The notes below the pieces were generated by a model. The model worked only from the letters and a program-made list of their open reading frames with translations. It searched no databases and was not told the DNA's origin. Source: Salinigranum halophilum (GTDB taxonomy: Archaea > Halobacteriota > Halobacteria > Halobacteriales > Haloferacaceae). Taken from it: a DNA stretch of 64,000 bases. Positions 1 to 64,000 of the stretch are shown piece after piece. Positions within the stretch are counted from its first letter, which is position 1, and each line of letters starts with the position of its first letter. The DNA lies in the NCBI RefSeq assembly GCF_007004735.1, contig NZ_SSNL01000007.1, positions 62,001 to 126,000 on the forward strand, read 5' to 3'. Both the position numbers and the translations under genes were made by a program.

Positions 1-720
1 GCCGATAGCACCGCCGGCGAGGAGGATGCCCGCGTCGATGCTCAGGACGCCCGAGCCGACGAGTGGTGCGACGGCGTTCGCGACGTTGGACGCGCCCGCC
101 GAGAACGCCATGTAGCAGGCGATACCCACGACGAGCAGGACGGTCCCGAGTTCGCGAACGGTCGTACCGGGGCCGAGCGCGGGTGTGGGAACCCCGGAAC
201 GGTCGAGGGTCACGAGCGGGCCGTCCGAACGGTCCAGCGCGAGGCGGGCGTCGAGATACGGGTAGACGTACCGGCCGATGACAGCACAGACCCAGAAGGC
301 GAGGACGGGCGCGACGATCCACCACGAGACGATTTCGAGCATGACGGCCTCGTTGAGAGTGTTCGTCGCGACTCCGAGGCCGGCGATAGCGCCGACGGCG
401 GTCATCGACGTCGACGCCGGCACCCCGAAGGCGTTCGAGATGAGAAGCGCCACGCCGACGAAGAACAGCACGCCGACGCTCGCCGCCAGCGTGAACTCGT
501 CGCGTGGGACGATACGGCCGCCCATCGTCTCGATGACCTCCCGACCGACCGTCCAGCCCCCGAGGAGCGCGAAGGCGGTCATCAAGCCGGCAGCGGCGAG
601 TTTCGAGACGACGTCGCTGCCGACGGCGGGACCGAACGCGACGCCGGTCGAGGAGCCACCGATGTTGAATCCGACGAAGGCGGCGACCCCGAGTCCGACG
701 AGGAGGAGCAGTTCGACCAC
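1..720 (-). CDS. PiT-family inorganic anion permease, 3' end outside window
   Basis: Reading leftward from a GTG at 720, the frame stays open to the window edge (240 codons), so the C-terminus is missing. The translation opens with a hydrophobic helix and carries a first PiT-type repeat (FNIGGSSTGVAFGPAVGS) and a second (GASNVANAVAPLVGSG), with PASTSMTAVGAIAGLG between them. PiT proteins are cation-coupled phosphate permeases; some members such as CysP carry sulfate. It is a close tandem paralogue of the gene at 800-1894, separated by 79 bases and read in the same direction, so the two are probably co-transcribed. The canonical GANDVANA signature reads GASNVANA here, so substrate and coupling ion are open. 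No Shine-Dalgarno is obvious before the GTG. Confidence 0.85.
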   Translation of the reverse strand, partial: MVELLLLVGLGVAAFVGFNIGGSSTGVAFGPAVGSDVVSKLAAAGLMTAFALLGGWTVGREVIETMGGRIVPRDEFTLAASVGVLFFVGVALLISNAFGVPASTSMTAVGAIAGLGVATNTLNEAVMLEIVSWWIVAPVLAFWVCAVIGRYVYPYLDARLALDRSDGPLVTLDRSGVPTPALGPGTTVRELGTVLLVVGIACYMAFSAGASNVANAVAPLVGSGVLSIDAGILLAGGAIG

Positions 721-799
721 GAGGGTCGGTTGTGTCCCGCGGCTTTAGTGCCTGGTGTTCCCGGCGCGGCGCGGGTCTCCACAGCGGCGAGCGAGTCGA

Positions 800-1894
800 T
801 TACCAGACCGAAAACAGGGCGTACGCACCGATGGTCGCGACGGCGGGGACGGCGTTCTGGAGCGCGACGACGCGGAGCGTCGCCCACGGTCGGTAGAGGT
901 CGCCGACCGAGACCTCCTGCTCGAGTTCCTCGACGACGTCGTCGGCGTCGACGACGAGCGCACCCTCGGCGCGAGTCGCCCGACCCCAGCCGAGCCCGAC
1001 GGTGCTCATCGTGGCGATGACGACGAAGCTGGCGGGGATGCCGATGGCCGAAAGCGCCGTCACGAGCGTCGCGCTCACGACGGCGACGACGAGCGCCGCG
1101 GTCAGCGGCAGTTCGGTGAGCCCCTCACCCATCGTGTCGAGCGTCCGTCGCGCGATGGTGACCGCCCCGAGGCCGATAGCACCGCTGGCGAGGAGGATGC
1201 CCGCGTTCATCGTGAGCTGTCCCGAGCCGACGAGCGGCGCGATGGCGTTGGCGACGTTCGACGCGCCCGCAGAGAACGCCATGAAGCAGGCGATGCCCAC
1301 GACGAGGACGACGCCCGTCGCCTCGCGCGGCGTGGTCTCGTCGGCGAGCTGTGGCGTCGGAACCCGCCCGTCGGTGTCGAGCGCGAGCAGTGAGCCGTCG
1401 CTCGTGTCGACAGCGATGCGCTCCTCGACGGCGTCGTAGGCGTAGCGGCCGACCATCCCGCTCACCCAGAACGCGATGAGCGGGGCGACGATCCACCACG
1501 AGATGATCTCGAGGACGACAGCCGTGGCAAGCGCGTTCTGGGCCAGCCCGAGGCCGGCGATAGCGCCGACGGCGGTCATCGACGTCGACGCCGGCACCCC
1601 GAAGACGTTCGAGACGAAGAGCGAACCGCCGATGAAAAAGAGGACGCCGATACTCACCGGGAGCGTGAAGGGGTCGCCGACGACGAGGTTCGAACCGAGC
1701 GTCGTGACGACGCGTCGACCGACGGTCCACCCGCCGAGGAGGGCGAAGACCGTCATGAGGAGGCCGGCGGCGAGCTTCGAGACCGCACCACTGCCGACGG
1801 CGGGACCGAACGCGACGCCGGTGTTCGAGCCGCCGACGTTGAAGCCGACGAAGACCGCGACGGCGAGCCCGACCAGCAGGAGAAGCGAAATCAC
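800..1894 (-). CDS. PiT-family inorganic anion permease
   Basis: This 364-residue polytopic membrane protein starts at a GTG giving MISLLLLVGL. It has two inverted PiT repeats, FNVGGSNTGVAFGPAVGS near the N-terminus and GASNVANAIAPLVGSG in the middle, plus a hydrophilic loop near residues 155-180. The family moves phosphate, or sulfate in CysP-like members, across the cytoplasmic membrane with a cation. It lies 73 bases downstream of metY on the same strand and is followed by a second paralogue, so this is a tandem duplication. A longer in-frame extension exists upstream but overlaps metY and is arginine-rich low-complexity sequence, so the GTG is preferred. Phosphate is the default substrate; the metY neighbourhood makes sulfate possible. 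Confidence 0.88.
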   Translation of the reverse strand: MISLLLLVGLAVAVFVGFNVGGSNTGVAFGPAVGSGAVSKLAAGLLMTVFALLGGWTVGRRVVTTLGSNLVVGDPFTLPVSIGVLFFIGGSLFVSNVFGVPASTSMTAVGAIAGLGLAQNALATAVVLEIISWWIVAPLIAFWVSGMVGRYAYDAVEERIAVDTSDGSLLALDTDGRVPTPQLADETTPREATGVVLVVGIACFMAFSAGASNVANAIAPLVGSGQLTMNAGILLASGAIGLGAVTIARRTLDTMGEGLTELPLTAALVVAVVSATLVTALSAIGIPASFVVIATMSTVGLGWGRATRAEGALVVDADDVVEELEQEVSVGDLYRPWATLRVVALQNAVPAVATIGAYALFSVW

Positions 1895-1923
1895 GGCTGT
1901 GTGAGTCTCGGGCCGGACTGTAC

Positions 1924-1928
1924 AAAAA
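1924..1928 (-). terminator. T-run terminator after metY
   Basis: On the minus strand a run of five T (A at 1924-1928 on the plus strand) lies about 40 bases beyond the metY stop and about 30 bases before the permease start. Archaeal intrinsic termination uses T-runs without a hairpin, so this is a plausible but weak terminator. The permease could also be reached by read-through. Confidence 0.35.
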
Positions 1929-1967
1929 CTCCGTGTCACGGACGCGCGACGACGCCGTCGTGCCGCG

Positions 1968-3266
1968 TTACTTCGTCGCCTCGGAGATGGCTTCGTCGAG
2001 GTCGGCGAGGATGTCCTCGGGGTTCTCGATGCCGACGGAGAGCCGGACCATGTCGGGCGTGACACCCGCGGCCTCCTGTTCTTCCTCGGTGAGTTGCTGG
2101 TGCGTCGTCGAGGCGGGGTGGACGACGAGCGTCTTGGCGTCGCCGACGTTCGCGAGGAGCGAGGCGACCTCGACGCCGTTGACCGTGCCCTTCGCCGCGT
2201 CGTAGCCGTCCTCGAGGCCGAAGGAGATCATGCCGCCGTAGCCGCCCTCGAGGTACTGCGAGGCGTTGTCGTGGGTCGGGTGACTCTCCAGCCCGGGGTA
2301 GTTGACCCAGGCCACCGCGGGGTGGTCGTCGAGGAACTCCGCGACGATCTGGGCGTTCTCACAGTGTTTCTCCATCCGGAGCGGGAAGGATTCGAGCTTC
2401 TGGAGGACGACCCAGGCGTCGAACGGCGACTGCTGATTGCCCAGGTCGCGGAGTCCACGGGCGATGGCCGCGTAGGTGAACGCGGCGTCGCCGAATCGCT
2501 CGGCGAAGTTGACGCCGTGGTACGCGGGGTTCGGTTTGGCGATTTCGCTGTACTTCTCCGCGTGTTCGGCCCAGGGGAACGAGCCGCCGTCGACGAGCGC
2601 GCCGCCCACCGTCGAACCCGCGCCGTGGAGCCACTTCGTCGTGGAGTCCCAGACGAGGTCGGCACCGTGGTCGAGCGGCCGGCAGAGATAGGGGGTAGCG
2701 AAGGTGTTGTCGACGAACAGCGGCGCGCCGTGTTCGTGGGCGATGTCGGCGACCTGCTCGATGTCGGGCGTGTCGAGCGCCGGGTTGCCGATGGTCTCGA
2801 GGTGGACGTAGGCGGTGTCCTCGTCGATCGCCTCGGCGTAGGCGTCGTAGTCGAGCGTGTCGACGAAGCGCGTCGAGACGCCGCGGCGTTCGACCGTGTG
2901 CGTGAGGTAGGTGTACGTGCCGCCGTACAGCGAGGAGGCGGAGACGATGTTGTCGCCCGCCTCGGCGAGCAGGAAGTTCGCGAGGTCGAACGAGGCCATG
3001 CCGGAGGCGGTGACGGCCGCGCCGATACCGTTCTCGAGGGAGGCCATACGGCCCTGGAGCATCTCCAGTGTGGGGTTCATCAGCCGCGAGTAGATGTACC
3101 CCTCCGCCTCGAGCGCGAACTGCGCGGCGGCGTCGTCGGCGTCGTCGAAGACGTAGGAGGTCGTCTGGTAGATGGGTGGGGCGCGAGCACCCGTGGCGGC
3201 GTCGGGTTCCTGACCGGCGTGGAGGCTCCGGGTGTTGAAGCCTGGCTGGGAGTCGTCGTCGGACAT
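1968..3266 (-). CDS. metY: O-acetylhomoserine aminocarboxypropyltransferase / cysteine synthase (MetY)
   Basis: This is a PLP enzyme of the Cys/Met metabolism family (432 residues) that replaces the acetyl group of O-acetylhomoserine with sulfide or methanethiol, making homocysteine or methionine. The N-terminus (NTRSLHAGQEPD, PIYQTTSYVF) and the PLP lysine in STTKWLHGAG (about Lys211) are typical. So is the C-terminal block with TLVVHPASTTHQQL. The ATG at 3266 gives the family's usual N-terminus (MSDDDSQPGFNTRSLH); an in-frame upstream extension of 70 codons is arginine/proline-rich and unlikely. A TATA-like CTTTAC lies about 30 bases upstream. It is divergent from argG; metX is not next to it. 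Confidence 0.95.
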   Translation of the reverse strand: MSDDDSQPGFNTRSLHAGQEPDAATGARAPPIYQTTSYVFDDADDAAAQFALEAEGYIYSRLMNPTLEMLQGRMASLENGIGAAVTASGMASFDLANFLLAEAGDNIVSASSLYGGTYTYLTHTVERRGVSTRFVDTLDYDAYAEAIDEDTAYVHLETIGNPALDTPDIEQVADIAHEHGAPLFVDNTFATPYLCRPLDHGADLVWDSTTKWLHGAGSTVGGALVDGGSFPWAEHAEKYSEIAKPNPAYHGVNFAERFGDAAFTYAAIARGLRDLGNQQSPFDAWVVLQKLESFPLRMEKHCENAQIVAEFLDDHPAVAWVNYPGLESHPTHDNASQYLEGGYGGMISFGLEDGYDAAKGTVNGVEVASLLANVGDAKTLVVHPASTTHQQLTEEEQEAAGVTPDMVRLSVGIENPEDILADLDEAISEATK

Positions 3267-3660
3267 ACGTGGGTTGTGCTCAGACGGCGGGGACGTAAAG
3301 ATAGGTGGGAGCGGCGGAGGCTGCCGGTGGCTACGACGGGCGGTGCGTGAGCGGGCGGTCCCCTGTCGCACGGAACGCTCGCGCCCGTCTCGTAACGCTT
3401 TAATAGCGCGAACGGACAAAGTACGAACAATGACGCGGACCCCCCTCCCACAGCCCGCTTCTTCGGGAGTCCGCACTGTCGCCGTCGACGGCGTCCGACG
3501 ACCGCGACGACCGGGCCGTTAGGCCCACTACTACTCACTCCCCCGGCGATTGCTCAAACGGTTTCAACGGCTCTTGTGTCGTCTATAGGCATCTCTGCGC
3601 GTTTCTTTCATAATTTAAAACAAAGAATTTAAGCACGTGAACGGTGCTAGGTCGAAGTAC
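3267..3660. other. intergenic region between divergent metY and argG
   Basis: These 394 bases hold the promoters of both divergent genes. The 60 bases next to argG are clearly AT-rich (around 3610-3633). The rest is GC-rich with no recognisable RNA gene. A TTTAATAG stretch at 3400-3407 could serve a minus-strand promoter for metY with a long leader. I see no conserved coding frame. Confidence 0.6.
3628..3633 (+). promoter_or_regulatory. argG promoter TATA box
   Basis: TTTAAG begins 33 bases before the argG ATG inside an AT-rich stretch (CATAATTTAAAACAAAG just upstream). Haloarchaeal TATA boxes sit about 27 bases before transcription start, which puts the start within a few bases of the ATG, so a leaderless transcript is likely. 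The lysW gene has TTTAAG at the same distance. Confidence 0.6.
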
Positions 3661-4890
3661 ATGACACGCGTCGCACTCGCGTTCTCGGGCGGACTGGACA
3701 CGACGGTCTGTGTCCCGCTTCTCGAAGAGGAGTACGGACACGACGAGGTAATCGGCGTCACCGTCGACGTCGGGCAGCCCGAAGAGGAGTTCGAAGAGGC
3801 AGAAGAAACCGCAGAGGCGCTCGGCTTAGAGCACTACGTCGTCGACGCGAAGGCGGAGTTCGCGGAGGCGTGCTTCCGCGGTGTGAAGGCGAACGCCACG
3901 TATCAGGGCTACCCGCTCGGAACCGCGCTCGCCCGTCCGGTCATCGCCCAGGCGATTCTCGACGTCGCCGAGGAGCACGACTGTGACGCCCTCGCGCACG
4001 GCTGCACCGGGAAGGGGAACGACCAGCTCCGGTTCGAGGCTGTCTGGCGCGCTTCCGACTTGGAGGTCATCGCGCCCGTACGCGAACTCGGGCTCACCCG
4101 CGAGTGGGAGATCGAGTACGCCGCAGAGAAGGAGTTACCAGTAGAGGCCGGCAACGAGGGCGTCTGGAGCATCGACACGAACCTCTGGTCGCGCGCCGTC
4201 GAGGGCGGCGAACTGGAGAACCCCAACTACGTCCCCCCCGAGGACATCTACAAGTGGACGCAGGCACCGACGGGCGACACCGAACTGGTGGAGGTCGAGT
4301 TCGACAACGGGATTCCGGTCGCCGTCGACGGCGAGGAGATGGACCCCGTCTCGCTCATCCAGCACCTCAACACCCGCGCCGGGAAGTACGGCGTCGGTCG
4401 CACGGACGTGATGGAAGACCGCATGCTCGGGCTGAAGGTGCGCGAGAACTACGAGCACCCCGCGGCGACCGTCCTCCTGAACGCCCACAAGGCGCTCGAG
4501 GACCTCGTCCTCACGAAGGAGGAGCGCTCGTTCAAGACGCAGGTCGACCACCGCTGGTCGGAGAAGGCCTACGAGGGGCTGATTTCGGGGCCGCTCGTCC
4601 AGGCGCTCGAAGGGTTCATCGAGGTCACCCAGGAGAAGGTCACCGGCACGGCGACCATCAAGTTCGAGGGCGGCCAGGCGCGCGCCGTCGGCCGCGACTC
4701 CGACTACGCCGTCTACTCCGAGTCACACGCCTCCTTCAACTCCGCCGACATCGAGGCCGGTATCGAGCAGAGCGACGCGACAGGCGTGGCGAAGTACCAC
4801 GGCTTCCAAGAGCGTCTCGCGATGGAGGCGTACGAGTCGGCGACGAAGAAGCAGACCGAGGCCGTGACCGACGGCGGCGACGACGAGTAA
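3661..4890 (+). CDS. argG: argininosuccinate synthase
   Basis: Joins citrulline and aspartate with ATP hydrolysed to AMP, the penultimate step of arginine synthesis, in the cytosol. The protein has 409 residues. The N-terminal ATP-pyrophosphatase loop FSGGLDTTV is at residues 8-16, and the domain with GNDQLRFE and the citrulline/aspartate-binding region (GCTGKGNDQ) follows. The ATG giving MTRVALAFSGG was chosen because the SGGLDT loop sits at the very N-terminus in this family; an upstream in-frame ATG at 3637 would overlap the promoter. argH follows after four bases, forming an operon. Confidence 0.97.
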   Translation: MTRVALAFSGGLDTTVCVPLLEEEYGHDEVIGVTVDVGQPEEEFEEAEETAEALGLEHYVVDAKAEFAEACFRGVKANATYQGYPLGTALARPVIAQAILDVAEEHDCDALAHGCTGKGNDQLRFEAVWRASDLEVIAPVRELGLTREWEIEYAAEKELPVEAGNEGVWSIDTNLWSRAVEGGELENPNYVPPEDIYKWTQAPTGDTELVEVEFDNGIPVAVDGEEMDPVSLIQHLNTRAGKYGVGRTDVMEDRMLGLKVRENYEHPAATVLLNAHKALEDLVLTKEERSFKTQVDHRWSEKAYEGLISGPLVQALEGFIEVTQEKVTGTATIKFEGGQARAVGRDSDYAVYSESHASFNSADIEAGIEQSDATGVAKYHGFQERLAMEAYESATKKQTEAVTDGGDDE

Positions 4891-4894
4891 CGAG

Positions 4895-6382
4895 ATGAGT
4901 GAGGAATCCACGGGCACGGGCACCGGCACGGGCGCTGTCCGCCGCGACCGCTTCAGCGGCGGCCCCGCACGGGGATTCCTCTCCTCGCTCGCGGGCGACG
5001 CCCGCATCTTCGACGCCGACCTCGCCGTCGACCGCGCACACGTGGTGATGCTCGCCGAACAGGCAATCATCACGGACGACGTCGCCGGCGAGATACTCGC
5101 CGCGCTCGACGACGTCGAGGCCGCGGGCCACGATGCCCTCTCCGACGGTGAGGACGTCCACGAGGCCATCGAGACGGCCGTCATCGAACGAGTCGGCGCG
5201 GAGGGCGGGAAGATGCACACCGCCCGGTCGCGCAACGACGAGGTGGCGACCTGTCTCCGATACCGCCTCAGGGAGGACCTCCTCGACGCCGCGGAGACGA
5301 CGCTCCGGTTGCGAGACGTGCTGGCCGACGAGGTGAGCGCGCACACCGAGACGCTCATGCCCGGGTACACGCACCTCCAGCCGGCACAGCCGACGACGGT
5401 GGCACACTACCTCCTGTCGTACGAGTCGGCGGTCGCACGCGATACCGAGCGGTTGCTGGACGCGTATGCGAGGGTGAACGAATCGCCCCTCGGCGCGGCG
5501 GCCTTCGCGGGCACGCCGTTCGACGTCGACCGCGAGCGCACGGCCGAGTTGCTCGGGTTCGACGCCGTCCTCGAGAACTCGATGGACGCCGTCTCGGCGC
5601 GGGACTTCCTCGTCGAGGCGACGAGCGCGCTCGCGACCCACGCGGTGACACTCTCGGGGCTCGCCGAGGACCTGGTCGTCTTCGCCAACAGAGGGTACGT
5701 CGACCTCGCGGACGACTACTCCTCGACTTCCTCGATCATGCCCCAGAAGAAGAACCCCGACACGCTCGAACTCGTCCGGTCGGTGGCGGGCGACGCCGTG
5801 GGCGGCCTCTCGGCGCTGCTCACGACGCTCAAGGGCCTCCCGCGGGCGTACAACCGCGACCTGCAGAACGCCCACCCCCACGCGTTCGACGCCGTCGACA
5901 GCGTGGTCGAGGCCACCGACGTCGCGGCGGGCGCAGTCGCGACCGCGACGTGGGAGGAAGACGCGTTGAGACAGGCCGCCGGCGAGGGGTTCTCGACCGC
6001 GACAGGCGTCGCGGACCAGCTGGCGATGGCCGGCATCCCGTTCCGGACGGCCCACGAGATACTCGCGGAGGCAGCCGCCGCCGCCGAGGACGCGGGGACG
6101 GGAACGCCCGACGTCGCAACACTTGACGCGGTCACAGCAGACGTCCTCGGCGCGTCCCTCTTCGAACACGTGAGCCGCGAGGCCGTCGAAGCCGCGCTCG
6201 ACCCGACCGCGAGCGTCGCCAGCCGCGATTCCGCCGGCGGGCCCGCGCCCGACGCGGTCGCGCGGGCGCTCACGGCGGTCGAGCGCGACCTCGAAGCGGA
6301 CGCCGGGACGGTCGACGACGCCCGGGGGCGACTCGCGGACGCCCACGAGACGCTCGAGACAGAGGTGACGACGTATGTCTGA
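4895..6382 (+). CDS. argH: argininosuccinate lyase
   Basis: Cleaves argininosuccinate to arginine and fumarate. The protein has 495 residues and belongs to the fumarase/aspartase superfamily. The superfamily signature SSIMPQKKNPDTLE with its catalytic serine loop is near residue 285, and TARSRNDEVAT and HLQPAQPTTVAHYL mark the other active-site strands. A Gly/Thr-rich tract (STGTGTGTGAV) follows the start. Only four bases separate it from argG, so the pair is translationally linked. The C-terminal region is unusually alanine- and acid-rich, in line with halophilic adaptation. The arg operon continues with lysW after a 220-base gap holding its own promoter. Confidence 0.96.
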   Translation: MSEESTGTGTGTGAVRRDRFSGGPARGFLSSLAGDARIFDADLAVDRAHVVMLAEQAIITDDVAGEILAALDDVEAAGHDALSDGEDVHEAIETAVIERVGAEGGKMHTARSRNDEVATCLRYRLREDLLDAAETTLRLRDVLADEVSAHTETLMPGYTHLQPAQPTTVAHYLLSYESAVARDTERLLDAYARVNESPLGAAAFAGTPFDVDRERTAELLGFDAVLENSMDAVSARDFLVEATSALATHAVTLSGLAEDLVVFANRGYVDLADDYSSTSSIMPQKKNPDTLELVRSVAGDAVGGLSALLTTLKGLPRAYNRDLQNAHPHAFDAVDSVVEATDVAAGAVATATWEEDALRQAAGEGFSTATGVADQLAMAGIPFRTAHEILAEAAAAAEDAGTGTPDVATLDAVTADVLGASLFEHVSREAVEAALDPTASVASRDSAGGPAPDAVARALTAVERDLEADAGTVDDARGRLADAHETLETEVTTYV

Positions 6383-6569
6383 GCGGGTCGGCCACGAGTG
6401 CGACGTGGCCGCGTCGCTCCCGCCGCGACCGCGAGCAGCGCCGCCGTCCCCGGCAGGGGACTAACTACTACATTACTGATACGGCACGGGTCGACGGACC
6501 CAAAATCGATGTACTGCGCTCGATTAGCCGAAGCTACAATAATGTATTTCAAATGATAAGTTCGATGGG

Positions 6570-6600
6570 TTTAAGTTCACTCACAGATGAGAAGGAGGTA
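6570..6600 (+). promoter_or_regulatory. lysW operon promoter and ribosome-binding site
   Basis: TTTAAG at 6570-6575 begins 33 bases before the lysW ATG, the same spacing as at argG. A strong Shine-Dalgarno, GGAGGT, lies at 6594-6599. The two signals compete: a start 27 bases after the TATA would remove most of the Shine-Dalgarno, so either an upstream TATA (GTATTTCAAATGATAA around 6544-6560) is used or both are. The 220-base spacer 6383-6602 after argH also contains an AT-rich tract from about 6535 and no coding frame. Confidence 0.55.
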
Positions 6601-6602
6601 CG

Positions 6603-6782
6603 ATGCCAGAAGAAATCACTGCGGAAGACCCGCTGACCGGCGAAGAGATCACGCTCCCGGCCGACGTCGAAGTCGGCGAGATTATCGACAGTCCCGTGAG
6701 CGGCGCCGAACTGGAGGTCGTCTCCTTGGACCCCGTGGTCCTCGAGGAGGCGCCCGAGCTCGAAGAGGACTGGGGAGAATAG
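6603..6782 (+). CDS. lysW: amino-group carrier protein LysW, cysteine-less variant
   Basis: LysW is a small carrier whose C-terminal glutamate gamma-carboxyl is joined to the amino acid being processed; the amino group stays masked while ArgX, ArgB, ArgC, ArgD and ArgE act on the tethered intermediate. This 59-residue protein ends in the obligatory EDWGE, preceded by a SGAELEVVSLDP block typical of the family. The family normally has a zinc ribbon of two CxxC pairs. Here the matching positions are DPLT (residues 9-12) and SPVS (30-33), and the protein has no cysteine. It is the first gene of an operon, with a strong Shine-Dalgarno, and argX follows after two bases. Identity is certain from the tail and context; the fold without zinc is an open question. 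Confidence 0.93.
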   Translation: MPEEITAEDPLTGEEITLPADVEVGEIIDSPVSGAELEVVSLDPVVLEEAPELEEDWGE

Positions 6783-6784
6783 CG

Positions 6785-7657
6785 GTGCACGTTGGACTGC
6801 TATACTCCCGGATCCGCCGCGACGAGAAACTCCTCCTCTCCGAGCTCCGCGACCGCGGGCACGACGTGACGAAGATCGACGTCCGGAAGGAGCAGTTCAA
6901 CATCTCCGAGGCGCCTGCGGTGTTCGCCGACCTCGACGTCGTGCTCGACCGGTGTCTGGCGACGAGCCGGAGCCTCTACATCACGCGCTTCCTCGACGCC
7001 TACGGCGTGCCGGTCGTCAACAGTTCGGAGACCGCACAGCTGTGTGCGGACAAGGTAAAGAACAGCCTCGCACTGGAGGCCGCGGGCGTTCCGACGCCGA
7101 ACACGACGGTCGCCTTTACCACCGACGCCGCCCTCGAAGCCATCGAGGCGTTCGGCTATCCCTGCGTCCTCAAGCCCGTCGTCGGCTCGTGGGGGCGACT
7201 CATGGCGAAGATCGACACGCGCGACGCGGCCGAGGCCATCCTCGAACACAAGGCGACCCTCGGCCACTACGAGCACAAGGTGTTCTACATCCAGGAGTTC
7301 GTCGAGAAGCCCGGCCGCGACATCCGCGTGCTCGCGGTCGACGGCGAGCCCGTCGCGTCGATGACGCGCTCGTCGGACCACTGGCTCACGAACGCCGCCA
7401 AAGGCGGGGAAACGGCGGAGTTCGAACTCGACGACCGCGCGCGCGAACTCGTCGAGAAGGCCGCTGCTGCGGTCGGTGGGGGCCTCCTCGGCGTGGACCT
7501 CATGGAGGTCGGCTCGGACTACACCGTTCACGAAGTGAACCACACCGTCGAGTTCAAGGCGCTGAACGACGCCGTCGGCGACAGCGTCGACGTTCCCAAT
7601 CGAGTCGTCGACTGGCTCGAAGCGAAGGTCGCCGCAGAGACAGAGGTGACCGCGTAG
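6785..7657 (+). CDS. argX: LysW-glutamate ligase (ArgX/LysX), RimK/ATP-grasp family
   Basis: ATP-grasp ligase that joins the alpha-amino group of glutamate (or alpha-aminoadipate in lysine makers) to the C-terminal glutamate of LysW. The 290-residue protein begins HVGLLYSRIRRDEK and has the ATP-grasp elements CVLKPVVGSWGRLMAK, YIQEFVEKPGRDIRVLAVDGE and DLMEVGSDYTVHEVN, ending in the metal-binding HEVN. The start is GTG at 6785, two bases after the lysW stop. Since argF, argG and argH are all here, glutamate is the expected substrate and the route is arginine synthesis; a dual lysine role cannot be excluded from sequence. Confidence 0.93.
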   Translation: MHVGLLYSRIRRDEKLLLSELRDRGHDVTKIDVRKEQFNISEAPAVFADLDVVLDRCLATSRSLYITRFLDAYGVPVVNSSETAQLCADKVKNSLALEAAGVPTPNTTVAFTTDAALEAIEAFGYPCVLKPVVGSWGRLMAKIDTRDAAEAILEHKATLGHYEHKVFYIQEFVEKPGRDIRVLAVDGEPVASMTRSSDHWLTNAAKGGETAEFELDDRARELVEKAAAAVGGGLLGVDLMEVGSDYTVHEVNHTVEFKALNDAVGDSVDVPNRVVDWLEAKVAAETEVTA

Positions 7658-7658
7658 G

Positions 7659-8696
7659 ATGACACTGCGCGCAAGCGTCGTCGGCGGCTCCGGCTTCACC
7701 GGCGGAGAACTCCTCCGTCTGCTCAGCCACCACCCCGAGTTCGAGATCGCGCAGGCGACGAGTCGGTCGTACGACCGCAAGACGGTCGGGAGAGTCCACC
7801 CAAACCTGCGGGAACTGGACCTGCGCTTTACCTCCCCCGAGGACCTCGAGTCGGTCGACGTGCTCTTCGCGGCGACGCCGCACGGCGTCTCGATGGAGCA
7901 CGTCGACGACTTTTTCGACCACGCGGACACGGTCGTCGACCTCTCCGCGGACTTCCGACTCTCCACCGAGGAACAGTACGACGAGTGGTACGACGGCCAC
8001 GTCTGCCCCGAGTACCTAAAGAAAGCAGAGTACGCCCTCCCCGAGCTAAACCGTCAGAACCTCCCCGGTGCGGAACTCGTCGCGAGCGGCGGGTGTAACG
8101 CCACGGCGACCATCCTCGGACTGAAGCCGCTGTTCGACGCGGGGATTCTCGACGGCGACGAACAGGTCGTCGTCGACGTGAAGGTCGGCTCGTCGGAGGG
8201 AGGCGCAGGGGGCGGCGACGCCTCCTCGCACGCGGAGCGGTCGGGCATCGTCCGACCCTACGCGCCCACGGGCCACCGCCACGAGGCCGAAATCGAGGAG
8301 TTCCTCGGGCTCTCGGTCTCCTTCACGGTGCACGCCGTGGACATGGTCCGCGGCGCGAGCGCGACCTGCCACACGTTCCCGTCGTCGCCCGTCAGCAAGA
8401 GCGACCTCTGGAGCGCCTACCGGGAGTCGTACGCCGACGAACCGTTCATGCGCACCGTCGCAGGCGGCGGTGGCGTCTACCGCTACCCCGAGCCGAAGGT
8501 CGTCGCCGGCACGAACATGGGCGAGGTCGGCTTCGAACTCGACCCCAAGAACAGGAGACTCGTGGTGTTCTCCGCCATCGACAACATGATCAAGGGCTCG
8601 GCCGGCCAGGCCATCCACGGCGCGAACGTCGCGCTCGGCCTCGACGAGACCGCCGGACTGGACGCGACGGGGTTCCACCCTGTGGGGGCACCCTAG
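7659..8696 (+). CDS. argC: LysW-gamma-glutamyl-phosphate reductase (ArgC/LysY)
   Basis: NADPH-dependent reductase that turns the LysW-linked gamma-glutamyl phosphate into the semialdehyde. The 345-residue protein shows the dinucleotide-binding N-terminus GGSGFTGGELLRLLSHHP and the catalytic cysteine in ASGGCNATA (Cys146). The family pattern of GSSEGGAGGGDASSHAERSG in the specificity loop follows; LysY-type enzymes have this Gly-rich loop for the carrier protein. It begins one base after the argX stop and is followed directly by argB, so it is part of the polycistronic arg operon. Confidence 0.95.
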   Translation: MTLRASVVGGSGFTGGELLRLLSHHPEFEIAQATSRSYDRKTVGRVHPNLRELDLRFTSPEDLESVDVLFAATPHGVSMEHVDDFFDHADTVVDLSADFRLSTEEQYDEWYDGHVCPEYLKKAEYALPELNRQNLPGAELVASGGCNATATILGLKPLFDAGILDGDEQVVVDVKVGSSEGGAGGGDASSHAERSGIVRPYAPTGHRHEAEIEEFLGLSVSFTVHAVDMVRGASATCHTFPSSPVSKSDLWSAYRESYADEPFMRTVAGGGGVYRYPEPKVVAGTNMGEVGFELDPKNRRLVVFSAIDNMIKGSAGQAIHGANVALGLDETAGLDATGFHPVGAP

Positions 8697-9530
8697 ATGT
8701 CTGTCGTCGTCAAAATCGGCGGCGCACGCGCCGTCGACCCCGAAGGCGCGCTGGCGGACGTCGCCTCGCTGGTCCAGGCGGGAGAAGACGTCGTCGTCGT
8801 CCACGGCGGCTCCACGAAGGTCGACGAGACGCTCGAACGCATGGGTATCGAGCCCACGTACGTCGAGACGCCCGCGGGCGTCACGGGACGCTTTACCGAC
8901 GCGGAGACGATGGCGGTGTTCACGATGGCGATGTCGTCGATAAACACCGACCTCGTCGCCGGCCTCCGGAAGCAGGGCGTCGACGCGCTCGGCCTCTCAG
9001 GCGTCGACGGTGGCCTCCTCACCGGCAAGCGCAAGTCCGCGGTCAGGGTCGTCGAGGACGGCAAGAAGAAGATCAAACGCGGCGAGCACTCGGGCCGCAT
9101 CGACGCGGTCAACACCGACCTGCTGGAGACGCTCCTCTCGAGCGGTCACACGCCCGTCACCGGCCCGCCGATGCTCGGCGATGATGGTACACCGGTGAAC
9201 ACCGACGCCGACCGCGCGGCCGCAGCCGTCGCCGGGGCGCTCGACGCGACACTCGTCCTCCTGACGGACGTCGAGGGCGTGTACGCGGACCCCGAGGACC
9301 CGTCGACGCTCATCTCGCGCGTCGAGACGGGCGACGACTGGGCGGACCTCGAGGCCGCCGCCGAGGGCTTCATGACGAAGAAGGTCATGGCGGCGAAGGA
9401 GGCGCTCGACGGTGGCTCCCCTGCAGTCGTCGTCGCGAACGCGAACGCCGACGACCCCGTGAGCAGCGCCGTCGGCGGCGGCGGCACACACATCCAGCGG
9501 AGTGCAGTACAGGAGGTTGCAGAGCAATGA
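8697..9530 (+). CDS. argB: LysW-glutamate kinase (ArgB/LysZ)
   Basis: Amino acid kinase family enzyme (277 residues) that phosphorylates the side-chain carboxyl of LysW-bound glutamate. It has the N-terminal KIGGARA loop, VVVVHGGSTKVDETLE, the substrate loop LSGVDGGLLTGKRKSA and the ATP-binding VNTDADRAAAAVAGALDA with LLTDVEGVY. The basic run GKKKIKRGEHSGR at residues 121-133 is unusual in an acidic proteome and fits contact with the acidic LysW surface; this is an inference from the carrier's charge. It starts right after the argC stop and overlaps argD by four bases. Confidence 0.95.
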   Translation: MSVVVKIGGARAVDPEGALADVASLVQAGEDVVVVHGGSTKVDETLERMGIEPTYVETPAGVTGRFTDAETMAVFTMAMSSINTDLVAGLRKQGVDALGLSGVDGGLLTGKRKSAVRVVEDGKKKIKRGEHSGRIDAVNTDLLETLLSSGHTPVTGPPMLGDDGTPVNTDADRAAAAVAGALDATLVLLTDVEGVYADPEDPSTLISRVETGDDWADLEAAAEGFMTKKVMAAKEALDGGSPAVVVANANADDPVSSAVGGGGTHIQRSAVQEVAEQ

Positions 9531-10675
9531 GCGGATTCGTTTTCTCGGAGAAGCCCATTCAAATCGAACGCGGCGAGGGACCGTACCTGTACACCGACGA
9601 CGGCACCGAGTATCTGGACTTCGGTGCGTCGTACGCGGTTGCGGCGCTCGGTCACGCCCACCCGCGGGTGACCGAAGCCGTCCAGCAACAGGTCGAAGAC
9701 CTCGTGTACGTGCAGGCGTCGTACCCCAACTCGACGCGCACGGAGCTGTACGAGAAGCTCGCGGCGCTCAGCCCCGCGGACGGCGAGTGCACGCTCGACA
9801 ACGTCTGGCTCTGCAATTCGGGAACCGAGGCGAACGAGGCGGCGATGAAGTTCGCGCGCAACGCCACGGGCCGGTCGAAAATCGTCGCCACGCGCCGGGG
9901 GTTCCACGGCCGGACGATGGGCGCGCTGGCGATGACGTGGAAGGACAAGTACAAGAAGCCGTTCGAGCCGCTCGCCGGTGACATCGAATTCGTCACGTAC
10001 GGCGACACCGAGGAACTCGAAGCGGCGGTCGACGAGGAGACCGCGGCCGTCTTCCTCGAACCCGTCCAGGGCGAGGGGGGCATCCATCCCGCCTCGACGG
10101 AGTACCTCGAAGCCGCGCGCGAGTTCACCGGCGACGCCGGCGCGGCGCTCGTCTTCGACGAGATTCAGACGGGCGTGGGTCGGACGGGGACGCTCTGGGC
10201 CTGCGAACAGGCCGGGGTCGTCCCGGACATGCTCACGGCGGCGAAGGGTATCGCGAACGGCCTCCCGCTCGGCGCGACACTCTGTGCGGACTGGATCGCC
10301 GACGCCGACCCCGAGCACGGCTCGACGTTCAGCGGGGGCCCCGTCGTGTGTGCGGCGGCGAACGCGACGCTCGACACCATCGTCGAGGAGGACGTCCCCG
10401 GGAACGCCGCACAGGTCGGCGAGTATCTCCGGAGCGAAATCGAACGGGCGACCGAGGAGCACGACCTCCCCATCCGGGAGGTTCGTGGCCTGGGGCTGAT
10501 GATCGGCATCGAGGTGAAGCGCGGCTCGAATCGGCTCCTGCGCGACCTCGCGCTGAACGAACAGGTCCTCGCGTTGCCCGCGGGACGGACCGTTCTCAGG
10601 CTCTTACCGCCCCTCACCATCGAGGAGGAGCACGCGGACCGGATGGTCGACGCGCTGGTCGAGGTGATGACGTGA
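9527..10675 (+). CDS. argD: LysW-gamma-L-lysine/L-ornithine aminotransferase (ArgD/LysJ)
   Basis: Class-III PLP aminotransferase (382 residues) that converts the carrier-bound semialdehyde to LysW-ornithine using glutamate. Seen are NSGTEANEAAMKFAR, the GRGFHGRTMGALA-type phosphate-binding segment (RRGFHGRTMG), FDEIQTGVGRTG and the PLP lysine in LTAAKGIANGLPLGA (Lys240). The ATG overlaps the argB stop (ATGA), showing translational coupling. In canonical routes the same family acts on N-acetylornithine; here operon context with lysW argues for the carrier-bound substrate. Confidence 0.95.
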   Translation: MSGFVFSEKPIQIERGEGPYLYTDDGTEYLDFGASYAVAALGHAHPRVTEAVQQQVEDLVYVQASYPNSTRTELYEKLAALSPADGECTLDNVWLCNSGTEANEAAMKFARNATGRSKIVATRRGFHGRTMGALAMTWKDKYKKPFEPLAGDIEFVTYGDTEELEAAVDEETAAVFLEPVQGEGGIHPASTEYLEAAREFTGDAGAALVFDEIQTGVGRTGTLWACEQAGVVPDMLTAAKGIANGLPLGATLCADWIADADPEHGSTFSGGPVVCAAANATLDTIVEEDVPGNAAQVGEYLRSEIERATEEHDLPIREVRGLGLMIGIEVKRGSNRLLRDLALNEQVLALPAGRTVLRLLPPLTIEEEHADRMVDALVEVMT

Positions 10676-11724
10676 TGAGCACCAAACCCCAGACACGGAC
10701 GACGGAACTGGACGCACAGGAACTTCTGGTCGACCTCGTGTCGACGCCGTCACCGTCCGGTCGGGAAGCGGACGCTGCGGCGGTCCTCGTCGCGTTCTTC
10801 GAGGCGCACGACCGCGAGGTGTACGTCGACGAGGCCGGAAACGTCCGCGCCCCCGCGGACGACGCCGTCCTGCTCACCTCACACATCGACACCGTCCCCG
10901 GAAACATCCCGGTCGAAGTGAAAGACGGTGAGCTGTGGGGGCGCGGGAGCGTCGACGCGACCGGGCCGCTGGCGGCGATGGCCGTCGCAGCCGTCGAGAC
11001 CGGCGTCTCGTTCGCCGGCGTCGTCGAGGAGGAGACCACCTCCTCGGGCGCACGATTCCTCTGTGAGGACCGCGAGGCACCGGAAGCCGTTGTGAACGGC
11101 GAACCCTCCGGGTGGGAGGGTATCACCCTCGGTTACCGCGGATTCCTAGACGGCACGTACGTCGCCACCTCGGAGTCGGGCCACTCCTCGCGCCCGGACA
11201 TGAACGCCATCGAGGAGGCGATGGAGTGGTGGCAGAAGGTCGAGAACGCCTTCGAGGCCGACGAGTGGCGGCCCATCTTCGAACAGGTCACCACGAAGCC
11301 CGTCGGCTTCGACGGAGGACTCGGCGCGGACGGGCTCTCCGTCGAGGCGACCATGGAGGTGCAGTTCCGCATCCCACCGGCGCTGTCGGCCGACGAACTG
11401 CGCGAACTCGCCGACTCGAAACTGATCGAGGGGACCGTCCACTGGAACGAGCCCATCCCGCCGGTGATGGAGTCGCCCAGGACGGAGGTCGCTCGCGCGT
11501 TCCGCGTCGCCATCCGGCAGGCCGGGGGGTCGCCCCGGCTCCTCCGAAAGACGGGGACGAGCGACATGAACCTCTACGCCGACGCCTGGGACTGCCCGAT
11601 GGTCACCTACGGCCCGGGGAACTCCGACCTCGACCACGCGCCGGACGAACACATCGTACTCGACGAGTTCGACACCGCGGTCGAGGTCCTCGTCGACGTC
11701 GCACAGCGGCTGACGGAGGAGTGA
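10675..11724 (+). CDS. lysK: LysW-ornithine/lysine hydrolase (LysK/ArgE-type M20 peptidase)
   Basis: Zinc-dependent M20-family hydrolase (349 residues) that releases ornithine from LysW. Motifs are LTSHIDTVPG (metal His70 and Asp72), GRGSVDATGPLAAM (bridging Asp) and VEEETTSSGAR (catalytic and metal Glu). The C-terminal SDLDHAPDEHI carries the last metal histidine. The start ATG at 10675 overlaps the last base of the argD stop, continuing the coupled operon. The name argE is also used for haloarchaeal members. The preceding out-of-frame sequence is coding for argD, so an upstream start is excluded. Confidence 0.93.
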   Translation: MSTKPQTRTTELDAQELLVDLVSTPSPSGREADAAAVLVAFFEAHDREVYVDEAGNVRAPADDAVLLTSHIDTVPGNIPVEVKDGELWGRGSVDATGPLAAMAVAAVETGVSFAGVVEEETTSSGARFLCEDREAPEAVVNGEPSGWEGITLGYRGFLDGTYVATSESGHSSRPDMNAIEEAMEWWQKVENAFEADEWRPIFEQVTTKPVGFDGGLGADGLSVEATMEVQFRIPPALSADELRELADSKLIEGTVHWNEPIPPVMESPRTEVARAFRVAIRQAGGSPRLLRKTGTSDMNLYADAWDCPMVTYGPGNSDLDHAPDEHIVLDEFDTAVEVLVDVAQRLTEE

Positions 11725-11732
11725 GTCCGGCG

Positions 11733-12635
11733 ATGCTCTCGACGACCCACCTGCTCGACATCGACGACCTCTCCGAAGCGGACGTCCACACCGTCCTCGA
11801 CAGAGCGGCGGCGCTCAAAGCCGGTGAGGACGAGGCTCGGCTCCCGCAGAAGACGCTGGGGATGATATTCGAAAAACCCTCGACCCGGACGAGAACGTCG
11901 TTCGAGACGGGGATGACGAGACTCGGCGGCCACGCCGTCTACCTCGGTCCCGACGACATCCACCTGGGCCACGGCGAACCCATCAAGGACACTTCGCGGG
12001 CGCTCTCGCGGTACGTCGACGCGGTCATGGCGCGGCTGTTCGACCACGGCGACGTCGAGGAGTTGGCGGCGTACGCCGACGTCCCGGTCATCAACGGGCT
12101 CACCGACGCGGCCCACCCGTGTCAGACGCTCGCAGACCTCCTCACCATCCGCGAACAGTTCGGCTTCGACACCCGGGTGGCGTGGGTCGGCGACGGCAAC
12201 AACGTCGGCCAGTCGTTCGCCCTCGGCTGTGCCCTGGTCGGTATCGACCTCACCGTCGCCACACCGGAGGGGTACGGGATGGACGAGTCCGTCCTCGCCC
12301 GCGCGGCCGACCTCGGCGCGGCGCCCGACGTCGTCGACACGCCCGAAGCCGCCGTCGCGGACGTCGACGTCGTCTACACCGACGTGTTCGTCAGCATGGG
12401 CGAAGAGGGCGAACGGGAGGAGAAACTCGGGGCCTTCGACGGCTACCAGGTGAACGCCGACCTCCTCGCACACGCGGGCGAGGAGACGAAGGTGATGCAC
12501 TGTCTCCCCGCCCACCGCGGCGAGGAAATCACCGACGAGGTCCTCGAGTCCGACCGCGCCATCGTCTGGGACCAGGCGGAGAACCGCATGCACGCCCAGA
12601 ACGGGCTGCTGGTCGAACTCCTGGCGGGCGGCTGA
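11733..12635 (+). CDS. argF: ornithine carbamoyltransferase
   Basis: Catabolic or anabolic transfer of a carbamoyl group to ornithine giving citrulline; here the arg operon context indicates the biosynthetic role. The 300-residue protein has the carbamoyl-phosphate signature STRTRTSFE at residues 50-58, DAAHPCQTLADLLT, and the ornithine loop VFVSMGEEGEREEK with MHCLPAHRGEEI. It starts nine bases after lysK and is the last arg gene; its product feeds ArgG at the left end of the cluster. This completes glutamate to arginine in about 9 kb. Confidence 0.96.
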   Translation: MLSTTHLLDIDDLSEADVHTVLDRAAALKAGEDEARLPQKTLGMIFEKPSTRTRTSFETGMTRLGGHAVYLGPDDIHLGHGEPIKDTSRALSRYVDAVMARLFDHGDVEELAAYADVPVINGLTDAAHPCQTLADLLTIREQFGFDTRVAWVGDGNNVGQSFALGCALVGIDLTVATPEGYGMDESVLARAADLGAAPDVVDTPEAAVADVDVVYTDVFVSMGEEGEREEKLGAFDGYQVNADLLAHAGEETKVMHCLPAHRGEEITDEVLESDRAIVWDQAENRMHAQNGLLVELLAGG

Positions 12636-12721
12636 CCGTCTCTCGTCTCGCGGGCGGTCGGATGCGCCGTTACCCCCGGTCGGACCGCAAGAGCCGAGTC
12701 GTCGCTCACGAATCGTGAGCC

Positions 12722-13378
12722 ATGTCCACCACCGACGACGTCACCGTCCGCCGTCGCCTTCGTCTCGGAACCGTCGGACTCGGTGTCGCCGTCGCCGCCC
12801 TCTCGGGGGCGGTGCTGACCGACCTCGGCGTGCTCACCGGCACGACCCGCCGAGCGGTCGAGGCGACCGCCGCCGCCTACGACACCAGCCCCGAAGTCGC
12901 GTTCGTCACGCTCCACACACCGCTGTTGTTTGGGGTGCTCATGGGTGCAGTTGGCTCGGTGTACGTGGGTCTCCTGCCGCCGTCCGACGGTGCCGAGGGC
13001 GTTCGGGAAACGCTCACCGCAGCGGTTCGATTCTACGCCGAGGCGGGTGTTCTCGCCACAGTCGTGGCCCTCGGCGTCCCGCTGGCCATCGTCACCGTGA
13101 GCGGGACCGGACTGCCCGGGACGCTCGCGCTCGCGTTCGTCGCTGGCCTCCCGCTGGGTGTGCTCGCGCTCTGCGGGGCGACGGTCGGAGCGACGCTCAC
13201 ACGGGAGCGGGGGTGGCGCTGGCCGACGCTCCTCGGGTCGGTCGCGCCCGTCGTCGGTATCGTTCTCGCCCATACCGCCCCGACCGGCCCGGTCTGGACC
13301 GCCTCGGCGGGCGCGACGTTCACGGCCCTCGCGCTGGTCGGCGGCGGGTGGTCGGTCCTCGGGCGCGACGAGACGTGA
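12722..13378 (+). CDS. haloarchaeal membrane protein of unknown function
   Basis: A 218-residue protein with about six hydrophobic segments (residues 17-35, 60-80, 106-126, 133-155, 168-182, 190-210) separated by short charged loops. The N-terminal RRRLRLG suggests a cytoplasmic N-terminus. I do not recognise the family. It lies 86 bases after argF on the same strand and is followed by a 309-base gap with an ORB-like element, so it probably ends the transcription unit or stands alone. Base composition matches its neighbours. Confidence 0.7.
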   Translation: MSTTDDVTVRRRLRLGTVGLGVAVAALSGAVLTDLGVLTGTTRRAVEATAAAYDTSPEVAFVTLHTPLLFGVLMGAVGSVYVGLLPPSDGAEGVRETLTAAVRFYAEAGVLATVVALGVPLAIVTVSGTGLPGTLALAFVAGLPLGVLALCGATVGATLTRERGWRWPTLLGSVAPVVGIVLAHTAPTGPVWTASAGATFTALALVGGGWSVLGRDET

Positions 13379-13600
13379 GTCGAGGGACCACCAGGCACGT
13401 ACGACGTCTCCGCGGAGAGTCGGAGCAGGACGCGAACGGCCTCCCGCTCCCCGTCGGGCGAGGGTGTTCCCGCCGCTCGGCAGAGGGCTGTTCCTCTGGA
13501 CGGTAGCCCTGTGGTCGGAGGCTGCACTCTCCTGGTGGTCAGCGGACTGCCCGGCGCGTCGACCTGAACGCGAGTAACTCCCACCCGAGTGAACAGTTAG

Positions 13601-13623
13601 TTCCACCGGAAACAAAGGGGTTC
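13601..13623 (+). repeat. isolated ORB-like element
   Basis: TTCCACCGGAAACAAAGGGG followed by TTC matches the archaeal Origin Recognition Box pattern (TTCCAnnnGAAACnAAGGGG) seen around orc1 in this window. It lies in the 309-base gap 13379-13687, which otherwise shows only GC-rich sequence and a T6 run at 13658-13663. The T-run sits 28 bases before the helicase start and may act as its TATA or as a terminator for the upstream gene. It is about 11 kb from the origin and has no partner nearby. Confidence 0.7.
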
Positions 13624-13687
13624 GAGAACGGATGGTAGCACACGACAGGGGCGAGCGTTTTTTGCCCATCGGGGCGCGAGAGCGGGT

Positions 13688-15871
13688 GTGGCAGCCTCGA
13701 ACCGGTCGACGGACGACCACTGGCGGTTCTTCCCGTACGACGAGCCGTATCCGAACCAGGACGAGGCGATGTCGCGCATCGCCGAGGCGCTCAGTGAGGA
13801 GCGGAACGTCCTGCTCGAGGGAGCGCCGGGGACGGGCAAGACGCTCTCGGCGCTCGTGCCCGCGCTCGAACACGCGAGGGAGGAGGACAAGACGGTCGTC
13901 ATCACCACGAACGTCCACCAGCAGATGCGCCAGTTCGTCGCCGACGCCCGCGCCATCACCCGGACGGAGCCCATCCGGGCCGTGGTGTTCAAGGGAAAGG
14001 CGTCGATGTGTCACATCGACGTCGACTACCGCGAGTGTCAGACGCTTCGGGACACGACGCGCGACCTGGTCGAGAAACAGGAGGAGGTGGACGAACTGAA
14101 CGCGCGCCAGCAAGACCTCCTCGACGAACTCCAAGCGGGGAGCAAGGGAGCGGGCGAGGCGCGGCAGGCGGTGATGGACGAACTCGACACGCTCGAGTCG
14201 GAGCTGGAGGAGTTCGAGGACGGGAACGTCTGCGACCACTACCGAGCGAACCTCACCCGCGACACCGGCGCGTTCTTCTCGTGGCTGTTCGACGACGTTC
14301 GGACCCCCCAGGACGTGTACGACTACGCGGACAGGGAAGGACTGTGTGGGTACGAGCTGCTGAAGGAGGGGATGGAAGGGGTCGACCTCGTCGTCTGCAA
14401 CTACCACCACCTGCTGGACCCCCTCATCCGCGAACAGTTCTTCCGGTGGCTCGGCCGCGAGCCGAGCGAGGTCATCACGGTGTTCGACGAGGCGCACAAC
14501 GTCGAATCCGCCGCCAGAGACCACGCGACGCGAACACTGACCGAGAACACCCTCTCCGCCGCGCTGTCGGAGCTGGAGGACGTCGACGATTCGCGGGCCG
14601 TCTCGGCGGAAAACGTCCTTCGGGCGTTCTCCGATGCGCTCTGTGAAACCTACGAGGAGGCGCTCGCGTTCGGCGAACGCGAGCAGGTCGGCGAGAACTG
14701 GTACGACCTCTCTATCGCGAACGACGACCGGCGCGACGACCTCACGATGCGCTTTCTCGACGCGTACGAGGGGCGGGGAATCTCGACGGAGGTCGAACTC
14801 GCGCTTCAGTTGGGCAAGCGCCTCGACGAGGAGTACGAGGAGGCGTACAAGCAGGGAGAGACCACCTCCCGGAAGGAGTGTCAGACGCTGCAGGCGGCGG
14901 CGTTCGTCTCGGCGTGGATGGACGAAGGGGGCGACCTCGGCCAGCATCCGATGTGCTCGGTCCGCCGCGACGGCGGGAGCGACGAGATATACGGCCGCGC
15001 GGAGCTGTACACGTGCATCCCGCGGGAGGTCACCCAGGAACTGTTCGACCAGGTGTCGGCGACGGTGCTCATGAGCGCGACGCTCCGTCCCTTCGACGTG
15101 ACGCAGGACGTCCTCGGGTTGGAGGACCCGGTGACGATGGCGTACGGGCTCGCCTACCCGGAGGAGAACCGCCGGACCCTCACCGTCGACGTCCCCCCAC
15201 TGTTCAGTTCGGAGCGGAGCAACCCCGAGACCCAGGAACTCGTCGCGGAGACGCTCGCGGACGTGCTGCGCTTCACCCCGGGGAACACCCTCGTGTTCTT
15301 CCCCTCGTACGCGGAGGCGGAACGGTATTACGAACGCCTCCGGGGACGGGCCGGGGAGACGAGCCTGTGGCTCGACGGCTCGGACGTCGACACCGAACAG
15401 GCCCGACAGCGGTTCGTCGCCAGCGACGACGGTGCGCTCTTCACCTCGCTGTGGGGGACGCTCAGCGAGGGCGTGAGCTTCGACGGCGACGACGCGCGGA
15501 CCGTAGCGGTCGTCGGCGTCCCCTATCCGCACCTCTCCGAGCGGATGGAGGCGGTGCAGGCCGCGTACGACAGAGCCTATCCGGGAAACGAGGCGGGATG
15601 GCGCTACGGCGTCGAGATTCCAACCATCCGCAAGACGCGCCAAGCGCTCGGCCGTGTCATCCGCTCGCCGGACGACTTCGGGGTTCGACTCCTGCTCGAC
15701 CGTCGGTACACGCGCGAGAGCCGTGACATGGGCCGGTACGGGGTCCGGGGCTCGTTCCCCACCGAAGAGCGGACGGAGTTCGTCGACGTCGGGCCGTCGA
15801 AGGCGAAGTTCGCGATTTTGAACTTCTTCACCGACCACGACGCGTACACCGGCGACCCGCCGCGGCCGTGA
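13688..15871 (+). CDS. XPD/Rad3-type Fe-S DNA helicase
   Basis: A 727-residue superfamily-2 helicase of the XPD/DinG group, unwinding DNA 5' to 3' in repair. Visible are Q-type PYPNQDEAM, Walker A EGAPGTGKTLSA near residue 40, DEAH in VFDEAHNVESAARD, and late motifs SLWGTLSEGVSF and RQALGRVIRSPDDFG. Four cysteines (KASMCH, YRECQ, GNVCDHY, EGLCGY) fit the 4Fe-4S cluster of this family. Between the second and third cysteine lies an acidic coiled-coil-like insertion of about 55 residues (VEKQEEVDELNARQQDLL onward), longer than in typical XPD. The start is GTG at 13688. It is probably monocistronic. Confidence 0.9.
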   Translation: MAASNRSTDDHWRFFPYDEPYPNQDEAMSRIAEALSEERNVLLEGAPGTGKTLSALVPALEHAREEDKTVVITTNVHQQMRQFVADARAITRTEPIRAVVFKGKASMCHIDVDYRECQTLRDTTRDLVEKQEEVDELNARQQDLLDELQAGSKGAGEARQAVMDELDTLESELEEFEDGNVCDHYRANLTRDTGAFFSWLFDDVRTPQDVYDYADREGLCGYELLKEGMEGVDLVVCNYHHLLDPLIREQFFRWLGREPSEVITVFDEAHNVESAARDHATRTLTENTLSAALSELEDVDDSRAVSAENVLRAFSDALCETYEEALAFGEREQVGENWYDLSIANDDRRDDLTMRFLDAYEGRGISTEVELALQLGKRLDEEYEEAYKQGETTSRKECQTLQAAAFVSAWMDEGGDLGQHPMCSVRRDGGSDEIYGRAELYTCIPREVTQELFDQVSATVLMSATLRPFDVTQDVLGLEDPVTMAYGLAYPEENRRTLTVDVPPLFSSERSNPETQELVAETLADVLRFTPGNTLVFFPSYAEAERYYERLRGRAGETSLWLDGSDVDTEQARQRFVASDDGALFTSLWGTLSEGVSFDGDDARTVAVVGVPYPHLSERMEAVQAAYDRAYPGNEAGWRYGVEIPTIRKTRQALGRVIRSPDDFGVRLLLDRRYTRESRDMGRYGVRGSFPTEERTEFVDVGPSKAKFAILNFFTDHDAYTGDPPRP

Positions 15872-15948
15872 GCCACAGCGGGCGCGACCCGACGAGAGAG
15901 AGGTGTGGGGCCGAACGCTTCATGTCTCTCCAGTCGAAGGAGGGGCTA

Positions 15949-17286
15949 ATGAGCACGGAACCGCCCGGTCCGAAGGGTGTCCCGGTCATCGGGAACAGCG
16001 GTCAGTACGCCCGCGACCCGTTCGAGTTCATCACGGCCTGTGCGGAAGCGTACGGCGACGTCGTCCACTTCGAACTCGGCCCCATCGACACGTACATGAT
16101 CACGAACCCCGCCGACATCGAGCGGGTCCTCGTGACCGACGACGCGAAGTACACGAAGCCGAAGTTCCAAGACGACGCCATCGGCGACCTCCTCGGCGAG
16201 GGGCTGCTGTTGAGCGAAGGTGACACCTGGCGGAAACAGCGCGAACTCGCCCAGCCCGCGTTCTTGATGTCGCGGCTCTCGGGGCTGTCGGACCAGATGG
16301 TCGACTACACGGTGGAGATGCTCGACGACTGGACGGGCGGGGAGGTGGTGAACGTCCACCTCGAGATGGCCCGCCTCACGGTGAAGATCATCGTCGAGGC
16401 GATGTTCGGGTCGACCATCGACGACGAACGCGTCCGGACGGTACAGGAGAACCTCGAGCCGCTCGGTTCGCGCTTCGAGCCGAACCCGTTCCGCTTCGCG
16501 ATTCCCGACTGGGCTCCGACGAAGGAGAATCGCGAGTACAAGCGGGCGCTGTCGACCATCGAGGAGGTCGTCTGGGACCTCATCGACGAACGCGAGGGGA
16601 CCCAGGACGGCGATGGAGAGGAGCCGATGGACCTCCTCTCCATCCTCTTGCGGGCGCGTGCGGAGGGACGGCAGACGGACGAGAACCTCCGCGACGAGAT
16701 GGTGACGATGCTCCTGGCGGGACACGATACGACGGCACTCACCCTCACCTACACCTGGTACCTCCTCTCACAGCACCCGGAGGTCGAAGCGCGGGTCCAC
16801 GAGGAACTCGACTCGCTCCTCGGAGGGGACCGCCCGACGTTCGCCGACGTCCGGCAGATGGAGTACACGGAAGCCGTGTTGAACGAGGCGATGCGGCTCT
16901 ACCCGCCGGTGTACACCATCTTCCGCGAGCCGCAGGTCGACGTCAGGCTGGGCGGGTACCGCATCCCCGAGGGGAGCGCCGTCATGCTCTCACAGTGGGC
17001 CGTCCACCGCTCGCCGCGGTACTGGGACGACCCGCTGGAGTTCGATCCCGACCGCTGGCTGGACGAGCGCGCCGACGACAGACCCCGCTTCGCGTACTTC
17101 CCGTTCGGCGGCGGGCCCCGCTTCTGTATCGGCAAACAGCTCTCACTGCTCGAGGCGCGGCTCATCCTCGGGACCGTCTGTCAGGAGTACCGCCTCGAGT
17201 ACGAGCGCGACGAGCCGTTCGACCTCCGTGGCTCGCTGACGATGCACCCCCGCCAGCCGATGGAGATGCGACTCGTCGAACGGTAA
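15949..17286 (+). CDS. cytochrome P450
   Basis: A 445-residue soluble P450 (haloarchaeal CYP174-like by general resemblance) catalysing a monooxygenation of unknown substrate. Signatures are the I-helix oxygen-binding AGHDTTALTLTYTW, the K-helix EAMRLYPP (ExxR) and the heme ligand loop FPFGGGPRFCIGKQLS. The ATG at 15949 was chosen because GGAGGGG lies a few bases before it and the protein then starts with the proline-rich PPGPKGVPVIGN typical of P450s; in-frame starts at 15868 and 15922 give implausible N-termini. No ferredoxin or reductase is adjacent, though a 3-Cys ferredoxin lies at 57.3 kb. Confidence 0.93.
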   Translation: MSTEPPGPKGVPVIGNSGQYARDPFEFITACAEAYGDVVHFELGPIDTYMITNPADIERVLVTDDAKYTKPKFQDDAIGDLLGEGLLLSEGDTWRKQRELAQPAFLMSRLSGLSDQMVDYTVEMLDDWTGGEVVNVHLEMARLTVKIIVEAMFGSTIDDERVRTVQENLEPLGSRFEPNPFRFAIPDWAPTKENREYKRALSTIEEVVWDLIDEREGTQDGDGEEPMDLLSILLRARAEGRQTDENLRDEMVTMLLAGHDTTALTLTYTWYLLSQHPEVEARVHEELDSLLGGDRPTFADVRQMEYTEAVLNEAMRLYPPVYTIFREPQVDVRLGGYRIPEGSAVMLSQWAVHRSPRYWDDPLEFDPDRWLDERADDRPRFAYFPFGGGPRFCIGKQLSLLEARLILGTVCQEYRLEYERDEPFDLRGSLTMHPRQPMEMRLVER

Positions 17287-17327
17287 GCGGCTCGTGTCGG
17301 CCCCACGTCGTGACCCGCTGTCTCGCG

Positions 17328-17858
17328 CTACGCCGGCAGCGACACCCGCGCGGCCGTCTCCCGGCTCCGTGAATCGTACACGGCGAGTTCGGAGACGGTC
17401 CACGTCACGGGGTCGACCCGTGCGGAGAGGTCGGTGAGGAGGGCAGCGTCGAAGCTCCCGCCACGACCGAGCGTCACGTGCGGCGTGTAGTCGTCGCCCT
17501 CCAGCCCCTCGACGGCACCGAACGCGTCGACGAGGCGCTCGTGGAGTGCGACGAGCCCGGGGCTCTCGACGGCGAGGTGGACGACCGGCCCCGGTCCCCG
17601 CGGCGGGTCCTCGAAGACGTCGACGCCGGCAAGGCGGGCTTCGAACGCCGGCTGGCCCCGAAGCGCCGTCCGGAGCCGCTCGCGTAGCCGCGGAAGCGAC
17701 TCGTACCGCTCGCCTCCCGGTCGCTTCCCCTCGAACCGCTTGACGACGAGCGAGTGTCGGTCGCGGAAGCGAGTGACGCCCGCACTCGCCAGCGCGGGGT
17801 GGAGGGCCGACGCCTCGCGTGCGACGGCGCCGGGAACGGGGAGGTTGAGGCTGAACAC
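17328..17858 (-). CDS. 2H phosphoesterase / 2'-5' RNA ligase-like protein
   Basis: A 176-residue protein with the layout of the LigT/2H phosphoesterase superfamily, which cleaves or forms 2',3'-cyclic or 2'-5' phosphodiester bonds in RNA. The second catalytic motif is clear, YTPHVTLGRGG near residue 137. The first motif area reads DRHSLVVKRFEG, where the pattern H-x-(T/S)-x would need Ser/Thr two residues after His but has Leu. The first half-site is therefore degenerate or shifted. It ends 41 bases from the P450 stop, a convergent arrangement. Confidence 0.75.
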   Translation of the reverse strand: MFSLNLPVPGAVAREASALHPALASAGVTRFRDRHSLVVKRFEGKRPGGERYESLPRLRERLRTALRGQPAFEARLAGVDVFEDPPRGPGPVVHLAVESPGLVALHERLVDAFGAVEGLEGDDYTPHVTLGRGGSFDAALLTDLSARVDPVTWTVSELAVYDSRSRETAARVSLPA

Positions 17859-17927
17859 AGTCGGAGCAGGCGGGCGACCCGCTTGAGTGTCTCGTCTTCC
17901 GCCACTCGTCGCGGGCGGCGGCGGAGT

Positions 17928-18119
17928 TCAGAGGTAGTCGAGAAACCAGAGAGCGACGAGGGCGACGATAGCGATGCCCAGGAGGGGGCGGAGCGGCCCC
18001 AGGAGCGTGGTGAACAGCCCGACGACCTCGCCGACGACCTCGAGGACGAGCCAGACTACCACGAGTCCGAGCACGAGCTTCAGCAGGTCTTCGACGTCGA
18101 TGGATGCGCGTGTGGTCAT
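17928..18119 (-). CDS. small two-helix membrane protein
   Basis: A 63-residue protein with a short N-terminal charged part (TTRASIDVEDLL) and two hydrophobic helices at about residues 13-34 and 45-62, ending in WFLDYL. I cannot assign a function. It is read leftward upstream of the 2H phosphoesterase gene (69 bases apart), possibly as one unit, and diverges from the SPFH gene. Its size and lack of motifs limit confidence, but the start, codon use and clean hydrophobic pattern support a real gene. Confidence 0.65.
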   Translation of the reverse strand: MTTRASIDVEDLLKLVLGLVVVWLVLEVVGEVVGLFTTLLGPLRPLLGIAIVALVALWFLDYL

Positions 18120-18208
18120 CGGCCGAGAGGTGGGGAGAGCGCGCCGAGTGTCTTGTGTCTCACGTCGGTCACGTCAAGCCTTATCACGACGACGTCCCTA
18201 CACTCGGT

Positions 18209-19423
18209 ATGAGCTTCTTCCGCTGGCTCGGTCGGACCGTCGGTCGACTCACGACCGGCGGGTCGTCCACAGCCGTGTCCGAACGCGGCGGGCTCCCCGG
18301 AGCGCTCAAGACCGGCCTGGTCGCCGTGGTCCTCGTCGCCCTCGCCCTCCTCGTGGTGCCCATCACGCCCGTCACGGTGATCGGTCTCGCGGTCCTCGCG
18401 CTCGCCGTCTCGGCGGTGTACAGCGCCGTCGAAATCGTCGAGGCGTACGAGACGCGCGCGCTCACGGTCTTCGGCGAGTACCGGGGGCTGCTCCGGCCCG
18501 GCCTGAACGTCGTCCCGCCGTTCGTCTCGCGGACGTACGCGTTCGACATGCGGACGCAGACGTTCGACGTGCCCTCCCAGGAGGCCATCACCGAGGACAA
18601 CTCGCCCGTCACGGCCGACGCCGTGGTGTACATCAGGGTGATGGACGCCAAGCGCGCCTTCCTCGAGGTCGACGACTACCGCCGCGCCGTCTCGCTGCTC
18701 GCGCAGACGACGCTCCGTGCGGCACTGGGCGACATGGAACTCGACCAGACGCTGTCGCGGCGCGACCAGATCAACGACCGGATTCGGAAGGAACTGGACG
18801 AGCCCACGGACCGGTGGGGCATCCGCGTCGAGAGCGTCGAGGTCCGCGAGGTGACGCCGAGTGCGGACGTCGTGAACGCGATGGAAGAGCAGACCTCCGC
18901 CGAGCGGCACCGCCGTGCGATGATTCTCGAGGCGCAGGGTGAGCGGCGGAGCGCCATCGAGCGGGCCGAAGGGGAGAAGCAGGCGGCCATCGTCGAATCA
19001 CAGGGGAAGAAACAGGCCGCGGTCTTGGAGGCGCAGGGCGACGCCATCGCCACCGTCCTCCGGGCCCGGTCGGCGGAGTCGATGGGCGAGCGCGCCATCA
19101 TCGACAAGGGAATGGAGACGCTGGGGAGGATAGGACAGGCCCCGTCGACGACGTACGTCCTCCCCCAGGAGCTCACCTCCCTCCTGGGAAGATACGGGCG
19201 ACAGCTCACCGAGAGCGACGTCCAGGAGTCGGCCGGGCTCGATAGCCTGACGTTCGACGCGGACACCCGCGAACTGCTCGACCTCGACAGCGTGGACGAA
19301 CTCGTCGAGATGGCGTCGGACGTGACGAACGGGGAGTCGGTCGACGCCGAGGTCGAGTTCGAGTACGACACCGGCGAGGGTGACGAGGCGGAGATGGAGT
19401 TCGAGTACGACGCGGAGAGCTGA
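18209..19423 (+). CDS. SPFH/band-7 (stomatin/prohibitin-like) membrane protein
   Basis: A 404-residue protein with two adjacent N-terminal membrane helices (about residues 30-75), then the SPFH domain (YETRALTVFGEYRGLLRPG, FVSRTYAFDMRTQTFDVPSQEA, TEDNSPVTADAVVYIRV). An Ala/Glu/Gln coiled coil follows (ILEAQGERRSAIERAEGEKQ, about residues 235-290), and the tail is acidic with repeated EFEYD. Stomatin-like proteins assemble at membranes and organise proteases or channels; no NfeD partner is adjacent. CCTTATCAC about 28 bases before the ATG fits a TATA box for a leaderless transcript. Confidence 0.92.
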   Translation: MSFFRWLGRTVGRLTTGGSSTAVSERGGLPGALKTGLVAVVLVALALLVVPITPVTVIGLAVLALAVSAVYSAVEIVEAYETRALTVFGEYRGLLRPGLNVVPPFVSRTYAFDMRTQTFDVPSQEAITEDNSPVTADAVVYIRVMDAKRAFLEVDDYRRAVSLLAQTTLRAALGDMELDQTLSRRDQINDRIRKELDEPTDRWGIRVESVEVREVTPSADVVNAMEEQTSAERHRRAMILEAQGERRSAIERAEGEKQAAIVESQGKKQAAVLEAQGDAIATVLRARSAESMGERAIIDKGMETLGRIGQAPSTTYVLPQELTSLLGRYGRQLTESDVQESAGLDSLTFDADTRELLDLDSVDELVEMASDVTNGESVDAEVEFEYDTGEGDEAEMEFEYDAES

Positions 19424-19502
19424 GCGACACGCGCGTCGTCGAACCCGGGAGTCGAAGCCAAGCGCGAACACCTTCTTGTGAGTCGGGCCCCCCGCCGACG
19501 GA

Positions 19503-19510
19503 GATTTATA
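19503..19510 (+). promoter_or_regulatory. TATA box of the GNAT-like gene
   Basis: ATTTATAT is centred about 28 bases before the ATG at 19535, the expected haloarchaeal TATA distance for a leaderless transcript. This supports the shorter start over an upstream in-frame ATG at 19478, which would lie before the TATA. Confidence 0.6.
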
Positions 19511-19534
19511 TCGGCTCAGTGGCTAGTGGGAGAC

Positions 19535-19987
19535 ATGGAGGTCCGTGACGCCGTCGAAGCAGACGCCGACGCCATGGCGGCAATCGTCGACGCACCGGCC
19601 GACGTGATGCGCAACGTCGTCCACGACCGGACAGTTCGCGTCGCGGTGCGGCGGAACGACCCCGGACCGAACGCGGACGTCGACGCCGACGTGAGCACCG
19701 ACGCGCGAGACGAGCCCACCGAGAACGTCCTCGGGTTCGTCAGCTTCGACGCGCGCGAGGACACCGTCTACGTGACGCAGTTCGGGGGGACCACGGAGGC
19801 CTGTGAACGCCTCATCGGCGAACCGATTCGCTTCGCGACGAACGAACGGATGGCCGTCGAACTCCTCGTCGAGGCTACCGACGACGTCCTCACGGCGGCC
19901 GCGGAGAACGCCGGGTTCGACGCGGACGGACGCGGGCCGAGTTTCAGTGGACGGCGAACAGTCAAGTACCGGCTCGACCCGCGGTGA
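19535..19987 (+). CDS. GNAT-like acetyltransferase domain protein
   Basis: A 150-residue protein. It begins MEVRDAVEADADAMAAIVDA, the usual first strand and helix of GNAT acetyltransferases, followed by the strands VLGFVSFDAREDTVYVTQFGG and MAVELLVEATDDVLTAAAENAGF. The acetyl-CoA loop (Q/RxxGxG/A) is not obvious, so it could be a degenerate or non-catalytic member. A haloarchaeal insert of alternating Asp (DVDADVSTDARDE) sits at about residues 48-62. It is convergent with polD1. Confidence 0.7.
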   Translation: MEVRDAVEADADAMAAIVDAPADVMRNVVHDRTVRVAVRRNDPGPNADVDADVSTDARDEPTENVLGFVSFDAREDTVYVTQFGGTTEACERLIGEPIRFATNERMAVELLVEATDDVLTAAAENAGFDADGRGPSFSGRRTVKYRLDPR

Positions 19988-20013
19988 CGGTGACGGCGAG
20001 GGCGGGGGACGCC

Positions 20014-21591
20014 TCAGGTGAACTTCCGGAGCGTCAGGTTCAGCGTGTCGAGGTCGACGATGGGCGCGAAGCCGACGTCGGGGTCGATGTTGACCGACTT
20101 CTGGAAGGCGGTCTGTGACTGCCAGCAGCCCGAGTTGACGGCCAGAACGTTGTGGTACTTGCCGTATCCCAGCTTGTGGACGTGGCCCGTGTGGAAGACG
20201 TCCGGGACGGTGTCGATGGTGAGGTAGTCCTGCTTCTCGGGAGCGAGACGCATCCGGCCGCCGAACTGCGGGGCGACGTGGCGTTTCTTCAACAGCTGGT
20301 ACATCGCCGTGTGGGGGTTGTCGTAGCTCGCCTTCTCCTCGGGCAGTTCGGCGATGACCTCGTCGAGCGAGACGCCGTGGTACATCAGGACCGAGACGCC
20401 CTCGATGGTCACGGTCGAGGGGTTGCCCGTGATACGAGCGTCGTGAGCGGACATGATCTCCCGGAGGTTCTCGTCGAACGCCGGTTGGGGTTCGGCGAGG
20501 CGGACGGCGTCGTGATTACCCGGAATCATCACGATCTCCATGTCGCCGGGCACCTCCTTGAGGTGTTCTGCGAACTGCTCGTACTGCTCGTAGATGTCGA
20601 TGATGCTCAGTTCCTCGTCCTGGTTCGGGTAGACCCCGACTCCCTCGACCATGTCGCCGGCGATGAGGAGATACTCGACGTGGTCGGCCTCCTCGGTGTG
20701 GAGCCAGTCGGCGAACGCGGACCACGCGTCGGCGACGAACTCCTGGCTGCCGACGTGGACGTCGGAGATGAGCGCGGCCTGGACGTGACGGTCCGCCGTC
20801 GACGGGCGGTAGGTCCGGGGTACGTCGGGGAAGTAGAGGTCGTCGACGAACAGGATGCCGGCGTCGTCCGCGAGCGTTCCCGACACCGCGATACACTCGT
20901 CCTTGAGCAGTTCCTCGACCGAGGCGGCGATGTCCTTGTCTTTCATCACGAGACACGGGAAGACGCCGGTCGTGTCCTCGAGTTCGACGAGCCAGTGACC
21001 CGACGCCGTCGAGCGAATGTCGTTGACGAGGCCGATCATCTCCGCGTCGCTCCGCCCCGGCATGTCCTGAATCGCCGTCGCCGGGCGGTGGTTGACCCGG
21101 CCGCGCAACTGCTTCGAGAGCGTCTCGTAGCGGTCTCTGAAGATGGCGACGAAGTCGTCGTAGTCGCCGGTTCCGGTCGACTGTCCCGTGATGTCGCCGT
21201 CGATGCTCACGACGCGCTGTGAGGGGTCCCGGTCTCGTTGCCGAGTCGACCCCTTCGTTTCGACTGGAGTACTACTCGAAGAACCCGGTGGAGTGTCTGA
21301 TTCTCCACCCGAAACAGAGGGGTGTGAGACGGGCGGCTCGGCCGCGTCTTCGGCGGGCGCGTCGGAGACGACACCAGGTGGGTCGGGGATGGGGGCCGTC
21401 TCCGCGTCCAGGACGGTCCGGACGTGTGCTGTCGTGATCCGCAGGGCACCGTCCGGTGCGTGCTCGACGACACGGTCGAGCGTCCCGGCGGTGTCGTCGG
21501 CACTCGCGATGAGGGTGACCGCCTCCCGTTCGGCGTTGTACCCGTGTCGGGCGAGTTCTCGGACGATGCGCGTCGTCGTCTCCAGCGGCAC
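20014..21591 (-). CDS. polD1: DNA polymerase D small subunit DP1 (3'-5' exonuclease)
   Basis: DP1 is the proofreading subunit of the archaeal replicative polymerase PolD. The 525-residue protein has a short N-terminal helical domain (residues 1-60) and a Ser/Thr/Pro-rich acidic linker (about 75-130). An OB fold follows, then the calcineurin-like nuclease with motifs ISDVHVGSQEF, LLIAGDMVEGVG, MIPGNHDAVR and VFHTGHVHKLG. The GTG at 21591 gives the family N-terminus (PLETTTRIVRELARHGYNAE). It is divergent from sec11 and near orc1, as in other haloarchaeal origins. The linker codons contain two ORB elements. The large subunit is not in the window. Confidence 0.96.
   Translation of the reverse strand: MPLETTTRIVRELARHGYNAEREAVTLIASADDTAGTLDRVVEHAPDGALRITTAHVRTVLDAETAPIPDPPGVVSDAPAEDAAEPPVSHPSVSGGESDTPPGSSSSTPVETKGSTRQRDRDPSQRVVSIDGDITGQSTGTGDYDDFVAIFRDRYETLSKQLRGRVNHRPATAIQDMPGRSDAEMIGLVNDIRSTASGHWLVELEDTTGVFPCLVMKDKDIAASVEELLKDECIAVSGTLADDAGILFVDDLYFPDVPRTYRPSTADRHVQAALISDVHVGSQEFVADAWSAFADWLHTEEADHVEYLLIAGDMVEGVGVYPNQDEELSIIDIYEQYEQFAEHLKEVPGDMEIVMIPGNHDAVRLAEPQPAFDENLREIMSAHDARITGNPSTVTIEGVSVLMYHGVSLDEVIAELPEEKASYDNPHTAMYQLLKKRHVAPQFGGRMRLAPEKQDYLTIDTVPDVFHTGHVHKLGYGKYHNVLAVNSGCWQSQTAFQKSVNIDPDVGFAPIVDLDTLNLTLRKFT
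21248..21271 (-). repeat. ORB inside the polD1 linker codons
   Basis: On the minus strand the core is CTCCAGTCGAAACGAAGGGG followed by TC, a very good ORB. It lies inside the polD1 coding region, where it encodes part of a low-complexity Ser/Thr linker, and forms a divergent pair with the element at 21301. Confidence 0.85.
21301..21325 (+). repeat. second ORB inside the polD1 linker codons
   Basis: CTCCACCCGAAACAGAGGGG followed by TG matches the shorter haloarchaeal ORB form (CTCCACnnGAAACnGAGGGGT). It points away from the ORB at 21248-21271, with about 30 bases between the pair, and is also within polD1 coding sequence. Confidence 0.82.
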
Positions 21592-21650
21592 ATCTGCAGG
21601 TGGCGAGGGCGCGAGAAAAGCGTGCCGGACCCCGCTGGAGAACTGCCGAA

Positions 21651-21678
21651 AAGGTGGAAACCCAGAAGGTTGAAACCC
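21651..21678 (+). repeat. short direct repeat in the polD1-sec11 spacer
   Basis: AAGGTGGAAACCC (21651-21663) is followed after two bases by AAGGTTGAAACCC (21666-21678), a near-perfect 15-base-period direct repeat 22-50 bases before the sec11 start. It lies in the 108-base divergent spacer and could be a regulator site; nothing proves this. Confidence 0.5.
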
Positions 21679-21699
21679 GGGGCGGAGGTAAGAGAGGTG

Positions 21700-22695
21700 A
21701 TGACCGCTGATGAGGGCCGCCGGTCCTCGCAGGACGACGAGCGTCCGGTGGACGACGCGGTCTCCACGAGTCCCTCCACCTCGTCTGCCGAGCAAGCCAG
21801 CGGCGAGTCAGCGACGGCCGACGAGCACAGCGGACAGGATACCCTTAGAGCCGACACCGAAGCGCCGCACGACCGTCGGGCACCGGACCCGGTTCCCGGC
21901 CGGGAGACTGACGAGTCGTTCGCCCGCCGCCTGTGGACTGCGCGGTCCGGGCCGCTCTTCTTCCTGCGCGAAGTGGGGACGAGCATCGGTGCCGTCGTCC
22001 TCGTCGGCCTGGTCCTGTTCGGTGTCAGCGGCGTGTGGCCGCCGATGGTCGCCGTCGAGTCCGGGAGTATGGAGCCGCATATGCACAAGGGCGACCTCGT
22101 GTTCATCACCGAACCCGGACGGTACGCGCCCGACTCGGCGTACGACTCGACCGGCGTCGTGACCGCAGAGACCGGTTCAGACGCCGGCTACCGGACGTTC
22201 GGCGGGCCAGGCTCGGTCGTCGTCTACGACGACCCGGGACGGGGCGGCCCCCCAATCATCCACCGCGCGGAGTTCTACGTTCAGGAGGGCGAGAACTGGT
22301 ACGACCGGGCCGACCCCGAGTTCATCTCCGCCGACAGCTGTGACGACCTCCGCAACTGCCCCGCACCGCACGCCGGCTTCATTACCAAGGGCGACGCGAA
22401 CGGCCGGTACGACCAGGTCTCGGGCATCGCCGAACCCGTGAGGCCGTCGTGGATTACGGGCATCGCGCGGCTCCGGATTCCCTACCTCGGGTGGGTCCGA
22501 CTGGGACTCTCCGACATCGTCCAGACGGGGGCGTACGCGGTGTTCTCCGCCGATACCTCGGCGGTCGGACCCGACGTGAGCCGGCAACTGACGACTGGCG
22601 AGTGGTCGGCACCACCGCGCGAGTCGTCCGCAGGGACCCACGCGAGGAACGAGACGTGGGTCGGCGTGATTCCCGTGGGCCACGAGCGGGCGTGA
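21700..22695 (+). CDS. sec11: signal peptidase I (archaeal Sec11 type)
   Basis: Membrane serine protease that removes signal peptides after Sec or Tat export. The 331-residue protein has a long acidic cytoplasmic extension (about residues 1-80) and a membrane helix (about 93-112). The nucleophile is in VAVESGSMEPHMHKGDLVFI (Ser123), followed by IIHRAEF and the C-terminal FITKGDANGRYDQ with the catalytic Asp of archaeal/eukaryotic-type enzymes. The ATG at 21700 has AGAGAGGTG just upstream. It sits between polD1 and orc1, a conserved haloarchaeal origin neighbourhood, and converges on orc1. Confidence 0.93.
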   Translation: MTADEGRRSSQDDERPVDDAVSTSPSTSSAEQASGESATADEHSGQDTLRADTEAPHDRRAPDPVPGRETDESFARRLWTARSGPLFFLREVGTSIGAVVLVGLVLFGVSGVWPPMVAVESGSMEPHMHKGDLVFITEPGRYAPDSAYDSTGVVTAETGSDAGYRTFGGPGSVVVYDDPGRGGPPIIHRAEFYVQEGENWYDRADPEFISADSCDDLRNCPAPHAGFITKGDANGRYDQVSGIAEPVRPSWITGIARLRIPYLGWVRLGLSDIVQTGAYAVFSADTSAVGPDVSRQLTTGEWSAPPRESSAGTHARNETWVGVIPVGHERA

Positions 22696-22719
22696 CTCCC
22701 GTGGACCGCGATTCCATCG

Positions 22720-22733
22720 CTGCGTAGCGACAG
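22720..22733. other. small hairpin in the convergent sec11-orc1 spacer
   Basis: TCGCT-GCGT-AGCGA can form a five-base-pair hairpin in the 147-base gap 22696-22842 between convergent sec11 and orc1. There is no T-run beside it, so a terminator role is uncertain. No gene is visible in the gap. Confidence 0.3.
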
Positions 22734-22842
22734 GGAACAGGGTACGCCGGCCGGGTCGACGCGTGCGTCCTGACGAGAGCCGAGAGACACCGCTGGTGGG
22801 AGTGACGTCTCGAGAGACGGGCGACTGCGGGCGGGTCCGCGG

Positions 22843-24423
22843 TCAGTTGTCGAATCGAGCCTGAACGAACGGCTGAGCGTTCTCGATGTCGCTCAGTCGG
22901 GAGTCGGAGAGCAAGACGGCCTCGGTCTCGTCGATGGGGACCGAGATGGAGATCTCCTTCGTGCGGCCGTATCGGCCCTTGGAGACGACGACGGCGTTAG
23001 CGATGCCGAGCATGTCGAGTTCGGAGATGAGGTCGGTGACGCGCCGCTGAGTCAGGATGTCGGCGTCGATCTCCTCACAGAGCCGCTTGTAGATGTTGAA
23101 CACCTCGCCGGTGTTGATGTTTCGGACGCCGTTCTTCTCGAGGAGGATGGTCGCGAAGAGGACGATCTTCGACTGGGTCGGGAGCGTCCGGACGACCTCG
23201 ACGACGCGGTCGAGTTCGATCTTGTCCTGCGCCTGTCGGACGTGTCGTTCCTCGACCGTGTCGGCCTGTCCGCGTTCGGCGAGTTCGCCGGCCGTCCGGA
23301 GCAGGTCGAGCGCCCGTCGAGCGTCGCCGTGTTCCTGCGCGGCGAACGCGGCACAGAGGGGGATGACGTCGTCGGTCAACGCGCCAGATTTGAACGCCAC
23401 GTCGGCGCGGTGCTGGAGGATGTCTCTCAGTTGTGTGGCGTCGTAGGGCGGGAAGACGATCTCCTCTTCACCCAGCGAGGACTTCACGCGCGGGTCGAGA
23501 AAGTCGGTGAACTTCAGGTCGTTCGAGATACCCATGATGGAGATGCGAGAGTTGGTGAGCTCGGAGTTCATCCGCGAGAGGTTGTACAGGGTGTCGTCAC
23601 CGCTCTTTTCGACGAGCTTGTCGATCTCGTCGAGCATGATGACGACGACCCGTTCGTGGTAGTCGACGGCGTCGAAGAACGTCGAGTACACCCTGTCGGT
23701 GGGCCACCCGGTCATGGGAACCGTCTCCATCTCCTCGCGGTCGGCTTCGAGGCTCGCGAGACGCGCTTCGAGGGCGTCGAGCGACTCGAACTCCGTCCCT
23801 GCGAGCGCGTCGGCGTCCTCGGCCGCGCGCGTCTGCAGTTCGCGAAGGCGGTCGAGTCGCCCCTCGATGACGGCCTCGTTCTTCTCGATGAACTTGTTGG
23901 CGAGCTGGGCGAGGACCCGGTACTGAGTATCGGTCACCTCGCAGTTGATGTACTCGACCTCACAGGGGACGTCGTACTTCTGCGAGGTCGACTCCAGCTC
24001 CTGGGAGACGTACTTCGCGCTGGCCGTCTTCCCGGTTCCGGTCTTCCCGTAGATGAGGATGTTCGACGGCGTCTCGCCGCGGAGTGCGGAGACGAGGATG
24101 GTCGCCATCTGATTGATCTGTTCGGTTCGGTGGGGCAGTTCGTGTGGCGTGTACGACGGCCGAAGGACCTCCTTGTTCTCGAAGATGGGCTCGCCCGAGA
24201 GCAGGTCGTCGAACAGTCCCGTGCTCTCGGTCGTCTCTTCGAGGACGACCTCGTCGAAGTCCAGCCCGGCCGACGGCTGGGAGGCCGACTGGTCCGTGTC
24301 GGTCAGGTCGTCGACCGAACCCGGAATGGTCTCGTCGGCGTCGTCGACGGCTCGGTCACCTTCGGTTCTGTCTCGTTGGGCATGGTCACCCACACCGCCT
24401 GTGTCATCCTCGTGTTCACCCAT
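22843..24423 (-). CDS. orc1: origin recognition protein Orc1/Cdc6
   Basis: Initiator AAA+ ATPase that binds ORBs, melts the origin and recruits MCM. The 526-residue protein has an acidic N-terminal extension of about 80 residues, then Walker A YGKTGTGKTAS (about 125-135), Walker B VVIMLDEIDKL, sensor 1 IMGISNDLKF, sensor 2 GDARRALDLLRTAGE and a C-terminal winged helix (QRRVTDLISELDMLG). An Asp/Glu/Ala/Leu-rich insertion (about residues 185-220) lies between Walker A and B. An ORB begins seven bases upstream of the ATG, which suggests self-regulation. It reads away from the origin at 24.4-25.6 kb, the usual arrangement of the main haloarchaeal origin. Confidence 0.97.
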   Translation of the reverse strand: MGEHEDDTGGVGDHAQRDRTEGDRAVDDADETIPGSVDDLTDTDQSASQPSAGLDFDEVVLEETTESTGLFDDLLSGEPIFENKEVLRPSYTPHELPHRTEQINQMATILVSALRGETPSNILIYGKTGTGKTASAKYVSQELESTSQKYDVPCEVEYINCEVTDTQYRVLAQLANKFIEKNEAVIEGRLDRLRELQTRAAEDADALAGTEFESLDALEARLASLEADREEMETVPMTGWPTDRVYSTFFDAVDYHERVVVIMLDEIDKLVEKSGDDTLYNLSRMNSELTNSRISIMGISNDLKFTDFLDPRVKSSLGEEEIVFPPYDATQLRDILQHRADVAFKSGALTDDVIPLCAAFAAQEHGDARRALDLLRTAGELAERGQADTVEERHVRQAQDKIELDRVVEVVRTLPTQSKIVLFATILLEKNGVRNINTGEVFNIYKRLCEEIDADILTQRRVTDLISELDMLGIANAVVVSKGRYGRTKEISISVPIDETEAVLLSDSRLSDIENAQPFVQARFDN

Positions 24424-24429
24424 GTGCGT

Positions 24430-24453
24430 AACCCCACCGTTTCAACTGGAGAA
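24430..24453 (-). repeat. ORB abutting the orc1 start
   Basis: On the minus strand CTCCAGTTGAAACGGTGGGG with TT after it matches the ORB but has GGTGGGG in place of GAAGGGG. It ends seven bases before the orc1 ATG, overlapping the expected promoter, so bound Orc1 could block or tune its own transcription. Confidence 0.75.
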
Positions 24454-24915
24454 TCGTTCTCGCACCAGCGTATCGCCGGATACACGGCGTGTACGAGCGT
24501 GTCGCACCAGACCGGCTGCGAGAGGCGTCCAGATGATGCAGGCGAAACAGATGAAGAGGAGGTATAAAAAGATTGTCTCTCACCAGCCACGTTTCGTGTC
24601 GAATAGACCCGAAAACCATCCAGAGCGGACTGGAGAGGCCTCACACCGGGGAGTTGGCTGTCGACCCGAAACGGGGGCGGGTACCGACGGTCGGGTCGCG
24701 AATCCACCCGGACCTGGTCGGGACTCGCCTCGAGAGGGGTCACCCCGACGCTCGAGAGCGAACGGGTCGAGTCCGTTCCTCTCGGGGAACCCGTTCGATG
24801 TGAAGCGGTGGGGGTGAAGCTGTGGAAGCGCTGGTGAAGAAGGCGAACGCGTCCAGAGACGACTCGACGGTGCGGAACGCCCTCGCGAACGGAGTCATGT
24901 TGATTTGCTATCACG

Positions 24916-24945
24916 AACCCCCCCACCCCTTCGTTTCAACTGGAA
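24916..24945 (-). repeat. oriC ORB with G-string, left copy
   Basis: Minus-strand TTCCAGTTGAAACGAAGGGG is followed by TGGGGGGG. It is identical, through the G-string, to the plus-strand copy at 25121-25148, so the two form a perfect inverted repeat of 28 bases with 175 bases between. This is the classic haloarchaeal origin geometry. Confidence 0.95.
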
Positions 24946-24987
24946 CCGCTCCGAGAGGGGTGGGGGGGGAGAAGGGGGCTACTAGGA

Positions 24988-25078
24988 CGAAAAGGATTAA
25001 GTCAAACACATTCAAACTGAGTCCGTACTGCAGTAGCAATACATATTTTCGACCGGTTTATCTAGGTATCTAGTGAGT
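24988..25078. other. AT-rich DNA unwinding element
   Basis: Between the inverted ORBs lies a stretch clearly richer in A and T than anything around it, including AAAAGGATTAAGTCAAACA and AATACATATTTTCGACCGG and GTTTATCTAGGTATCTAG. Its position between two convergent-facing initiator sites fits the duplex unwinding element, where replication would start. The assignment rests on composition and position. Confidence 0.85.
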
Positions 25079-25120
25079 TCGGTCGATCCTCGGCTGTGGG
25101 CCGCCCCGTCTTCAGGGACG

Positions 25121-25148
25121 TTCCAGTTGAAACGAAGGGGTGGGGGGG
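25121..25148 (+). repeat. oriC ORB with G-string, right copy
   Basis: TTCCAGTTGAAACGAAGGGG followed by TGGGGGGG, identical to the left copy in the opposite orientation. It lies about 40 bases to the right of the AT-rich element. Confidence 0.95.
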
Positions 25149-25308
25149 CACCGGTCGGGTCGTCCACCACCCCGCGAGTTCCACTCGAGTCGGACCGAGG
25201 CACGTCCCGCCCGCCCCCGCGTTCGCCCCCCTCACTGAATCGAACAGACCAGCTGCTGCTCCGCTCTCCCGTGTGTAAAGACGTTCACACGTCGGCTGCT
25301 CCGAGGAG

Positions 25309-25331
25309 TCTCCACCGGAAGCAAAGGGGTT
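25309..25331 (+). repeat. third ORB on the right side of oriC
   Basis: CTCCACCGGAAGCAAAGGGG followed by TT. It has GAAGC in place of GAAAC, so it is a weaker match, in the same orientation as the ORB at 25121 and about 190 bases further right. Confidence 0.75.
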
Positions 25332-25574
25332 CAGTTCGCGCGCAGCGGACGGGGACGACGAACCGCTCCCGGCAGCCTCGACGACTCTCGGCGGGCTTCC
25401 TTCGACGACTGCCGTCCCGATGCGTGAAGCGTGGCGGGTCGTTTCGGGTGCACGACGGTCCGCGGAGCACCACGAGAGACGATGACGCGTGTCTGACGCA
25501 GACTTAAGTGGAGTCGAATGTGTTGTAACCGCATACGCCCCTCTGCGGGACCGTAGAGGGTGCTGGAGGCCAGG

Positions 25575-26216
25575 ATGGGACTGTTTACAGACCTCAGAGA
25601 CAGCATATCGCGGGTCGTCGACCGGTTGTTCGAGGACGCCGAACCCAAGCGGATCGGCATCTACGGACCGCCGAACGCCGGGAAGACGACACTCGCGAAC
25701 CGAATCGCACGCGACTGGACCGGTGACGCGGTCGGCCCCGAGAGCCACATCCCCCACGAGACTCGCCGCGCCCGACGCAAGGAGAACGTCGAGATCGAAC
25801 GGAACGGCAAGACCGTCACCATCGACATCGTCGACACGCCGGGGGTGACGACGAAAGTCGACTACAAGGAGTTCATCGAGCACGACATGGAGAAAGAAGA
25901 CGCGGTCCGACGCTCCCGCGAGGCGACAGAAGGTGTCGCCGAGGCCATGCACTGGCTCCGCGAGGACGTCGACGGCGTCATCTACGTCCTCGACTCGACC
26001 CAGGACCCGTTCACCCAGGTGAACACGATGCTCATCGGCATCATCGAGAGTCAGAACCTGCCCGTGTTGATCTTCGCGAACAAGATCGACCTCGACGATT
26101 CGAACGTTCAGCGCATCGCGAACGCCTACCCACAGCACGAGACGGTGCCGCTATCGGCACTCGAGGGGGACAACATGGACGAAGTGTACGAGAAGATCGC
26201 GGAGTACTTCGGGTGA
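25575..26216 (+). CDS. oapA: Era-like small GTPase OapA/ArvA
   Basis: Origin-associated GTPase (213 residues). G1 is IYGPPNAGKTTLANRI (about residues 29-44), G3 is VDTPGVTTK, G4 is ANKIDLDD and G5 is PLSALEG. An N-terminal amphipathic helix (MGLFTDLRDSISRVVDRLF) could touch the membrane. In haloarchaea the oapA-oapB-oapC genes adjoin the main origin, and the GTPase, also named ArvA, has been tied to extracellular vesicle formation. The ATG at 25575 follows GGAGG. oapB starts six bases after the stop, so the three genes form one operon reading away from the origin. Confidence 0.92.
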   Translation: MGLFTDLRDSISRVVDRLFEDAEPKRIGIYGPPNAGKTTLANRIARDWTGDAVGPESHIPHETRRARRKENVEIERNGKTVTIDIVDTPGVTTKVDYKEFIEHDMEKEDAVRRSREATEGVAEAMHWLREDVDGVIYVLDSTQDPFTQVNTMLIGIIESQNLPVLIFANKIDLDDSNVQRIANAYPQHETVPLSALEGDNMDEVYEKIAEYFG

Positions 26217-26222
26217 GCCACG

Positions 26223-26615
26223 ATGGTTGAAGCAACCCCCGAACCGGACTCGCCTGACGGCGTCCAGATCGACCTCATCAGCGGTGCCCGCATGGAGAAA
26301 CTCCGCTCGATGGAGAAGATCCGGCTCATCCTCGACGGCGTCCGCGAGGGCAACATCGTCATCCTCGAAGAGGGGCTCTCGCCCGACGAGGAGTCGAAGC
26401 TCATCGAGGTGACGATGACCGAGATCAGCCCCGACGAGTTCAACGGCATCGAAATCGAGACCTACCCCACCACCGGTAGTGGCGGCGGCGGCCTCTTCGG
26501 GAAGCTCATCGGCCGAGACTCGCCGAAGAAGCTCACCGTCATCGGGCCGGCCAACCAGATCAAGACGCTCCACAAGGACGAGGACTTCATCAGCGCGCTC
26601 GTCTCACGGAAGTAG
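26223..26615 (+). CDS. oapB: origin-associated protein OapB/ArvB (DUF2073)
   Basis: A 130-residue protein of the DUF2073 family, always found beside the Era-like GTPase. It has the conserved core DLISGARMEKLRSMEKIRLILDG (positions 17-39), RILEEGLSPDEE-type and GIEIETYP segments, a Gly-rich hinge (TGSGGGGLFGK) and the basic block DSPKKLTVIGPANQIKTLHK. No enzymatic motif is visible; a role as partner of the GTPase in vesicle budding is the current family idea. It is flanked by six and four bases within the operon. Confidence 0.9.
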   Translation: MVEATPEPDSPDGVQIDLISGARMEKLRSMEKIRLILDGVREGNIVILEEGLSPDEESKLIEVTMTEISPDEFNGIEIETYPTTGSGGGGLFGKLIGRDSPKKLTVIGPANQIKTLHKDEDFISALVSRK

Positions 26616-26619
26616 CCCG

Positions 26620-27390
26620 ATGCCCCACCAGTGTACCACCTGCGGGCGGACGTTCGCCGACGGCTCGAAGGAGATGCTCTCTGGCTGCCCCGACTGTGGT
26701 GGTAACAAGTTCCAGTTCAAGCCCTCGTCGTCCCGAGCCTCACGGGCGTCCGAGCAGACGGCGGACGACCCCGCCGCGTCCGACGCCGGCTCTCGGTCGA
26801 CGAACCGCGCCGACCGCCCGACGACGGGCGCTGGTGACGGACCGACCGACACGTCACCCCCATCCGACTCGTCGCCACCCGACCCGTCGTCATCGTCGTC
26901 GGCGGAGACCGAACCGAGCCGAGCCGCGTCGCCGCAGTCGTCACAGTCGACGGCATCTCCGACGCCCGCGACGTCGCAGTCACCAACCGACGACGACCCC
27001 GACGGCGACTCCGACGACGACACCGACACGGAGGTCGACCACCGAACTGACGAGGTCAGACCTCCGGCAGAGGACCACGCGCAGGCGAGCGCGCGAACGG
27101 ACATGGTCAGTCCAGACGAACTCGCCGACGCCGCCTCGGAGTCTCGGCCGGCCCCCGAGAAGGTCGACGGGCGCGTCATCGAACCAGAGAGCGAGGACCG
27201 GCCCGGGCTCGACGAGCTCCGCGAGGAACTCAACAGCCAGTTCGAGAGCATCAAGATCGTCAGCCCCGGGAAGTACGAACTCAACCTCATGGAACTGTAC
27301 GACAGACAGGAGTACATCATCTCCCTCCAGGAGGACGGCCGATACGTCATCGAGGTACCGGGCTCTTGGGGCGACCGCGACGAGGACTGA
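26620..27390 (+). CDS. oapC: OapC/ArvC zinc-ribbon protein with long disordered linker
   Basis: A 256-residue protein with three parts. An N-terminal zinc ribbon carries CTTCGRTF and GCPDCGG (two CxxC pairs, residues 5-26). A Ser/Pro/Asp-rich linker of about 130 residues is probably disordered. A conserved C-terminal domain (LREELNSQFESIKIVSPGKY, NLMELYDRQEYIISLQEDG) follows. The ATG at 26620 follows the oapB stop by four bases. It is the last member of the origin-proximal operon. The zinc ribbon may bind RNA, DNA or protein; that is not determined. Confidence 0.88.
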   Translation: MPHQCTTCGRTFADGSKEMLSGCPDCGGNKFQFKPSSSRASRASEQTADDPAASDAGSRSTNRADRPTTGAGDGPTDTSPPSDSSPPDPSSSSSAETEPSRAASPQSSQSTASPTPATSQSPTDDDPDGDSDDDTDTEVDHRTDEVRPPAEDHAQASARTDMVSPDELADAASESRPAPEKVDGRVIEPESEDRPGLDELREELNSQFESIKIVSPGKYELNLMELYDRQEYIISLQEDGRYVIEVPGSWGDRDED

Positions 27391-27430
27391 CGCCCTCTCG
27401 AACGCTGTCGACGTCGGGTGAACGGAGCAC

Positions 27431-27454
27431 AACCCCTTTGCTTCGACTGGAACC
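27431..27454 (-). repeat. ORB downstream of oapC, left copy
   Basis: Minus-strand TTCCAGTCGAAGCAAAGGGG followed by TTG. It lies in the 283-base gap 27391-27673 and pairs divergently with the element at 27546. Confidence 0.8.
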
Positions 27455-27545
27455 TCGCGGACGCCGACGCTGTCGTCGTCCCGACGCCGTTCTCTCGCTC
27501 GACCGCGCTCTCGAACCACGAAACGCTCCTCGTCGTGCGTCCGCG

Positions 27546-27565
27546 CTCCACCGGAAACGGGGGCC
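27546..27565 (+). repeat. ORB downstream of oapC, right copy
   Basis: CTCCACCGGAAACGGGGGCC resembles the ORB core but has CGGGGG instead of CAAAGGGG, so the 3' part is weaker. It sits about 90 bases from the minus-strand copy in the same intergenic gap. Confidence 0.65.
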
Positions 27566-27641
27566 TCCCGGGTCGTGATCGCGTGGCGTGGCAGCCTGTC
27601 GATTGCGAGCGGGCAGGGTGCAGTCGTAGCCGGAATTGAAG

Positions 27642-27649
27642 CTTTTATG
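27642..27649 (+). promoter_or_regulatory. TATA box of the 29-residue membrane protein gene
   Basis: CTTTTATG is centred about 28 bases before the ATG at 27674, the position expected for a leaderless haloarchaeal transcript. It supports the small gene as real. Confidence 0.6.
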
Positions 27650-27673
27650 CGAACAGACCCAGACCGTGAGGAT

Positions 27674-27763
27674 ATGAGCCAAGCGACGAAGATCGTACTC
27701 GGAACAGTCGGCCTCGCGGTCGTGTTGGTGCTGCTTCTCATCGGCGTCGCCGCCTTCGGGTAG
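27674..27763 (+). CDS. 29-residue single-helix membrane microprotein
   Basis: A 29-residue frame (MSQATKIVLGTVGLAVVLVL then a hydrophobic tail ending VAAFG) forms one membrane helix with a short polar N-terminus. A TATA box stands 28 bases upstream and the next gene starts two bases after the stop, so it heads a two-gene operon. A very similar short hydrophobic protein is common in haloarchaea as far as I recall. The function is unknown; it could be a subunit or regulator of a membrane complex. Confidence 0.75.
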   Translation: MSQATKIVLGTVGLAVVLVLLLIGVAAFG

Positions 27764-27765
27764 CG

Positions 27766-28563
27766 ATGTCCGCGTTCGAGCGCCGACCGCTTACGGGCGA
27801 GGTCGAAGCCGCTCACGACGCGTACGCGTCCGACGCCATCGTGCTGGACGTCAGTCGCGACTTCGAGACGCTTCCCCCCGCCGTCGCCGAGGATCTTGGC
27901 CTCCTCGCGGACTCGCTCGCCCCGGCGAGCTATCCGCTCGAGTGGCTCCCCGACGACGTTCCCGAGACGCTCGCACACTACGCTAGTTCGGACTTCACCA
28001 TCGGCTTGCCGAACGACGGAACCGTCGTGTGGACCCGCCAGACCGTCCCCCCGATGGTTCTGGTGAAGTTCCGCGCCCGCGGGACGCCCGAGGCGTTCCT
28101 CCAGTTCCTCCTCGCCGAGGCGTTCGTCGAACTCTCCCTCGACGTCCCGGAGAGCTTCCTCCCCTTCTTCGGGGAGCGGTATGCCGCTCTCGACGCGGCC
28201 GTCGACTCCGCTTCGGCCGACGTCTTCCAGGTGGCTGCGGCGCTGTACGACGCGTGGGTCGGCCTGCAGACGCGCGAGGTCTTCCGCGAGTGGGACGACG
28301 ACTATCCCGAACTGTACGACGCGTGGCGTGACGCCGGCGACCGACTGGAGGGACGACTCACCGACCTGCCGGCGGAGGTCGCCCACGGAAAGACCTCCTT
28401 CGCGGCCGCGACGGAGTACGCCTGCTCGGCGGTGAAACACGGCCTCGACCTCCCGGCCCCCTTCGCCGCGCTCGACACCCAGGCGTACCTCGACCACGGC
28501 CCGGCGTACGCGGTCCGGTGGGCGGAGAAGACGTTCGAGCAGCTGCGCGAAGACGACCGCTGA
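27766..28563 (+). CDS. conserved haloarchaeal protein of unknown function
   Basis: A 265-residue, acidic, mostly helical soluble protein starting MSAFERRPLTGEVEAAHDAY. There is no catalytic motif I recognise. Aromatic clusters (EWLPDDVPETLAHYASSDF, FRARGTPEAFLQFLLAEAF, VREWDDDYPELYDAW-like) and a late PAYAVRWAEKTFEQL suggest a compact helical fold. It follows the microprotein with a two-base gap, so the two are probably co-translated. It is convergent with the gene at 28658. Confidence 0.75.
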   Translation: MSAFERRPLTGEVEAAHDAYASDAIVLDVSRDFETLPPAVAEDLGLLADSLAPASYPLEWLPDDVPETLAHYASSDFTIGLPNDGTVVWTRQTVPPMVLVKFRARGTPEAFLQFLLAEAFVELSLDVPESFLPFFGERYAALDAAVDSASADVFQVAAALYDAWVGLQTREVFREWDDDYPELYDAWRDAGDRLEGRLTDLPAEVAHGKTSFAAATEYACSAVKHGLDLPAPFAALDTQAYLDHGPAYAVRWAEKTFEQLREDDR

Positions 28564-28657
28564 CGGCTGTCTCCCTCTCCTGTCCCGGTTCGGTTCGTCG
28601 ACGTGTCGACGTGCCGTCGACGCTTCTCCCGCTGTCCGTGCGGTCGAGGCGCTTACG

Positions 28658-29236
28658 TTACGACTCGTAGCCGACGTTCCCGTCGACGTCGAGGTCGATG
28701 ACGCCGTCGAACAGCCCGCGGAACCGGTCGAGTGTCTCGTCGTCGTGGACCTCCTTCGAGAGGTGGAACAGCCCGACGGCGTCGTGTGCTTCGAGGAGTT
28801 CGAGCAGTTCCTCCGTCGCCGCGTACGCCTGGTCGACGTCGGCGTAGTACGCCATCTCGGTGACGGAGTCGACACTCACGCGGAGTTTGCCATCGTGGGT
28901 CTCGAGGAAGGTGCGGACCTGTTCGACGATGCCCGCCAGGTCGTCCGGCGAGCGGACGTAGTGGATGTGTTCGGTCCGGCGCCGCGAGTAGCCGCGTTCG
29001 ACGGAGATGGAGTCGAGGATGACCGCACGGGATTCGTCGACGTCGTAGTACTCGAGCTTCTGCTCGACCTCTCGCGCCGTGGTTCGCGTGGAGACGACGA
29101 GGAAGTGGTCGGTGTCGGTCTTCAGAAAGTCGGTGTCGATGCGGTCCGTCTCGCCGATGCTCGGATGGAGGAGAAGGAGCCCTGTTCCGCCCGGGATGCT
29201 CTCGGGCGTGTTCTCGATGGCGAGGGTGTAATCCAT
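28658..29236 (-). CDS. conserved haloarchaeal protein, RecA/KaiC-like fold suspected
   Basis: A 192-residue protein of alternating strands and helices (YTLAIENTPESIPGGTGLLLL, HFLVVSTRTTAREVEQKL, SRAVILDSISVERGYSRR, LRVSVDSVTEMAYYADVDQ). The order resembles the degenerate RecA-like ATPases (KaiC/Rad55 relatives) of haloarchaea, but the P-loop is only the PGGTGLL stretch, lacking GKT, so ATP binding is doubtful. It ends about 95 bases from the convergent neighbour and starts 51 bases downstream of the membrane protein gene at 29288, so they may share a transcript. Confidence 0.65.
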   Translation of the reverse strand: MDYTLAIENTPESIPGGTGLLLLHPSIGETDRIDTDFLKTDTDHFLVVSTRTTAREVEQKLEYYDVDESRAVILDSISVERGYSRRRTEHIHYVRSPDDLAGIVEQVRTFLETHDGKLRVSVDSVTEMAYYADVDQAYAATEELLELLEAHDAVGLFHLSKEVHDDETLDRFRGLFDGVIDLDVDGNVGYES

Positions 29237-29287
29237 ACGCGATTCACCGACCGAACGGACTTAAGACTGCGGGATAGCGAGGGGGTG

Positions 29288-29752
29288 TCAGAACAGGCTG
29301 TCGGCTGTCGCCGCCCCGATGACGCTGAAGACCGCCCCGACACTCGTCGCCTTCACCGTGACGTCGAGGACCGCTCCGCTCAGTGTCATCCCCAGAATCT
29401 CGACGGCGTTCGGGTCGGCCTGGGCGATGTCGGCGAGGAACGTTCCCGGCGCGTCGAACGCCAGCGCGAGGATGAACACCGAGAGGTACGAGACGAGGAT
29501 GAGCGAGACGAAGCGGGCGGGAACCCCGGCGATGTCGACTTCGCGGTCGGGGTCGCGGTTGTCGGCCTTGTAGAGGGTCCCGTAGCCGATTCCGAGGACG
29601 ATGACGAACGTCAACAGCCCCTGGACGGCGGACATGCTCCGCGCCAGTACCCACACCTCTTCGGTGACGACGAACGGCCCCGCGAGGAGGAACCCGCCGA
29701 CGACCTGCTGAGCCGTGTCCGCGAGCGCGAACCGCCGGTTCTTCCCGACCAT
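29288..29752 (-). CDS. integral membrane protein, DUF2391-like
   Basis: A 154-residue protein with four hydrophobic segments. It opens MVGKNRRFALADTAQQVVGG and has GPFVVTEEVWVLARSMS and FVIVLGIGYGTLYKADNRDPD, resembling the TIGR02587/DUF2391 family of small integral membrane proteins. The function of that family is unknown. It is read leftward upstream of the RecA-like gene and diverges from the methyltransferase gene, with about 100 bases between. Confidence 0.7.
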   Translation of the reverse strand: MVGKNRRFALADTAQQVVGGFLLAGPFVVTEEVWVLARSMSAVQGLLTFVIVLGIGYGTLYKADNRDPDREVDIAGVPARFVSLILVSYLSVFILALAFDAPGTFLADIAQADPNAVEILGMTLSGAVLDVTVKATSVGAVFSVIGAATADSLF

Positions 29753-29849
29753 ACCTCTCTCTCTGAGCGCCCACGGCTAAAGCCGATACGGAACGGGCAC
29801 CTGTCGGCCAGTCCGAACCCGTTTTCACCACCGCGCGTCTCCTCTCGGT

Positions 29850-30530
29850 ATGAGCGTTCGCGACGAATTCGACGCCTGGGCCGCCGACGGCCGCGACCGC
29901 GGAATGGAAGAGCGCCACTGGCACACCGCGAAACACGTCCTCTCGCGCATGCCGGTCGAGTCGGGCGACGCCGTCTTCGACCTCGGTTCCGGAAGCGGGT
30001 ACGCCGCCCGCGCCCTCTGCGAGGCCGCCGATGCGGGGCGTGCAGTCGGCCTCGACGGCGCACCCGGGATGGTCGAGAACGCCCGAGCGTACACCGACGA
30101 CGAAGGGGTCGAGTTCCTCGTCGGCGACTTCGACGCCCTTCCGTTCGTCGACGACAGCTTCGACCACTGCTTCTCGATGGAGGCGTTCTACTACGCGCCC
30201 GACCCGCTCCACACGCTGGAGGAGGTCGCTCGCGTCCTCCGCCCCGGTGGGACGTTCTACTGCGCCGTCAACTACTACGAGGAGAACGTCCACTCACACG
30301 AGTGGCAGGACAACATCTCCATCCCGATGACGCGCTGGTCCGGTCCGGAGTACCGCGAACAGTTCCGGGAGGCCGGCCTCTACGTCGCCGGACAGGACAA
30401 CGTCCCCGACCGGGAGACGGAGATCCCTCCGGCCAGCGAGTTCCCGACCGAGGGGTTCGAGACGCGTGAGGCGATGGTCGAACGCTACCGGGACCTCGGG
30501 ACGCTGCTCACCGTGGGCGTCGCCCCCTGA
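29850..30530 (+). CDS. class I SAM-dependent methyltransferase
   Basis: A 226-residue methyltransferase with the SAM-binding motif I DAVFDLGSGSGYAARALCEA (about residues 40-59), motif II acidic strand AVGLDGAPGMVENA, and motif IV DFDALPFVDDSFDHCFSMEA with LEEVARVLRPGGTFYCAVNY. The later part (NYYEENVHSHEWQDN) is specific to this family and may set the substrate. The family resembles UbiE/COQ5-like small-molecule methyltransferases, but the substrate is not known. It is convergent with the ABC ATPase gene, ten bases apart. Confidence 0.9.
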   Translation: MSVRDEFDAWAADGRDRGMEERHWHTAKHVLSRMPVESGDAVFDLGSGSGYAARALCEAADAGRAVGLDGAPGMVENARAYTDDEGVEFLVGDFDALPFVDDSFDHCFSMEAFYYAPDPLHTLEEVARVLRPGGTFYCAVNYYEENVHSHEWQDNISIPMTRWSGPEYREQFREAGLYVAGQDNVPDRETEIPPASEFPTEGFETREAMVERYRDLGTLLTVGVAP

Positions 30531-30539
30531 CGCACTGTT

Positions 30540-31610
30540 CTACCCGCGGTCGACGCTCACGAGGTGGGCGTCCTCCGCCTCGAACGCCAGCGTCACCGCG
30601 CCCGCCAGCGCGTCCGTCGTCCGCGCCGTCAGTTCCCTCCCGTTCCAATCGAGCCACACCCGCGTCGTCTCGCCGAGGAACTCCGACCGGGTGACCCGCG
30701 CTCGTACGCGGTTTCCGTTCGAACCTGCCCCCTCGTCGACGACTTGGAGTCGCTCCGGCCGCACGCCGAACGTGACGTCCGCCCCGACGTTCGGCTCCCG
30801 TCCGGACGCCCGGGCCGTCACGCTGAACACCGCCTCGTCGACCGCGACGTCGAGCACCCCGTCGTCACGACCGACGACCTGCCCCTCGAGGAGGTTGTTG
30901 TCCCCGACGAACGACGCGACGAACGACGTCTCCGGCCAGTCGTAGATGTCGCGGGGTGTTCCGACCTGTTCGACCCTCCCGTCGTGCATCACGGCCACGC
31001 GGTCGGAGACGGCGAGCGCCTCCTCCTGGTCGTGGGTGACGTACAGAGTCGTCACGCCAAGTTCGCGCTGGATCTCCTTCACCTGTCCGCGGAGGCGCTC
31101 GCGAAGCCCCGCGTCGAGTGCACTCATCGGTTCGTCGAGGAGTAACACCCGCGGCCCGGGGGCGAGCGCTCGGGCGAGGGCGACGCGCTGCTGTTGGCCG
31201 CCCGAGAGCTCCGTCGGCTCTCGGTCCTCGAAGCCCGCGAGGTCGACGAGTGAGAGCAACTCGCTGACGCGCTCCCCGGTCGAAACACCGCCCGGCGGGT
31301 CGGAGAACCTGAGCCCGTACGAGACGTTCTCGGCGACGCTCATGTGGGGGAAGAGCGCGTAGTTCTGGAAGACGACGCCGATACCCCGCGCTTCGGGTGG
31401 AACTCCCCTCACGTCGCGGCCGTCGAAGGTGATTCGTCCCGCGGTGGGTGACTCGAACCCCGCGACGAGGCGGAGCGTCGTGGTCTTCCCACACCCAGAG
31501 GGGCCGACGAGCGTGAAGAACTCGCCGTCGTCGATGGTGAGTGAGACGTCGTTCAACGCCGTCGCGTCGCCGTACCGCTTGGTGACGCCTGAGAGGTCGA
31601 GCGTGGTCAT
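30540..31610 (-). CDS. ABC transporter ATP-binding protein (thiamine/iron/spermidine type)
   Basis: A 356-residue ATPase: Walker A GPSGCGKTTTLRLV (about 36-49), Q-loop VFQNYALFPHMSV, signature LSGGQQQRVALARAL, Walker B VLLLDEPMSALDAG, H-loop YVTHDQEEALA, then a C-terminal TOBE domain (to 356). It drives import with the permease at 31969 and the lipoprotein at 33686, all on the minus strand. An unusual 358-base gap holding a 60-base tandem repeat and an ORB separates it from the permease. Thiamine is the likely cargo from the binding protein. Confidence 0.92.
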   Translation of the reverse strand: MTTLDLSGVTKRYGDATALNDVSLTIDDGEFFTLVGPSGCGKTTTLRLVAGFESPTAGRITFDGRDVRGVPPEARGIGVVFQNYALFPHMSVAENVSYGLRFSDPPGGVSTGERVSELLSLVDLAGFEDREPTELSGGQQQRVALARALAPGPRVLLLDEPMSALDAGLRERLRGQVKEIQRELGVTTLYVTHDQEEALAVSDRVAVMHDGRVEQVGTPRDIYDWPETSFVASFVGDNNLLEGQVVGRDDGVLDVAVDEAVFSVTARASGREPNVGADVTFGVRPERLQVVDEGAGSNGNRVRARVTRSEFLGETTRVWLDWNGRELTARTTDALAGAVTLAFEAEDAHLVSVDRG

Positions 31611-31759
31611 GTCGAGCGTGTCCTCGGGTGCCGCCCGGCGGCGGTCGGCGGAGTCACTCGAACAGTCGCCCCGCCCGGTGGTAAACTGTTCTGCTCGTGA
31701 CTCTCACGGCTGTCACGCCGCCGTGAGTCGTCCCGCTTTCGGCCGCCAGCCCGCCCCTG

Positions 31760-31781
31760 ACCCCTTCGTTTCGACTGGAAC
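31760..31781 (-). repeat. ORB-like element in the ABC operon spacer
   Basis: Minus-strand TTCCAGTCGAAACGAAGGGG with TC after it, a near-perfect ORB. It sits in the 358-base gap 31611-31968 between permease and ATPase genes, about 6.7 kb from the unwinding element. It has no nearby partner. Confidence 0.85.
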
Positions 31782-31818
31782 GTGTCACTCACAAAATCAC
31801 GAACGCGGGGTGGATTCG

Positions 31819-31980
31819 CGCGTCCTCGGTCACCGACACATCCTCGCGTCACAACTCCCACCTCGGCGATGGGACCCGTGCGTCCTCGGTCACCGATATA
31901 TCCTCGCGTCACAACTCCCACCTCAGCGATGGGACCCGTGCGTCCTCGGTCACCAACACATCCTCGCGTCACAACTCCCA
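31819..31980 (-). repeat. 60-bp tandem repeat overlapping the permease 3' end
   Basis: Three copies of a 60-base unit in exact register: CGTCCTCGGTCACCGACACA, with the variants CACCGATATA and CACCAACACA, each followed by TCCTCGCGTCACAACTCCCA and a GGGACCC-type segment. The first copy is partial, with a degraded left end, and the last copy runs into the permease stop codon region. On the minus strand every copy therefore begins with the sequence of the permease C-terminus (CGATGGGAGTTGTGA). One copy has a TATA-like GATATATC. A coding frame runs through it, but I see no sign that it is used. Confidence 0.9.
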
Positions 31981-33660
31981 TCGCCCTCCAAACCTGTCGA
32001 TGACCACGAAACTCGCCGCGGTGACGACGAGGAGTATCGACCCCATCGCCGTCGCCGGTCCCAGTCGTCGCCCCAGGTAGCGCTCGACGGCGACGGGCAT
32101 CGTGTAGCTGCCCGACCCCGACGCGAGGATGACCGTCGAGTCGAACTCGCCGACGCTGATGGCGAACGCGAACGCCGCGCCGGCGACGACACCGGCCCAC
32201 ACGAGCGGCAGTTCGACGTCCCAGAGCGCTCGCGCGCGGGACGCACCGAGACTCCGCGCCGACTCGACGAGCCGCGGGTTGAGCCGAGCGAGAAGCGGCG
32301 AGACGTTCCGAGTGACGAACGGGTAGGCGGCGACGGCGTGTGCCGCGACGATGGCGACGGTCCCCGTGACGACGACTTCCCGCCCGAACACGTCGACGCC
32401 GAACACCAACCCTCTGAGCAGCCCCAGTCCGACGACGATGCCCGACACGGCGAGCGGCCCCATCGCCAGCGTGTCGACGAGTCGCCCCTTCCAGCCCGCA
32501 CGGGCGGAGAGCACGCTCACGACGACGCCCATCGGGAGCGCCACAGCGACCGTGGCGACGCCGAAGAGGAGCGAGTTGCGGATGGCCGGTAACGGCTTCA
32601 CCTGGAACGCCGCACCGGTGGCCTGCCGTTCGAGGAGGAACCGGTAGTGTGTGAGGGTGAACCCCTCCGCGTTCGACACGCTCGCGAGGAGCATGCTCGC
32701 GATGGGGCCGACGAACACCACCACGACGACGAGGCCGTACACGAGGACTGAGAGCCGACTCGCGAGCGTCTTCACGCTCGCCGTCTCCGGGACGAGCGAC
32801 TGCCGAGCAAGGGGGTTGGCCCCCTCGCCCTGACCCGAGGTCTGGCTCTCGTATCTGAGGTACGCGTACGTCAGACCCAGCGAGATGCCCGTCTCGACCG
32901 TCGCCAGCGCCGCCGCCTCCGCGTACTCGAGGTCGGAGACCAGCTTGAATATCCACACCTCGACGGTCGCCAGCTGGAAGCCGCCGAGCGCGAGGACGAT
33001 GGGGAACGAGGCGAAGGTGAAGACGAACGTCAGCGTCGCGCCGACGGCTACCGCCGGAAGCAACTGCGGGACGACGACGTCACGGAACGCCCGCGTAGGC
33101 GACGCGCCGAGGCTTCGTGCCGTCTCGACGGTGCGGGCGTCGACGCTCTCCCACGCAGCGGTCACCACGCGCGTCACGAGCGGCGCGTTGTAGAACGCGT
33201 GGGCGACGACGACTGCCTCGAGCGTGAACAGCAGTTCGACCGGGCCGAGCCCCACCGCACCGAGCACGCCGTTGAGCGTCCCCCGCCGTCCGAACATCGC
33301 GACGAAGCCGATCGCGACCATGATGGAGGGGAGCACGAACGGCAGGATGGTCACCGAGCGGAGCGTCCGGCGTCCGGGGAACTCGAACCGAGCGAGAACC
33401 CACGCGCCGGGAAGCCCGAGGGCGACGCTGGCGACGGTCGAGAGGAACGCCTGGTAGGCCGTGAAGCCGATGATGTCCACGAGGTAGAAGTCGGACGTCA
33501 GAATCTCGCTCACGGGGCCGACCGTGAGCCTTCCGTCGACGACGACGCTCTCGACGAACACCGTCGCGACGGGGTAGTAGAAGACGACGAGCAGGACGAC
33601 GCCCGTCACGACCGCTGCCGCGGGGAGGACGAGCCGCCCTATGTCGAGTCGACGGGCCAC
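31969..33660 (-). CDS. ABC transporter permease, two fused membrane domains (ThiP-like)
   Basis: A 563-residue permease with about twelve membrane helices in two homologous halves, each with the inner-membrane EAA loop for ATPase contact (DARTVETARSLGASPTRAFRD in the first; LVESARSLGASRARALWDVE in the second). Fused doubles of this sort belong to the thiamine/iron group (ThiP, FbpB). The start was placed at the GTG at 33660 after the binding-protein stop; an alternative GTG at 33729 overlaps that gene by 44 bases. The last codons form part of the 60-base repeat. Confidence 0.88.
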   Translation of the reverse strand: MARRLDIGRLVLPAAAVVTGVVLLVVFYYPVATVFVESVVVDGRLTVGPVSEILTSDFYLVDIIGFTAYQAFLSTVASVALGLPGAWVLARFEFPGRRTLRSVTILPFVLPSIMVAIGFVAMFGRRGTLNGVLGAVGLGPVELLFTLEAVVVAHAFYNAPLVTRVVTAAWESVDARTVETARSLGASPTRAFRDVVVPQLLPAVAVGATLTFVFTFASFPIVLALGGFQLATVEVWIFKLVSDLEYAEAAALATVETGISLGLTYAYLRYESQTSGQGEGANPLARQSLVPETASVKTLASRLSVLVYGLVVVVVFVGPIASMLLASVSNAEGFTLTHYRFLLERQATGAAFQVKPLPAIRNSLLFGVATVAVALPMGVVVSVLSARAGWKGRLVDTLAMGPLAVSGIVVGLGLLRGLVFGVDVFGREVVVTGTVAIVAAHAVAAYPFVTRNVSPLLARLNPRLVESARSLGASRARALWDVELPLVWAGVVAGAAFAFAISVGEFDSTVILASGSGSYTMPVAVERYLGRRLGPATAMGSILLVVTAASFVVIDRFGGRWEL

Positions 33661-33685
33661 GCGTTCGACAGTCCGGCCGCCGTCC

Positions 33686-34822
33686 TCACTTGCTGGCGAA
33701 CGCCCGGGCCCACGCGTCGGTCCACTCACTGAGCGAACCCTTCAGTTCGTCGTACGTGAAGGTGACGGCCTCGGGTGGCTCGTGGGCGTACTGTGCGAAC
33801 TCCTCCGGCAGCTCCGCCGTCGTCGTCGCCGGGAACTGGACGTTCCGCACCGCGATTTCGGCCTGGACCTCGGGCGTGAGCACGAAGTCCATGAACTCGT
33901 CGACCAGCCCCTCCTTCTCGCTCGCGGCGAAGCGGGCCATGCCCTCGGGGTTCGCGTAGCCCTGGTCGTTCAGGAACCGGATCTGGTGTTCGGACATCGG
34001 CTCCCCGGACTGGTTGGCGAACACCTGGTCCGTCGAGTACGACACCACCATCGGCGCTTCCCCGTTCGAGTACGCGTTGTACGAGTCCTCCCAGCTACCC
34101 AGGACGCGCACGTCGTTCTCGCGGAGTCGCTGCCAGTAGTCGAGGTAGCCGTCTTCGCCCTTCGCCGCGATAGTGTGTAACAGGAACGCCTTGCCCGTCG
34201 CGCTCGACGTGGGGTTCTGGACGAGGAGCTCTCCCGCGTGCTCTGGCTCGAGGAGGCCGTCGAACGTCTCCGGCGCGGTCGTCTCGTTCTCGTTCCACAC
34301 GAGGCTGATGTAGCCCGTGTCGTACGGGACGGCTCGCCCCTGGGGGTCGAACTCCAGCGACGACTTCACGTCGTCCCGACGCGACAGCGCCCCGTCCGCG
34401 ACGGGCGCGAAGAGCGGCTCGGAGAGCCGTTCGTCGATGCGGATGAGCATGTTCGTGTCGAGTCCGACGTAGACGTCGGCGTCGATACCCGCGCCGCCGA
34501 GTTGGCGTTCGATGAAGTAGTTCAGCTCGTTCTCGGGCGTCTCCCACGTGAGCGTGGCGTCGAACTCCGACTCGTACTGCTCTTTCAGCCACGGTCCGGG
34601 CGAGGAACTCGGCGCGTCGACGAACGCGCTGTACGTCGCGACGACCAACTCCGACGGGATCGTCGACCCGACTGCGGTTCCCGTCGTGGTTCCGTCCGCC
34701 GCCGTGCCCGTCGACTCCGCGGTCGACCCGCCGCTCGCGTCGGTCCCACCGCCGAGACAGCCAGCGACGAGCGCCGCCGCCCCGCCGGCCCCTGCGGTTC
34801 GTATGAACTCACGTCGTCTCAT
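33686..34822 (-). CDS. thiamine-type ABC substrate-binding lipoprotein with Tat signal
   Basis: A 378-residue extracellular lipoprotein. The N-terminus MRRREFIRTAGAGGAAALVA has the twin-arginine motif and is followed by GCLGG with the lipid-attached Cys22, as is common for haloarchaeal binding proteins. A Thr/Ser/Gly linker follows, then the binding domain (SELVVATYSAFVDAPSSSPG, ADVYVGLDTNMLIRIDE, VPYDTGYISLVWNENET), matching the TbpA/SfuA thiamine-binding family. The ATG at 34822 is used because it puts the RR motif near the N-terminus; an ATG further up is not supported. It is first in the operon. Confidence 0.9.
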   Translation of the reverse strand: MRRREFIRTAGAGGAAALVAGCLGGGTDASGGSTAESTGTAADGTTTGTAVGSTIPSELVVATYSAFVDAPSSSPGPWLKEQYESEFDATLTWETPENELNYFIERQLGGAGIDADVYVGLDTNMLIRIDERLSEPLFAPVADGALSRRDDVKSSLEFDPQGRAVPYDTGYISLVWNENETTAPETFDGLLEPEHAGELLVQNPTSSATGKAFLLHTIAAKGEDGYLDYWQRLRENDVRVLGSWEDSYNAYSNGEAPMVVSYSTDQVFANQSGEPMSEHQIRFLNDQGYANPEGMARFAASEKEGLVDEFMDFVLTPEVQAEIAVRNVQFPATTTAELPEEFAQYAHEPPEAVTFTYDELKGSLSEWTDAWARAFASK

Positions 34823-34833
34823 TACTAGGTAAT
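34821..34833. promoter_or_regulatory. short palindrome at the lipoprotein gene start
   Basis: ATTAC-TAG-GTAAT is a perfect five-base inverted repeat overlapping the start codon. A TATA-like TTAAG at about 34848-34852 on the minus strand lies some 28 bases from the ATG, suggesting a leaderless transcript. The palindrome could bind a repressor of the ABC operon, perhaps responsive to thiamine; this is inference. Confidence 0.4.
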
Positions 34834-34928
34834 CACACTGAGTAGTACTTAACGACGGCGACACCGGACGGACGGTCAGGACGGGTCGGGTGACACGGAT
34901 TTAACTCGGTCACGCGTGCAGGAGGGAT

Positions 34929-35930
34929 GTGGCCCTTTCACGACGGTACGTGCTCGGCGGCCTCCTCGTCCTGTTGACGGTCGTCGCCGCCGCGCTCCTC
35001 TCGGACGTCATCGGGACGGTGTTCTTCGCCGTCACCATCGCCTACCTGCTGGTCCCGCTGCGTGAGGAACTGGTCGACCGCGGGTTCGACGACCGCGTGG
35101 CGACCGTCGTGGTCACCTTCGCCGCGCTCGTCGGCGTGGTCGCCGTCGTCGCGCCGCTCGTCTTTCTCACCGCGAGCCGCCTCACCGAGACGCTCGCGCT
35201 GCTGTCGACGCTCCCTTCGACGTACGAGGTCGAGTTCCTCGGGCAGGCGTTCACCATCCAGGTCGCCGACCTCCGCGCGTCGATGGTCGCGGTCGTCCGC
35301 AACGTCGGCCGTCAACTCCTCGTCTCGCTCCCCGTGCTCCTCGTGAAGTTCACGCTGTTCGTCTTCCTCGTCTACTCGCTCCTCCAGCAGAGCGAATCGC
35401 TCGCCCAGTCGCTTCTGGCCGTCGTCCCGCCGAACTACCGGCGGGTCGCGAAGGCGCTCAACCGTCGCGCGCGCAACACCCTGTTCGGCATCTACGTCCT
35501 CCAGGCCGCGACGGCGCTCGGGACGTTCTTCATCGCGATTCCGGTGTTCTTCTTCCTGGGCTACGACTCGGTCCTCACGCTCTCGACCGTCGCGGCCATC
35601 CTCCAGTTCATCCCCATCGTCGGGCCGAGCGTCCTCCTCTTGGTCGTGGCGGTCTTCCACGTCGCGGCCGGACAGCTCACGGCGGCGGTCCTCGTCCTCG
35701 CCGTCGGCGGGTTCTTCATCGCCTGGCTCCCCGACATCCTCATCCGCCCCCGTCTGTCGCAACGCGCGGCGAACCTCTCGGGTGGCGTCTACTTCATCGG
35801 GTTCGTCGGCGGTCTCCTCTCGATGGGCGCGATCGGTATCATCGCTGGCCCGCTCGTCGTCGCGCTCGTCGTCGAGGCAGCGAGCATCCTCTCGGAGGAA
35901 CTCAACGACATCCCTGTCGACGAGGCGTAA
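34929..35930 (+). CDS. AI-2E family (PerM-like) membrane transporter
   Basis: A 333-residue membrane protein of the AI-2E/PerM family, possibly an exporter of small molecules. It has about eight hydrophobic segments, with paired helices in the first third, the middle FGIYVLQAATALGTFF and the C-terminal ILQFIPIVGPSVLLLVVAVF signature, plus LPDILIRPRLSQRAANLSGG. The start is GTG at 34929 with GGAGGG before it; an ATG two bases earlier is out of frame. It diverges from the thiamine operon with 106 bases between. Confidence 0.88.
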   Translation: MALSRRYVLGGLLVLLTVVAAALLSDVIGTVFFAVTIAYLLVPLREELVDRGFDDRVATVVVTFAALVGVVAVVAPLVFLTASRLTETLALLSTLPSTYEVEFLGQAFTIQVADLRASMVAVVRNVGRQLLVSLPVLLVKFTLFVFLVYSLLQQSESLAQSLLAVVPPNYRRVAKALNRRARNTLFGIYVLQAATALGTFFIAIPVFFFLGYDSVLTLSTVAAILQFIPIVGPSVLLLVVAVFHVAAGQLTAAVLVLAVGGFFIAWLPDILIRPRLSQRAANLSGGVYFIGFVGGLLSMGAIGIIAGPLVVALVVEAASILSEELNDIPVDEA

Positions 35931-35998
35931 CCCGTCGTTCTCACCGAGGCGTGGACTGCTCCGGGTCAGCACCGATTCGACTACCCGGACAGGACCGC

Positions 35999-36796
35999 TC
36001 AGGCCGACTCGAGCGGCGCTCCGCGCGCCTCCCACTCCGCCAGCGACCCCTCGTAGAACATGAGGTCCTCGTAGCCGAGGTGTCGGAGCGCGACGTAGGT
36101 GTGGCTGATGCGTCGGGCGGTGTTGCAGTACAGGAGGACGCGGGCGCCGGGCGTCACGCCGTGGTCGGCGAGAATCGACTCCAGCTCCGCGTCGGGCTTC
36201 AGTCCGCGCGAGTCGTCGTCGACGAGTTCGCGCCAGTCGAGTTGGATCGCTCCGGGGAGGTGACCCGCCGCCCACTCGTCGGGTTCGCGGGTGTCGATGA
36301 CGGCGACGTCGTCCGCTGTGAGCGCCGCCTCGACGGTCTCGAAGTCGACGAACGGCGACGTCTCCGACTCCCGCGCGACATACTCGGTCGGCTCGACTTC
36401 GGGTGTGCCGCGTTCGACCTCGTGGTCGCGGCTCCAGGCGCTGAAGTCCCCGTTCAGGAGGTGGACGTCGGCGTGGCCGTACGCGAGCGCGGTGACGAGA
36501 AACCGCGCCGCGAAGACGCCGTGGGTGTCGTCGTAGGCGACGAGGGTGTCGTCCGGCTCGATTCCCGCGCCTCCCAGGACCTCCTCCCACGTCTCGACGC
36601 CGGGGAGCATCCCCTCCGCGGGGTCGGCACCGCGCTCGACGGCGTGTTCTGCGGCCCGAATCGTGTCGAACGGGACGTTCACTGCTCCGGGGATGTGTCC
36701 GATGCCGTCGAACTCCCAGCCGTCGCGGACGTCTACGACCCGCACCTCGTCGAGATGGTCCGCCAGCCAGTCGGTGGAGACCACGATATCAGTCAT
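35999..36796 (-). CDS. tandem-rhodanese sulfurtransferase
   Basis: A 265-residue protein of two rhodanese domains. The first, with TDWLADHLDEVRVVDVRDGW, has Asp (AYDDTHGVFA) where a catalytic Cys would be, so it is inactive. The second has the active-site loop LLYCNTARRISHTY with Cys. It probably moves sulfane sulfur from thiosulfate or mercaptopyruvate to an acceptor. It is divergent from a second tandem-rhodanese gene at 37060, so the two may be jointly involved in sulfur handling. Confidence 0.9.
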   Translation of the reverse strand: MTDIVVSTDWLADHLDEVRVVDVRDGWEFDGIGHIPGAVNVPFDTIRAAEHAVERGADPAEGMLPGVETWEEVLGGAGIEPDDTLVAYDDTHGVFAARFLVTALAYGHADVHLLNGDFSAWSRDHEVERGTPEVEPTEYVARESETSPFVDFETVEAALTADDVAVIDTREPDEWAAGHLPGAIQLDWRELVDDDSRGLKPDAELESILADHGVTPGARVLLYCNTARRISHTYVALRHLGYEDLMFYEGSLAEWEARGAPLESA

Positions 36797-37059
36797 ACGC
36801 GAGGGTTGACGGTCACGGACCTTAGCAGTCGTGACCGCACCCGACGCCGCCGGCTGTCAGAGATAGCGGAGCTTGTTGCCGAGAAGGCGGGGGAGTGACC
36901 ACTCCGCACTCTCCCGACGGCGACCCGCGATTCGGGGACGGCAGGACTGTGTGACCCGCTCGCCACACAGACCCCGTCAGATTTGCCTCTTCGGCGGATG
37001 AATGGCCGTCTCTGCCGTTGGTGTGGCAGTTATGAGGCTGGCTTTCGTACGTCCCTACG

Positions 37060-37920
37060 ATGTCCGACACCGAATACGCGAACGACGTCCTCGTCTCCGC
37101 CGACTGGGTGGAGAACCACCTCGAGGACTTCCAGAGCGACGACCCCGCGTACCGACTCGTCGAAGTCGACGTCGACACCGAGGCGTACGACGAGGCGCAC
37201 GCACCCGGCGCCATCGGCTTCAACTGGGAGACACAGTTGCAGGACCAGACGACCCGTGACATCCTCTCGAAGGAGGACTTCGCGGACCTCCTCGGCAGCC
37301 ACGGCATCTCCGACGAGTCGACTGTCGTCCTCTACGGCGACAACTCCAACTGGTTCGCCGCCTACACCTACTGGCAGTTCAAGTACTACGGCCACGACGA
37401 CGTCCGCCTCCTCGACGGCGGCCGCGACTACTGGCTCGACAACGACTATCCGACGACGGACGAATCCCCCGAGTTCCCGGCGGTCGAGTACACCGCACGC
37501 GGCCCGTTCGAGGACATCCGCGCCTACCGCGACGACGTCGAGACGGCCATCGACCGCGGCATCCCGCTGGTCGACGTCCGCTCGCCCGAGGAGTTCTCCG
37601 GCGAGATTCTCGCGCCCCCGGGACTGCAGGAGACGGCCCAGCGCGGCGGCCACATCCCCGGCGCGCAGAACATCTCGTGGGCCGCCGTCACGAACGACGA
37701 CGGGACGTTCAAGTCCTACGACGAACTCCAGGAACTCTACGCCGAGAAGGGAATTACGGGTGACAACTCCGTCGTCGCCTACTGCCGTATCGGCGAGCGC
37801 TCCTCCGTCGCGTGGTTCGCGCTCCACGAACTGCTCGGCTACGACTCGGCCGTCAACTACGACGGCTCGTGGACCGAGTGGGGCAACCTCGTCGGCGCGC
37901 CCATCGAGAAGGGCGACTGA
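37060..37920 (+). CDS. thiosulfate/3-mercaptopyruvate-type sulfurtransferase
   Basis: A 286-residue two-domain rhodanese. The N-terminal domain (DVLVSADWVENHLEDF) is inactive, with GDN in place of the catalytic Cys. The C-terminal domain has SVVAYCRIGERSSVAWF, the CRxGxR active-site loop typical of thiosulfate sulfurtransferases. GTTATGAGG about 30 bases before the ATG resembles a TATA box. The 263-base divergent spacer (36797-37059) shows no other feature. Confidence 0.92.
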   Translation: MSDTEYANDVLVSADWVENHLEDFQSDDPAYRLVEVDVDTEAYDEAHAPGAIGFNWETQLQDQTTRDILSKEDFADLLGSHGISDESTVVLYGDNSNWFAAYTYWQFKYYGHDDVRLLDGGRDYWLDNDYPTTDESPEFPAVEYTARGPFEDIRAYRDDVETAIDRGIPLVDVRSPEEFSGEILAPPGLQETAQRGGHIPGAQNISWAAVTNDDGTFKSYDELQELYAEKGITGDNSVVAYCRIGERSSVAWFALHELLGYDSAVNYDGSWTEWGNLVGAPIEKGD

Positions 37921-38142
37921 GCCACGATTTCACGCTCCTCGGCTGCCGTCCCGCGCCGGCTCTCGATTCTGTCGGCACCGTAGCGTTCAATTAATCCTGA
38001 CTCTCTCTGACACAGACAGCTCTCACAGAGTGTAAGGAATATCATACTTAGCTCCGTTCGTGACGTTCGTTGAGTCGGACATGTACGCGACCAGCATCGT
38101 CACCGAACCGGTCCGACGCGCGTCGGCAGACGGGAGCGACCG
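37921..38142. other. intergenic region, AT-richer, no gene seen
   Basis: A 222-base gap between two same-strand genes. It contains the AT-rich TTCAATTAATCC near 37987 and GGAATATCATACTTAGC near 38036, which could end transcription of the rhodanese gene or start that of the secreted protein. No repeat or RNA gene was recognised. Confidence 0.4.
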
Positions 38143-38700
38143 ATGACAGACATCCGGGGTCAGGCGTCGGTTACCCTCGCCGCAGCCCTCGCGCTGAGCA
38201 TCGTCCTCAGCGCTCTCGTCGCCGGGGCGGTCACACAGACCGGGACGACGACGGATTTCAACCTGAACGAGAACTCGAACGACGGTGTGTTGACGCCGGA
38301 ACCGACCCCCGAGTCGACACCGGAACCGACACCAGAACCGACACCAGAACCGACGCCCGACCCGGGTGACCAGCGGGCCATCAGCTTCGCTGCCCTCTGT
38401 GTCGTCGCTGGCGACGTCGACGAGAGCGACGTCGTCGACATCACGTTCTCGAACCCCAAACCGGGCGAACCGGGTGAGTTCCTGACCGCGTCGTTCAACA
38501 CGACTGTGCCGGTCGACTACGTGGTCCTCAAGTACGCGACGACCGCCGAGGAGTTCGCGTTCGACCTCGGTGGCGTGACCAGCGGCTCGGCGACTGTCGG
38601 TGACGGCGTCGCGGTCGACCGTCCGGCCAACGACCCCTGCCGCGCAGGTGACGCGGGCGTGAAGAAGGAAGTCGACGGCGGCGCGTTCGAGGCGGTCTGA
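38143..38700 (+). CDS. secreted protein with TPEP repeat linker
   Basis: A 185-residue exported protein. A hydrophobic helix (SVTLAAALALSIVLSALVAG) lies at residues 8-27, preceded by TDIRGQA; this RGQA-then-hydrophobic pattern resembles the type-IV-pilin-like signals of haloarchaea, but could equally be a Sec signal. Next comes a linker of repeated TPEPTPEP units (about residues 51-74), then a domain with two cysteines (ALCVVAG and NDPCRAG) that may form a disulfide. The repeat could attach or space the domain from the surface. The function is unknown. Confidence 0.75.
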   Translation: MTDIRGQASVTLAAALALSIVLSALVAGAVTQTGTTTDFNLNENSNDGVLTPEPTPESTPEPTPEPTPEPTPDPGDQRAISFAALCVVAGDVDESDVVDITFSNPKPGEPGEFLTASFNTTVPVDYVVLKYATTAEEFAFDLGGVTSGSATVGDGVAVDRPANDPCRAGDAGVKKEVDGGAFEAV

Positions 38701-38736
38701 CGCCGACGTCGGACCACGGCGCTCGCCGGAACCGCC

Positions 38737-40425
38737 TCACAGTACCGCCGCCGCGACCTGGGGCGTGACGAACGCTTCGACGAACCCGGCGACGACGAAC
38801 ACGGCGAGCAACCCCACGACGCGTCGCCACGTCAGGCCCAGTTCGTCGGCGAGCGCCGCTGTCGGCCGCTCATCTCGCCACACACCCCACGCGACGTGGC
38901 CGAGACGGAGACCGACCCCGCCGGCGACGGCGATGGCCGGCAGTTCGACGACGCCGTGCGGGCCGACGAACGCGACGAAGGCGACCGGGTCGACGACGCC
39001 CGCGACAGCCCCGACGAGTAACCCGTTGAACACGAGCGTTCCCAGCGTCGGCAGTCCGGCGAACAGCCCCGCGAACCCGGCGTTCGACGCGACGAACCAG
39101 TTGTTGACCGCGATGTTGACGAAGGGACCGACGGGGACGAGACCGAACACCGAGCCCGGGTCCGCCGGCGTCCCGATGCGGACTCCCGACCCGGCCGTCG
39201 CCGTCCACCCCCCTGCGACACCCGCCAGCAGCGCCGCCGCCGCGACAACGACGTAGTACCACCCCGTCCGAACGAACCGCCCGAGCTCGCGGATGCCGTC
39301 TCGCAGCGCGCCACCGACGGCTTCCGCGATTCGTTCGGTGTCGTCCTCGTCCTCGTCCTCGTCCCCGTCCTCGTCCTCGTCCCCTCTTTCGGCCGGCTCT
39401 CGCTCGCCGAACACGAAACCCGACTCGTCGGCCTCGCCGCCAGTGTCGACGCGTTCGTCGTCGTCATCAGCCGCGGCCGACGACTCCGCGTCCGTCTCGG
39501 CCGGTCGCGACGCGGCATCCGTCCAGTCGGTGTACAGCGCCACCGCGACGCCGTCCAGCAGCGGCGAGACGAGGAACGCGGAAGTGACCGCGACCAACCG
39601 CTCCACCCCGGCGATGCCGAAGAGGACCGTCCCGACGCCGAGACCGACGTACGTCCCCACGACGACGACGCCGTACAGGAGGAACCCGACGGGATGGGCG
39701 AACGGCACGCCGGCGCTCCGTCGCACCGCGGCCCCGAGCCCGAGGTCGTCGACGACGGCCGCCGGGCCGGCAAACGCCAACAGCGCGACGACGGCGACGA
39801 CTGCCAGGAGGCTGACGAGGCCGCCGACGAGCGCGGCGAGGACGGCCACGACGGCTCCCTGGCCGAGCGCAGCCATCCCCGGTGTCGCCCCGAGCGTCGC
39901 CGACGCGCCGACGACGGCCGCCAGGAACGGAATCCCAGCGGCGAGGAGGAGTCCCCACCGAACGACGACGAGCCCCGCGAACGTCTTCCACCGGCGCATC
40001 CCCCTCAGCCCGGCAGCGAGTGGGTCTCGTGTCGCGAGGCCCGCGTCGACGGCCGAGAGCGCTGCCGCTCGCGTCACACCGCGGACGAGGACGGAGACGA
40101 CGAGGGCGACTGCGGCCGCGAGGGCGACCGGCACGACCACCGTCGGCGAGAACAGAACTGCGGCGAGCCGGTCACCTAACTCGGGCGGGAGAGCCTCGGG
40201 ACTCTCCGGACCGAGCAGTTCGGGGTTCAACGCCGCGAACTCGTCGAGGAGGGGGGACAACTGGCCTGTCGACGTCAGGGCGAGATACGCGACGACCACC
40301 CCCACCAGGAGCGGGAGACGAGTCACGTCGACCGTCGCGGCGGAGAGCGCGTAGTACGGGAGGACGGCGTTCGTCCGTCGGCGCAGGAGGCCGCCGGCGG
40401 ACCGGAGGGCATCGGCGACTGACAC
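38737..40425 (-). CDS. membrane protein with SpoIIM-type C-terminal domain
   Basis: A 562-residue polytopic protein. The N-terminal half (about six to seven helices, to residue 310) is a membrane domain of unknown role. A very acidic cytoplasmic loop follows (ERGDEDEDGDEDEDEDDTER, about residues 350-370). The C-terminal half matches the SpoIIM (DUF95) family: NNWFVASNAGFAGLFAGLP, FNGLLVGAVAGV, FVGPHGVVELPAIAVAGG. The start is GTG at 40425, giving VSVADALRSAGGLLRRR; upstream extension is basic low-complexity. SpoIIM proteins in archaea are of unknown function; membrane remodelling is conceivable. Confidence 0.85.
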   Translation of the reverse strand: MSVADALRSAGGLLRRRTNAVLPYYALSAATVDVTRLPLLVGVVVAYLALTSTGQLSPLLDEFAALNPELLGPESPEALPPELGDRLAAVLFSPTVVVPVALAAAVALVVSVLVRGVTRAAALSAVDAGLATRDPLAAGLRGMRRWKTFAGLVVVRWGLLLAAGIPFLAAVVGASATLGATPGMAALGQGAVVAVLAALVGGLVSLLAVVAVVALLAFAGPAAVVDDLGLGAAVRRSAGVPFAHPVGFLLYGVVVVGTYVGLGVGTVLFGIAGVERLVAVTSAFLVSPLLDGVAVALYTDWTDAASRPAETDAESSAAADDDDERVDTGGEADESGFVFGEREPAERGDEDEDGDEDEDEDDTERIAEAVGGALRDGIRELGRFVRTGWYYVVVAAAALLAGVAGGWTATAGSGVRIGTPADPGSVFGLVPVGPFVNIAVNNWFVASNAGFAGLFAGLPTLGTLVFNGLLVGAVAGVVDPVAFVAFVGPHGVVELPAIAVAGGVGLRLGHVAWGVWRDERPTAALADELGLTWRRVVGLLAVFVVAGFVEAFVTPQVAAAVL

Positions 40426-40771
40426 GCGTCGTCGTTGTCCCGCAATCGGCGTATTTCTTCCCCACCGACAGCCCCGCAAGTGCGTCACCGTTCCCGGTCT
40501 CCGCGTCACCCGTCAGCCTCGGCGCTTTCCCACACGTGACACTGCGGTGGCTCCTGGCGATACGGATCACCGTTCTCCGCCCCGTGAACCCGTGTTTTCG
40601 CCGCCCTGCTGGACCGCGACAAGCCCCCTCCGGTGGCGACACTCAGTCCCGCCGATTCGCTCCCTTCGCGCTCGCTCGTCGACCACTATCGGACGGTAAG
40701 ACGTCATTACCCCCACTCCCGCCAGCGTTAGTGACTGACGACTTATGCCCTCCGCAGCGGTGTACTGACTG
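40426..40771. promoter_or_regulatory. divergent spacer with TATA of the STT3-like gene
   Basis: A 346-base gap between divergent genes. ACTTATGC at about 40741-40748 lies 28 bases before the STT3-like ATG and fits a TATA box for a leaderless transcript. GGTAAGACGTCATTACC at 40697-40713 is an imperfect inverted repeat (GGTAA/TTACC) around ACGT that could be an operator. The rest is GC-rich without features. Confidence 0.5.
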
Positions 40772-43516
40772 ATGCAGGACGTCCCTACCCCGCTGCCGTC
40801 CGAGACGACCGGACGGGTCGGGGTCGCGCTCGCTCACGCCCGCGCCCGCCCGGTCGTCGTGAGCGTCGCCGCCGTCCTCCTCGTCGCGTTGCTGGCGCGC
40901 TCGTACATCTACGCCGGCGTCTTTCGCGGTGACACGGTCGTCTTCCTCGCGAACGACCCGTACTTCTACCGCTTCGTCGTCGAGCGACACGTCGCGACCG
41001 CCGGCGGCGACCCTGCGCTCCTCGTCCGCTACGACGGCCGCGACCCGTTCCTCGTCGTCGCGCTCGCGCTCGTCGTGACACTCCTCGGCGGTGTCGACCA
41101 GACCCCACTCGTCCTCGCGTGGTACCCCGTCGTCGTCGGGGTCGTCACCGTCGCTCTCGTCTTCGTGCTCGCCACGCTCGTCACGTCGTCACGGCTCGTC
41201 GGGGTGGTCGCCGCCGTCGCGCTCGCGCTCACCCCCGCACACGTCGTTCGGACCGCGCTCGGCTTCTCGGACCACCACGCCGCGGACTTCCTCTGGCTCG
41301 TCGTCGGGGCGACCCTGCTCGTCCTTCTCTGGCAGGCCGCCTCGACGCGCCGCCGGGTCACTCTCGTGTTCGCGCTCACCGTCGTGCTCGCGGTTCAGGT
41401 GTCGTCGTGGGAGGCCGGCGTCATGCTCGCGCTCCCCGCCGGCCTCGCTGTCGTCCTCGGTGCCGTCCTCGACGTCGCCGCCGACCGCCGCCCCCGCGCG
41501 GGCCTCAGCGCCGCCGCGTCGTTCGTCGGGGCCGCCCTGCTGGTCGCGGCCGCGTTCGCCTGGTTCGGCTGGCAGACGCCCGGCGTCGTCCTCGCGTTCG
41601 GCCTGCTCGCAGCGTGTATCGTGCTGAGCGTCGTCGCCCTCGCCGCGCTCGACGCCTCCGAGATTGCCGCCCGGCTGTCACTCGGCCTGACGGCTCTCCC
41701 CGTCGTCGTCGGTCTCGTGGCCGCGGTCGCCGTCTTCGACGAACGGTTCGCCCCCGTCCGGTCGCTCGTCGCCGCCGGGGCCGTGTTCCTCGAGGAGTCG
41801 CGCACCACCGGTATCGCGGAGACGGTCTCGCTCGTCGGTGGCCCGCTCGGCCCCCTCACGGGCCCGCTCTCGCTGTTCGGTCTGCTGCTGTTCCTCGCGC
41901 TCCCCTCGCTCCTGCGGGCTTCGCTCGCCGCCCTCCGAACCAGCGACGTCGGGGTCGCCGTCGTCGCGACGTACACCTGGTACTTCCTCGCCTCGGCGCT
42001 CGTCCAGCGCCGCTTCGCCGGCGAACTCTCGCCGTTCGTCGCCGTCTTCGTCGGCCTCGCTCTCGTTTCTCTCGCCCGACGGACGGGCGTCTGCTCGGTC
42101 TCTGACTCCTCCACAGGAGCCACAGGGCCCGCCGTCTCTCGCTCCGCTCTCGTCGCCGCCCGCGGACGGTTTCGTCGCTACGGCCCGGCGGCCTTCTCCG
42201 TCCTCGTCGCCGTCCTCGTCGTCACGAGTTCGGGCGTGCTCGCGGTGAAACTCAACCAGTCCGCCGCCACCGACGCCGAGGTCGACGCGGCCACGGCTAT
42301 GCGTGCGTACGCGGTCGACCGTGACCTCGTGTACCCCGAGAGCTACGTCCTCAGCCCGCTCGGAACGAACCGGCTGTTCAACTACGAGGTGAACGCCGAC
42401 AGCATCCCCGAACTCTCCTACCGCTACGCGGAGGCGCACTACGCGACGTTCGTCCACAGCGACTCGCCCGAGCGGCAGTACCGGCGGCACCACGAACAGG
42501 TCGGGTTCGTCGTCACGACCCACGACGTGCGCGCCGGCTCTCCCGCTTCGACCTGGGCCCGCCTCCACCAGCGACTCGGGAGCCGCGGTGACGGCTTCGA
42601 GGGGACGGGCCACTACCGACTCGTCTACGCCAGCGACGACGGCTCGGTCCGTGCGTTCGCGCTCGTTCCCGGTGCCGTCGTCGTCGGGCGGGCCGCCGCC
42701 GACGAGCGTGTCTCGCTCTCGCTCCCCGTGACCGTCGGCGACCAGTCGTTCGTCTACGCGCGCGAGGCGACGACGACCGCCGTCGGCTGGTACGCCGTCA
42801 CCGTCCCTTATTCCGGCACCTACACCGTGGACGGCCAGGCGGTCACGGTCAGCGAGGCCGACGTCCGTGACGGCCGGTTCGTCACGGTCGGCGCTCCCGC
42901 GTACACGCCGACGACCGCCCGCTGGTCGCTCGACGCGGCCGACGGTGACGTCGCGTTCGACCCCGTCGGTGGGTACCACGGGCGCGTTTCCGGTCCGGTG
43001 TGGACCGACGACGGCCTCTGGTTCCGGGGCACCGGGGGTGTCGTCGTCCCCGGCGGCCCGACGCCGACTGCCGAGACCGGCCTGGCGCTCACCGTCCGGT
43101 TCGCCGGCCTCGACGACGTGAGCCGGGACTCTCCCGAGCCGACCCGATTCCAGCGTCTCGTCGCCGCTGCGCCTTCCGGGCGGTACACGACGACGGACGG
43201 CTACCAGGTCGGCATCGTCGACGGCCGCATCGTCGGTGCGCTGGGTGACGGCCCCGGCGCGGCCGACGTCCGCGGGCCGGCCGTCGACGACGGCGCACCC
43301 CACACCGTGAGCCTCCTGTGGGATGGGGAGGTGGTGCGACTCGTCGTGGACGGGGCCGTCGTCGACGAGACGCCCTACGCGGGACGCATCACCCCCACCA
43401 CCACGCTCGTCATCGGGGACACCACCGACGGCCGCTACCCCTTCCGCGGCGTCGTCACGGACGTGCGACTCGACCTCGTCCGCGCGAGCGAACCGCCCGA
43501 GGGGCACGAGACGTGA
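40772..43516 (+). CDS. STT3/AglB-like membrane protein with C-terminal LamG-like domain
   Basis: A 914-residue protein. The N-terminal 480 residues have about a dozen membrane helices, the acidic motif NDPYFYRFVVERH (61-73) and GFSDHH (164-169), both hallmarks of oligosaccharyltransferase STT3/AglB. The extracellular part lacks the WWDYG catalytic motif; the matching region reads VLSPLGTNRLFNYEVNADSI. The C-terminal 210 residues form a concanavalin/LamG-like jelly roll (DPVGGYHGRVSGPVWTDDG, DGAPHTVSLLWDGEVVRLVV). It may be a divergent glycosyltransferase for S-layer or other glycans. It stands alone, with no other N-glycosylation gene nearby. Confidence 0.85.
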   Translation: MQDVPTPLPSETTGRVGVALAHARARPVVVSVAAVLLVALLARSYIYAGVFRGDTVVFLANDPYFYRFVVERHVATAGGDPALLVRYDGRDPFLVVALALVVTLLGGVDQTPLVLAWYPVVVGVVTVALVFVLATLVTSSRLVGVVAAVALALTPAHVVRTALGFSDHHAADFLWLVVGATLLVLLWQAASTRRRVTLVFALTVVLAVQVSSWEAGVMLALPAGLAVVLGAVLDVAADRRPRAGLSAAASFVGAALLVAAAFAWFGWQTPGVVLAFGLLAACIVLSVVALAALDASEIAARLSLGLTALPVVVGLVAAVAVFDERFAPVRSLVAAGAVFLEESRTTGIAETVSLVGGPLGPLTGPLSLFGLLLFLALPSLLRASLAALRTSDVGVAVVATYTWYFLASALVQRRFAGELSPFVAVFVGLALVSLARRTGVCSVSDSSTGATGPAVSRSALVAARGRFRRYGPAAFSVLVAVLVVTSSGVLAVKLNQSAATDAEVDAATAMRAYAVDRDLVYPESYVLSPLGTNRLFNYEVNADSIPELSYRYAEAHYATFVHSDSPERQYRRHHEQVGFVVTTHDVRAGSPASTWARLHQRLGSRGDGFEGTGHYRLVYASDDGSVRAFALVPGAVVVGRAAADERVSLSLPVTVGDQSFVYAREATTTAVGWYAVTVPYSGTYTVDGQAVTVSEADVRDGRFVTVGAPAYTPTTARWSLDAADGDVAFDPVGGYHGRVSGPVWTDDGLWFRGTGGVVVPGGPTPTAETGLALTVRFAGLDDVSRDSPEPTRFQRLVAAAPSGRYTTTDGYQVGIVDGRIVGALGDGPGAADVRGPAVDDGAPHTVSLLWDGEVVRLVVDGAVVDETPYAGRITPTTTLVIGDTTDGRYPFRGVVTDVRLDLVRASEPPEGHET

Positions 43517-43599
43517 GTGCCCGGTCGCCGCGTCCGAGACTGCCACACCCCGCTGCCTCTGTCGACGCTTTCTAACGCGGCGGTGTCGTACCGACTCGC

Positions 43600-44202
43600 A
43601 TGAACGCACCGGAGTTCACCGAGACCGTTCGAGACGACCACGAGACGCCGCTGTCGCGACTCGGTTCGTCGAAGTGGGTGTACGCGCTCACCGGCGGGGA
43701 GATGGCCGGTGACGCCGTCGAAGCCGCCTGGGCCGTCGAGGCGCGCGCCGCCCGCGAGACGTTCGAAGCGTGGGCGGCGGACGACCCGACCGAGGAGGCG
43801 GAGCGTGCTTTCGCCGACGTCGCCGCGTTCGCGGCCGAACACGGCGGTGACGGCGAGGCGGAGACGCCTCCGACGTACGAGGCGCTCGCGGACCTGACGG
43901 GAACGGCCGCCCGCGCCGGCGGCCTCCTCGCGTGGACCCTCGTCGCGGAGAAGACGCTCGCACAGATGGTCGGGTTCTTCGTCGGCGACGCCGACCCCTC
44001 GACGGCGAACACCTTCCGCGACCGCAAGAGCGGCGTTCGAGAGGCGCGCGAGACGGCCGAGGCGCTCCTCGACGAGGTCTGTTCCGACGACGACGCCTGG
44101 GCGGCCGCCCGTACCGGCGCTGACGCCGTCGTCGAGGCGGCGTACGCCGACTACGTCGACACGCTCGAGTCCATGGGCATCAAGCCGAAGAACGTCTGCT
44201 GA
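43600..44202 (+). CDS. conserved haloarchaeal helical protein, function unknown
   Basis: A 200-residue, Ala/Glu-rich, fully helical-looking protein (MNAPEFTETVRDDHETPLSR, LGSSKWVYALTGGEMAGDAV). The long helices and a His in the N-terminal part recall the ferritin-like/rubrerythrin fold, but the paired ExxH metal motifs are not present, so the name rubrerythrin is not justified. The C-terminal MGIKPKNVC ends with a lone cysteine. It is probably a single-gene unit; an ORB cluster follows it. Confidence 0.7.
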   Translation: MNAPEFTETVRDDHETPLSRLGSSKWVYALTGGEMAGDAVEAAWAVEARAARETFEAWAADDPTEEAERAFADVAAFAAEHGGDGEAETPPTYEALADLTGTAARAGGLLAWTLVAEKTLAQMVGFFVGDADPSTANTFRDRKSGVREARETAEALLDEVCSDDDAWAAARTGADAVVEAAYADYVDTLESMGIKPKNVC

Positions 44203-44224
44203 CGCTTCGGTAGTCGGTCCCATA

Positions 44225-44246
44225 CCCCCCCCGTTTCAACTGGAAC
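44225..44246 (-). repeat. ORB-like element, cluster member 1
   Basis: Minus-strand TTCCAGTTGAAACGGGGGGG. The 5' two-thirds match the origin ORBs at 24916 and 25121 exactly; the AAGGGGT end is replaced by a pure G-run. It lies in the 213-base gap 44203-44415, about 19 kb from the unwinding element. Confidence 0.75.
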
Positions 44247-44270
44247 CTCCTCTCACCGTTCGCCCCGCAG

Positions 44271-44294
44271 AACCCGTTCGCTTCCACTGGAACT
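44271..44294 (-). repeat. degenerate ORB-like element, cluster member 2
   Basis: Minus-strand TTCCAGTGGAAGCGAACGGG with TT. It has GAAGC and GAACGGGT in place of GAAAC and GAAGGGGT, so it is weaker, but is in the same orientation as member 1, 24 bases away. Confidence 0.55.
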
Positions 44295-44390
44295 CGTTCC
44301 CACGACCCGCGACCACGTTCACCATCTGGTCGCAGTACGTCGGTTCTTCCCGTACCAGTCGCCGCTCGCGAGCTTCGTCCGCGGGCGAAC

Positions 44391-44413
44391 GCTCCACCTG
44401 AAACGAAGGGGGC
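44391..44413 (+). repeat. ORB-like element, cluster member 3
   Basis: CTCCACCTGAAACGAAGGGG followed by GCG. It is in plus orientation, 97 bases right of member 2, and nearly touches the stop codon of the gene at 44416. The DNA between is not AT-rich, unlike at the origin. Confidence 0.75.
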
Positions 44414-44415
44414 GT

Positions 44416-44685
44416 TCAGACGCCGGCGACGCCCCGTCGGTACTCCGTGAGCTGTTCGCGGGCAGCGACGACGTGGCCGTGGAGGTCCCCCTCGGTCTCG
44501 CCGGCGATTTCGTACAGCGCGTTCATGTGTCGGTCGAGTCTGCCGTGGTCGGGCCCCTCCTCGCGGGCCGCGAGCGTCGCGATCTGATTCGAGTGGTCGT
44601 ACAGGCGTCCCTGGAGGTCACCCTCGGCCAGTTCGCTCGCCTTCCGGAGCTCTTCGCTTGCGGCTTCGAGTGCGGTGCGTGACAT
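44416..44685 (-). CDS. small conserved haloarchaeal helical protein
   Basis: An 89-residue protein, [20 protein letters not shown] at the start and a C-terminal [13 protein letters not shown]. It is likely a helical hairpin of charged amphipathic helices with internal repetition ([20 protein letters not shown] against [18 protein letters not shown]), so two similar halves are visible. The function is unknown. It diverges from uvrB, with 121 bases between. Confidence 0.75.
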
Positions 44686-44806
44686 ACCGTGGCGTACGCC
44701 GCCCGGGCGCAAAACCGTTGGCACCTCGGGACGGATTGACGGTATCTGCGACGCCGCGCCGCCGAGGGCCGAGCGAGCCAAGTACGTCCGTCGCATACCC
44801 TCGGGC

Positions 44807-46855
44807 GTGACAGACAGCCCGCTCTCCGTGGACCGTCCCGAGGCCGACGTGCCGTTCCGCGTCGACGCGCCGTTCGAGCCTGCGGGCGACCAGCCGGCGG
44901 CCATCGAGACGCTCGCGCGCGGGTTCGAGGAGGGGATGCAGCGACAGACCTTGCTCGGCGTGACCGGCTCCGGCAAGACCAACACCGTCTCGTGGGTCGT
45001 CGAGGAGATACAGCAGCCCACCCTCGTCATCGCCCACAACAAGACGCTCGCCGCGCAGTTGTACGAGGAGTTCCGAAACCTCTTCCCCGACAACGCGGTC
45101 GAGTACTTCGTCTCGTACTACGACTACTACCAGCCCGAGGCCTACATCGAACAGACCGACACGTACATCGACAAGGACATGTCGATAAACGAGGAGATCG
45201 ACCGCCTGCGCCACTCGGCGACGCGGTCGCTTCTCACCCGCGACGACGTCATCGTCGTCGCCTCGGTGTCGGCCATCTACGGGCTCGGTGACCCGCGGAC
45301 GTACGAGGACATGGCACTCCGACTCGAGGTCGGCGACGAACTCGACCGCGACGAACTGCTCCGGCGGCTCGTGGACCTCAACTACGAGCGCAACGACGTC
45401 GATTTCCAGCAGGGCACCTTCCGGGTCCGTGGCGACACCGTCGAGGTGTTTCCCATGTACGGTCGCCACGCCGTCCGCGTGGAGTTCTGGGGTGACGAGG
45501 TCGACCGCATGGCGAAACTCGACCCGCTGACGGGAGAAGTCGTCTCCGCCGAGCCAGCGGTGCTCGTCCACCCCGCAGAGCACTACTCCATCCCCGAGCA
45601 GACCCTCGACGCGGCCATCGGCGAGATCGAGGACCTGATGGACGACCGGGTGCGGTACTTCGAGCGGCAGGGCGACCTCGTGGCCGCCCAGCGCATCGAG
45701 GAACGCACCACGTTCGACATCGAGATGCTCCAGGAGACGGGCTACTGTTCGGGCATCGAGAACTACTCGGTCCACCTCTCGGACCGCGAGTCGGGCGACC
45801 CGCCGTACACCCTCCTGGACTACTTCCCCGACGACTTTCTCACCGTGGTCGACGAGTCCCACCAGACCCTCCCGCAGATCAAAGGGCAGTTCGCGGGCGA
45901 CAAGTCGCGGAAGGACTCGCTCGTCGAGAACGGCTTTCGCCTCCCGACCGCGTACGACAACCGCCCCCTGACGTTCGAGGAGTTCGAAGAGAAGACCGCG
46001 AAGACGCTGTACGTCTCGGCGACGCCCGCCGACTACGAACGCGAGCAGTCCGAACAGATCGCCGAACAGATCGTCCGCCCGACCCACCTCGTCGACCCGG
46101 AGGTCGAAATCGCCCCCGCGACGGGGCAGGTCGACGACCTCCTCGACCGCATCTCGGACCTCCCCGACGACGAGCGCGCGCTCGTCACCACCCTGACGAA
46201 ACGGATGGCCGAGGACCTCACCGAGTACCTCGAGGAGTCGGGCGTCGCCGTCGAGTACATGCACGACGAGACCGACACGCTGGAGCGACACGAGATCATC
46301 CGCTCGCTCCGACTGGGAGATATCGACGTCCTCGTCGGCATCAACCTCCTCCGCGAGGGGCTCGACATCCCCGAGGTCTCGCTGGTGGCCATCCTCGACG
46401 CCGACCAGGAGGGGTTCCTCCGCTCGGAGGCGACGCTGATTCAGACGATGGGGCGGGCGGCGCGAAACGTCAACGGGAGGGTCGTCCTCTACGCCGACTC
46501 GCCCTCGAACGCCATGGAATCGGCCATCGAGGAGACGCGCCGTCGCCGCGAGATTCAGCGGGAGTTCAACGAGGCGCACGGCTACACGCCCGAGACCATC
46601 CAGAAGGCGGTCAGCGAGATGAACCTCCCAGGGTCGAAGACGGACACTGGTGGCGTCTCACGGGAGCAGCCGACGGACTCCGACGAGGCGCGAGCGCAGA
46701 TCGAAGAACTGGAAGCGCGCATGGACGAGGCCGCGAGCAACCTGGAGTTCGAACTCGCGGCGGACATCCGCGACCGCATCCGCGACCTCAGGCGCGAGTA
46801 CGACCTCGACCGCGAGGACGACGGCGTCGCGCCGGAACTCGACCCGGAGTTCTGA
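44807..46855 (+). CDS. uvrB: excinuclease ABC subunit B
   Basis: DNA damage recognition helicase of nucleotide excision repair; loads onto damage with UvrA and positions UvrC. The 682-residue protein has Walker [13 protein letters not shown] (about 51-62) and the beta-hairpin region [20 protein letters not shown]. The DEAD-like motif is [10 protein letters not shown], and the helicase motifs [20 protein letters not shown]-like and [12 protein letters not shown] follow. A C-terminal UVR motif ([18 protein letters not shown]) is present. The start is GTG at 44807, matching the family N-terminus. uvrA and uvrC are not in the window. A nudix gene follows after three bases. Confidence 0.96.
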
Positions 46856-46858
46856 CCC

Positions 46859-47275
46859 GTGTCCGACCCCACGCCCGCGCGTGACGACGACGGAGCGATG
46901 GTCTTCGCTGCCGGCGGCTTGCTGTGGCGCGACGACGGTTCGCTCGCCGTCGTCCACCGCCCCCGATACGACGACTGGAGCCTCCCGAAAGGGAAACTCG
47001 AACCGGGCGAACTCCTCCCCGAGACTGCGGTGCGCGAGGTCGAAGAGGAGACGGGGTTCGCCGTCGAGCGCGGAGGGTTCGCCGGTCGGTACCAGTACGA
47101 GGTGAGCGCGGGACCGAAGACCGTGTTCGTCTGGCACATGCGCGCCCGCGACGAGCGGGGACGACCGGACGACGAGGTGGACGAACTCGCGTGGCTCCGA
47201 GTCGCGGACGCGCTCGACCGGTTGACGTACGCGCTCGAACGCGACCTGCTCCGGCGTGTCGGCAGGGTCGACTGA
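46859..47275 (+). CDS. Nudix hydrolase
   Basis: A 138-residue hydrolase of nucleoside diphosphates linked to another group. The Nudix box GKLEPGELLPETAVREVEEETGF (positions 41-63 or so) is complete, with GAMVFAAGGLLWRDDGSLAVV before it. It resembles Ap4A/8-oxo-dGTP cleaning enzymes and its tight coupling to uvrB (GTG start three bases after the uvrB stop) suggests a role in nucleotide-pool sanitation alongside DNA repair. The actual substrate is undetermined. Confidence 0.9.
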   Translation: MSDPTPARDDDGAMVFAAGGLLWRDDGSLAVVHRPRYDDWSLPKGKLEPGELLPETAVREVEEETGFAVERGGFAGRYQYEVSAGPKTVFVWHMRARDERGRPDDEVDELAWLRVADALDRLTYALERDLLRRVGRVD

Positions 47276-47309
47276 CTGGTCACTCCGGGGGAAACGGTGA
47301 TTTCCTCTC

Positions 47310-48248
47310 GTGGCGTACTGGCGCTTCGACATGAACCGCGCGCTCCCGACCGAACCGGAGGAACAGCCACCCTACGGGCCCGCACCGGGTGAGCGAACCT
47401 GGGCGCTCGGACGCCTGCGCGCGAGCGGGCCGTGGTCCCAGAGCGGCTCACACCGACGACTCCGCGGGAGACTCGCGGCGTATCGCCTCCAGCTCGACGC
47501 CGTCGACGAGGTCACCGGAGCCGAGCGGCTCCCGCGGCTCGAACCCCTACTCGACGCCGCCGAGGCGGCACTCACCGAGGGCGACGTCGACCGGGCGTGG
47601 GCGTGTTTCCACGCCGCGGTCGAGGTGGAACTGCTCGCGGACGCACTCGGCGGTGACGGCCGCGTCGACGACTGGGCCGAACTGCTCGCGGCGGAGACGA
47701 CGAAGCTGGATTCGGCGTGGCGACGGGCGGCGGCGACCGCGCTGCTCGAATCGGGCGACGCGCACGCGCTGTACCACGTCCGTCGCCTCCTCGACGAACA
47801 GTACGACAACATGTGGCGGCAGCTCCGGACCTTCAGGCGATACCTCGGCGCGCTCGCCACCCTCTCTCTTCTCTTCGTCGTGAGCGTCGTCGCCGTCGAC
47901 GCGCTCGGCGGCCCGTTACTCCCCGACGTCGGGACCTCCCTGTTCGTCGCCGTCGCGCTCTTCGGCGGCCTCGGGGCGACGGTGAGCGCGGCGCTCTCGG
48001 CCGGCCGCGACTCCACTCGGAACCCCGAACGGCTGGTCGACGCCTGGGTCGGACTCGCCCGCGTCGCCGTCGGGATGGCCGCGGCGCTCGCGCTCTTCGT
48101 CTTCCTCCACTCCGGCGTCGTCTCTCTCGGTCCGCTGTCGTCGGCACTCGCGCTCGCCGTCGCGTTCGTCGCGGGCTTCTCCGACCGCCTCCTCGTCCGA
48201 ACCGTCGGGACGGTCGTCGAACCCGACGACAGGGCGGACGGTTCGTGA
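47310..48248 (+). CDS. membrane protein with helical cytoplasmic domain, function unknown
   Basis: A 312-residue protein. The N-terminal 175 residues are soluble and helical (RLRGRLAAYRLQLDAVDEV, DVDRAWACFHAAVEVELLAD, HALYHVRRLLDEQYDNMWRQL). Four membrane helices follow at about 183-205, 212-232, 250-272 and 276-297. I do not recognise the family; the layout could mean a sensor or a helical adaptor at the membrane. The start was put at GTG 47310 but an ATG at 47331 is equally possible. It lies 34 bases after the nudix stop. Confidence 0.68.
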   Translation: MAYWRFDMNRALPTEPEEQPPYGPAPGERTWALGRLRASGPWSQSGSHRRLRGRLAAYRLQLDAVDEVTGAERLPRLEPLLDAAEAALTEGDVDRAWACFHAAVEVELLADALGGDGRVDDWAELLAAETTKLDSAWRRAAATALLESGDAHALYHVRRLLDEQYDNMWRQLRTFRRYLGALATLSLLFVVSVVAVDALGGPLLPDVGTSLFVAVALFGGLGATVSAALSAGRDSTRNPERLVDAWVGLARVAVGMAAALALFVFLHSGVVSLGPLSSALALAVAFVAGFSDRLLVRTVGTVVEPDDRADGS

Positions 48249-48363
48249 GGGCGCACCCGGGCAGCCTCGCGCTCGACCTGTCAATGCAATTTTGTGCCTC
48301 GCGTTCGCACGCCGTCGGCGAATCTCAACTTTTTCAAACGGTGAATCCATACGAGGCTCCACG

Positions 48364-48438
48364 ATGATTCGTACTGTCACGAGCGGAGGCGCTAGCGCTC
48401 ATCGTCACTTCAACCCGGCGACCGGAGGGATCACCTGA
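48364..48438 (+). CDS. possible 24-residue leader peptide before the exporter gene
   Basis: An ATG at 48364 opens a 24-codon frame (MIRTVTSGGASAHRHF then NPATGGIT). CTTTTTCAAAC at about 48331-48341 lies 28 bases before it, the right spacing for a TATA box, so a leaderless transcript could start here. It ends 161 bases before the TauE/SafE gene, inside the 351-base gap 48249-48599. Leader peptides with attenuation are one reading; no cysteine, aromatic or stalling motif is obvious. This may be only a chance frame. Confidence 0.35.
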   Translation: MIRTVTSGGASAHRHFNPATGGIT

Positions 48439-48440
48439 CG

Positions 48441-48584
48441 ATGTCTCGGGCCCCGTCCGTCCCGACCGACCTCGAAGCACACTGTTCTCACGCCCGGACT
48501 CCGTCCGAGTCTCGTGCGTCAGTTCCTGCGTCTGTGTCCGTGCTGTCACCGAGTCTCCCGACCGTCAGTCTCGTCGACAACTAA
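48441..48584 (+). CDS. possible second small frame in the exporter leader
   Basis: Two bases after the first small stop, ATG at 48441 opens 47 codons (MSRAPSVPTDLEAHCSHART onward, Ser/Val/Pro-rich) ending 15 bases before the TauE/SafE ATG. The close spacing of all three frames is suggestive of a leader mRNA, but the composition is poor for a haloarchaeal protein (few acidic residues), so a non-coding leader is more likely. Confidence 0.2.
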   Translation: MSRAPSVPTDLEAHCSHARTPSESRASVPASVSVLSPSLPTVSLVDN

Positions 48585-48599
48585 CGCTACACAACGCCA

Positions 48600-49697
48600 A
48601 TGTCTGACACCCCCTCATACAGCCGTGTCCAGAAGTCGTTCCTGAAGTACCAGCACGTGTTCGTCCTGTTCGCGCCCGTGCTGTTCATCACCTCGGTGTA
48701 CTTCGCGGCACCGACGCCCGCCGACACCGGCTCCGGCTACTGGCTGGAGTTCTGGTGGCTCTTCCCGGTGTTCATGCTGGGTGCGACCATCGTCAACACC
48801 GTCGGTATCAGCGGGTCGGCGCTGTTCGTCCCGTTCCTCATCTTCATCTTCCCGCTGTTCGCCCAGCCGCTGACGCCACAGACCATCGTCAAGGTGGGGC
48901 TCATCAGCGAAGCGTTCGGCCTCTCGAGTTCGGCCGTGGCGTTCATCCAGTACGGACTCGTCGACCGCCGACTGGCGCTGTCGCTCGTCGCCGGGTCGAT
49001 TCCGTTCGTCATCGGGGGCGCGCTGCTCTCGTTCGTCATCCCCGAGGTGCTGTTCCACTCGCTCCTCGGACTCGCGCTCCTGGCGGCGTCGTACCTCCTG
49101 TTCACGGCCGACCTCGGGCACGGTGACCACGACGGCTCGGCGAGTTCCGACGCGGACGCGACCACGGCGGCCGACGGTGGCACCGTCGCCCTCCCGAACG
49201 ACCCCGGCAAACTCGGCCCGGCGGGCGTCCGCACCGACGACGACGGCACCGTCACCCGGGTCGACCGCGAGGGCGACGACTACACCTACACCCGGTCGGG
49301 CTACCTGCGACGCTTCGCCAACTACAGCGTCGGCGGGACGTTCCAGGGCCTCGCCGGCTTCGGCGTCGGCGAACTCGGCATCGTCTCGATGCTCGGAACC
49401 AAGGTTCCGGTTCGCGTGGCCATCGGCACCAACCACATCGTCGTCGCGCTGACCGCGGTGCTGGCGTCTGTCGTCCACGTCTTCGGCGGCGGCATCGTCG
49501 GCGGGCACTCGCTCAGCCTCGCGACGACGCCGTGGAACATGGTCGTCTTCACCGTTCCGGCGACGGTCATCGGTGGACAGATCGCCCCCTACGTGTCGAA
49601 CGCGCTCGAGACGGACACCATCAAGAACGGCGTCGGCGTCCTCTTCGCCGTCATCTCGATCGCGCTGTTCCTCATGGCCGCGGGAGGTATCCTCTGA
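48600..49697 (+). CDS. TauE/SafE-family sulfite/anion exporter
   Basis: A 365-residue membrane protein of the TauE/SafE (DUF81) family, which exports sulfite, sulfoacetate or related anions. There are about nine helices, with the family repeat seen as VGISGSALFVPFLIFIFPLF and again GLAGFGVGELGIVSMLGTKV. A long soluble loop (about residues 175-225, acidic, with EGDDYTYTRSGYLRRF) separates the halves. It is preceded by a 351-base leader region and followed one base later by uspA, so the two share an operon. Substrate is not known. Confidence 0.88.
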   Translation: MSDTPSYSRVQKSFLKYQHVFVLFAPVLFITSVYFAAPTPADTGSGYWLEFWWLFPVFMLGATIVNTVGISGSALFVPFLIFIFPLFAQPLTPQTIVKVGLISEAFGLSSSAVAFIQYGLVDRRLALSLVAGSIPFVIGGALLSFVIPEVLFHSLLGLALLAASYLLFTADLGHGDHDGSASSDADATTAADGGTVALPNDPGKLGPAGVRTDDDGTVTRVDREGDDYTYTRSGYLRRFANYSVGGTFQGLAGFGVGELGIVSMLGTKVPVRVAIGTNHIVVALTAVLASVVHVFGGGIVGGHSLSLATTPWNMVVFTVPATVIGGQIAPYVSNALETDTIKNGVGVLFAVISIALFLMAAGGIL

Positions 49698-49701
49698 GAT
49701 G

Positions 49702-50145
49702 ATGGCGCGCGGATACGACAACGTCCTCCTCCCGACCGACGGGAGCGAGGCGACGCTGGCGGCCGTCGAGGAGGCGGGCCACATCGCGGCGCTCTCGGGT
49801 GCGACGGTGCACGTCCTCTCTGTCGCCGACACGCGGAACCGGTTCGAGAGCCCCACCGCGGGCCTCGCGGTCGACGCCTGGGAACAGGCCGAACACGAGC
49901 GCGCCGAGGCGGCCATCGACCGGGCGGTCGAGGCGCTTCCGGACGACGTCCCGACCGAACGAGTGGTCCGTGCGGGCATCCCGAAGACGGAGGTCCTCGA
50001 CTACGTCGACGAGACCGACGTCGACCTGGTCGTCATGGGCACGCACGGTCGAACCGGCCTCGACCACTACCTCATCGGGAGCGTCACCGAGCGCGTCGTC
50101 CGCAACTCCCCGGTGCCGGTGCTCACGGTCAGAGCCGAAGCGTGA
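49702..50145 (+). CDS. universal stress protein (UspA family)
   Basis: A 147-residue UspA domain. It starts MARGYDNVLLPTDGSEATLA and has the ATP-binding type C-terminal motif MGTHGRTGLDHYLIGSVTER with SPVPVLTV. Family members bind ATP and modulate stress or transport. A second ATG directly upstream (49699) is possible; the shorter one is used. Coupling to the exporter (four bases) suggests it regulates or responds to it. Confidence 0.9.
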   Translation: MARGYDNVLLPTDGSEATLAAVEEAGHIAALSGATVHVLSVADTRNRFESPTAGLAVDAWEQAEHERAEAAIDRAVEALPDDVPTERVVRAGIPKTEVLDYVDETDVDLVVMGTHGRTGLDHYLIGSVTERVVRNSPVPVLTVRAEA

Positions 50146-50634
50146 GGTGACCCCGTCGGCCGGGAGCGCGGCCGACGACCGTTTCGACGGGTCTCGAACC
50201 CCGTGCAGTCGTCCCGACGAACTCGATCAGGGCCGTCGCCGGCCGACGCGCATCTCGACGTAGCGCCGCGGCCACGCCCTGAAATGTCTGTGCACCTTCC
50301 CGAGAAGCCGGGACAGCGGGGTCGCGTGCGGTCGTCGATCGCCTTCCGGTGCTGGAACCGAACCGCGTTCGTGACTCATACGCCTAGGTCTTTGACGGTC
50401 TTTCATAAACGTTGGTGGTGGCACGGACAGGCCGTCTCGGGTGACCACTCCCGCCGCCTGCGTTCGTCGCGTCGGGTGCCCTCGACCAGCGGGCGCGACG
50501 CGGTCAGTCGTGTCAGCCGGATGCACGCGAGCCACCGATTTGGACACAGTTATACCGGCCCCTGTGTTAGTCGCCGCCATGTTTGACAGGCGTCTTTCCA
50601 ACGGTGTGCTGCCGCGAACGACGGAGGCCCGACG
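50146..50634. other. gap between uspA and aspartate kinase, with possible small gene
   Basis: 489 bases. A TATA-like GTTATACC lies near 50550-50557, roughly 80 bases before the lysC GTG, consistent with a leader for lysC. On the minus strand ATAAACG (50403-50409) sits about 28 bases before an ATG at 50379 that opens a 50-codon basic frame. No RNA gene or repeat was recognised. Confidence 0.4.
50227..50379 (-). CDS. possible small basic protein
   Basis: A 50-codon frame, MSHERGSVPAPEGDRRPHAT then Leu/Arg-rich (RLLGKVHRHF, MRVGRRRP). A TATA-like GTTTATGA lies about 28 bases upstream. The strongly basic composition is unusual for this acidic proteome, so it could be a nucleic-acid-binding peptide or a chance frame. 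It is read opposite to both neighbours. Confidence 0.35.
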   Translation of the reverse strand: MSHERGSVPAPEGDRRPHATPLSRLLGKVHRHFRAWPRRYVEMRVGRRRP

Positions 50635-51819
50635 GTGCGCGTAGTCGCGAAGTTCGGTGGCACCTCTCTCGGAAGCGGTGACCGGATCAACCGCGCGGCC
50701 GACTCCATCGCGGCCGCCGTCGAACAGGGCCACGAGATCGCCGTCGTGGCGAGCGCGATGGGCTCGACGACGGACGACCTCCTCGACGAGATCAAGTTCG
50801 AAGCCGACGACAAGGACCGTGCGGAGATCGTCTCGATGGGCGAGCGTACCTCGGTTCGGATGCTGAAGGCCGCCCTGTCCTCCCGCGGGGTCGAGGCGAA
50901 GTTCCTCGAACCCGGCAGCGACGAGTGGCCGGTCATCACCGACGAGTACGGCGAGGTCGACGTCGCGGAGACGACGAAGCGCGCCGAGCAACTCGCCGCC
51001 GACCTCGACGGCGTCGTCCCGGTCATCACCGGCTTCCTCGCCCAGACTATCGACGGCGAGGTCACCACGCTCGGTAGAGGCGGCTCCGACACGACCGCCG
51101 TCATGATGGGCAAGTACATGCACGCCGACGAGGTCGTCATCGTCACCGACGTCGAGGGCGTCATGACCGGCGACCCCCACGTCGTCGAGGGCGCTCGCAA
51201 CGTCGGGCGCATCACCGTCGACGAACTCCGAAACCTCTCGTTCCGCGGCGCTGAAGTGGTGGCCCCCTCCGCGCTGTCATACAAAGACGCCGCGCTCAAC
51301 GTCCGTGTCGTCCACTACCAGCACGGTGACCTGCTCACCGGCGGCACGCTCATCGAAGGCGAGTTCCAGAACCTCATCGACATGGAGGACAACCCCCTGT
51401 CGTGCATCACCCTCGCCGGTCGGGCCATTCGGAACCGGCCAGGCATCCTCGCCGAACTCGCCCAGGCGCTCCGCGAGGCGAACGTCAACATCGACTCCGT
51501 CGCCAGTGGGATGGACTCCATCACGTTCTACGTCGGCGACGACGACGCCGAACTCGCCGAGACCGTCCTCCACGAGCGGGTCATCTCCGACGAGACGCTC
51601 TCCTCGGTGACGGTCGAAGACGACATCGCCGTCGTCCGCGTCACCGGTGGCGAACTCCCCAACCGCCCGGGAATCATCCTCGACATCGTCAGACCCATCT
51701 CCGACGCCGGCATCAACATCCACGACGTCATCACGAGCGCGACCTCCGTCGCCATCTTCGTCGCCTGGGACGACCGCGAGGAGACGCTCCGCATCATCCA
51801 GGACGAGTTCCAGGGGTAA
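50635..51819 (+). CDS. lysC: aspartate kinase
   Basis: Phosphorylates aspartate, the first step toward lysine, threonine and methionine. The 394-residue protein begins MRVVAKFGGTSLGSG and has VTGFLAQTIDGEVTTLGRGGS for substrate and ATP binding. The VVAPSALSYKDAALNVRV-type linker and two C-terminal ACT domains (CITLAGRAIRNRPGILAELA; VRVTGGELPNRPGIILDIVR) indicate feedback control by an amino acid. The start is GTG at 50635. Upstream is the small-gene gap; it is monocistronic as far as the sequence shows. Confidence 0.96.
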   Translation: MRVVAKFGGTSLGSGDRINRAADSIAAAVEQGHEIAVVASAMGSTTDDLLDEIKFEADDKDRAEIVSMGERTSVRMLKAALSSRGVEAKFLEPGSDEWPVITDEYGEVDVAETTKRAEQLAADLDGVVPVITGFLAQTIDGEVTTLGRGGSDTTAVMMGKYMHADEVVIVTDVEGVMTGDPHVVEGARNVGRITVDELRNLSFRGAEVVAPSALSYKDAALNVRVVHYQHGDLLTGGTLIEGEFQNLIDMEDNPLSCITLAGRAIRNRPGILAELAQALREANVNIDSVASGMDSITFYVGDDDAELAETVLHERVISDETLSSVTVEDDIAVVRVTGGELPNRPGIILDIVRPISDAGINIHDVITSATSVAIFVAWDDREETLRIIQDEFQG

Positions 51820-51841
51820 CGTTCGCTCGCTCTCCTTTCCG

Positions 51842-52501
51842 CTACCGACCTTCGTACAGCCGCTGGCCGAGCCGTCTGGGGAGCCCCACCTCCTCGATGG
51901 CCGTCGCGACCCGGTCGACGTCGTACGAGACCCGGTGTTCCGTGACCGCTCGCTCCGCCAGATTGACGACGGCGTAGGCCGCGTCCGGGTCACCGTCGCG
52001 CGGTTGGCCGACGCTGCCGGGGTTCACCAGCATCCCCTCCGCGAAGACCGCGTGGTGTTGGACGTGCGTGTGACCCATCACGAGCAGTTCCTCGCCGTCC
52101 AACATCCCCGGCGCGAAGTCCGCGGGGTAGGTGTAGCGGTCGGGGTCTGCGGGGTGGCCGTGGACGACCTTCACACGGCCGTCGAGGAGGGTCCGTTCGT
52201 CCGGGAGCCTCGCGAGCCACGCCAGCGCGGACTCGTCGAGGTGCTCGCGGGCGTACTCGACGCCCGCCTGCGCCATGCTGTTGAACCCGAAACTCGTCTC
52301 CGAAGCGACTGCGCGGTCGTGATTGCCCATCACCGTCGGGACGTCTCGGCCCCGAACCGCGGCGACACACTCTGCGGGCCAGGGGTTGTAGCCGACGACG
52401 TCGCCGGCACAGAGCAGGCGGTCGACGGCGGGCATGTCGTCGAGGACGGCTTCGAGCGCGACCCGATTCCCGTGGACGTCCGAGATGAGTCCGAGACGCA
52501 T
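51842..52501 (-). CDS. metallophosphoesterase (YfcE/MJ0936-like)
   Basis: A 219-residue calcineurin-like phosphoesterase, with metal motifs LGLISDVHGNRVAL, LCAGDVVGYNPWPAE, VMGNHDRAVAS, VHGHPADPDRY and VMGHTHVQHHAVF. Enzymes of this fold cleave cyclic or linear phosphodiesters; the natural substrate of the archaeal group is uncertain. The gene converges on lysC with 22 bases between and is followed upstream by purO after a 42-base gap. Confidence 0.92.
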   Translation of the reverse strand: MRLGLISDVHGNRVALEAVLDDMPAVDRLLCAGDVVGYNPWPAECVAAVRGRDVPTVMGNHDRAVASETSFGFNSMAQAGVEYAREHLDESALAWLARLPDERTLLDGRVKVVHGHPADPDRYTYPADFAPGMLDGEELLVMGHTHVQHHAVFAEGMLVNPGSVGQPRDGDPDAAYAVVNLAERAVTEHRVSYDVDRVATAIEEVGLPRRLGQRLYEGR

Positions 52502-52543
52502 GCTCCCTAGCAGGCCCGCCGGCGGTTTAGTAGCCCGGCCCGC

Positions 52544-53122
52544 CTACCCGTCGCCGTTCTCGACGGCGGTCTCGACGCCCGCCGCTGTCACCCGCGCCGC
52601 CGCTGCACACACCGCGTGCTCGAAGCTGAGGGCGTACGCTTCTTCCGCCGCCGCCTCGGCGCTCTCCGCCGCGAAATCGAACGCCCGGGGGGTGTCCTCC
52701 TCGTACGTCGCCACGAGCGTCGGCTCGTCGACCTCCTCGACGAGCAGCGCGTCGCGGCGGACGATGCCGACGAACGCGGTGTCGGCCGTGACGACGCCGG
52801 CGACCCGCGGGGTGTCGTAGTCGTCCTTCTCGAAGTCCAAGGAGAGAAGCGAGAGCGCGAGTGCGTCCCGGGCGGGATACCCCATGTCGACTTTCTCCGC
52901 GATGGGGTCGACGTGCGACCCGTTCCCGAGGACGACCCCCGACCCGGCCTCACGGAGGCAGTTGTACGAGACGTAGGGGTTGTCCGTCTCCTCGGCCGCA
53001 GCGGTGGGCCCGACGGTCAGCGTCCCGTCACGGTCGACGACCTGGCGGTTCGGGAACGACCGCGACGAGACGCGATACGCACCCAGTCCCGGACCGACGA
53101 CGACGAATCTCCCGATGTACAT
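52544..53122 (-). CDS. purO: archaeal IMP cyclohydrolase
   Basis: PurO closes the purine ring, turning FAICAR to IMP in archaea in place of bacterial PurH. The 192-residue protein begins [20 protein letters not shown] and has [29 protein letters not shown] and [13 protein letters not shown], all typical. GCATATATCG at 53158-53167 on the minus strand lies about 40 bases upstream and fits a TATA box with a short leader. It may be co-transcribed with the phosphoesterase gene. No other purine gene is near. Confidence 0.95.
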
Positions 53123-53275
53123 GCACGACAGTGGTCATCTCGGGGTGAAGTAGGTGACGATATATGCACGTTCTTCGCCCGTCTATCCGGCCCGTGGACC
53201 CTCCGCGTGGGAGACGATTCCACCCTCGAAATGAAGCGACAGCGTTTTGTTTCGGTGTGTCTTCGTTCAGTATGC

Positions 53276-53348
53276 AGTCCCATGGGGTAGTGGCCAATCC
53301 TGTTGCCTTCTGGGGGCAACGACCCAGGTTCGAATCCTGGTGGGACTA
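53276..53348 (+). tRNA. tRNA-Gln (anticodon CUG)
   Basis: AGTCCCA (53276) pairs with TGGGACT (53341-53347), with discriminator A at 53348 and no encoded CCA. The anticodon arm GTTGCC-TTCTGGG-GGCAAC gives anticodon CTG, reading CAG glutamine codons. The T arm is CCAGG-TTCGAAT-CCTGG. Length is 73 bases with a short variable loop. It stands alone, between purO and a small gene, with no intron. Confidence 0.96.
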
Positions 53349-53393
53349 CTTCTCTCTCGCTCGTCCTTCGAGCGTCTAGTCCGTCAGCCAGGC

Positions 53394-53576
53394 TCAGATG
53401 ACCGACGGCTCCGTCTCGTCGTCGTCGAACCCCGCGTCGTCGATGACCGCGTGGAGGTTCGCGTAGGGGATGAACGCCACCAGCTCCTCTTCGTCGTCGT
53501 AGAGGTCGACGCCGTACTCCGTCCGTTCGTAGTGTGCACACTCCAGTTGTCCTTCCGGGAACAGCACTCGGTACAT
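53394..53576 (-). CDS. small conserved haloarchaeal protein
   Basis: A 60-residue acidic protein, MYRVLFPEGQLECAHYERTE followed by YGVDLYDDEEELVAFIPYAN. The beta-rich pattern with one cysteine and a Glu/Asp tail is seen in short haloarchaeal proteins of unknown function. Its start fits codon use, and the gene lies 46 bases after the tRNA on the other strand. No role can be proposed. Confidence 0.7.
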   Translation of the reverse strand: MYRVLFPEGQLECAHYERTEYGVDLYDDEEELVAFIPYANLHAVIDDAGFDDDETEPSVI

Positions 53577-53653
53577 ACCTCCCACTTGGCCCGTCAACGG
53601 ATTGAATGTTCCGCGCCCGCACTCGCTCGGACTGGTCCGGTCAGTCGCCGCTC

Positions 53654-54085
53654 TCAGGCGAGTCGACGCCGAAGCGCCCACGCGTACTCCGTCCGGTCGA
53701 GGAACGCGTCGACGCTCTCCTCGCGAACCTCGCCGCTCGAGTACACCCTGTCGCGGTCGTAGGCGATGGCGTGTCTCGGAACCGGGAGCCACGGGGTGAA
53801 ACAAAAGCCCACCCCGACGGGCGTCCGGCCCCTCGCGAGCGCCCACGACGCCGCGACGAGCGCGTAATCCTCACAGTCGCCAGTCTCGTCCGCGACGGTG
53901 TCGTCCGGCCGCCGTGCGACGTCGACCCACCCGTTCCACTCGTCCTCGCGCCACTCGTACCGCTCGGACCACGACTCGAAGTCGAACGAACCCCACTCGT
54001 CGCCCCGTCCCACGTACCGCCGGGGTGCCACGATGACCCACGGTGTCCACCGCCTGACGGCGGCCCACAGCCTTCGAACGGTCAT
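53654..54085 (-). CDS. transglutaminase-like cysteine protease-fold protein
   Basis: A 143-residue protein with a transglutaminase-type core: the Cys nucleophile in ETGDCEDYALVAASWALARG, the His in VPRHAIAYDRD and an Asp-rich follow-up (DRVYSSGEVREESVDAF). The aromatic-rich N-terminal part (YVGRGDEWGSFDFESWSERY) precedes the domain. It is shorter than most transglutaminase-like proteins and has no signal peptide, so a cytosolic peptidase or crosslinking role is guesswork. Confidence 0.75.
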   Translation of the reverse strand: MTVRRLWAAVRRWTPWVIVAPRRYVGRGDEWGSFDFESWSERYEWREDEWNGWVDVARRPDDTVADETGDCEDYALVAASWALARGRTPVGVGFCFTPWLPVPRHAIAYDRDRVYSSGEVREESVDAFLDRTEYAWALRRRLA

Positions 54086-54185
54086 CTGTGACGAAAGGGA
54101 CCGCAGCGACCAGAACGTGTCGGTCAGCCGAACACCACCTCTGGATGACACACTCGAGTCTGCGGACGACGCAACAGGGGCGCGC

Positions 54186-54689
54186 TCACTTCTCGACGTC
54201 GAGGAGCGCCACCCGCTCGAGGACGACGTCCGCGAGACGCCCGTCGACGACGGCGAGTTCGCGCGCTCCCACGTCGAAGTACTCCCTGACGCGCCCCTCG
54301 TCGAACGCCCCCAGCGTCGACGCCGGGCGCAACTCCCGCTCGACGGCGGCGGCCGCCTCGTCTTCGGCCGCTCCGTCGTCGTCTCCAGCGTCGACGAGGA
54401 CGACGACCGACTGTTCGCCGGGCGAGACGCCCATGGTGAGCGCCCGGTCGATCTGTCGACGGCCGGCCGCGTAGAGGAGTATCTCGACACCGCGGTCGTG
54501 GGCGACGTTCGCTCCCCGCTCGAACGCTCTCTCGGCGAGTTCGACGGCGCGTTCGAGGTGCGCGCGCGAGACGACGTACCGCGCGTCGAACGCCTGGACC
54601 GTCACGCCGTGGCGCGCTCCGACGGCATCCAGCCGCTCGACGAACGCCCCGACGTCGTCGACGTCTGCGACTCCCTCGACCAGCCTCAT
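54186..54689 (-). CDS. cgi121: KEOPS complex subunit Cgi121
   Basis: Cgi121 is the subunit of KEOPS that binds the tRNA acceptor end when Kae1 makes N6-threonylcarbamoyl-adenosine. The 167-residue protein has the family core [40 protein letters not shown] and a C-terminal [18 protein letters not shown]-type segment. It overlaps the hel308 stop by four bases (ATGA), and this pairing of cgi121 after hel308 occurs in other haloarchaea. Other KEOPS genes are not here. Confidence 0.9.
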
Positions 54690-57157
54690 CCGAAGTCTCC
54701 CAGGCTCGCCTGGTCGCTCTCGGTGTCGCTTCCCCCTCCCGAGGCTGACCCCTCCGCCTCCGTCCCCTCGGCCACCGCCTGCGCCGTCGACTCGTCGGCC
54801 GAGACGTCGTCCATCGACGGGTCCTGCCGGCCGACGTTCTCGAGGATGGACGCGGCGGTCTTCCGCCGCCCCCGAAGGGCCCCCAGGACGACCGACTTGT
54901 CCGCGTCGCGGAGGTCCGCGCGGGTCTCGATGCCGGCCTCGTACAGCCGTCGTGCGCGTTTCCGGCCGACGTTCCGCACCCCCGCGAGGTCGAGCAGTTC
55001 GTCGCGGACGCCGTACTCGACGCGCTTTTTCGCTTCGCGCACCGCGACGGCGTCGAAGCCGCGGTCGCCGGCGATGCGCTCGGCCGCGCCGAGGAGCCAC
55101 GTCGCCGTGTCGACCTTCCCCCTGATGTCACCCGGGCCGACGCCGTACCGCTCGGCGATGCGGTCCTCGTCGACCTCGTTCGCCCAGTCCTCGAGGAGTC
55201 GTGCCGTCTTCAGCGCCGAGAGCCACGACTCGAACTGCGTGTCGCTGTATTCGGAGGGCGTTCGACCCAGGAGTTCGGCCTCCCGCTCGTAACACTCCTC
55301 GGTGTACCGCTCTCTGTCTCCCGACTTGAGGTAGAGTTCGTACATGTCCGGGGTGCGGGAGACGAGGTGATACAGCCCGAGCGGCGTGGGATAGGTGCGG
55401 TCGCTCTCGTCCGCTTCCTGCCCGTCTCCGTCGCTCTCGTCCGCTCTCTCGCTCTCTGCCACCAACTCGCTCGCCGTCTGGAAGCCACCGGCTTCCGTCT
55501 CCTTCGTCCTACTCCCGCCCGTAGTCGACTCCACGCCGTCGAGCCGTCGTCGCATCTCGCGCTCGTTCTCGTCGCCCCACGCCAGACCGTCGACCACCTC
55601 GGCCGCGCTCATCGGGTCCAGGTAGAGCCGGGAGACGGTGTGGCCCAACCCCGTCGCCTTCAGCCGCACGTCGTCGTCCTCGCGCTCGCGCGTGAGGAAG
55701 TCGTTCCGCTCCAGGTAGTCGAGGACGGTGTCGGCCTTCTGCGCCAGGTAGTCGGGGTCGTCCGTCTGGGTCGCGTACAGGGTCCGGTCGAGAAACGACA
55801 GCAGTCCGGACCGGGTGTGCGCGAACCCCGACGCGACGGTGGCGAGGAGGTGTGTCCGCAGGGCGGGCTCGGCGGCGAGCTTCGACTGGACGGCCTCGGG
55901 CTCCGCCCAGACGTACCGCTCGAACAGTTCGTCGCGCGTGTCGTAATCCTTCGCCAGCAACACGGCCTCGCCGTAGGGGTCCAGTCCGGGCCGCCCCGCC
56001 CGTCCCATCATCTGATGCACTTCGAGCACGTCGAGCGGCTTCATCCCGCCGAACTCCCCGTCGTACCGCTGCCAGTCGCGGACGACGACCCGTCGTGCGG
56101 GTGTGTTGACCCCCGCCGCCAGCGTCGGGGTGGCACAGACGCACTTGACGAGTCGGGCCCGGAAGGCGTCCTCGATGAGCTCTCGGTGCTTCGGGGCCAG
56201 TCCCGCGTGGTGAAACGCCGCGCCTTTCCTGACCGCGCGCGCGAGGTCCGTCGACGTCTCCGTGTCCGAGACGTCCTCGACTTCGTCGGCGAGTTCGCGT
56301 AACTCCCGCGTCTCCTCGCCCGTGAGTCGCTTTGACGTGACGTCGCCGAGGCGTTTCGCCGCCGCCTCGGCGTTGCGCCGGGAGTTGACGAACACTAGCG
56401 ACGAGCCCTGTCCGTGGTCACCGTCGCCCACGAGCGCGTCGTCGACGAGCGCCGGCGTCTGGCGCTTGCCGTCGACCGGAACCTCCCGCTGTGAGCCGTC
56501 GTCGAACGTGATCGCGTTGCCGTAGTGGACGCCCGTCCGGAGGTCGATGGGGCGCCAGTCGGCGTCGACCAGGTTCGCGTCGAGCCACTCGGCGATCTCG
56601 TCGGCGTTGCCGACCGTCGCGGAGAGCGCGACCACCTGAAGGCCGGGGTTGATGCGTCGAAGCTTCGCCAGCGTCACCTCCAGCGTCGGCCCCCGGTTCC
56701 GGTCGTCGACGAGGTGGACCTCGTCGGCGACGACGCACGTGAGCTGGTCGATCCACGGCGCGTCGTTCCGGACGAGCGAGTCGACCTTCTCCGACGTGGC
56801 GACGATGATGTCGCGGGAGGCGAGCCACTCGCCGCTGGACTCGTAGTTCCCGGTGGAGACCCCGACGGTGAAGCCCAGCTCTTCCCACCGCTCGAACTCG
56901 GCTTTCTTCTCCGAGGCGAGCGCGCGGAGGGGGACGATGTAGAGCGCCTTCCCTCCGCGCCGAATCGCCGAGAGCATCGCGAGTTCGGCGACGAGCGTCT
57001 TCCCCGAGGCCGTGGGGACGCTCGCGACGACGCTCTCGCCCGTGGTGACGCCCGCGTTCACCGCCTCGGCCTGCGGTGGGTACAGCGCTTCGATACCCTC
57101 CTCGTGGAGTCGGTCTGCGACCCCCTCGGGCAGTCCGGGGACGTCGGCGGGGTTCAT
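54686..57157 (-). CDS. hel308: ATP-dependent DNA helicase Hel308
   Basis: SF2 3'-5' helicase acting at stalled replication forks. The 823-residue protein begins [20 protein letters not shown], with Walker [15 protein letters not shown] (about 47-60), DEVH in [16 protein letters not shown], motif [17 protein letters not shown], winged helix and ratchet. A C-terminal helix-hairpin-helix [19 protein letters not shown] ends the conserved part. A disordered acidic insert (about residues 560-590) and a Ser/Asp-rich tail (about 790-823) are haloarchaeal additions. It is first in an operon with cgi121. Confidence 0.96.
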
Positions 57158-57285
57158 CTACCGCCCGTTTGGTTCCTTTCGGAGTATAGGGTTTCGGGTC
57201 GCGTGCGCGGCGGTGTGGCGGTGTGGCGGCGACCTGTCCGCGTCTGGGCGCCACGTCTAAACCCCCCGCCAGTCTACCCCGAGCC

Positions 57286-57525
57286 ATGCACATCGAGTAC
57301 GACCGCGACACCTGCATCGGGATGTTCCAGTGCGTCGACGAGTGGGAGGCGTTCGAGAAGAACCTCGACGACGGCAAGGCCGACCTCGTCGACGCCGAGG
57401 AGGAAGACGGCGTCTTCGTCCGCGAGGTGCCCGAGGACGCGAAGTTCGACGCCGAGTACGCCGCGCGCGTCTGTCCGGTCGACGCCATCAAGCTGTTCGA
57501 CGACGACGGCGAGCGGATCGTCTGA
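57286..57525 (+). CDS. ferredoxin, three-cysteine (3Fe-4S) type
   Basis: A 79-residue ferredoxin. The cluster motif reads RDTCIGMFQCVDEW and ARVCPVDAI. The canonical 4Fe-4S motif CxxCxxC...CP has its second Cys replaced by Met, leaving three ligands, which usually means a 3Fe-4S cluster. The acidic insert (FEKNLDDGKADLVDAEEEDG) fits salt adaptation. It is a single-gene unit between hel308 and bop. A role as electron donor, for example to the P450 at 16 kb, is only a thought. Confidence 0.88.
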   Translation: MHIEYDRDTCIGMFQCVDEWEAFEKNLDDGKADLVDAEEEDGVFVREVPEDAKFDAEYAARVCPVDAIKLFDDDGERIV

Positions 57526-57599
57526 GCCGACGGTCGCTCCGGACGTTCACGCCGCTCGGCGCTGTCGCTGTCGCTCTCACTCTCGGGTGGTGGCGCGGC

Positions 57600-57605
57600 A
57601 AAAAA
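57600..57605 (-). terminator. T6 terminator after bop
   Basis: A run of six A on the plus strand is T6 for minus-strand transcripts, about 35 bases beyond the bop stop codon, a plausible archaeal intrinsic terminator. It also lies in the convergent gap with the ferredoxin gene (57526-57638). Confidence 0.55.
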
Positions 57606-57638
57606 TGACGTCTCGCGTCGCGACCGGTCGGTTTCGCG

Positions 57639-58379
57639 TCAGTCCGCTGTCGCCGAAGCGCCCGTCCCACTCGCCGCGCTGAGGACGTCGCGGCTCTGCA
57701 GCAGGATGATCCCGAAGCCGACCTTCGCCGACAGGTCGAGGACCATGAACGCTGCCGTCTCGATTCCCAGCGGGATGATGGCGAAGCCGCCCTCGGTTCC
57801 GAGAATCCAGACCACCGGATACGCCGACCAGAGGACGAGGATCAGGTTCCTGAGCCGACTGAACAGGGCACCGACCTCGCCGGACTGCTTGCTGGCTTGC
57901 TCCGACAGCGAGCCGAGCAGGACGTACAGGAGCACGAGGAGTGCGCCCGTGCTGATCGCCCACCAGATGATGCGGAACAGCTGTCCCTCGGTTGCCAGTG
58001 CGCCCACGAGACCCGTGCCGATCATGAACACGTCCAGCCCGATGAGGGTGTAGATCGTGTTCCGATCGGCTCCTGCCAACAGTGCGAGGTCCAGCAATAA
58101 CAGTGGTGTCGTGAACAGCCAGTCCGCGTAGCGGGCCCAGTAGATGTCGAGCGTCCCGAGCCCCTGCACTGACACCTCGATGAGGCCGTACCCCGTGGCC
58201 ATTGCGAAGTACGCCGCCGCCGCGATAGCGGCGATGAAGATGGTGATGATGTAGTACTCTTGCTGGTCGGGGTCACGTACGGACCATCCCTGTCCGACGA
58301 AGTACAGGGTGCCGAGTGTCATCCCGATCGTGCCGATCCACAGCGCTATCGATTCGAGGCCTGCGCCTGGTTGTGCCAT
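57639..58379 (-). CDS. bop: bacteriorhodopsin, light-driven proton pump
   Basis: A 246-residue seven-helix retinal protein. The helix C signature [20 protein letters not shown] has the proton acceptor Asp86 and donor Asp97 (D85/D96 of the reference) with Arg83, so outward proton pumping is expected. Helix G has the retinal lysine in [13 protein letters not shown] (Lys219). The release glutamates are in [15 protein letters not shown] (Glu196 and Glu207). The N-terminus [20 protein letters not shown] lacks the long cleaved leader of classical bop. The retinal-making genes crtY and blh diverge from it. Confidence 0.97.
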
Positions 58380-58407
58380 ACCCGTTCGCGGCTAGGGATG
58401 ACCTCGA

Positions 58408-58416
58408 CTTATATTT
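58408..58416 (-). promoter_or_regulatory. bop TATA box
   Basis: Minus-strand AAATATAAG centred about 33 bases before the bop ATG, so transcription would start a few bases before the ATG, similar to the two-base leader known for the Halobacterium bop gene. I could not find a clear copy of the Bat-responsive upstream element in the 219-base divergent spacer 58380-58597, apart from AT-rich sequence near 58420-58445. Confidence 0.7.
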
Positions 58417-58597
58417 GATGGCAGATTGAGGAAAAAAGTCGATATCCGATTCGAGCGCGCCTCTCTCGGCCAGAACGTTGAAGTACCTCGTTCGGCGCAC
58501 ACCCCGGTGGCCGTGAGCTTCATCCCGCTCGCGTCCCTCCTCCCCGTCGAGCGATGACGACCACCCGTTCGAAGACGTCGGCGGTGCGTGGACGCGG

Positions 58598-59458
58598 ATG
58601 AGGCTCACCTACCTCGGGTTCCATCTCGTGTTCATCCTCCCACCGCTCGCGTTACTCCTCCGAGCCGCACCGTCGCTCCCGCCGACGCGACGCCGCGTGG
58701 CGCTCACCGGCCTCGGTGCCATCACGTTCCTCGCGCTCGTCTACACCACTCCGTGGGACAACTACCTCATCGACCAGGGCGTCTGGTGGTACGGCGAGGG
58801 GACCGTCGTCGCCTACCTCGGCTCCGCTCCCGTCGAAGAGTACCTCTTCTTCGTCCTCCAGCCGGTCCTCTCGGGACTGTTCCTCTACACGATGGGCTTC
58901 TCGCCCGCGTTCGAGCAGCGCGACACCAGGCTTCGCCCCCGTCTCACTGGCGGCGTCGGCTTTCTCGCCCTGAGCGCCCTCGGCGGCGTCCTCCTCACCA
59001 CGACGTCGGGCTACTACCTCGGTGCGATTTTGTTGTGGGCCTGTCCCCTCCTGGCGCTCCAGTGGGCCGTCGGCGGCGGCTACCTCGTCCGCATGCGTCG
59101 TGAGTGGCCCGTCGCCGTGGCCATCCCGACGCTGTACCTGTGGTTCGCCGACCGGGTGGCCATCGGCCTCGGCGTGTGGACCATCTCGGGGACCCAGACG
59201 CTCGGCGTCGACATCCTCGGCCTCCCGCTCGAGGAGGCCGTCTTCTTCCTCGTGACGAACCTCCTCGTCGTCCAGGGCCTGGTGCTCTTCGAGTGGGTGA
59301 TGCACCGCTGGGGTCGACTCACCCTCGATGCCGACCGGATGGACACCGGAGCCGTCACCGAGACGGAGCGAGACCCCGTCACGCCCCGCGTCTCGTCTCC
59401 GAACTCGAATCCGGACCCGACCGCGCGGGAGCATCCCTCCACGGACCGGGGACGATGA
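58598..59458 (+). CDS. crtY: lycopene cyclase (CrtY, CarR/CrtYcd fused type)
   Basis: A 286-residue membrane enzyme that cyclises lycopene to beta-carotene, the precursor of retinal. It is the archaeal fused form with two homologous domains, marked by SAPVEEYLFFVLQP (about 76-89) and GLPLEEAVFFLVTNLLV (about 207-223); WDNYLIDQGVWWYGEG precedes the first. Seven or so hydrophobic helices are visible. The tail (about 250-286) is hydrophilic. It starts the cassette and overlaps blh by four bases (ATGA), and it diverges from bop. Confidence 0.95.
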   Translation: MRLTYLGFHLVFILPPLALLLRAAPSLPPTRRRVALTGLGAITFLALVYTTPWDNYLIDQGVWWYGEGTVVAYLGSAPVEEYLFFVLQPVLSGLFLYTMGFSPAFEQRDTRLRPRLTGGVGFLALSALGGVLLTTTSGYYLGAILLWACPLLALQWAVGGGYLVRMRREWPVAVAIPTLYLWFADRVAIGLGVWTISGTQTLGVDILGLPLEEAVFFLVTNLLVVQGLVLFEWVMHRWGRLTLDADRMDTGAVTETERDPVTPRVSSPNSNPDPTAREHPSTDRGR

Positions 59459-60522
59459 GCCTGTCGTCGTCCGCGCGCGCCGCCGTCTCCGAGCCACTTC
59501 CGTCCGTCGTCCGACGAACGCTGTCGACGGCGGCGGTCCGTCCCTCGTGGCTCGCGCTCGGCGTGGCCGTCCTCCTCGCCCCGTTCGTCGAGTCACTCCC
59601 GGACGTCCTCGTGTACCTCCCCTTCGCCCTGAGCGCCCTCGTCTTCGGCCTCCCTCACGGTGCCGTCGACCACCTCGCGCCCGCCCGCACCGTCGACGGG
59701 AGCGAGAGACGGTCGATGCTCGTCGTCGGCCTGCTGTACCTCCTCTGTGGGGGCGCGTATCTCGCGTGGTGGTTCGTCGCGCCCGTCTCCGCGGCCGTCT
59801 TCTTCATCGCGCTCACGGGGTTCCACTGGGGGCAGGGCGACGTGTACGCGCTCCTCGCACTCCTCAACGTCGAACACCTGCCCACCCGCGCCGAGCGCGC
59901 GCTCTCGCTCGTCGTTCGCGGCGGCCTCCCGATGCTCGCGCCGCTCGCGTTTCACCCCGCCGCGTACCGCCGCGTCGTCGCCGCGTTCGTCGCTCTCTTC
60001 GACGGGTCACCGGCGGCGCTCACCCCCTTCTTCACCCCCACGGCCCGCCTCGTCGCCGGCGGCGGTCTCTTCGCGCTCACCGTGCTCGCGCTCGCAGTCG
60101 GTGCCTGGCGCGTCCGCCGGGGCGCTGCCGCCCGTCCCTGGCTCGTCGACGCCGCCGAACTCACCCTCCTCTGGGTCTTCTTCGCCGTCCTTCCGCCCGT
60201 CCTCGCGGTCGGGCTCTACTTCACCCTCTGGCACGCCCTCCGCCACATCGCTCGCCTGCTCGCCGTCGATCCCGACGCACAGCACGCGCTCACGACCGGC
60301 GATGCCGTCGGGGCGCTTCGTCGCTTCGCCCGCGACGCCGCTCCCCTGACGGCTGTCTCGCTCCTGCTCTTCGCCGGCCTGGCGCTCGCGGTTCCCTCGT
60401 CGCCGACGGGACTGGCCGACAGCGACGCGTTGCTCGCGCTGTACCTCGTCGGTATCGCGGCGCTCACGCTCCCGCACGTCGTCGTCGTCACCTGGATGGA
60501 CCGCGTCCAGGGCGTCTGGTGA
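59455..60522 (+). CDS. blh: Brp/Blh-family beta-carotene 15,15'-dioxygenase
   Basis: A 355-residue polytopic membrane enzyme that cleaves beta-carotene into two retinals for the opsin. Histidines expected to bind iron lie in FGLPHGAVDHLAPA, TGFHWGQGD, YFTLWHALRHIARLL and LTLPHVVVVTW. It is translationally coupled to crtY by overlap. Together with bop this makes a complete chromophore-and-pump unit. Confidence 0.95.
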   Translation: MSLSSSARAAVSEPLPSVVRRTLSTAAVRPSWLALGVAVLLAPFVESLPDVLVYLPFALSALVFGLPHGAVDHLAPARTVDGSERRSMLVVGLLYLLCGGAYLAWWFVAPVSAAVFFIALTGFHWGQGDVYALLALLNVEHLPTRAERALSLVVRGGLPMLAPLAFHPAAYRRVVAAFVALFDGSPAALTPFFTPTARLVAGGGLFALTVLALAVGAWRVRRGAAARPWLVDAAELTLLWVFFAVLPPVLAVGLYFTLWHALRHIARLLAVDPDAQHALTTGDAVGALRRFARDAAPLTAVSLLLFAGLALAVPSSPTGLADSDALLALYLVGIAALTLPHVVVVTWMDRVQGVW

Positions 60523-60616
60523 CGTCGGCGTGCGCCCTGCTCCCTTTGTTCCCGCCGCGTGAGAGTGGACACAACCGTTATATCCTCGGTTCGAGAACCA
60601 CCCTCCCGAGCCAGCT

Positions 60617-60787
60617 ATGACATCCCACACGCGTCCGTCCAGAGTCGCCGAGTGGGCCGAACTCGTCGGTGACCGCGTTCCGGACGTGGTCTGCGACGTC
60701 GACGCCGCCGCGGCACAGCCGTCCGCCGGCCGGCCCACGGACGACCGCTGGACTGCGACCCAGCCGTCGAACAGCCAGAGCCAGTGA
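60617..60787 (+). CDS. small haloarchaeal protein, unknown
   Basis: A 56-codon frame, MTSHTRPSRVAEWAELVGDR followed by VPDVVCDVDAAAAQPS. GTTATATCC at about 60578-60586 lies about 33 bases before the ATG, a good TATA box. The start has an acidic amphipathic segment and one Cys, the tail is Gln/Ser/Thr-rich. It is likely real from promoter and composition, but I cannot name it. It lies between blh and hef on the same strand. Confidence 0.55.
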   Translation: MTSHTRPSRVAEWAELVGDRVPDVVCDVDAAAAQPSAGRPTDDRWTATQPSNSQSQ

Positions 60788-60831
60788 CCACCCCGCTCGG
60801 ACCCGCCGTTTCACTTTCACCGCGGTTCGCC

Positions 60832-60840
60832 AACGCTTAA
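60832..60840 (+). promoter_or_regulatory. hef TATA box
   Basis: CGCTTAACC is centred about 31 bases before the ATG at 60868, fitting a leaderless transcript and supporting that ATG over one at 60844 that would lie too near the TATA. Confidence 0.5.
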
Positions 60841-60867
60841 CCGGTGAGACGCGCAACCTCAAGCGCA

Positions 60868-63432
60868 ATGGCGGCCACGTCCGAGGACGCGTACGTCGAC
60901 CACCCCCTGCTCTCCCCGGCGTTCATCGAACAGCGCCGGTACCAGCTCAGCCTCGCGAGCGCCGCGATGGGCGAGCACACCCTCGTCTGTCTCCCCACCG
61001 GGCTGGGAAAGACGACTGTCTCGCTGCTCGTCACGGCCGAACGGCTCCACGAACGCGGCGGCACGTCGCTGATGCTCGCCCCAACGAAGCCGCTCGTCCA
61101 GCAACACGCCGACTTCTACCGCGAGGCGCTCTCGATTCCCGACGACGATATCGTCGTCTTCACCGGCGAGGTCCGCCCCGACGACCGCGCCGCCCTCTGG
61201 GCGGACGCACGGGTCGTCATCGCGACCCCGCAGGTCGTCGAGAACGACCTCATCGGGAACCGTATCTCGCTCGACCGGGTGACACACCTCACCTTCGACG
61301 AGTGTCATCGCGCGACCGGCGACTACTCGTACGTCTACATCGCCGAGCGCTACCTCGCGGACGCCGCGGACCCGCTGGTGACCGGGATGTCCGCCTCCCC
61401 CGGCGGCGACAAGGAGGCCATCGTCCAGGTGTGTGAGAACCTCGGTCTCTCCAACGTCGAGGTGATGACCGACGAGGATAGCGACGTCGCCGACTACACC
61501 CACGACACCGAGGTCGAGTGGAACCGCATCCAGCTCCCCGACCAGGTCCTCGACATCAGGGACGCGCTCAACGCGGTCATCACGGACCGACTGGAGAAGC
61601 TAAAGGAGATGGGGGTGACGAACGCCACCTCGCCCGACCTCTCCCAGAAGCAGCTCAACGGGATGCGCGCGGACCTCCAGCGACTCATCAACGCCGGGAA
61701 GTCCGAGGGGTATCAGGGGATGTCGATTCACGCGGAGGTGATGAAGCTCCGCCGGGCCGTCGAACTCGTCGAGACCCAGTCGGTCGAATCCGTGCGGCGG
61801 TACTTCGAGCGCCAGCGCAACGCCGCCCGCTCGTCGGGGGCGTCGAAGGCGAGCCAGCGACTCGTCTCCGAGCCCAAGGTGAGAGAAGCGATGCGCCTCG
61901 CCGAATCGTACGACGGCATCCACCCGAAGTTCTCCCAGACGCGCATCCTGCTGGCCGAGACGCTCGGCATCGGCGGCGGCGAACGCGTCATCGTCTTCAC
62001 CGAGTCGCGCGACACCGCCGAGGCGCTCGTCGACTTCCTCGCCGAGTCGTTCCACGTCCGGAAGTTCGTCGGACAGTCGGACACCGACGGCTCCGACGGG
62101 ATGACCCAGACGGAGCAACAGGAGACGCTCGACGAGTTCCGCGCCGGCGAGTTCGAGGTGCTCGTCTCCACCTCCGTCGCCGAAGAGGGGCTGGACGTTC
62201 CCGAAGTCGACCTCGTACTCTTTTTCGAACCGGTCCCCACCGCAATTCGGTCCATCCAGCGCAAGGGCCGAACCGGTCGGCAGGCCGAGGGACGCGTCGT
62301 CGTCCTCCTCGCCGAGGACACGCGCGACGAGGCGTTCTTCTGGATCTCGCGACGCCGCGAGCGGGAGATGGCCGAAGAACTCCGTGACCTGAAAGGCGTC
62401 GCCGACGAACTCGAACGCGAACTCGAGGAGACGACCCTCGAGGAGTTCGAGGCGGCGGGCGGCGAGAACGGCGAGCGCACGACCCCCGACGCGACGAGCG
62501 ACGCCGACTCCGGCCCGGCCGCCGCCACTGGCGGGAGCGCCCGCGACTCGTCGCTGACGGAGTTCGCGGCCACCACAGCGGAGACGGACGGGACCGACGC
62601 GACCGACGACACCGACTCCGTGGAGGCGGCGGACTCCGACGGTGACGACACCGAAGCCGAGTCAGACGACGACCCCGAGGGGACCGTCGCGACCGCGGAT
62701 TCGACGGACGACCCCGACGTGGTGGAGGTCGTCGTCGACCAGCGCGAACTCGACTCGACCATCGCTCGCGACCTCTCGACGCGCGAGGGGCTCAGAACGA
62801 GACTGGAGACGCTCGCGGTCGGCGACTACGTCTGCTCGGACCGCGTCGTCGTCGAGCGCAAGACCGTCTCGGACTTCCTCGACACCCTCACCGGCGGGGA
62901 CCGCTCGCTGTTCGGACAGGCCCGCGACATGTCTCGCCACTACCCCCGTCCCGTGGTCGTCATCGAGGGCGACGGCCTGTACGAGGAGCGGAACATCCAC
63001 CCCGGTGCGATCCGCGGGGCCATCGCGTCGCTCGCGGTGGACTTCGGGGTGAGCGTCCTCCACACCCGAGACGAGACCGACACCACCGAACTCCTCGCGA
63101 CCCTCGCCTCGCGCGAACAGACCGAACGGGACCGGACCGTGAGCGTCCACGGGGAGAAGGCGGCGAAGACGCTCGACGAACAGCAAGAGTACGTCGTCGG
63201 CGCGATTGCGGACGTCGGCCCGGTCACGGCGCAGTCGCTCCTCGCGTCGCTCGGGAGCGTCGAAGCCGTGATGACTGCCACCGAAGAGGAGTTACAGGAG
63301 GTCCGAGGCGTCGGGACGAAGACCGCACAGCGCATCCGGGAGGTCGTCGGGAGCGACTACGCCTACAGCGAGGACAGCGATAGTGACGGTGACGGCGATG
63401 GTGACAAGGACGACGACGAGGACGAGGAGTAG
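60868..63432 (+). CDS. hef: Hef helicase-nuclease (XPF/Fanconi M family)
   Basis: Fork- and crosslink-repair enzyme with an N-terminal SF2 helicase and a C-terminal XPF-type nuclease. The 854-residue protein has Walker A LPTGLGKTTVSLLV (about 46-59), DECH in TFDECHRATGDYSY, motif VI QRKGRTGRQAEG, an acidic disordered linker (about 530-620), the nuclease motif CSDRVVVERKTVSDFLDTL and two helix-hairpin-helix motifs (GPVTAQSLLASLGS; EVRGVGTKTAQRIREV). The C-terminus is a run of Asp/Glu/Ser. In archaea Hef works with PCNA and Hel308; both helicases are within 6 kb here. Confidence 0.96.
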   Translation: MAATSEDAYVDHPLLSPAFIEQRRYQLSLASAAMGEHTLVCLPTGLGKTTVSLLVTAERLHERGGTSLMLAPTKPLVQQHADFYREALSIPDDDIVVFTGEVRPDDRAALWADARVVIATPQVVENDLIGNRISLDRVTHLTFDECHRATGDYSYVYIAERYLADAADPLVTGMSASPGGDKEAIVQVCENLGLSNVEVMTDEDSDVADYTHDTEVEWNRIQLPDQVLDIRDALNAVITDRLEKLKEMGVTNATSPDLSQKQLNGMRADLQRLINAGKSEGYQGMSIHAEVMKLRRAVELVETQSVESVRRYFERQRNAARSSGASKASQRLVSEPKVREAMRLAESYDGIHPKFSQTRILLAETLGIGGGERVIVFTESRDTAEALVDFLAESFHVRKFVGQSDTDGSDGMTQTEQQETLDEFRAGEFEVLVSTSVAEEGLDVPEVDLVLFFEPVPTAIRSIQRKGRTGRQAEGRVVVLLAEDTRDEAFFWISRRREREMAEELRDLKGVADELERELEETTLEEFEAAGGENGERTTPDATSDADSGPAAATGGSARDSSLTEFAATTAETDGTDATDDTDSVEAADSDGDDTEAESDDDPEGTVATADSTDDPDVVEVVVDQRELDSTIARDLSTREGLRTRLETLAVGDYVCSDRVVVERKTVSDFLDTLTGGDRSLFGQARDMSRHYPRPVVVIEGDGLYEERNIHPGAIRGAIASLAVDFGVSVLHTRDETDTTELLATLASREQTERDRTVSVHGEKAAKTLDEQQEYVVGAIADVGPVTAQSLLASLGSVEAVMTATEEELQEVRGVGTKTAQRIREVVGSDYAYSEDSDSDGDGDGDKDDDEDEE

Positions 63433-63437
63433 CCGCC

Positions 63438-63971
63438 TCAGCGACGCTCGTCGAGGGCCGCAAGCGCTTCGGCGGCCTCGCGCGCGGCCGACAGGTGTTC
63501 TCTCGCCCGCCGTGGCCCGTCGGCGGCCTCGGCCGCCTGGGCATGGTGCTGCAACGTCCGGACCAGCGAGGCGCGTGCGGCGGCGAGTTCGTCGCGGTCG
63601 TTCTCGTCCGTTCCGCGCGCGCTCACGCGAGTGGATTCCGTGGCCGTCGACACTCCTGTCGCCACGTTCGCGTCCGTCTCCGTCTCTGCTCCTGTGGGTG
63701 TCTGCCCGTCGCCGTCCTCGGTGGGGGCGTCGACCGCCGGCTCCGGATGTCCGGCGGCAGTGGCGTCGAGCGCGCTGACCGCGGCGGTGTCACCCCGCTC
63801 GGCCTCCGCCGTCGCGGGTGTTTCCGTCGCCTCCGCGCCCGATTCCGGCCGTGCCGTGTCCCCCGTCTGCCCCTCGGCCTCCTGTGCGCGCCCCTCGCAG
63901 GTCGGACAGAACACCTGCCCCTGATAACGGAAGAGCGGGTCACCGCACGCGTCGCAGTGGCGGTTCGTCAT
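63438..63971 (-). CDS. zinc-ribbon protein of the Sjogren's/scleroderma autoantigen p27 family
   Basis: A 177-residue protein with an N-terminal zinc ribbon, CDACGDPLFRYQGQVFCPTC (positions 6-25; four Cys), the mark of the Auto_anti-p27 family. A disordered Ala/Thr/Glu/Asp stretch (about residues 30-120) and a C-terminal helix of Ala/Glu/Arg (LQHHAQAAEAADGPRRAREHL) follow. The function is unknown in archaea; the human relative is found at chromosomes. It converges on hef with five bases between. Confidence 0.85.
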   Translation of the reverse strand: MTNRHCDACGDPLFRYQGQVFCPTCEGRAQEAEGQTGDTARPESGAEATETPATAEAERGDTAAVSALDATAAGHPEPAVDAPTEDGDGQTPTGAETETDANVATGVSTATESTRVSARGTDENDRDELAAARASLVRTLQHHAQAAEAADGPRRAREHLSAAREAAEALAALDERR

Positions 63972-64000
63972 CGTCGCCCCCTGCAGGAGGAGCTGGCTCA

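Follow-up and report, generated by a model that had tools for sequence, protein, structure and literature searches.

In Haloarcula hispanica, oriC2D, downstream of cdc6E, is an ORB-rich, intergenic negative control region of oriC2, with 11 ORBs that serve Cdc6E (PMC3936714). Bacteria, too, have initiator sites away from the origin through which initiation is modulated: the DnaA-box clusters in Bacillus subtilis and datA in E. coli (PMC5295017). In Sulfolobus, the Orc1-family protein Orc1-2 is described as a transcription regulator (PMC9738581). Deletion of cdc6A in H. hispanica was very difficult, while that of oriC1 was not, and the authors proposed a vital role for Cdc6A outside oriC1, possibly a transcriptional one. 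H. volcanii without oriC1 and orc1 has lower ploidy (PMC7776575). A published haloarchaeal survey was confined to the intergenic regions that adjoin orc/cdc6 genes (PMC3528665), so an ORB inside polD1 would lie beyond its scope; no earlier report of an ORB pair in polD1 was found in the open-licence literature, although an older one may exist.

An ORB Pair Inside the polD1 Coding Sequence

The window (the whole 64,000-nucleotide stretch of Salinigranum halophilum DNA analysed here) contains polD1 (20014-21591, minus strand, GTG start), which encodes the DP1 subunit of DNA polymerase D. Its product matches the NCBIfam equivalog "DNA-directed DNA polymerase II small subunit" with 962.8 bits, and the best named match of this DP1 is from Salinigranum salinum (80%). 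Two ORBs lie within the codons of the variable DP1 linker, 270-350 nt into the gene. Site 1 (21249-21269, minus strand; core TCCAGTCGAAACGAAGGGGT) is read on the coding strand and encodes (T)PVETKG(S); site 2 (21303-21323, plus strand; core TCCACCCGAAACAGAGGGGT) is read on the opposite strand, and its complement encodes HPSVSGG. Each site matches 20/21 positions of the longer consensus and 20/20 of the core, and when scored as oriC1-type ORBs (core TCCASNNGAARCRRAGGGGT plus the G-string) both reach 20/20. Their base frequencies are near those of oriC1 ORBs, and their G-strings face outward as in oriC1 (24925- / 25121+). The original observation of a divergent pair of strong ORBs within polD1 codons is confirmed; the gap, given there as 30 bases, measures 33 nt (spacer 21270-21302).

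The putative binder of the pair, an orc1 of the Cdc6A type, is encoded nearby (22843-24423, minus strand). Eight bases upstream of its start codon is a further ORB (24431-24451, minus strand), likely autoregulatory; 59 of 86 genomes have a comparable ORB close to where orc1 begins, which suggests that Orc1 regulates its own gene. Beyond it is oriC1 (24925-25141), where inverted ORBs (24925-24945, minus; 25121-25141, plus) with the G-string extension flank an AT-rich element. Divergent from polD1 lies sppA (21700-22695, plus strand), a signal-peptidase-like gene whose match to TIGR02228 falls under the cut-off.

ORBs are rare and clustered in this genome. Only 14 sites with at most one mismatch occur in its 4.2 Mb, 12 of them within 52 kb around oriC1, and a reversed control pattern gave no match genome-wide. 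For the 83 genomes whose fetched 20 kb include orc1, a genome-wide count gave 351 perfect ORBs. Of these, 245 fall inside the 20 kb: the oriC1 region accounts for 172, the polD1 linker for 47 and other places for 26; stray ORBs other than the polD1 pair were mostly scattered. Past oriC1, the window holds intergenic ORBs as an outward pair (27432-/27546+; 27432-27566) and a single perfect site (31760-31780), which belong to a cloud of ORBs that this genome carries up to about 30 kb from oriC1. Two further groups lie upstream of repair genes: a perfect ORB (13601-13621) that precedes a Rad3/XPD-like helicase gene by about 70-90 bases, and three intergenic ORB-like sites (44225-44412) upstream of uvrB. 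Many genomes of one family, f17, carry a minus-strand ORB 40-110 bases beyond the polD1 stop (L084, L091, L105, L115, L124).

Conservation of the Pair in the Order

polD1 was detected in 115 of 117 genomes of the order; 100 regions were fetched and 99 analysed. Across these 99 loci, from 14 families, 63 have both sites; only site 1 is present in 19 and only site 2 in 9, while 8 have neither. Two Haloarcula relatives carry pairs that score 20/20 and 19/20, and the copies in Haloferax are weaker. Relatives without ORB bases at this place in the linker had been named beforehand as evidence against the idea, and the survey turned out otherwise, with at least one site kept in 91 of the 99. Single-site genomes hold the remaining site at high score. 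Because 28 genomes have one site and 8 have lost both, the pair must be dispensable in some lineages. Both ORBs are gone from the polD1 linker in L110 (G060), L113 (G064), L141 (G009) and L143 (G025), and in one locus that could not be aligned automatically (L109, G006) polD1 has a single weak site, scoring 18/20, at its N-terminal end (L262).

The spacing is held more tightly than its surroundings. When the best site on each strand was picked without regard to the other, and one or both scored at least 18, the pitch in 72 sequences was 58 nt in 57 and 55 nt in 15, in one reading frame; larger pitches of 70, 73 and 76 occur in Halobellus, Halogranum and Halorubellus. Among selected pairs, the flanking segments vary from 41 to 127 residues before and from 16 to 79 residues after, and the two sites are constantly 18-19 codons apart, although the unselected pitch counts are the fairer test since the flank-length set was chosen for near-standard spacing. 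The spacer itself keeps its length and varies in sequence.

Outside the order's families, 19 polD1 loci were examined that belong to other parts of the phylum at family level, and none had an ORB pair in the linker; a class-level search for polD1 yielded no other order. A candidate in Methanomicrobiales-like outgroups, TCCAGTGGAAATARTGGGGT, which encodes SPVEIxGS in a gene adjoining polD1 (TYW1-like, judged by eye), was discarded as a protein mimic of the ORB without a partner site.

Selection Acting on the DNA Itself

The claim that ORB selection shaped the linker codons is backed by several comparisons in which the amino acids are held constant. Under resampling of synonymous codons with fixed amino acids, scores as high as those observed came up with p = 0.0015 for site 1 and p = 0.0005, the floor of the procedure, for site 2. 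Per gene, synonymous shuffling produced 0.027 sites scoring at least 18/20 as against 1.39 observed, and 980 synonymous shuffles gave no 20/20 site as against 0.64 per gene observed. The per-genome p-values are not independent, as the genomes are related; what carries the argument is how large the effect is and how many families share it. Chance origin of the pair is rejected on the strength of the shuffles together with the order-wide conservation.

The alignment of polD1 that had been suggested as a check shows ORB bases held while amino acids change. Across 57 aligned pairs, third codon positions at which the ORB demands a base are fixed (2.0 bits at k10, 16, 61 and 67); at k13, where the ORB is degenerate, the third position carries 0.38 bits, and in the flanks and spacer 0.01-0.45. 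The codon preceding site 1 may specify Ser, Ala, Thr, Val, Pro, Asp or Phe and ends in T in all listed cases (59 pairs). Within site 1, CCA accounts for 53 of 53 Pro codons (background 9%), GCA for 6 of 6 Ala codons at that place, and GAA for 59 of 59 Glu codons (background 30%). In site 2, Val is encoded by GTT in 47 of 47 (background 9%), its replacements Ala, Thr and Gly likewise end in T, and the Gly codon is GGA in 49 of 49 (background 11%). Where the protein does alternate, at Val/Pro in site 1 (GTY or CCY) and Thr/Gly in site 2, it mirrors the alternations of non-coding oriC1 ORBs. Selection at the DNA level for an initiator-type site within the gene of the replicative polymerase is thus strongly supported, and a protein motif as the cause of the ORB likeness is rejected on the third-position and codon-swap evidence.

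The Pair Stays With polD1 When the Origin Is Elsewhere

About 10-40 kb separate orc1 from polD1 in several lineages that still have the polD1 ORBs. In one genus (g2, Halorubrum-like) and apparently in another (g33), polD1 has lost its sppA neighbour and retained the ORBs, so sppA is not required for the pair; in three of the Halorubrum-like genomes sppA still adjoins orc1.

The widest separation is found in a further genus (g43, family f7), in which oriC1 is split from orc1 and polD1 (L263, L252, L264 = G094; L270, L275, L276). An oriC1-like element there has inverted ORBs with the extension around an AT-rich stretch of 294-298 bp, and no orc1 homologue was detected in the fetched stretch around it; the detached element is probably still one for Orc1, to judge from its sequence. 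It lies 152 kb (G100), 172 kb (G196), 186 kb (G194) and 192 kb (G193) from polD1, and 1.54 Mb in G094. The polD1 pair is present in this genus at 18-20/20, one site in G197 scoring 17, and fourfold sites of polD1 differ by 35-43% between its main lineages. The ORB upstream of orc1 stayed with orc1 in the three genomes whose orc1 was covered (G100, G195, G094). The genus is a natural test bed for the linkage of origin and initiator. The sites are tied to their gene independently of the origin, as expected for an Orc1-regulated gene, which fits the earlier suggestion that they couple the replicative polymerase gene to the initiator: they follow polD1, not proximity to oriC1.

Possible Roles of the Pair

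We give a probability of about 0.5 to the reading that the pair is a dedicated, non-origin docking module, putatively for Orc1, that controls polD1 and is overlaid on the linker codons. Two Orc1 molecules would occupy the inverted ORBs, at a distance of about 58 bp from each other and some hundreds of bases into the transcribed polD1 unit, and would lower polD1 transcription as a roadblock or by local repression. DP1 output would thereby track the amount or the nucleotide state of free Orc1, and in parallel the ORB at the orc1 start would autoregulate orc1. Orc1 was picked as the presumed binder because the consensus of the sites equals that of oriC1, and polD1 is the likely target because the same-codon location is kept independently of the origin, of orc1 and of the neighbouring gene. 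The binder, the occupancy by two molecules, and the sign and target of the regulation are all deduced from sequence and location, and are put forward as such. Haloarchaea have many Orc paralogues, and the binder could be any of several of them. Against control of polD1, the sites lie 270-350 nt inside the gene, away from the promoter, some lineages do without one or both of them, and most polD1 genes are near oriC1, as would equally be expected if the pair titrated Orc1.

Such titration is the main rival, and we regard it as rather unlikely. The pair would soak up Orc1 and so restrain firing of oriC1, its placement in polD1 being inherited from an ancestral position next to the origin. Precedents exist in oriC2D of H. 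hispanica (PMC3936714) and in the oriC-proximal DnaA-box clusters (PMC5295017), polD1 is usually a few kb from oriC1, where ORBs concentrate, and by its sequence the pair is predicted to bind without firing. Like oriC2D, it provides initiator sites outside the origin and without origin features, but as one pair only, two sites as against the 11 of oriC2D. A sink needs no fixed place, yet the same codons and pitch recur throughout the order and stray ORBs are mostly scattered; and in G060, which has lost the pair, only one further ORB (at most one mismatch) exists beyond those of oriC1. It is improbable, too, that the pair serves oriC1 in cis, by looping or handcuffing with the oriC1 pair or by forming a local origin domain. 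The outward inverted geometry is shared with oriC1 and the usual distance is 3-5 kb, but the pair persists where that distance has grown, to 10-40 kb in several lineages and to between 152 kb and 1.54 Mb in genus g43, in the latter despite the 35-43% divergence of fourfold sites; a part in oriC1 in cis is contradicted by these genomes, where origin and gene are apart.

A secondary or dormant origin within polD1 has next to no probability in our view, even though an inverted pair of oriC1-type ORBs is what such an origin would offer. The halophile G-string extension is present in 4% of polD1 ORBs as against 82% of oriC1 ORBs, so that 96% of the polD1 sites are without it, and mutation of the extension abolishes oriC1 function in H. 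hispanica (PMC3936714). There is no AT-rich unwinding element between the polD1 ORBs, whose spacer is about 35 nt long and averages 63% GC in relatives, as against a mean of 29% GC for the most AT-rich 40 bp of oriC1. Without extension and unwinding element the pair is not an origin, and it looks built for binding rather than firing. It is very improbable, finally, that the DP1 peptide or an mRNA hairpin is what is constrained and the ORB likeness a by-product. DPSVSTG and PVETKGS are conserved, and the sites, being inverted repeats, can fold (mean -34 kcal/mol). However, synonymous bases are fixed while residues drift at the ORB-degenerate places, these degenerate positions coincide with those of non-coding oriC1 ORBs, and a lone remaining site keeps its high score. 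Nor is there overall covariation between the sites at their variable positions (p 0.14); only position 7 (C/T) covaries, which we attribute, without proof, to shared codon or GC preference.

We entertain only tentatively a broader reading, in which Orc1 is a gene regulator as well as the initiator and its conserved core targets are orc1 and polD1, the latter with an operator in coding sequence. In the window's genus, repair genes close to oriC1 may have joined this set (uvrB and the Rad3/XPD-like helicase, both with ORBs upstream). The helicase-upstream ORB (18-20/20) is 89 nt upstream of the gene in three of the four genomes of this genus and close upstream in the fourth; the uvrB-upstream ORB is present in all four and in a few other members of the family; most other members are without it. 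These repair-gene ORBs are lineage-limited and only suggestive. Under the same tentative reading, the wider set would be the counterpart of DnaA regulons and of Sulfolobus Orc1-2.

To our knowledge, the ways in which archaea restrain initiation and match the supply of replicase to it are largely unknown. The order-wide pair points to a possible control link between initiation and copying, so far unreported. It is a concrete, conserved and easily mutated DNA element in which synonymous changes leave the proteins intact, and a candidate for the vital role of Cdc6A/Orc1 suspected outside oriC1. It also offers a clear case of a DNA-binding site, binding here being predicted, that dictates the sequence of a variable protein linker, and it shows that intergenic-only surveys miss initiator sites.

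Comparison With Described Systems

The pair resembles oriC2D in consisting of ORBs beyond the origin, without origin activity, near an orc/cdc6 gene (PMC3936714). Unlike oriC2D, it is made of two oriC1-type ORBs that lie in codons, is found order-wide and moves with its gene. With the haloarchaeal oriC1 it has the core consensus and the outward inverted geometry in common (PMC3936714, PMC3528665), but it lacks the G-string extension and the AT-rich element, and its pitch is 55-58 nt rather than about 180 or more. The B. subtilis clusters and E. coli datA are a parallel as initiator sites away from the origin, but they serve the bacterial DnaA and are not known to take the form of a single pair fixed within polymerase-gene codons (PMC5295017). 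Sulfolobus Orc1-2 offers the parallel of an archaeal Orc1-family protein that controls genes; it is described as a non-initiator that regulates the response to DNA damage (PMC9738581), whereas the polD1 sites carry the initiator's own origin consensus.
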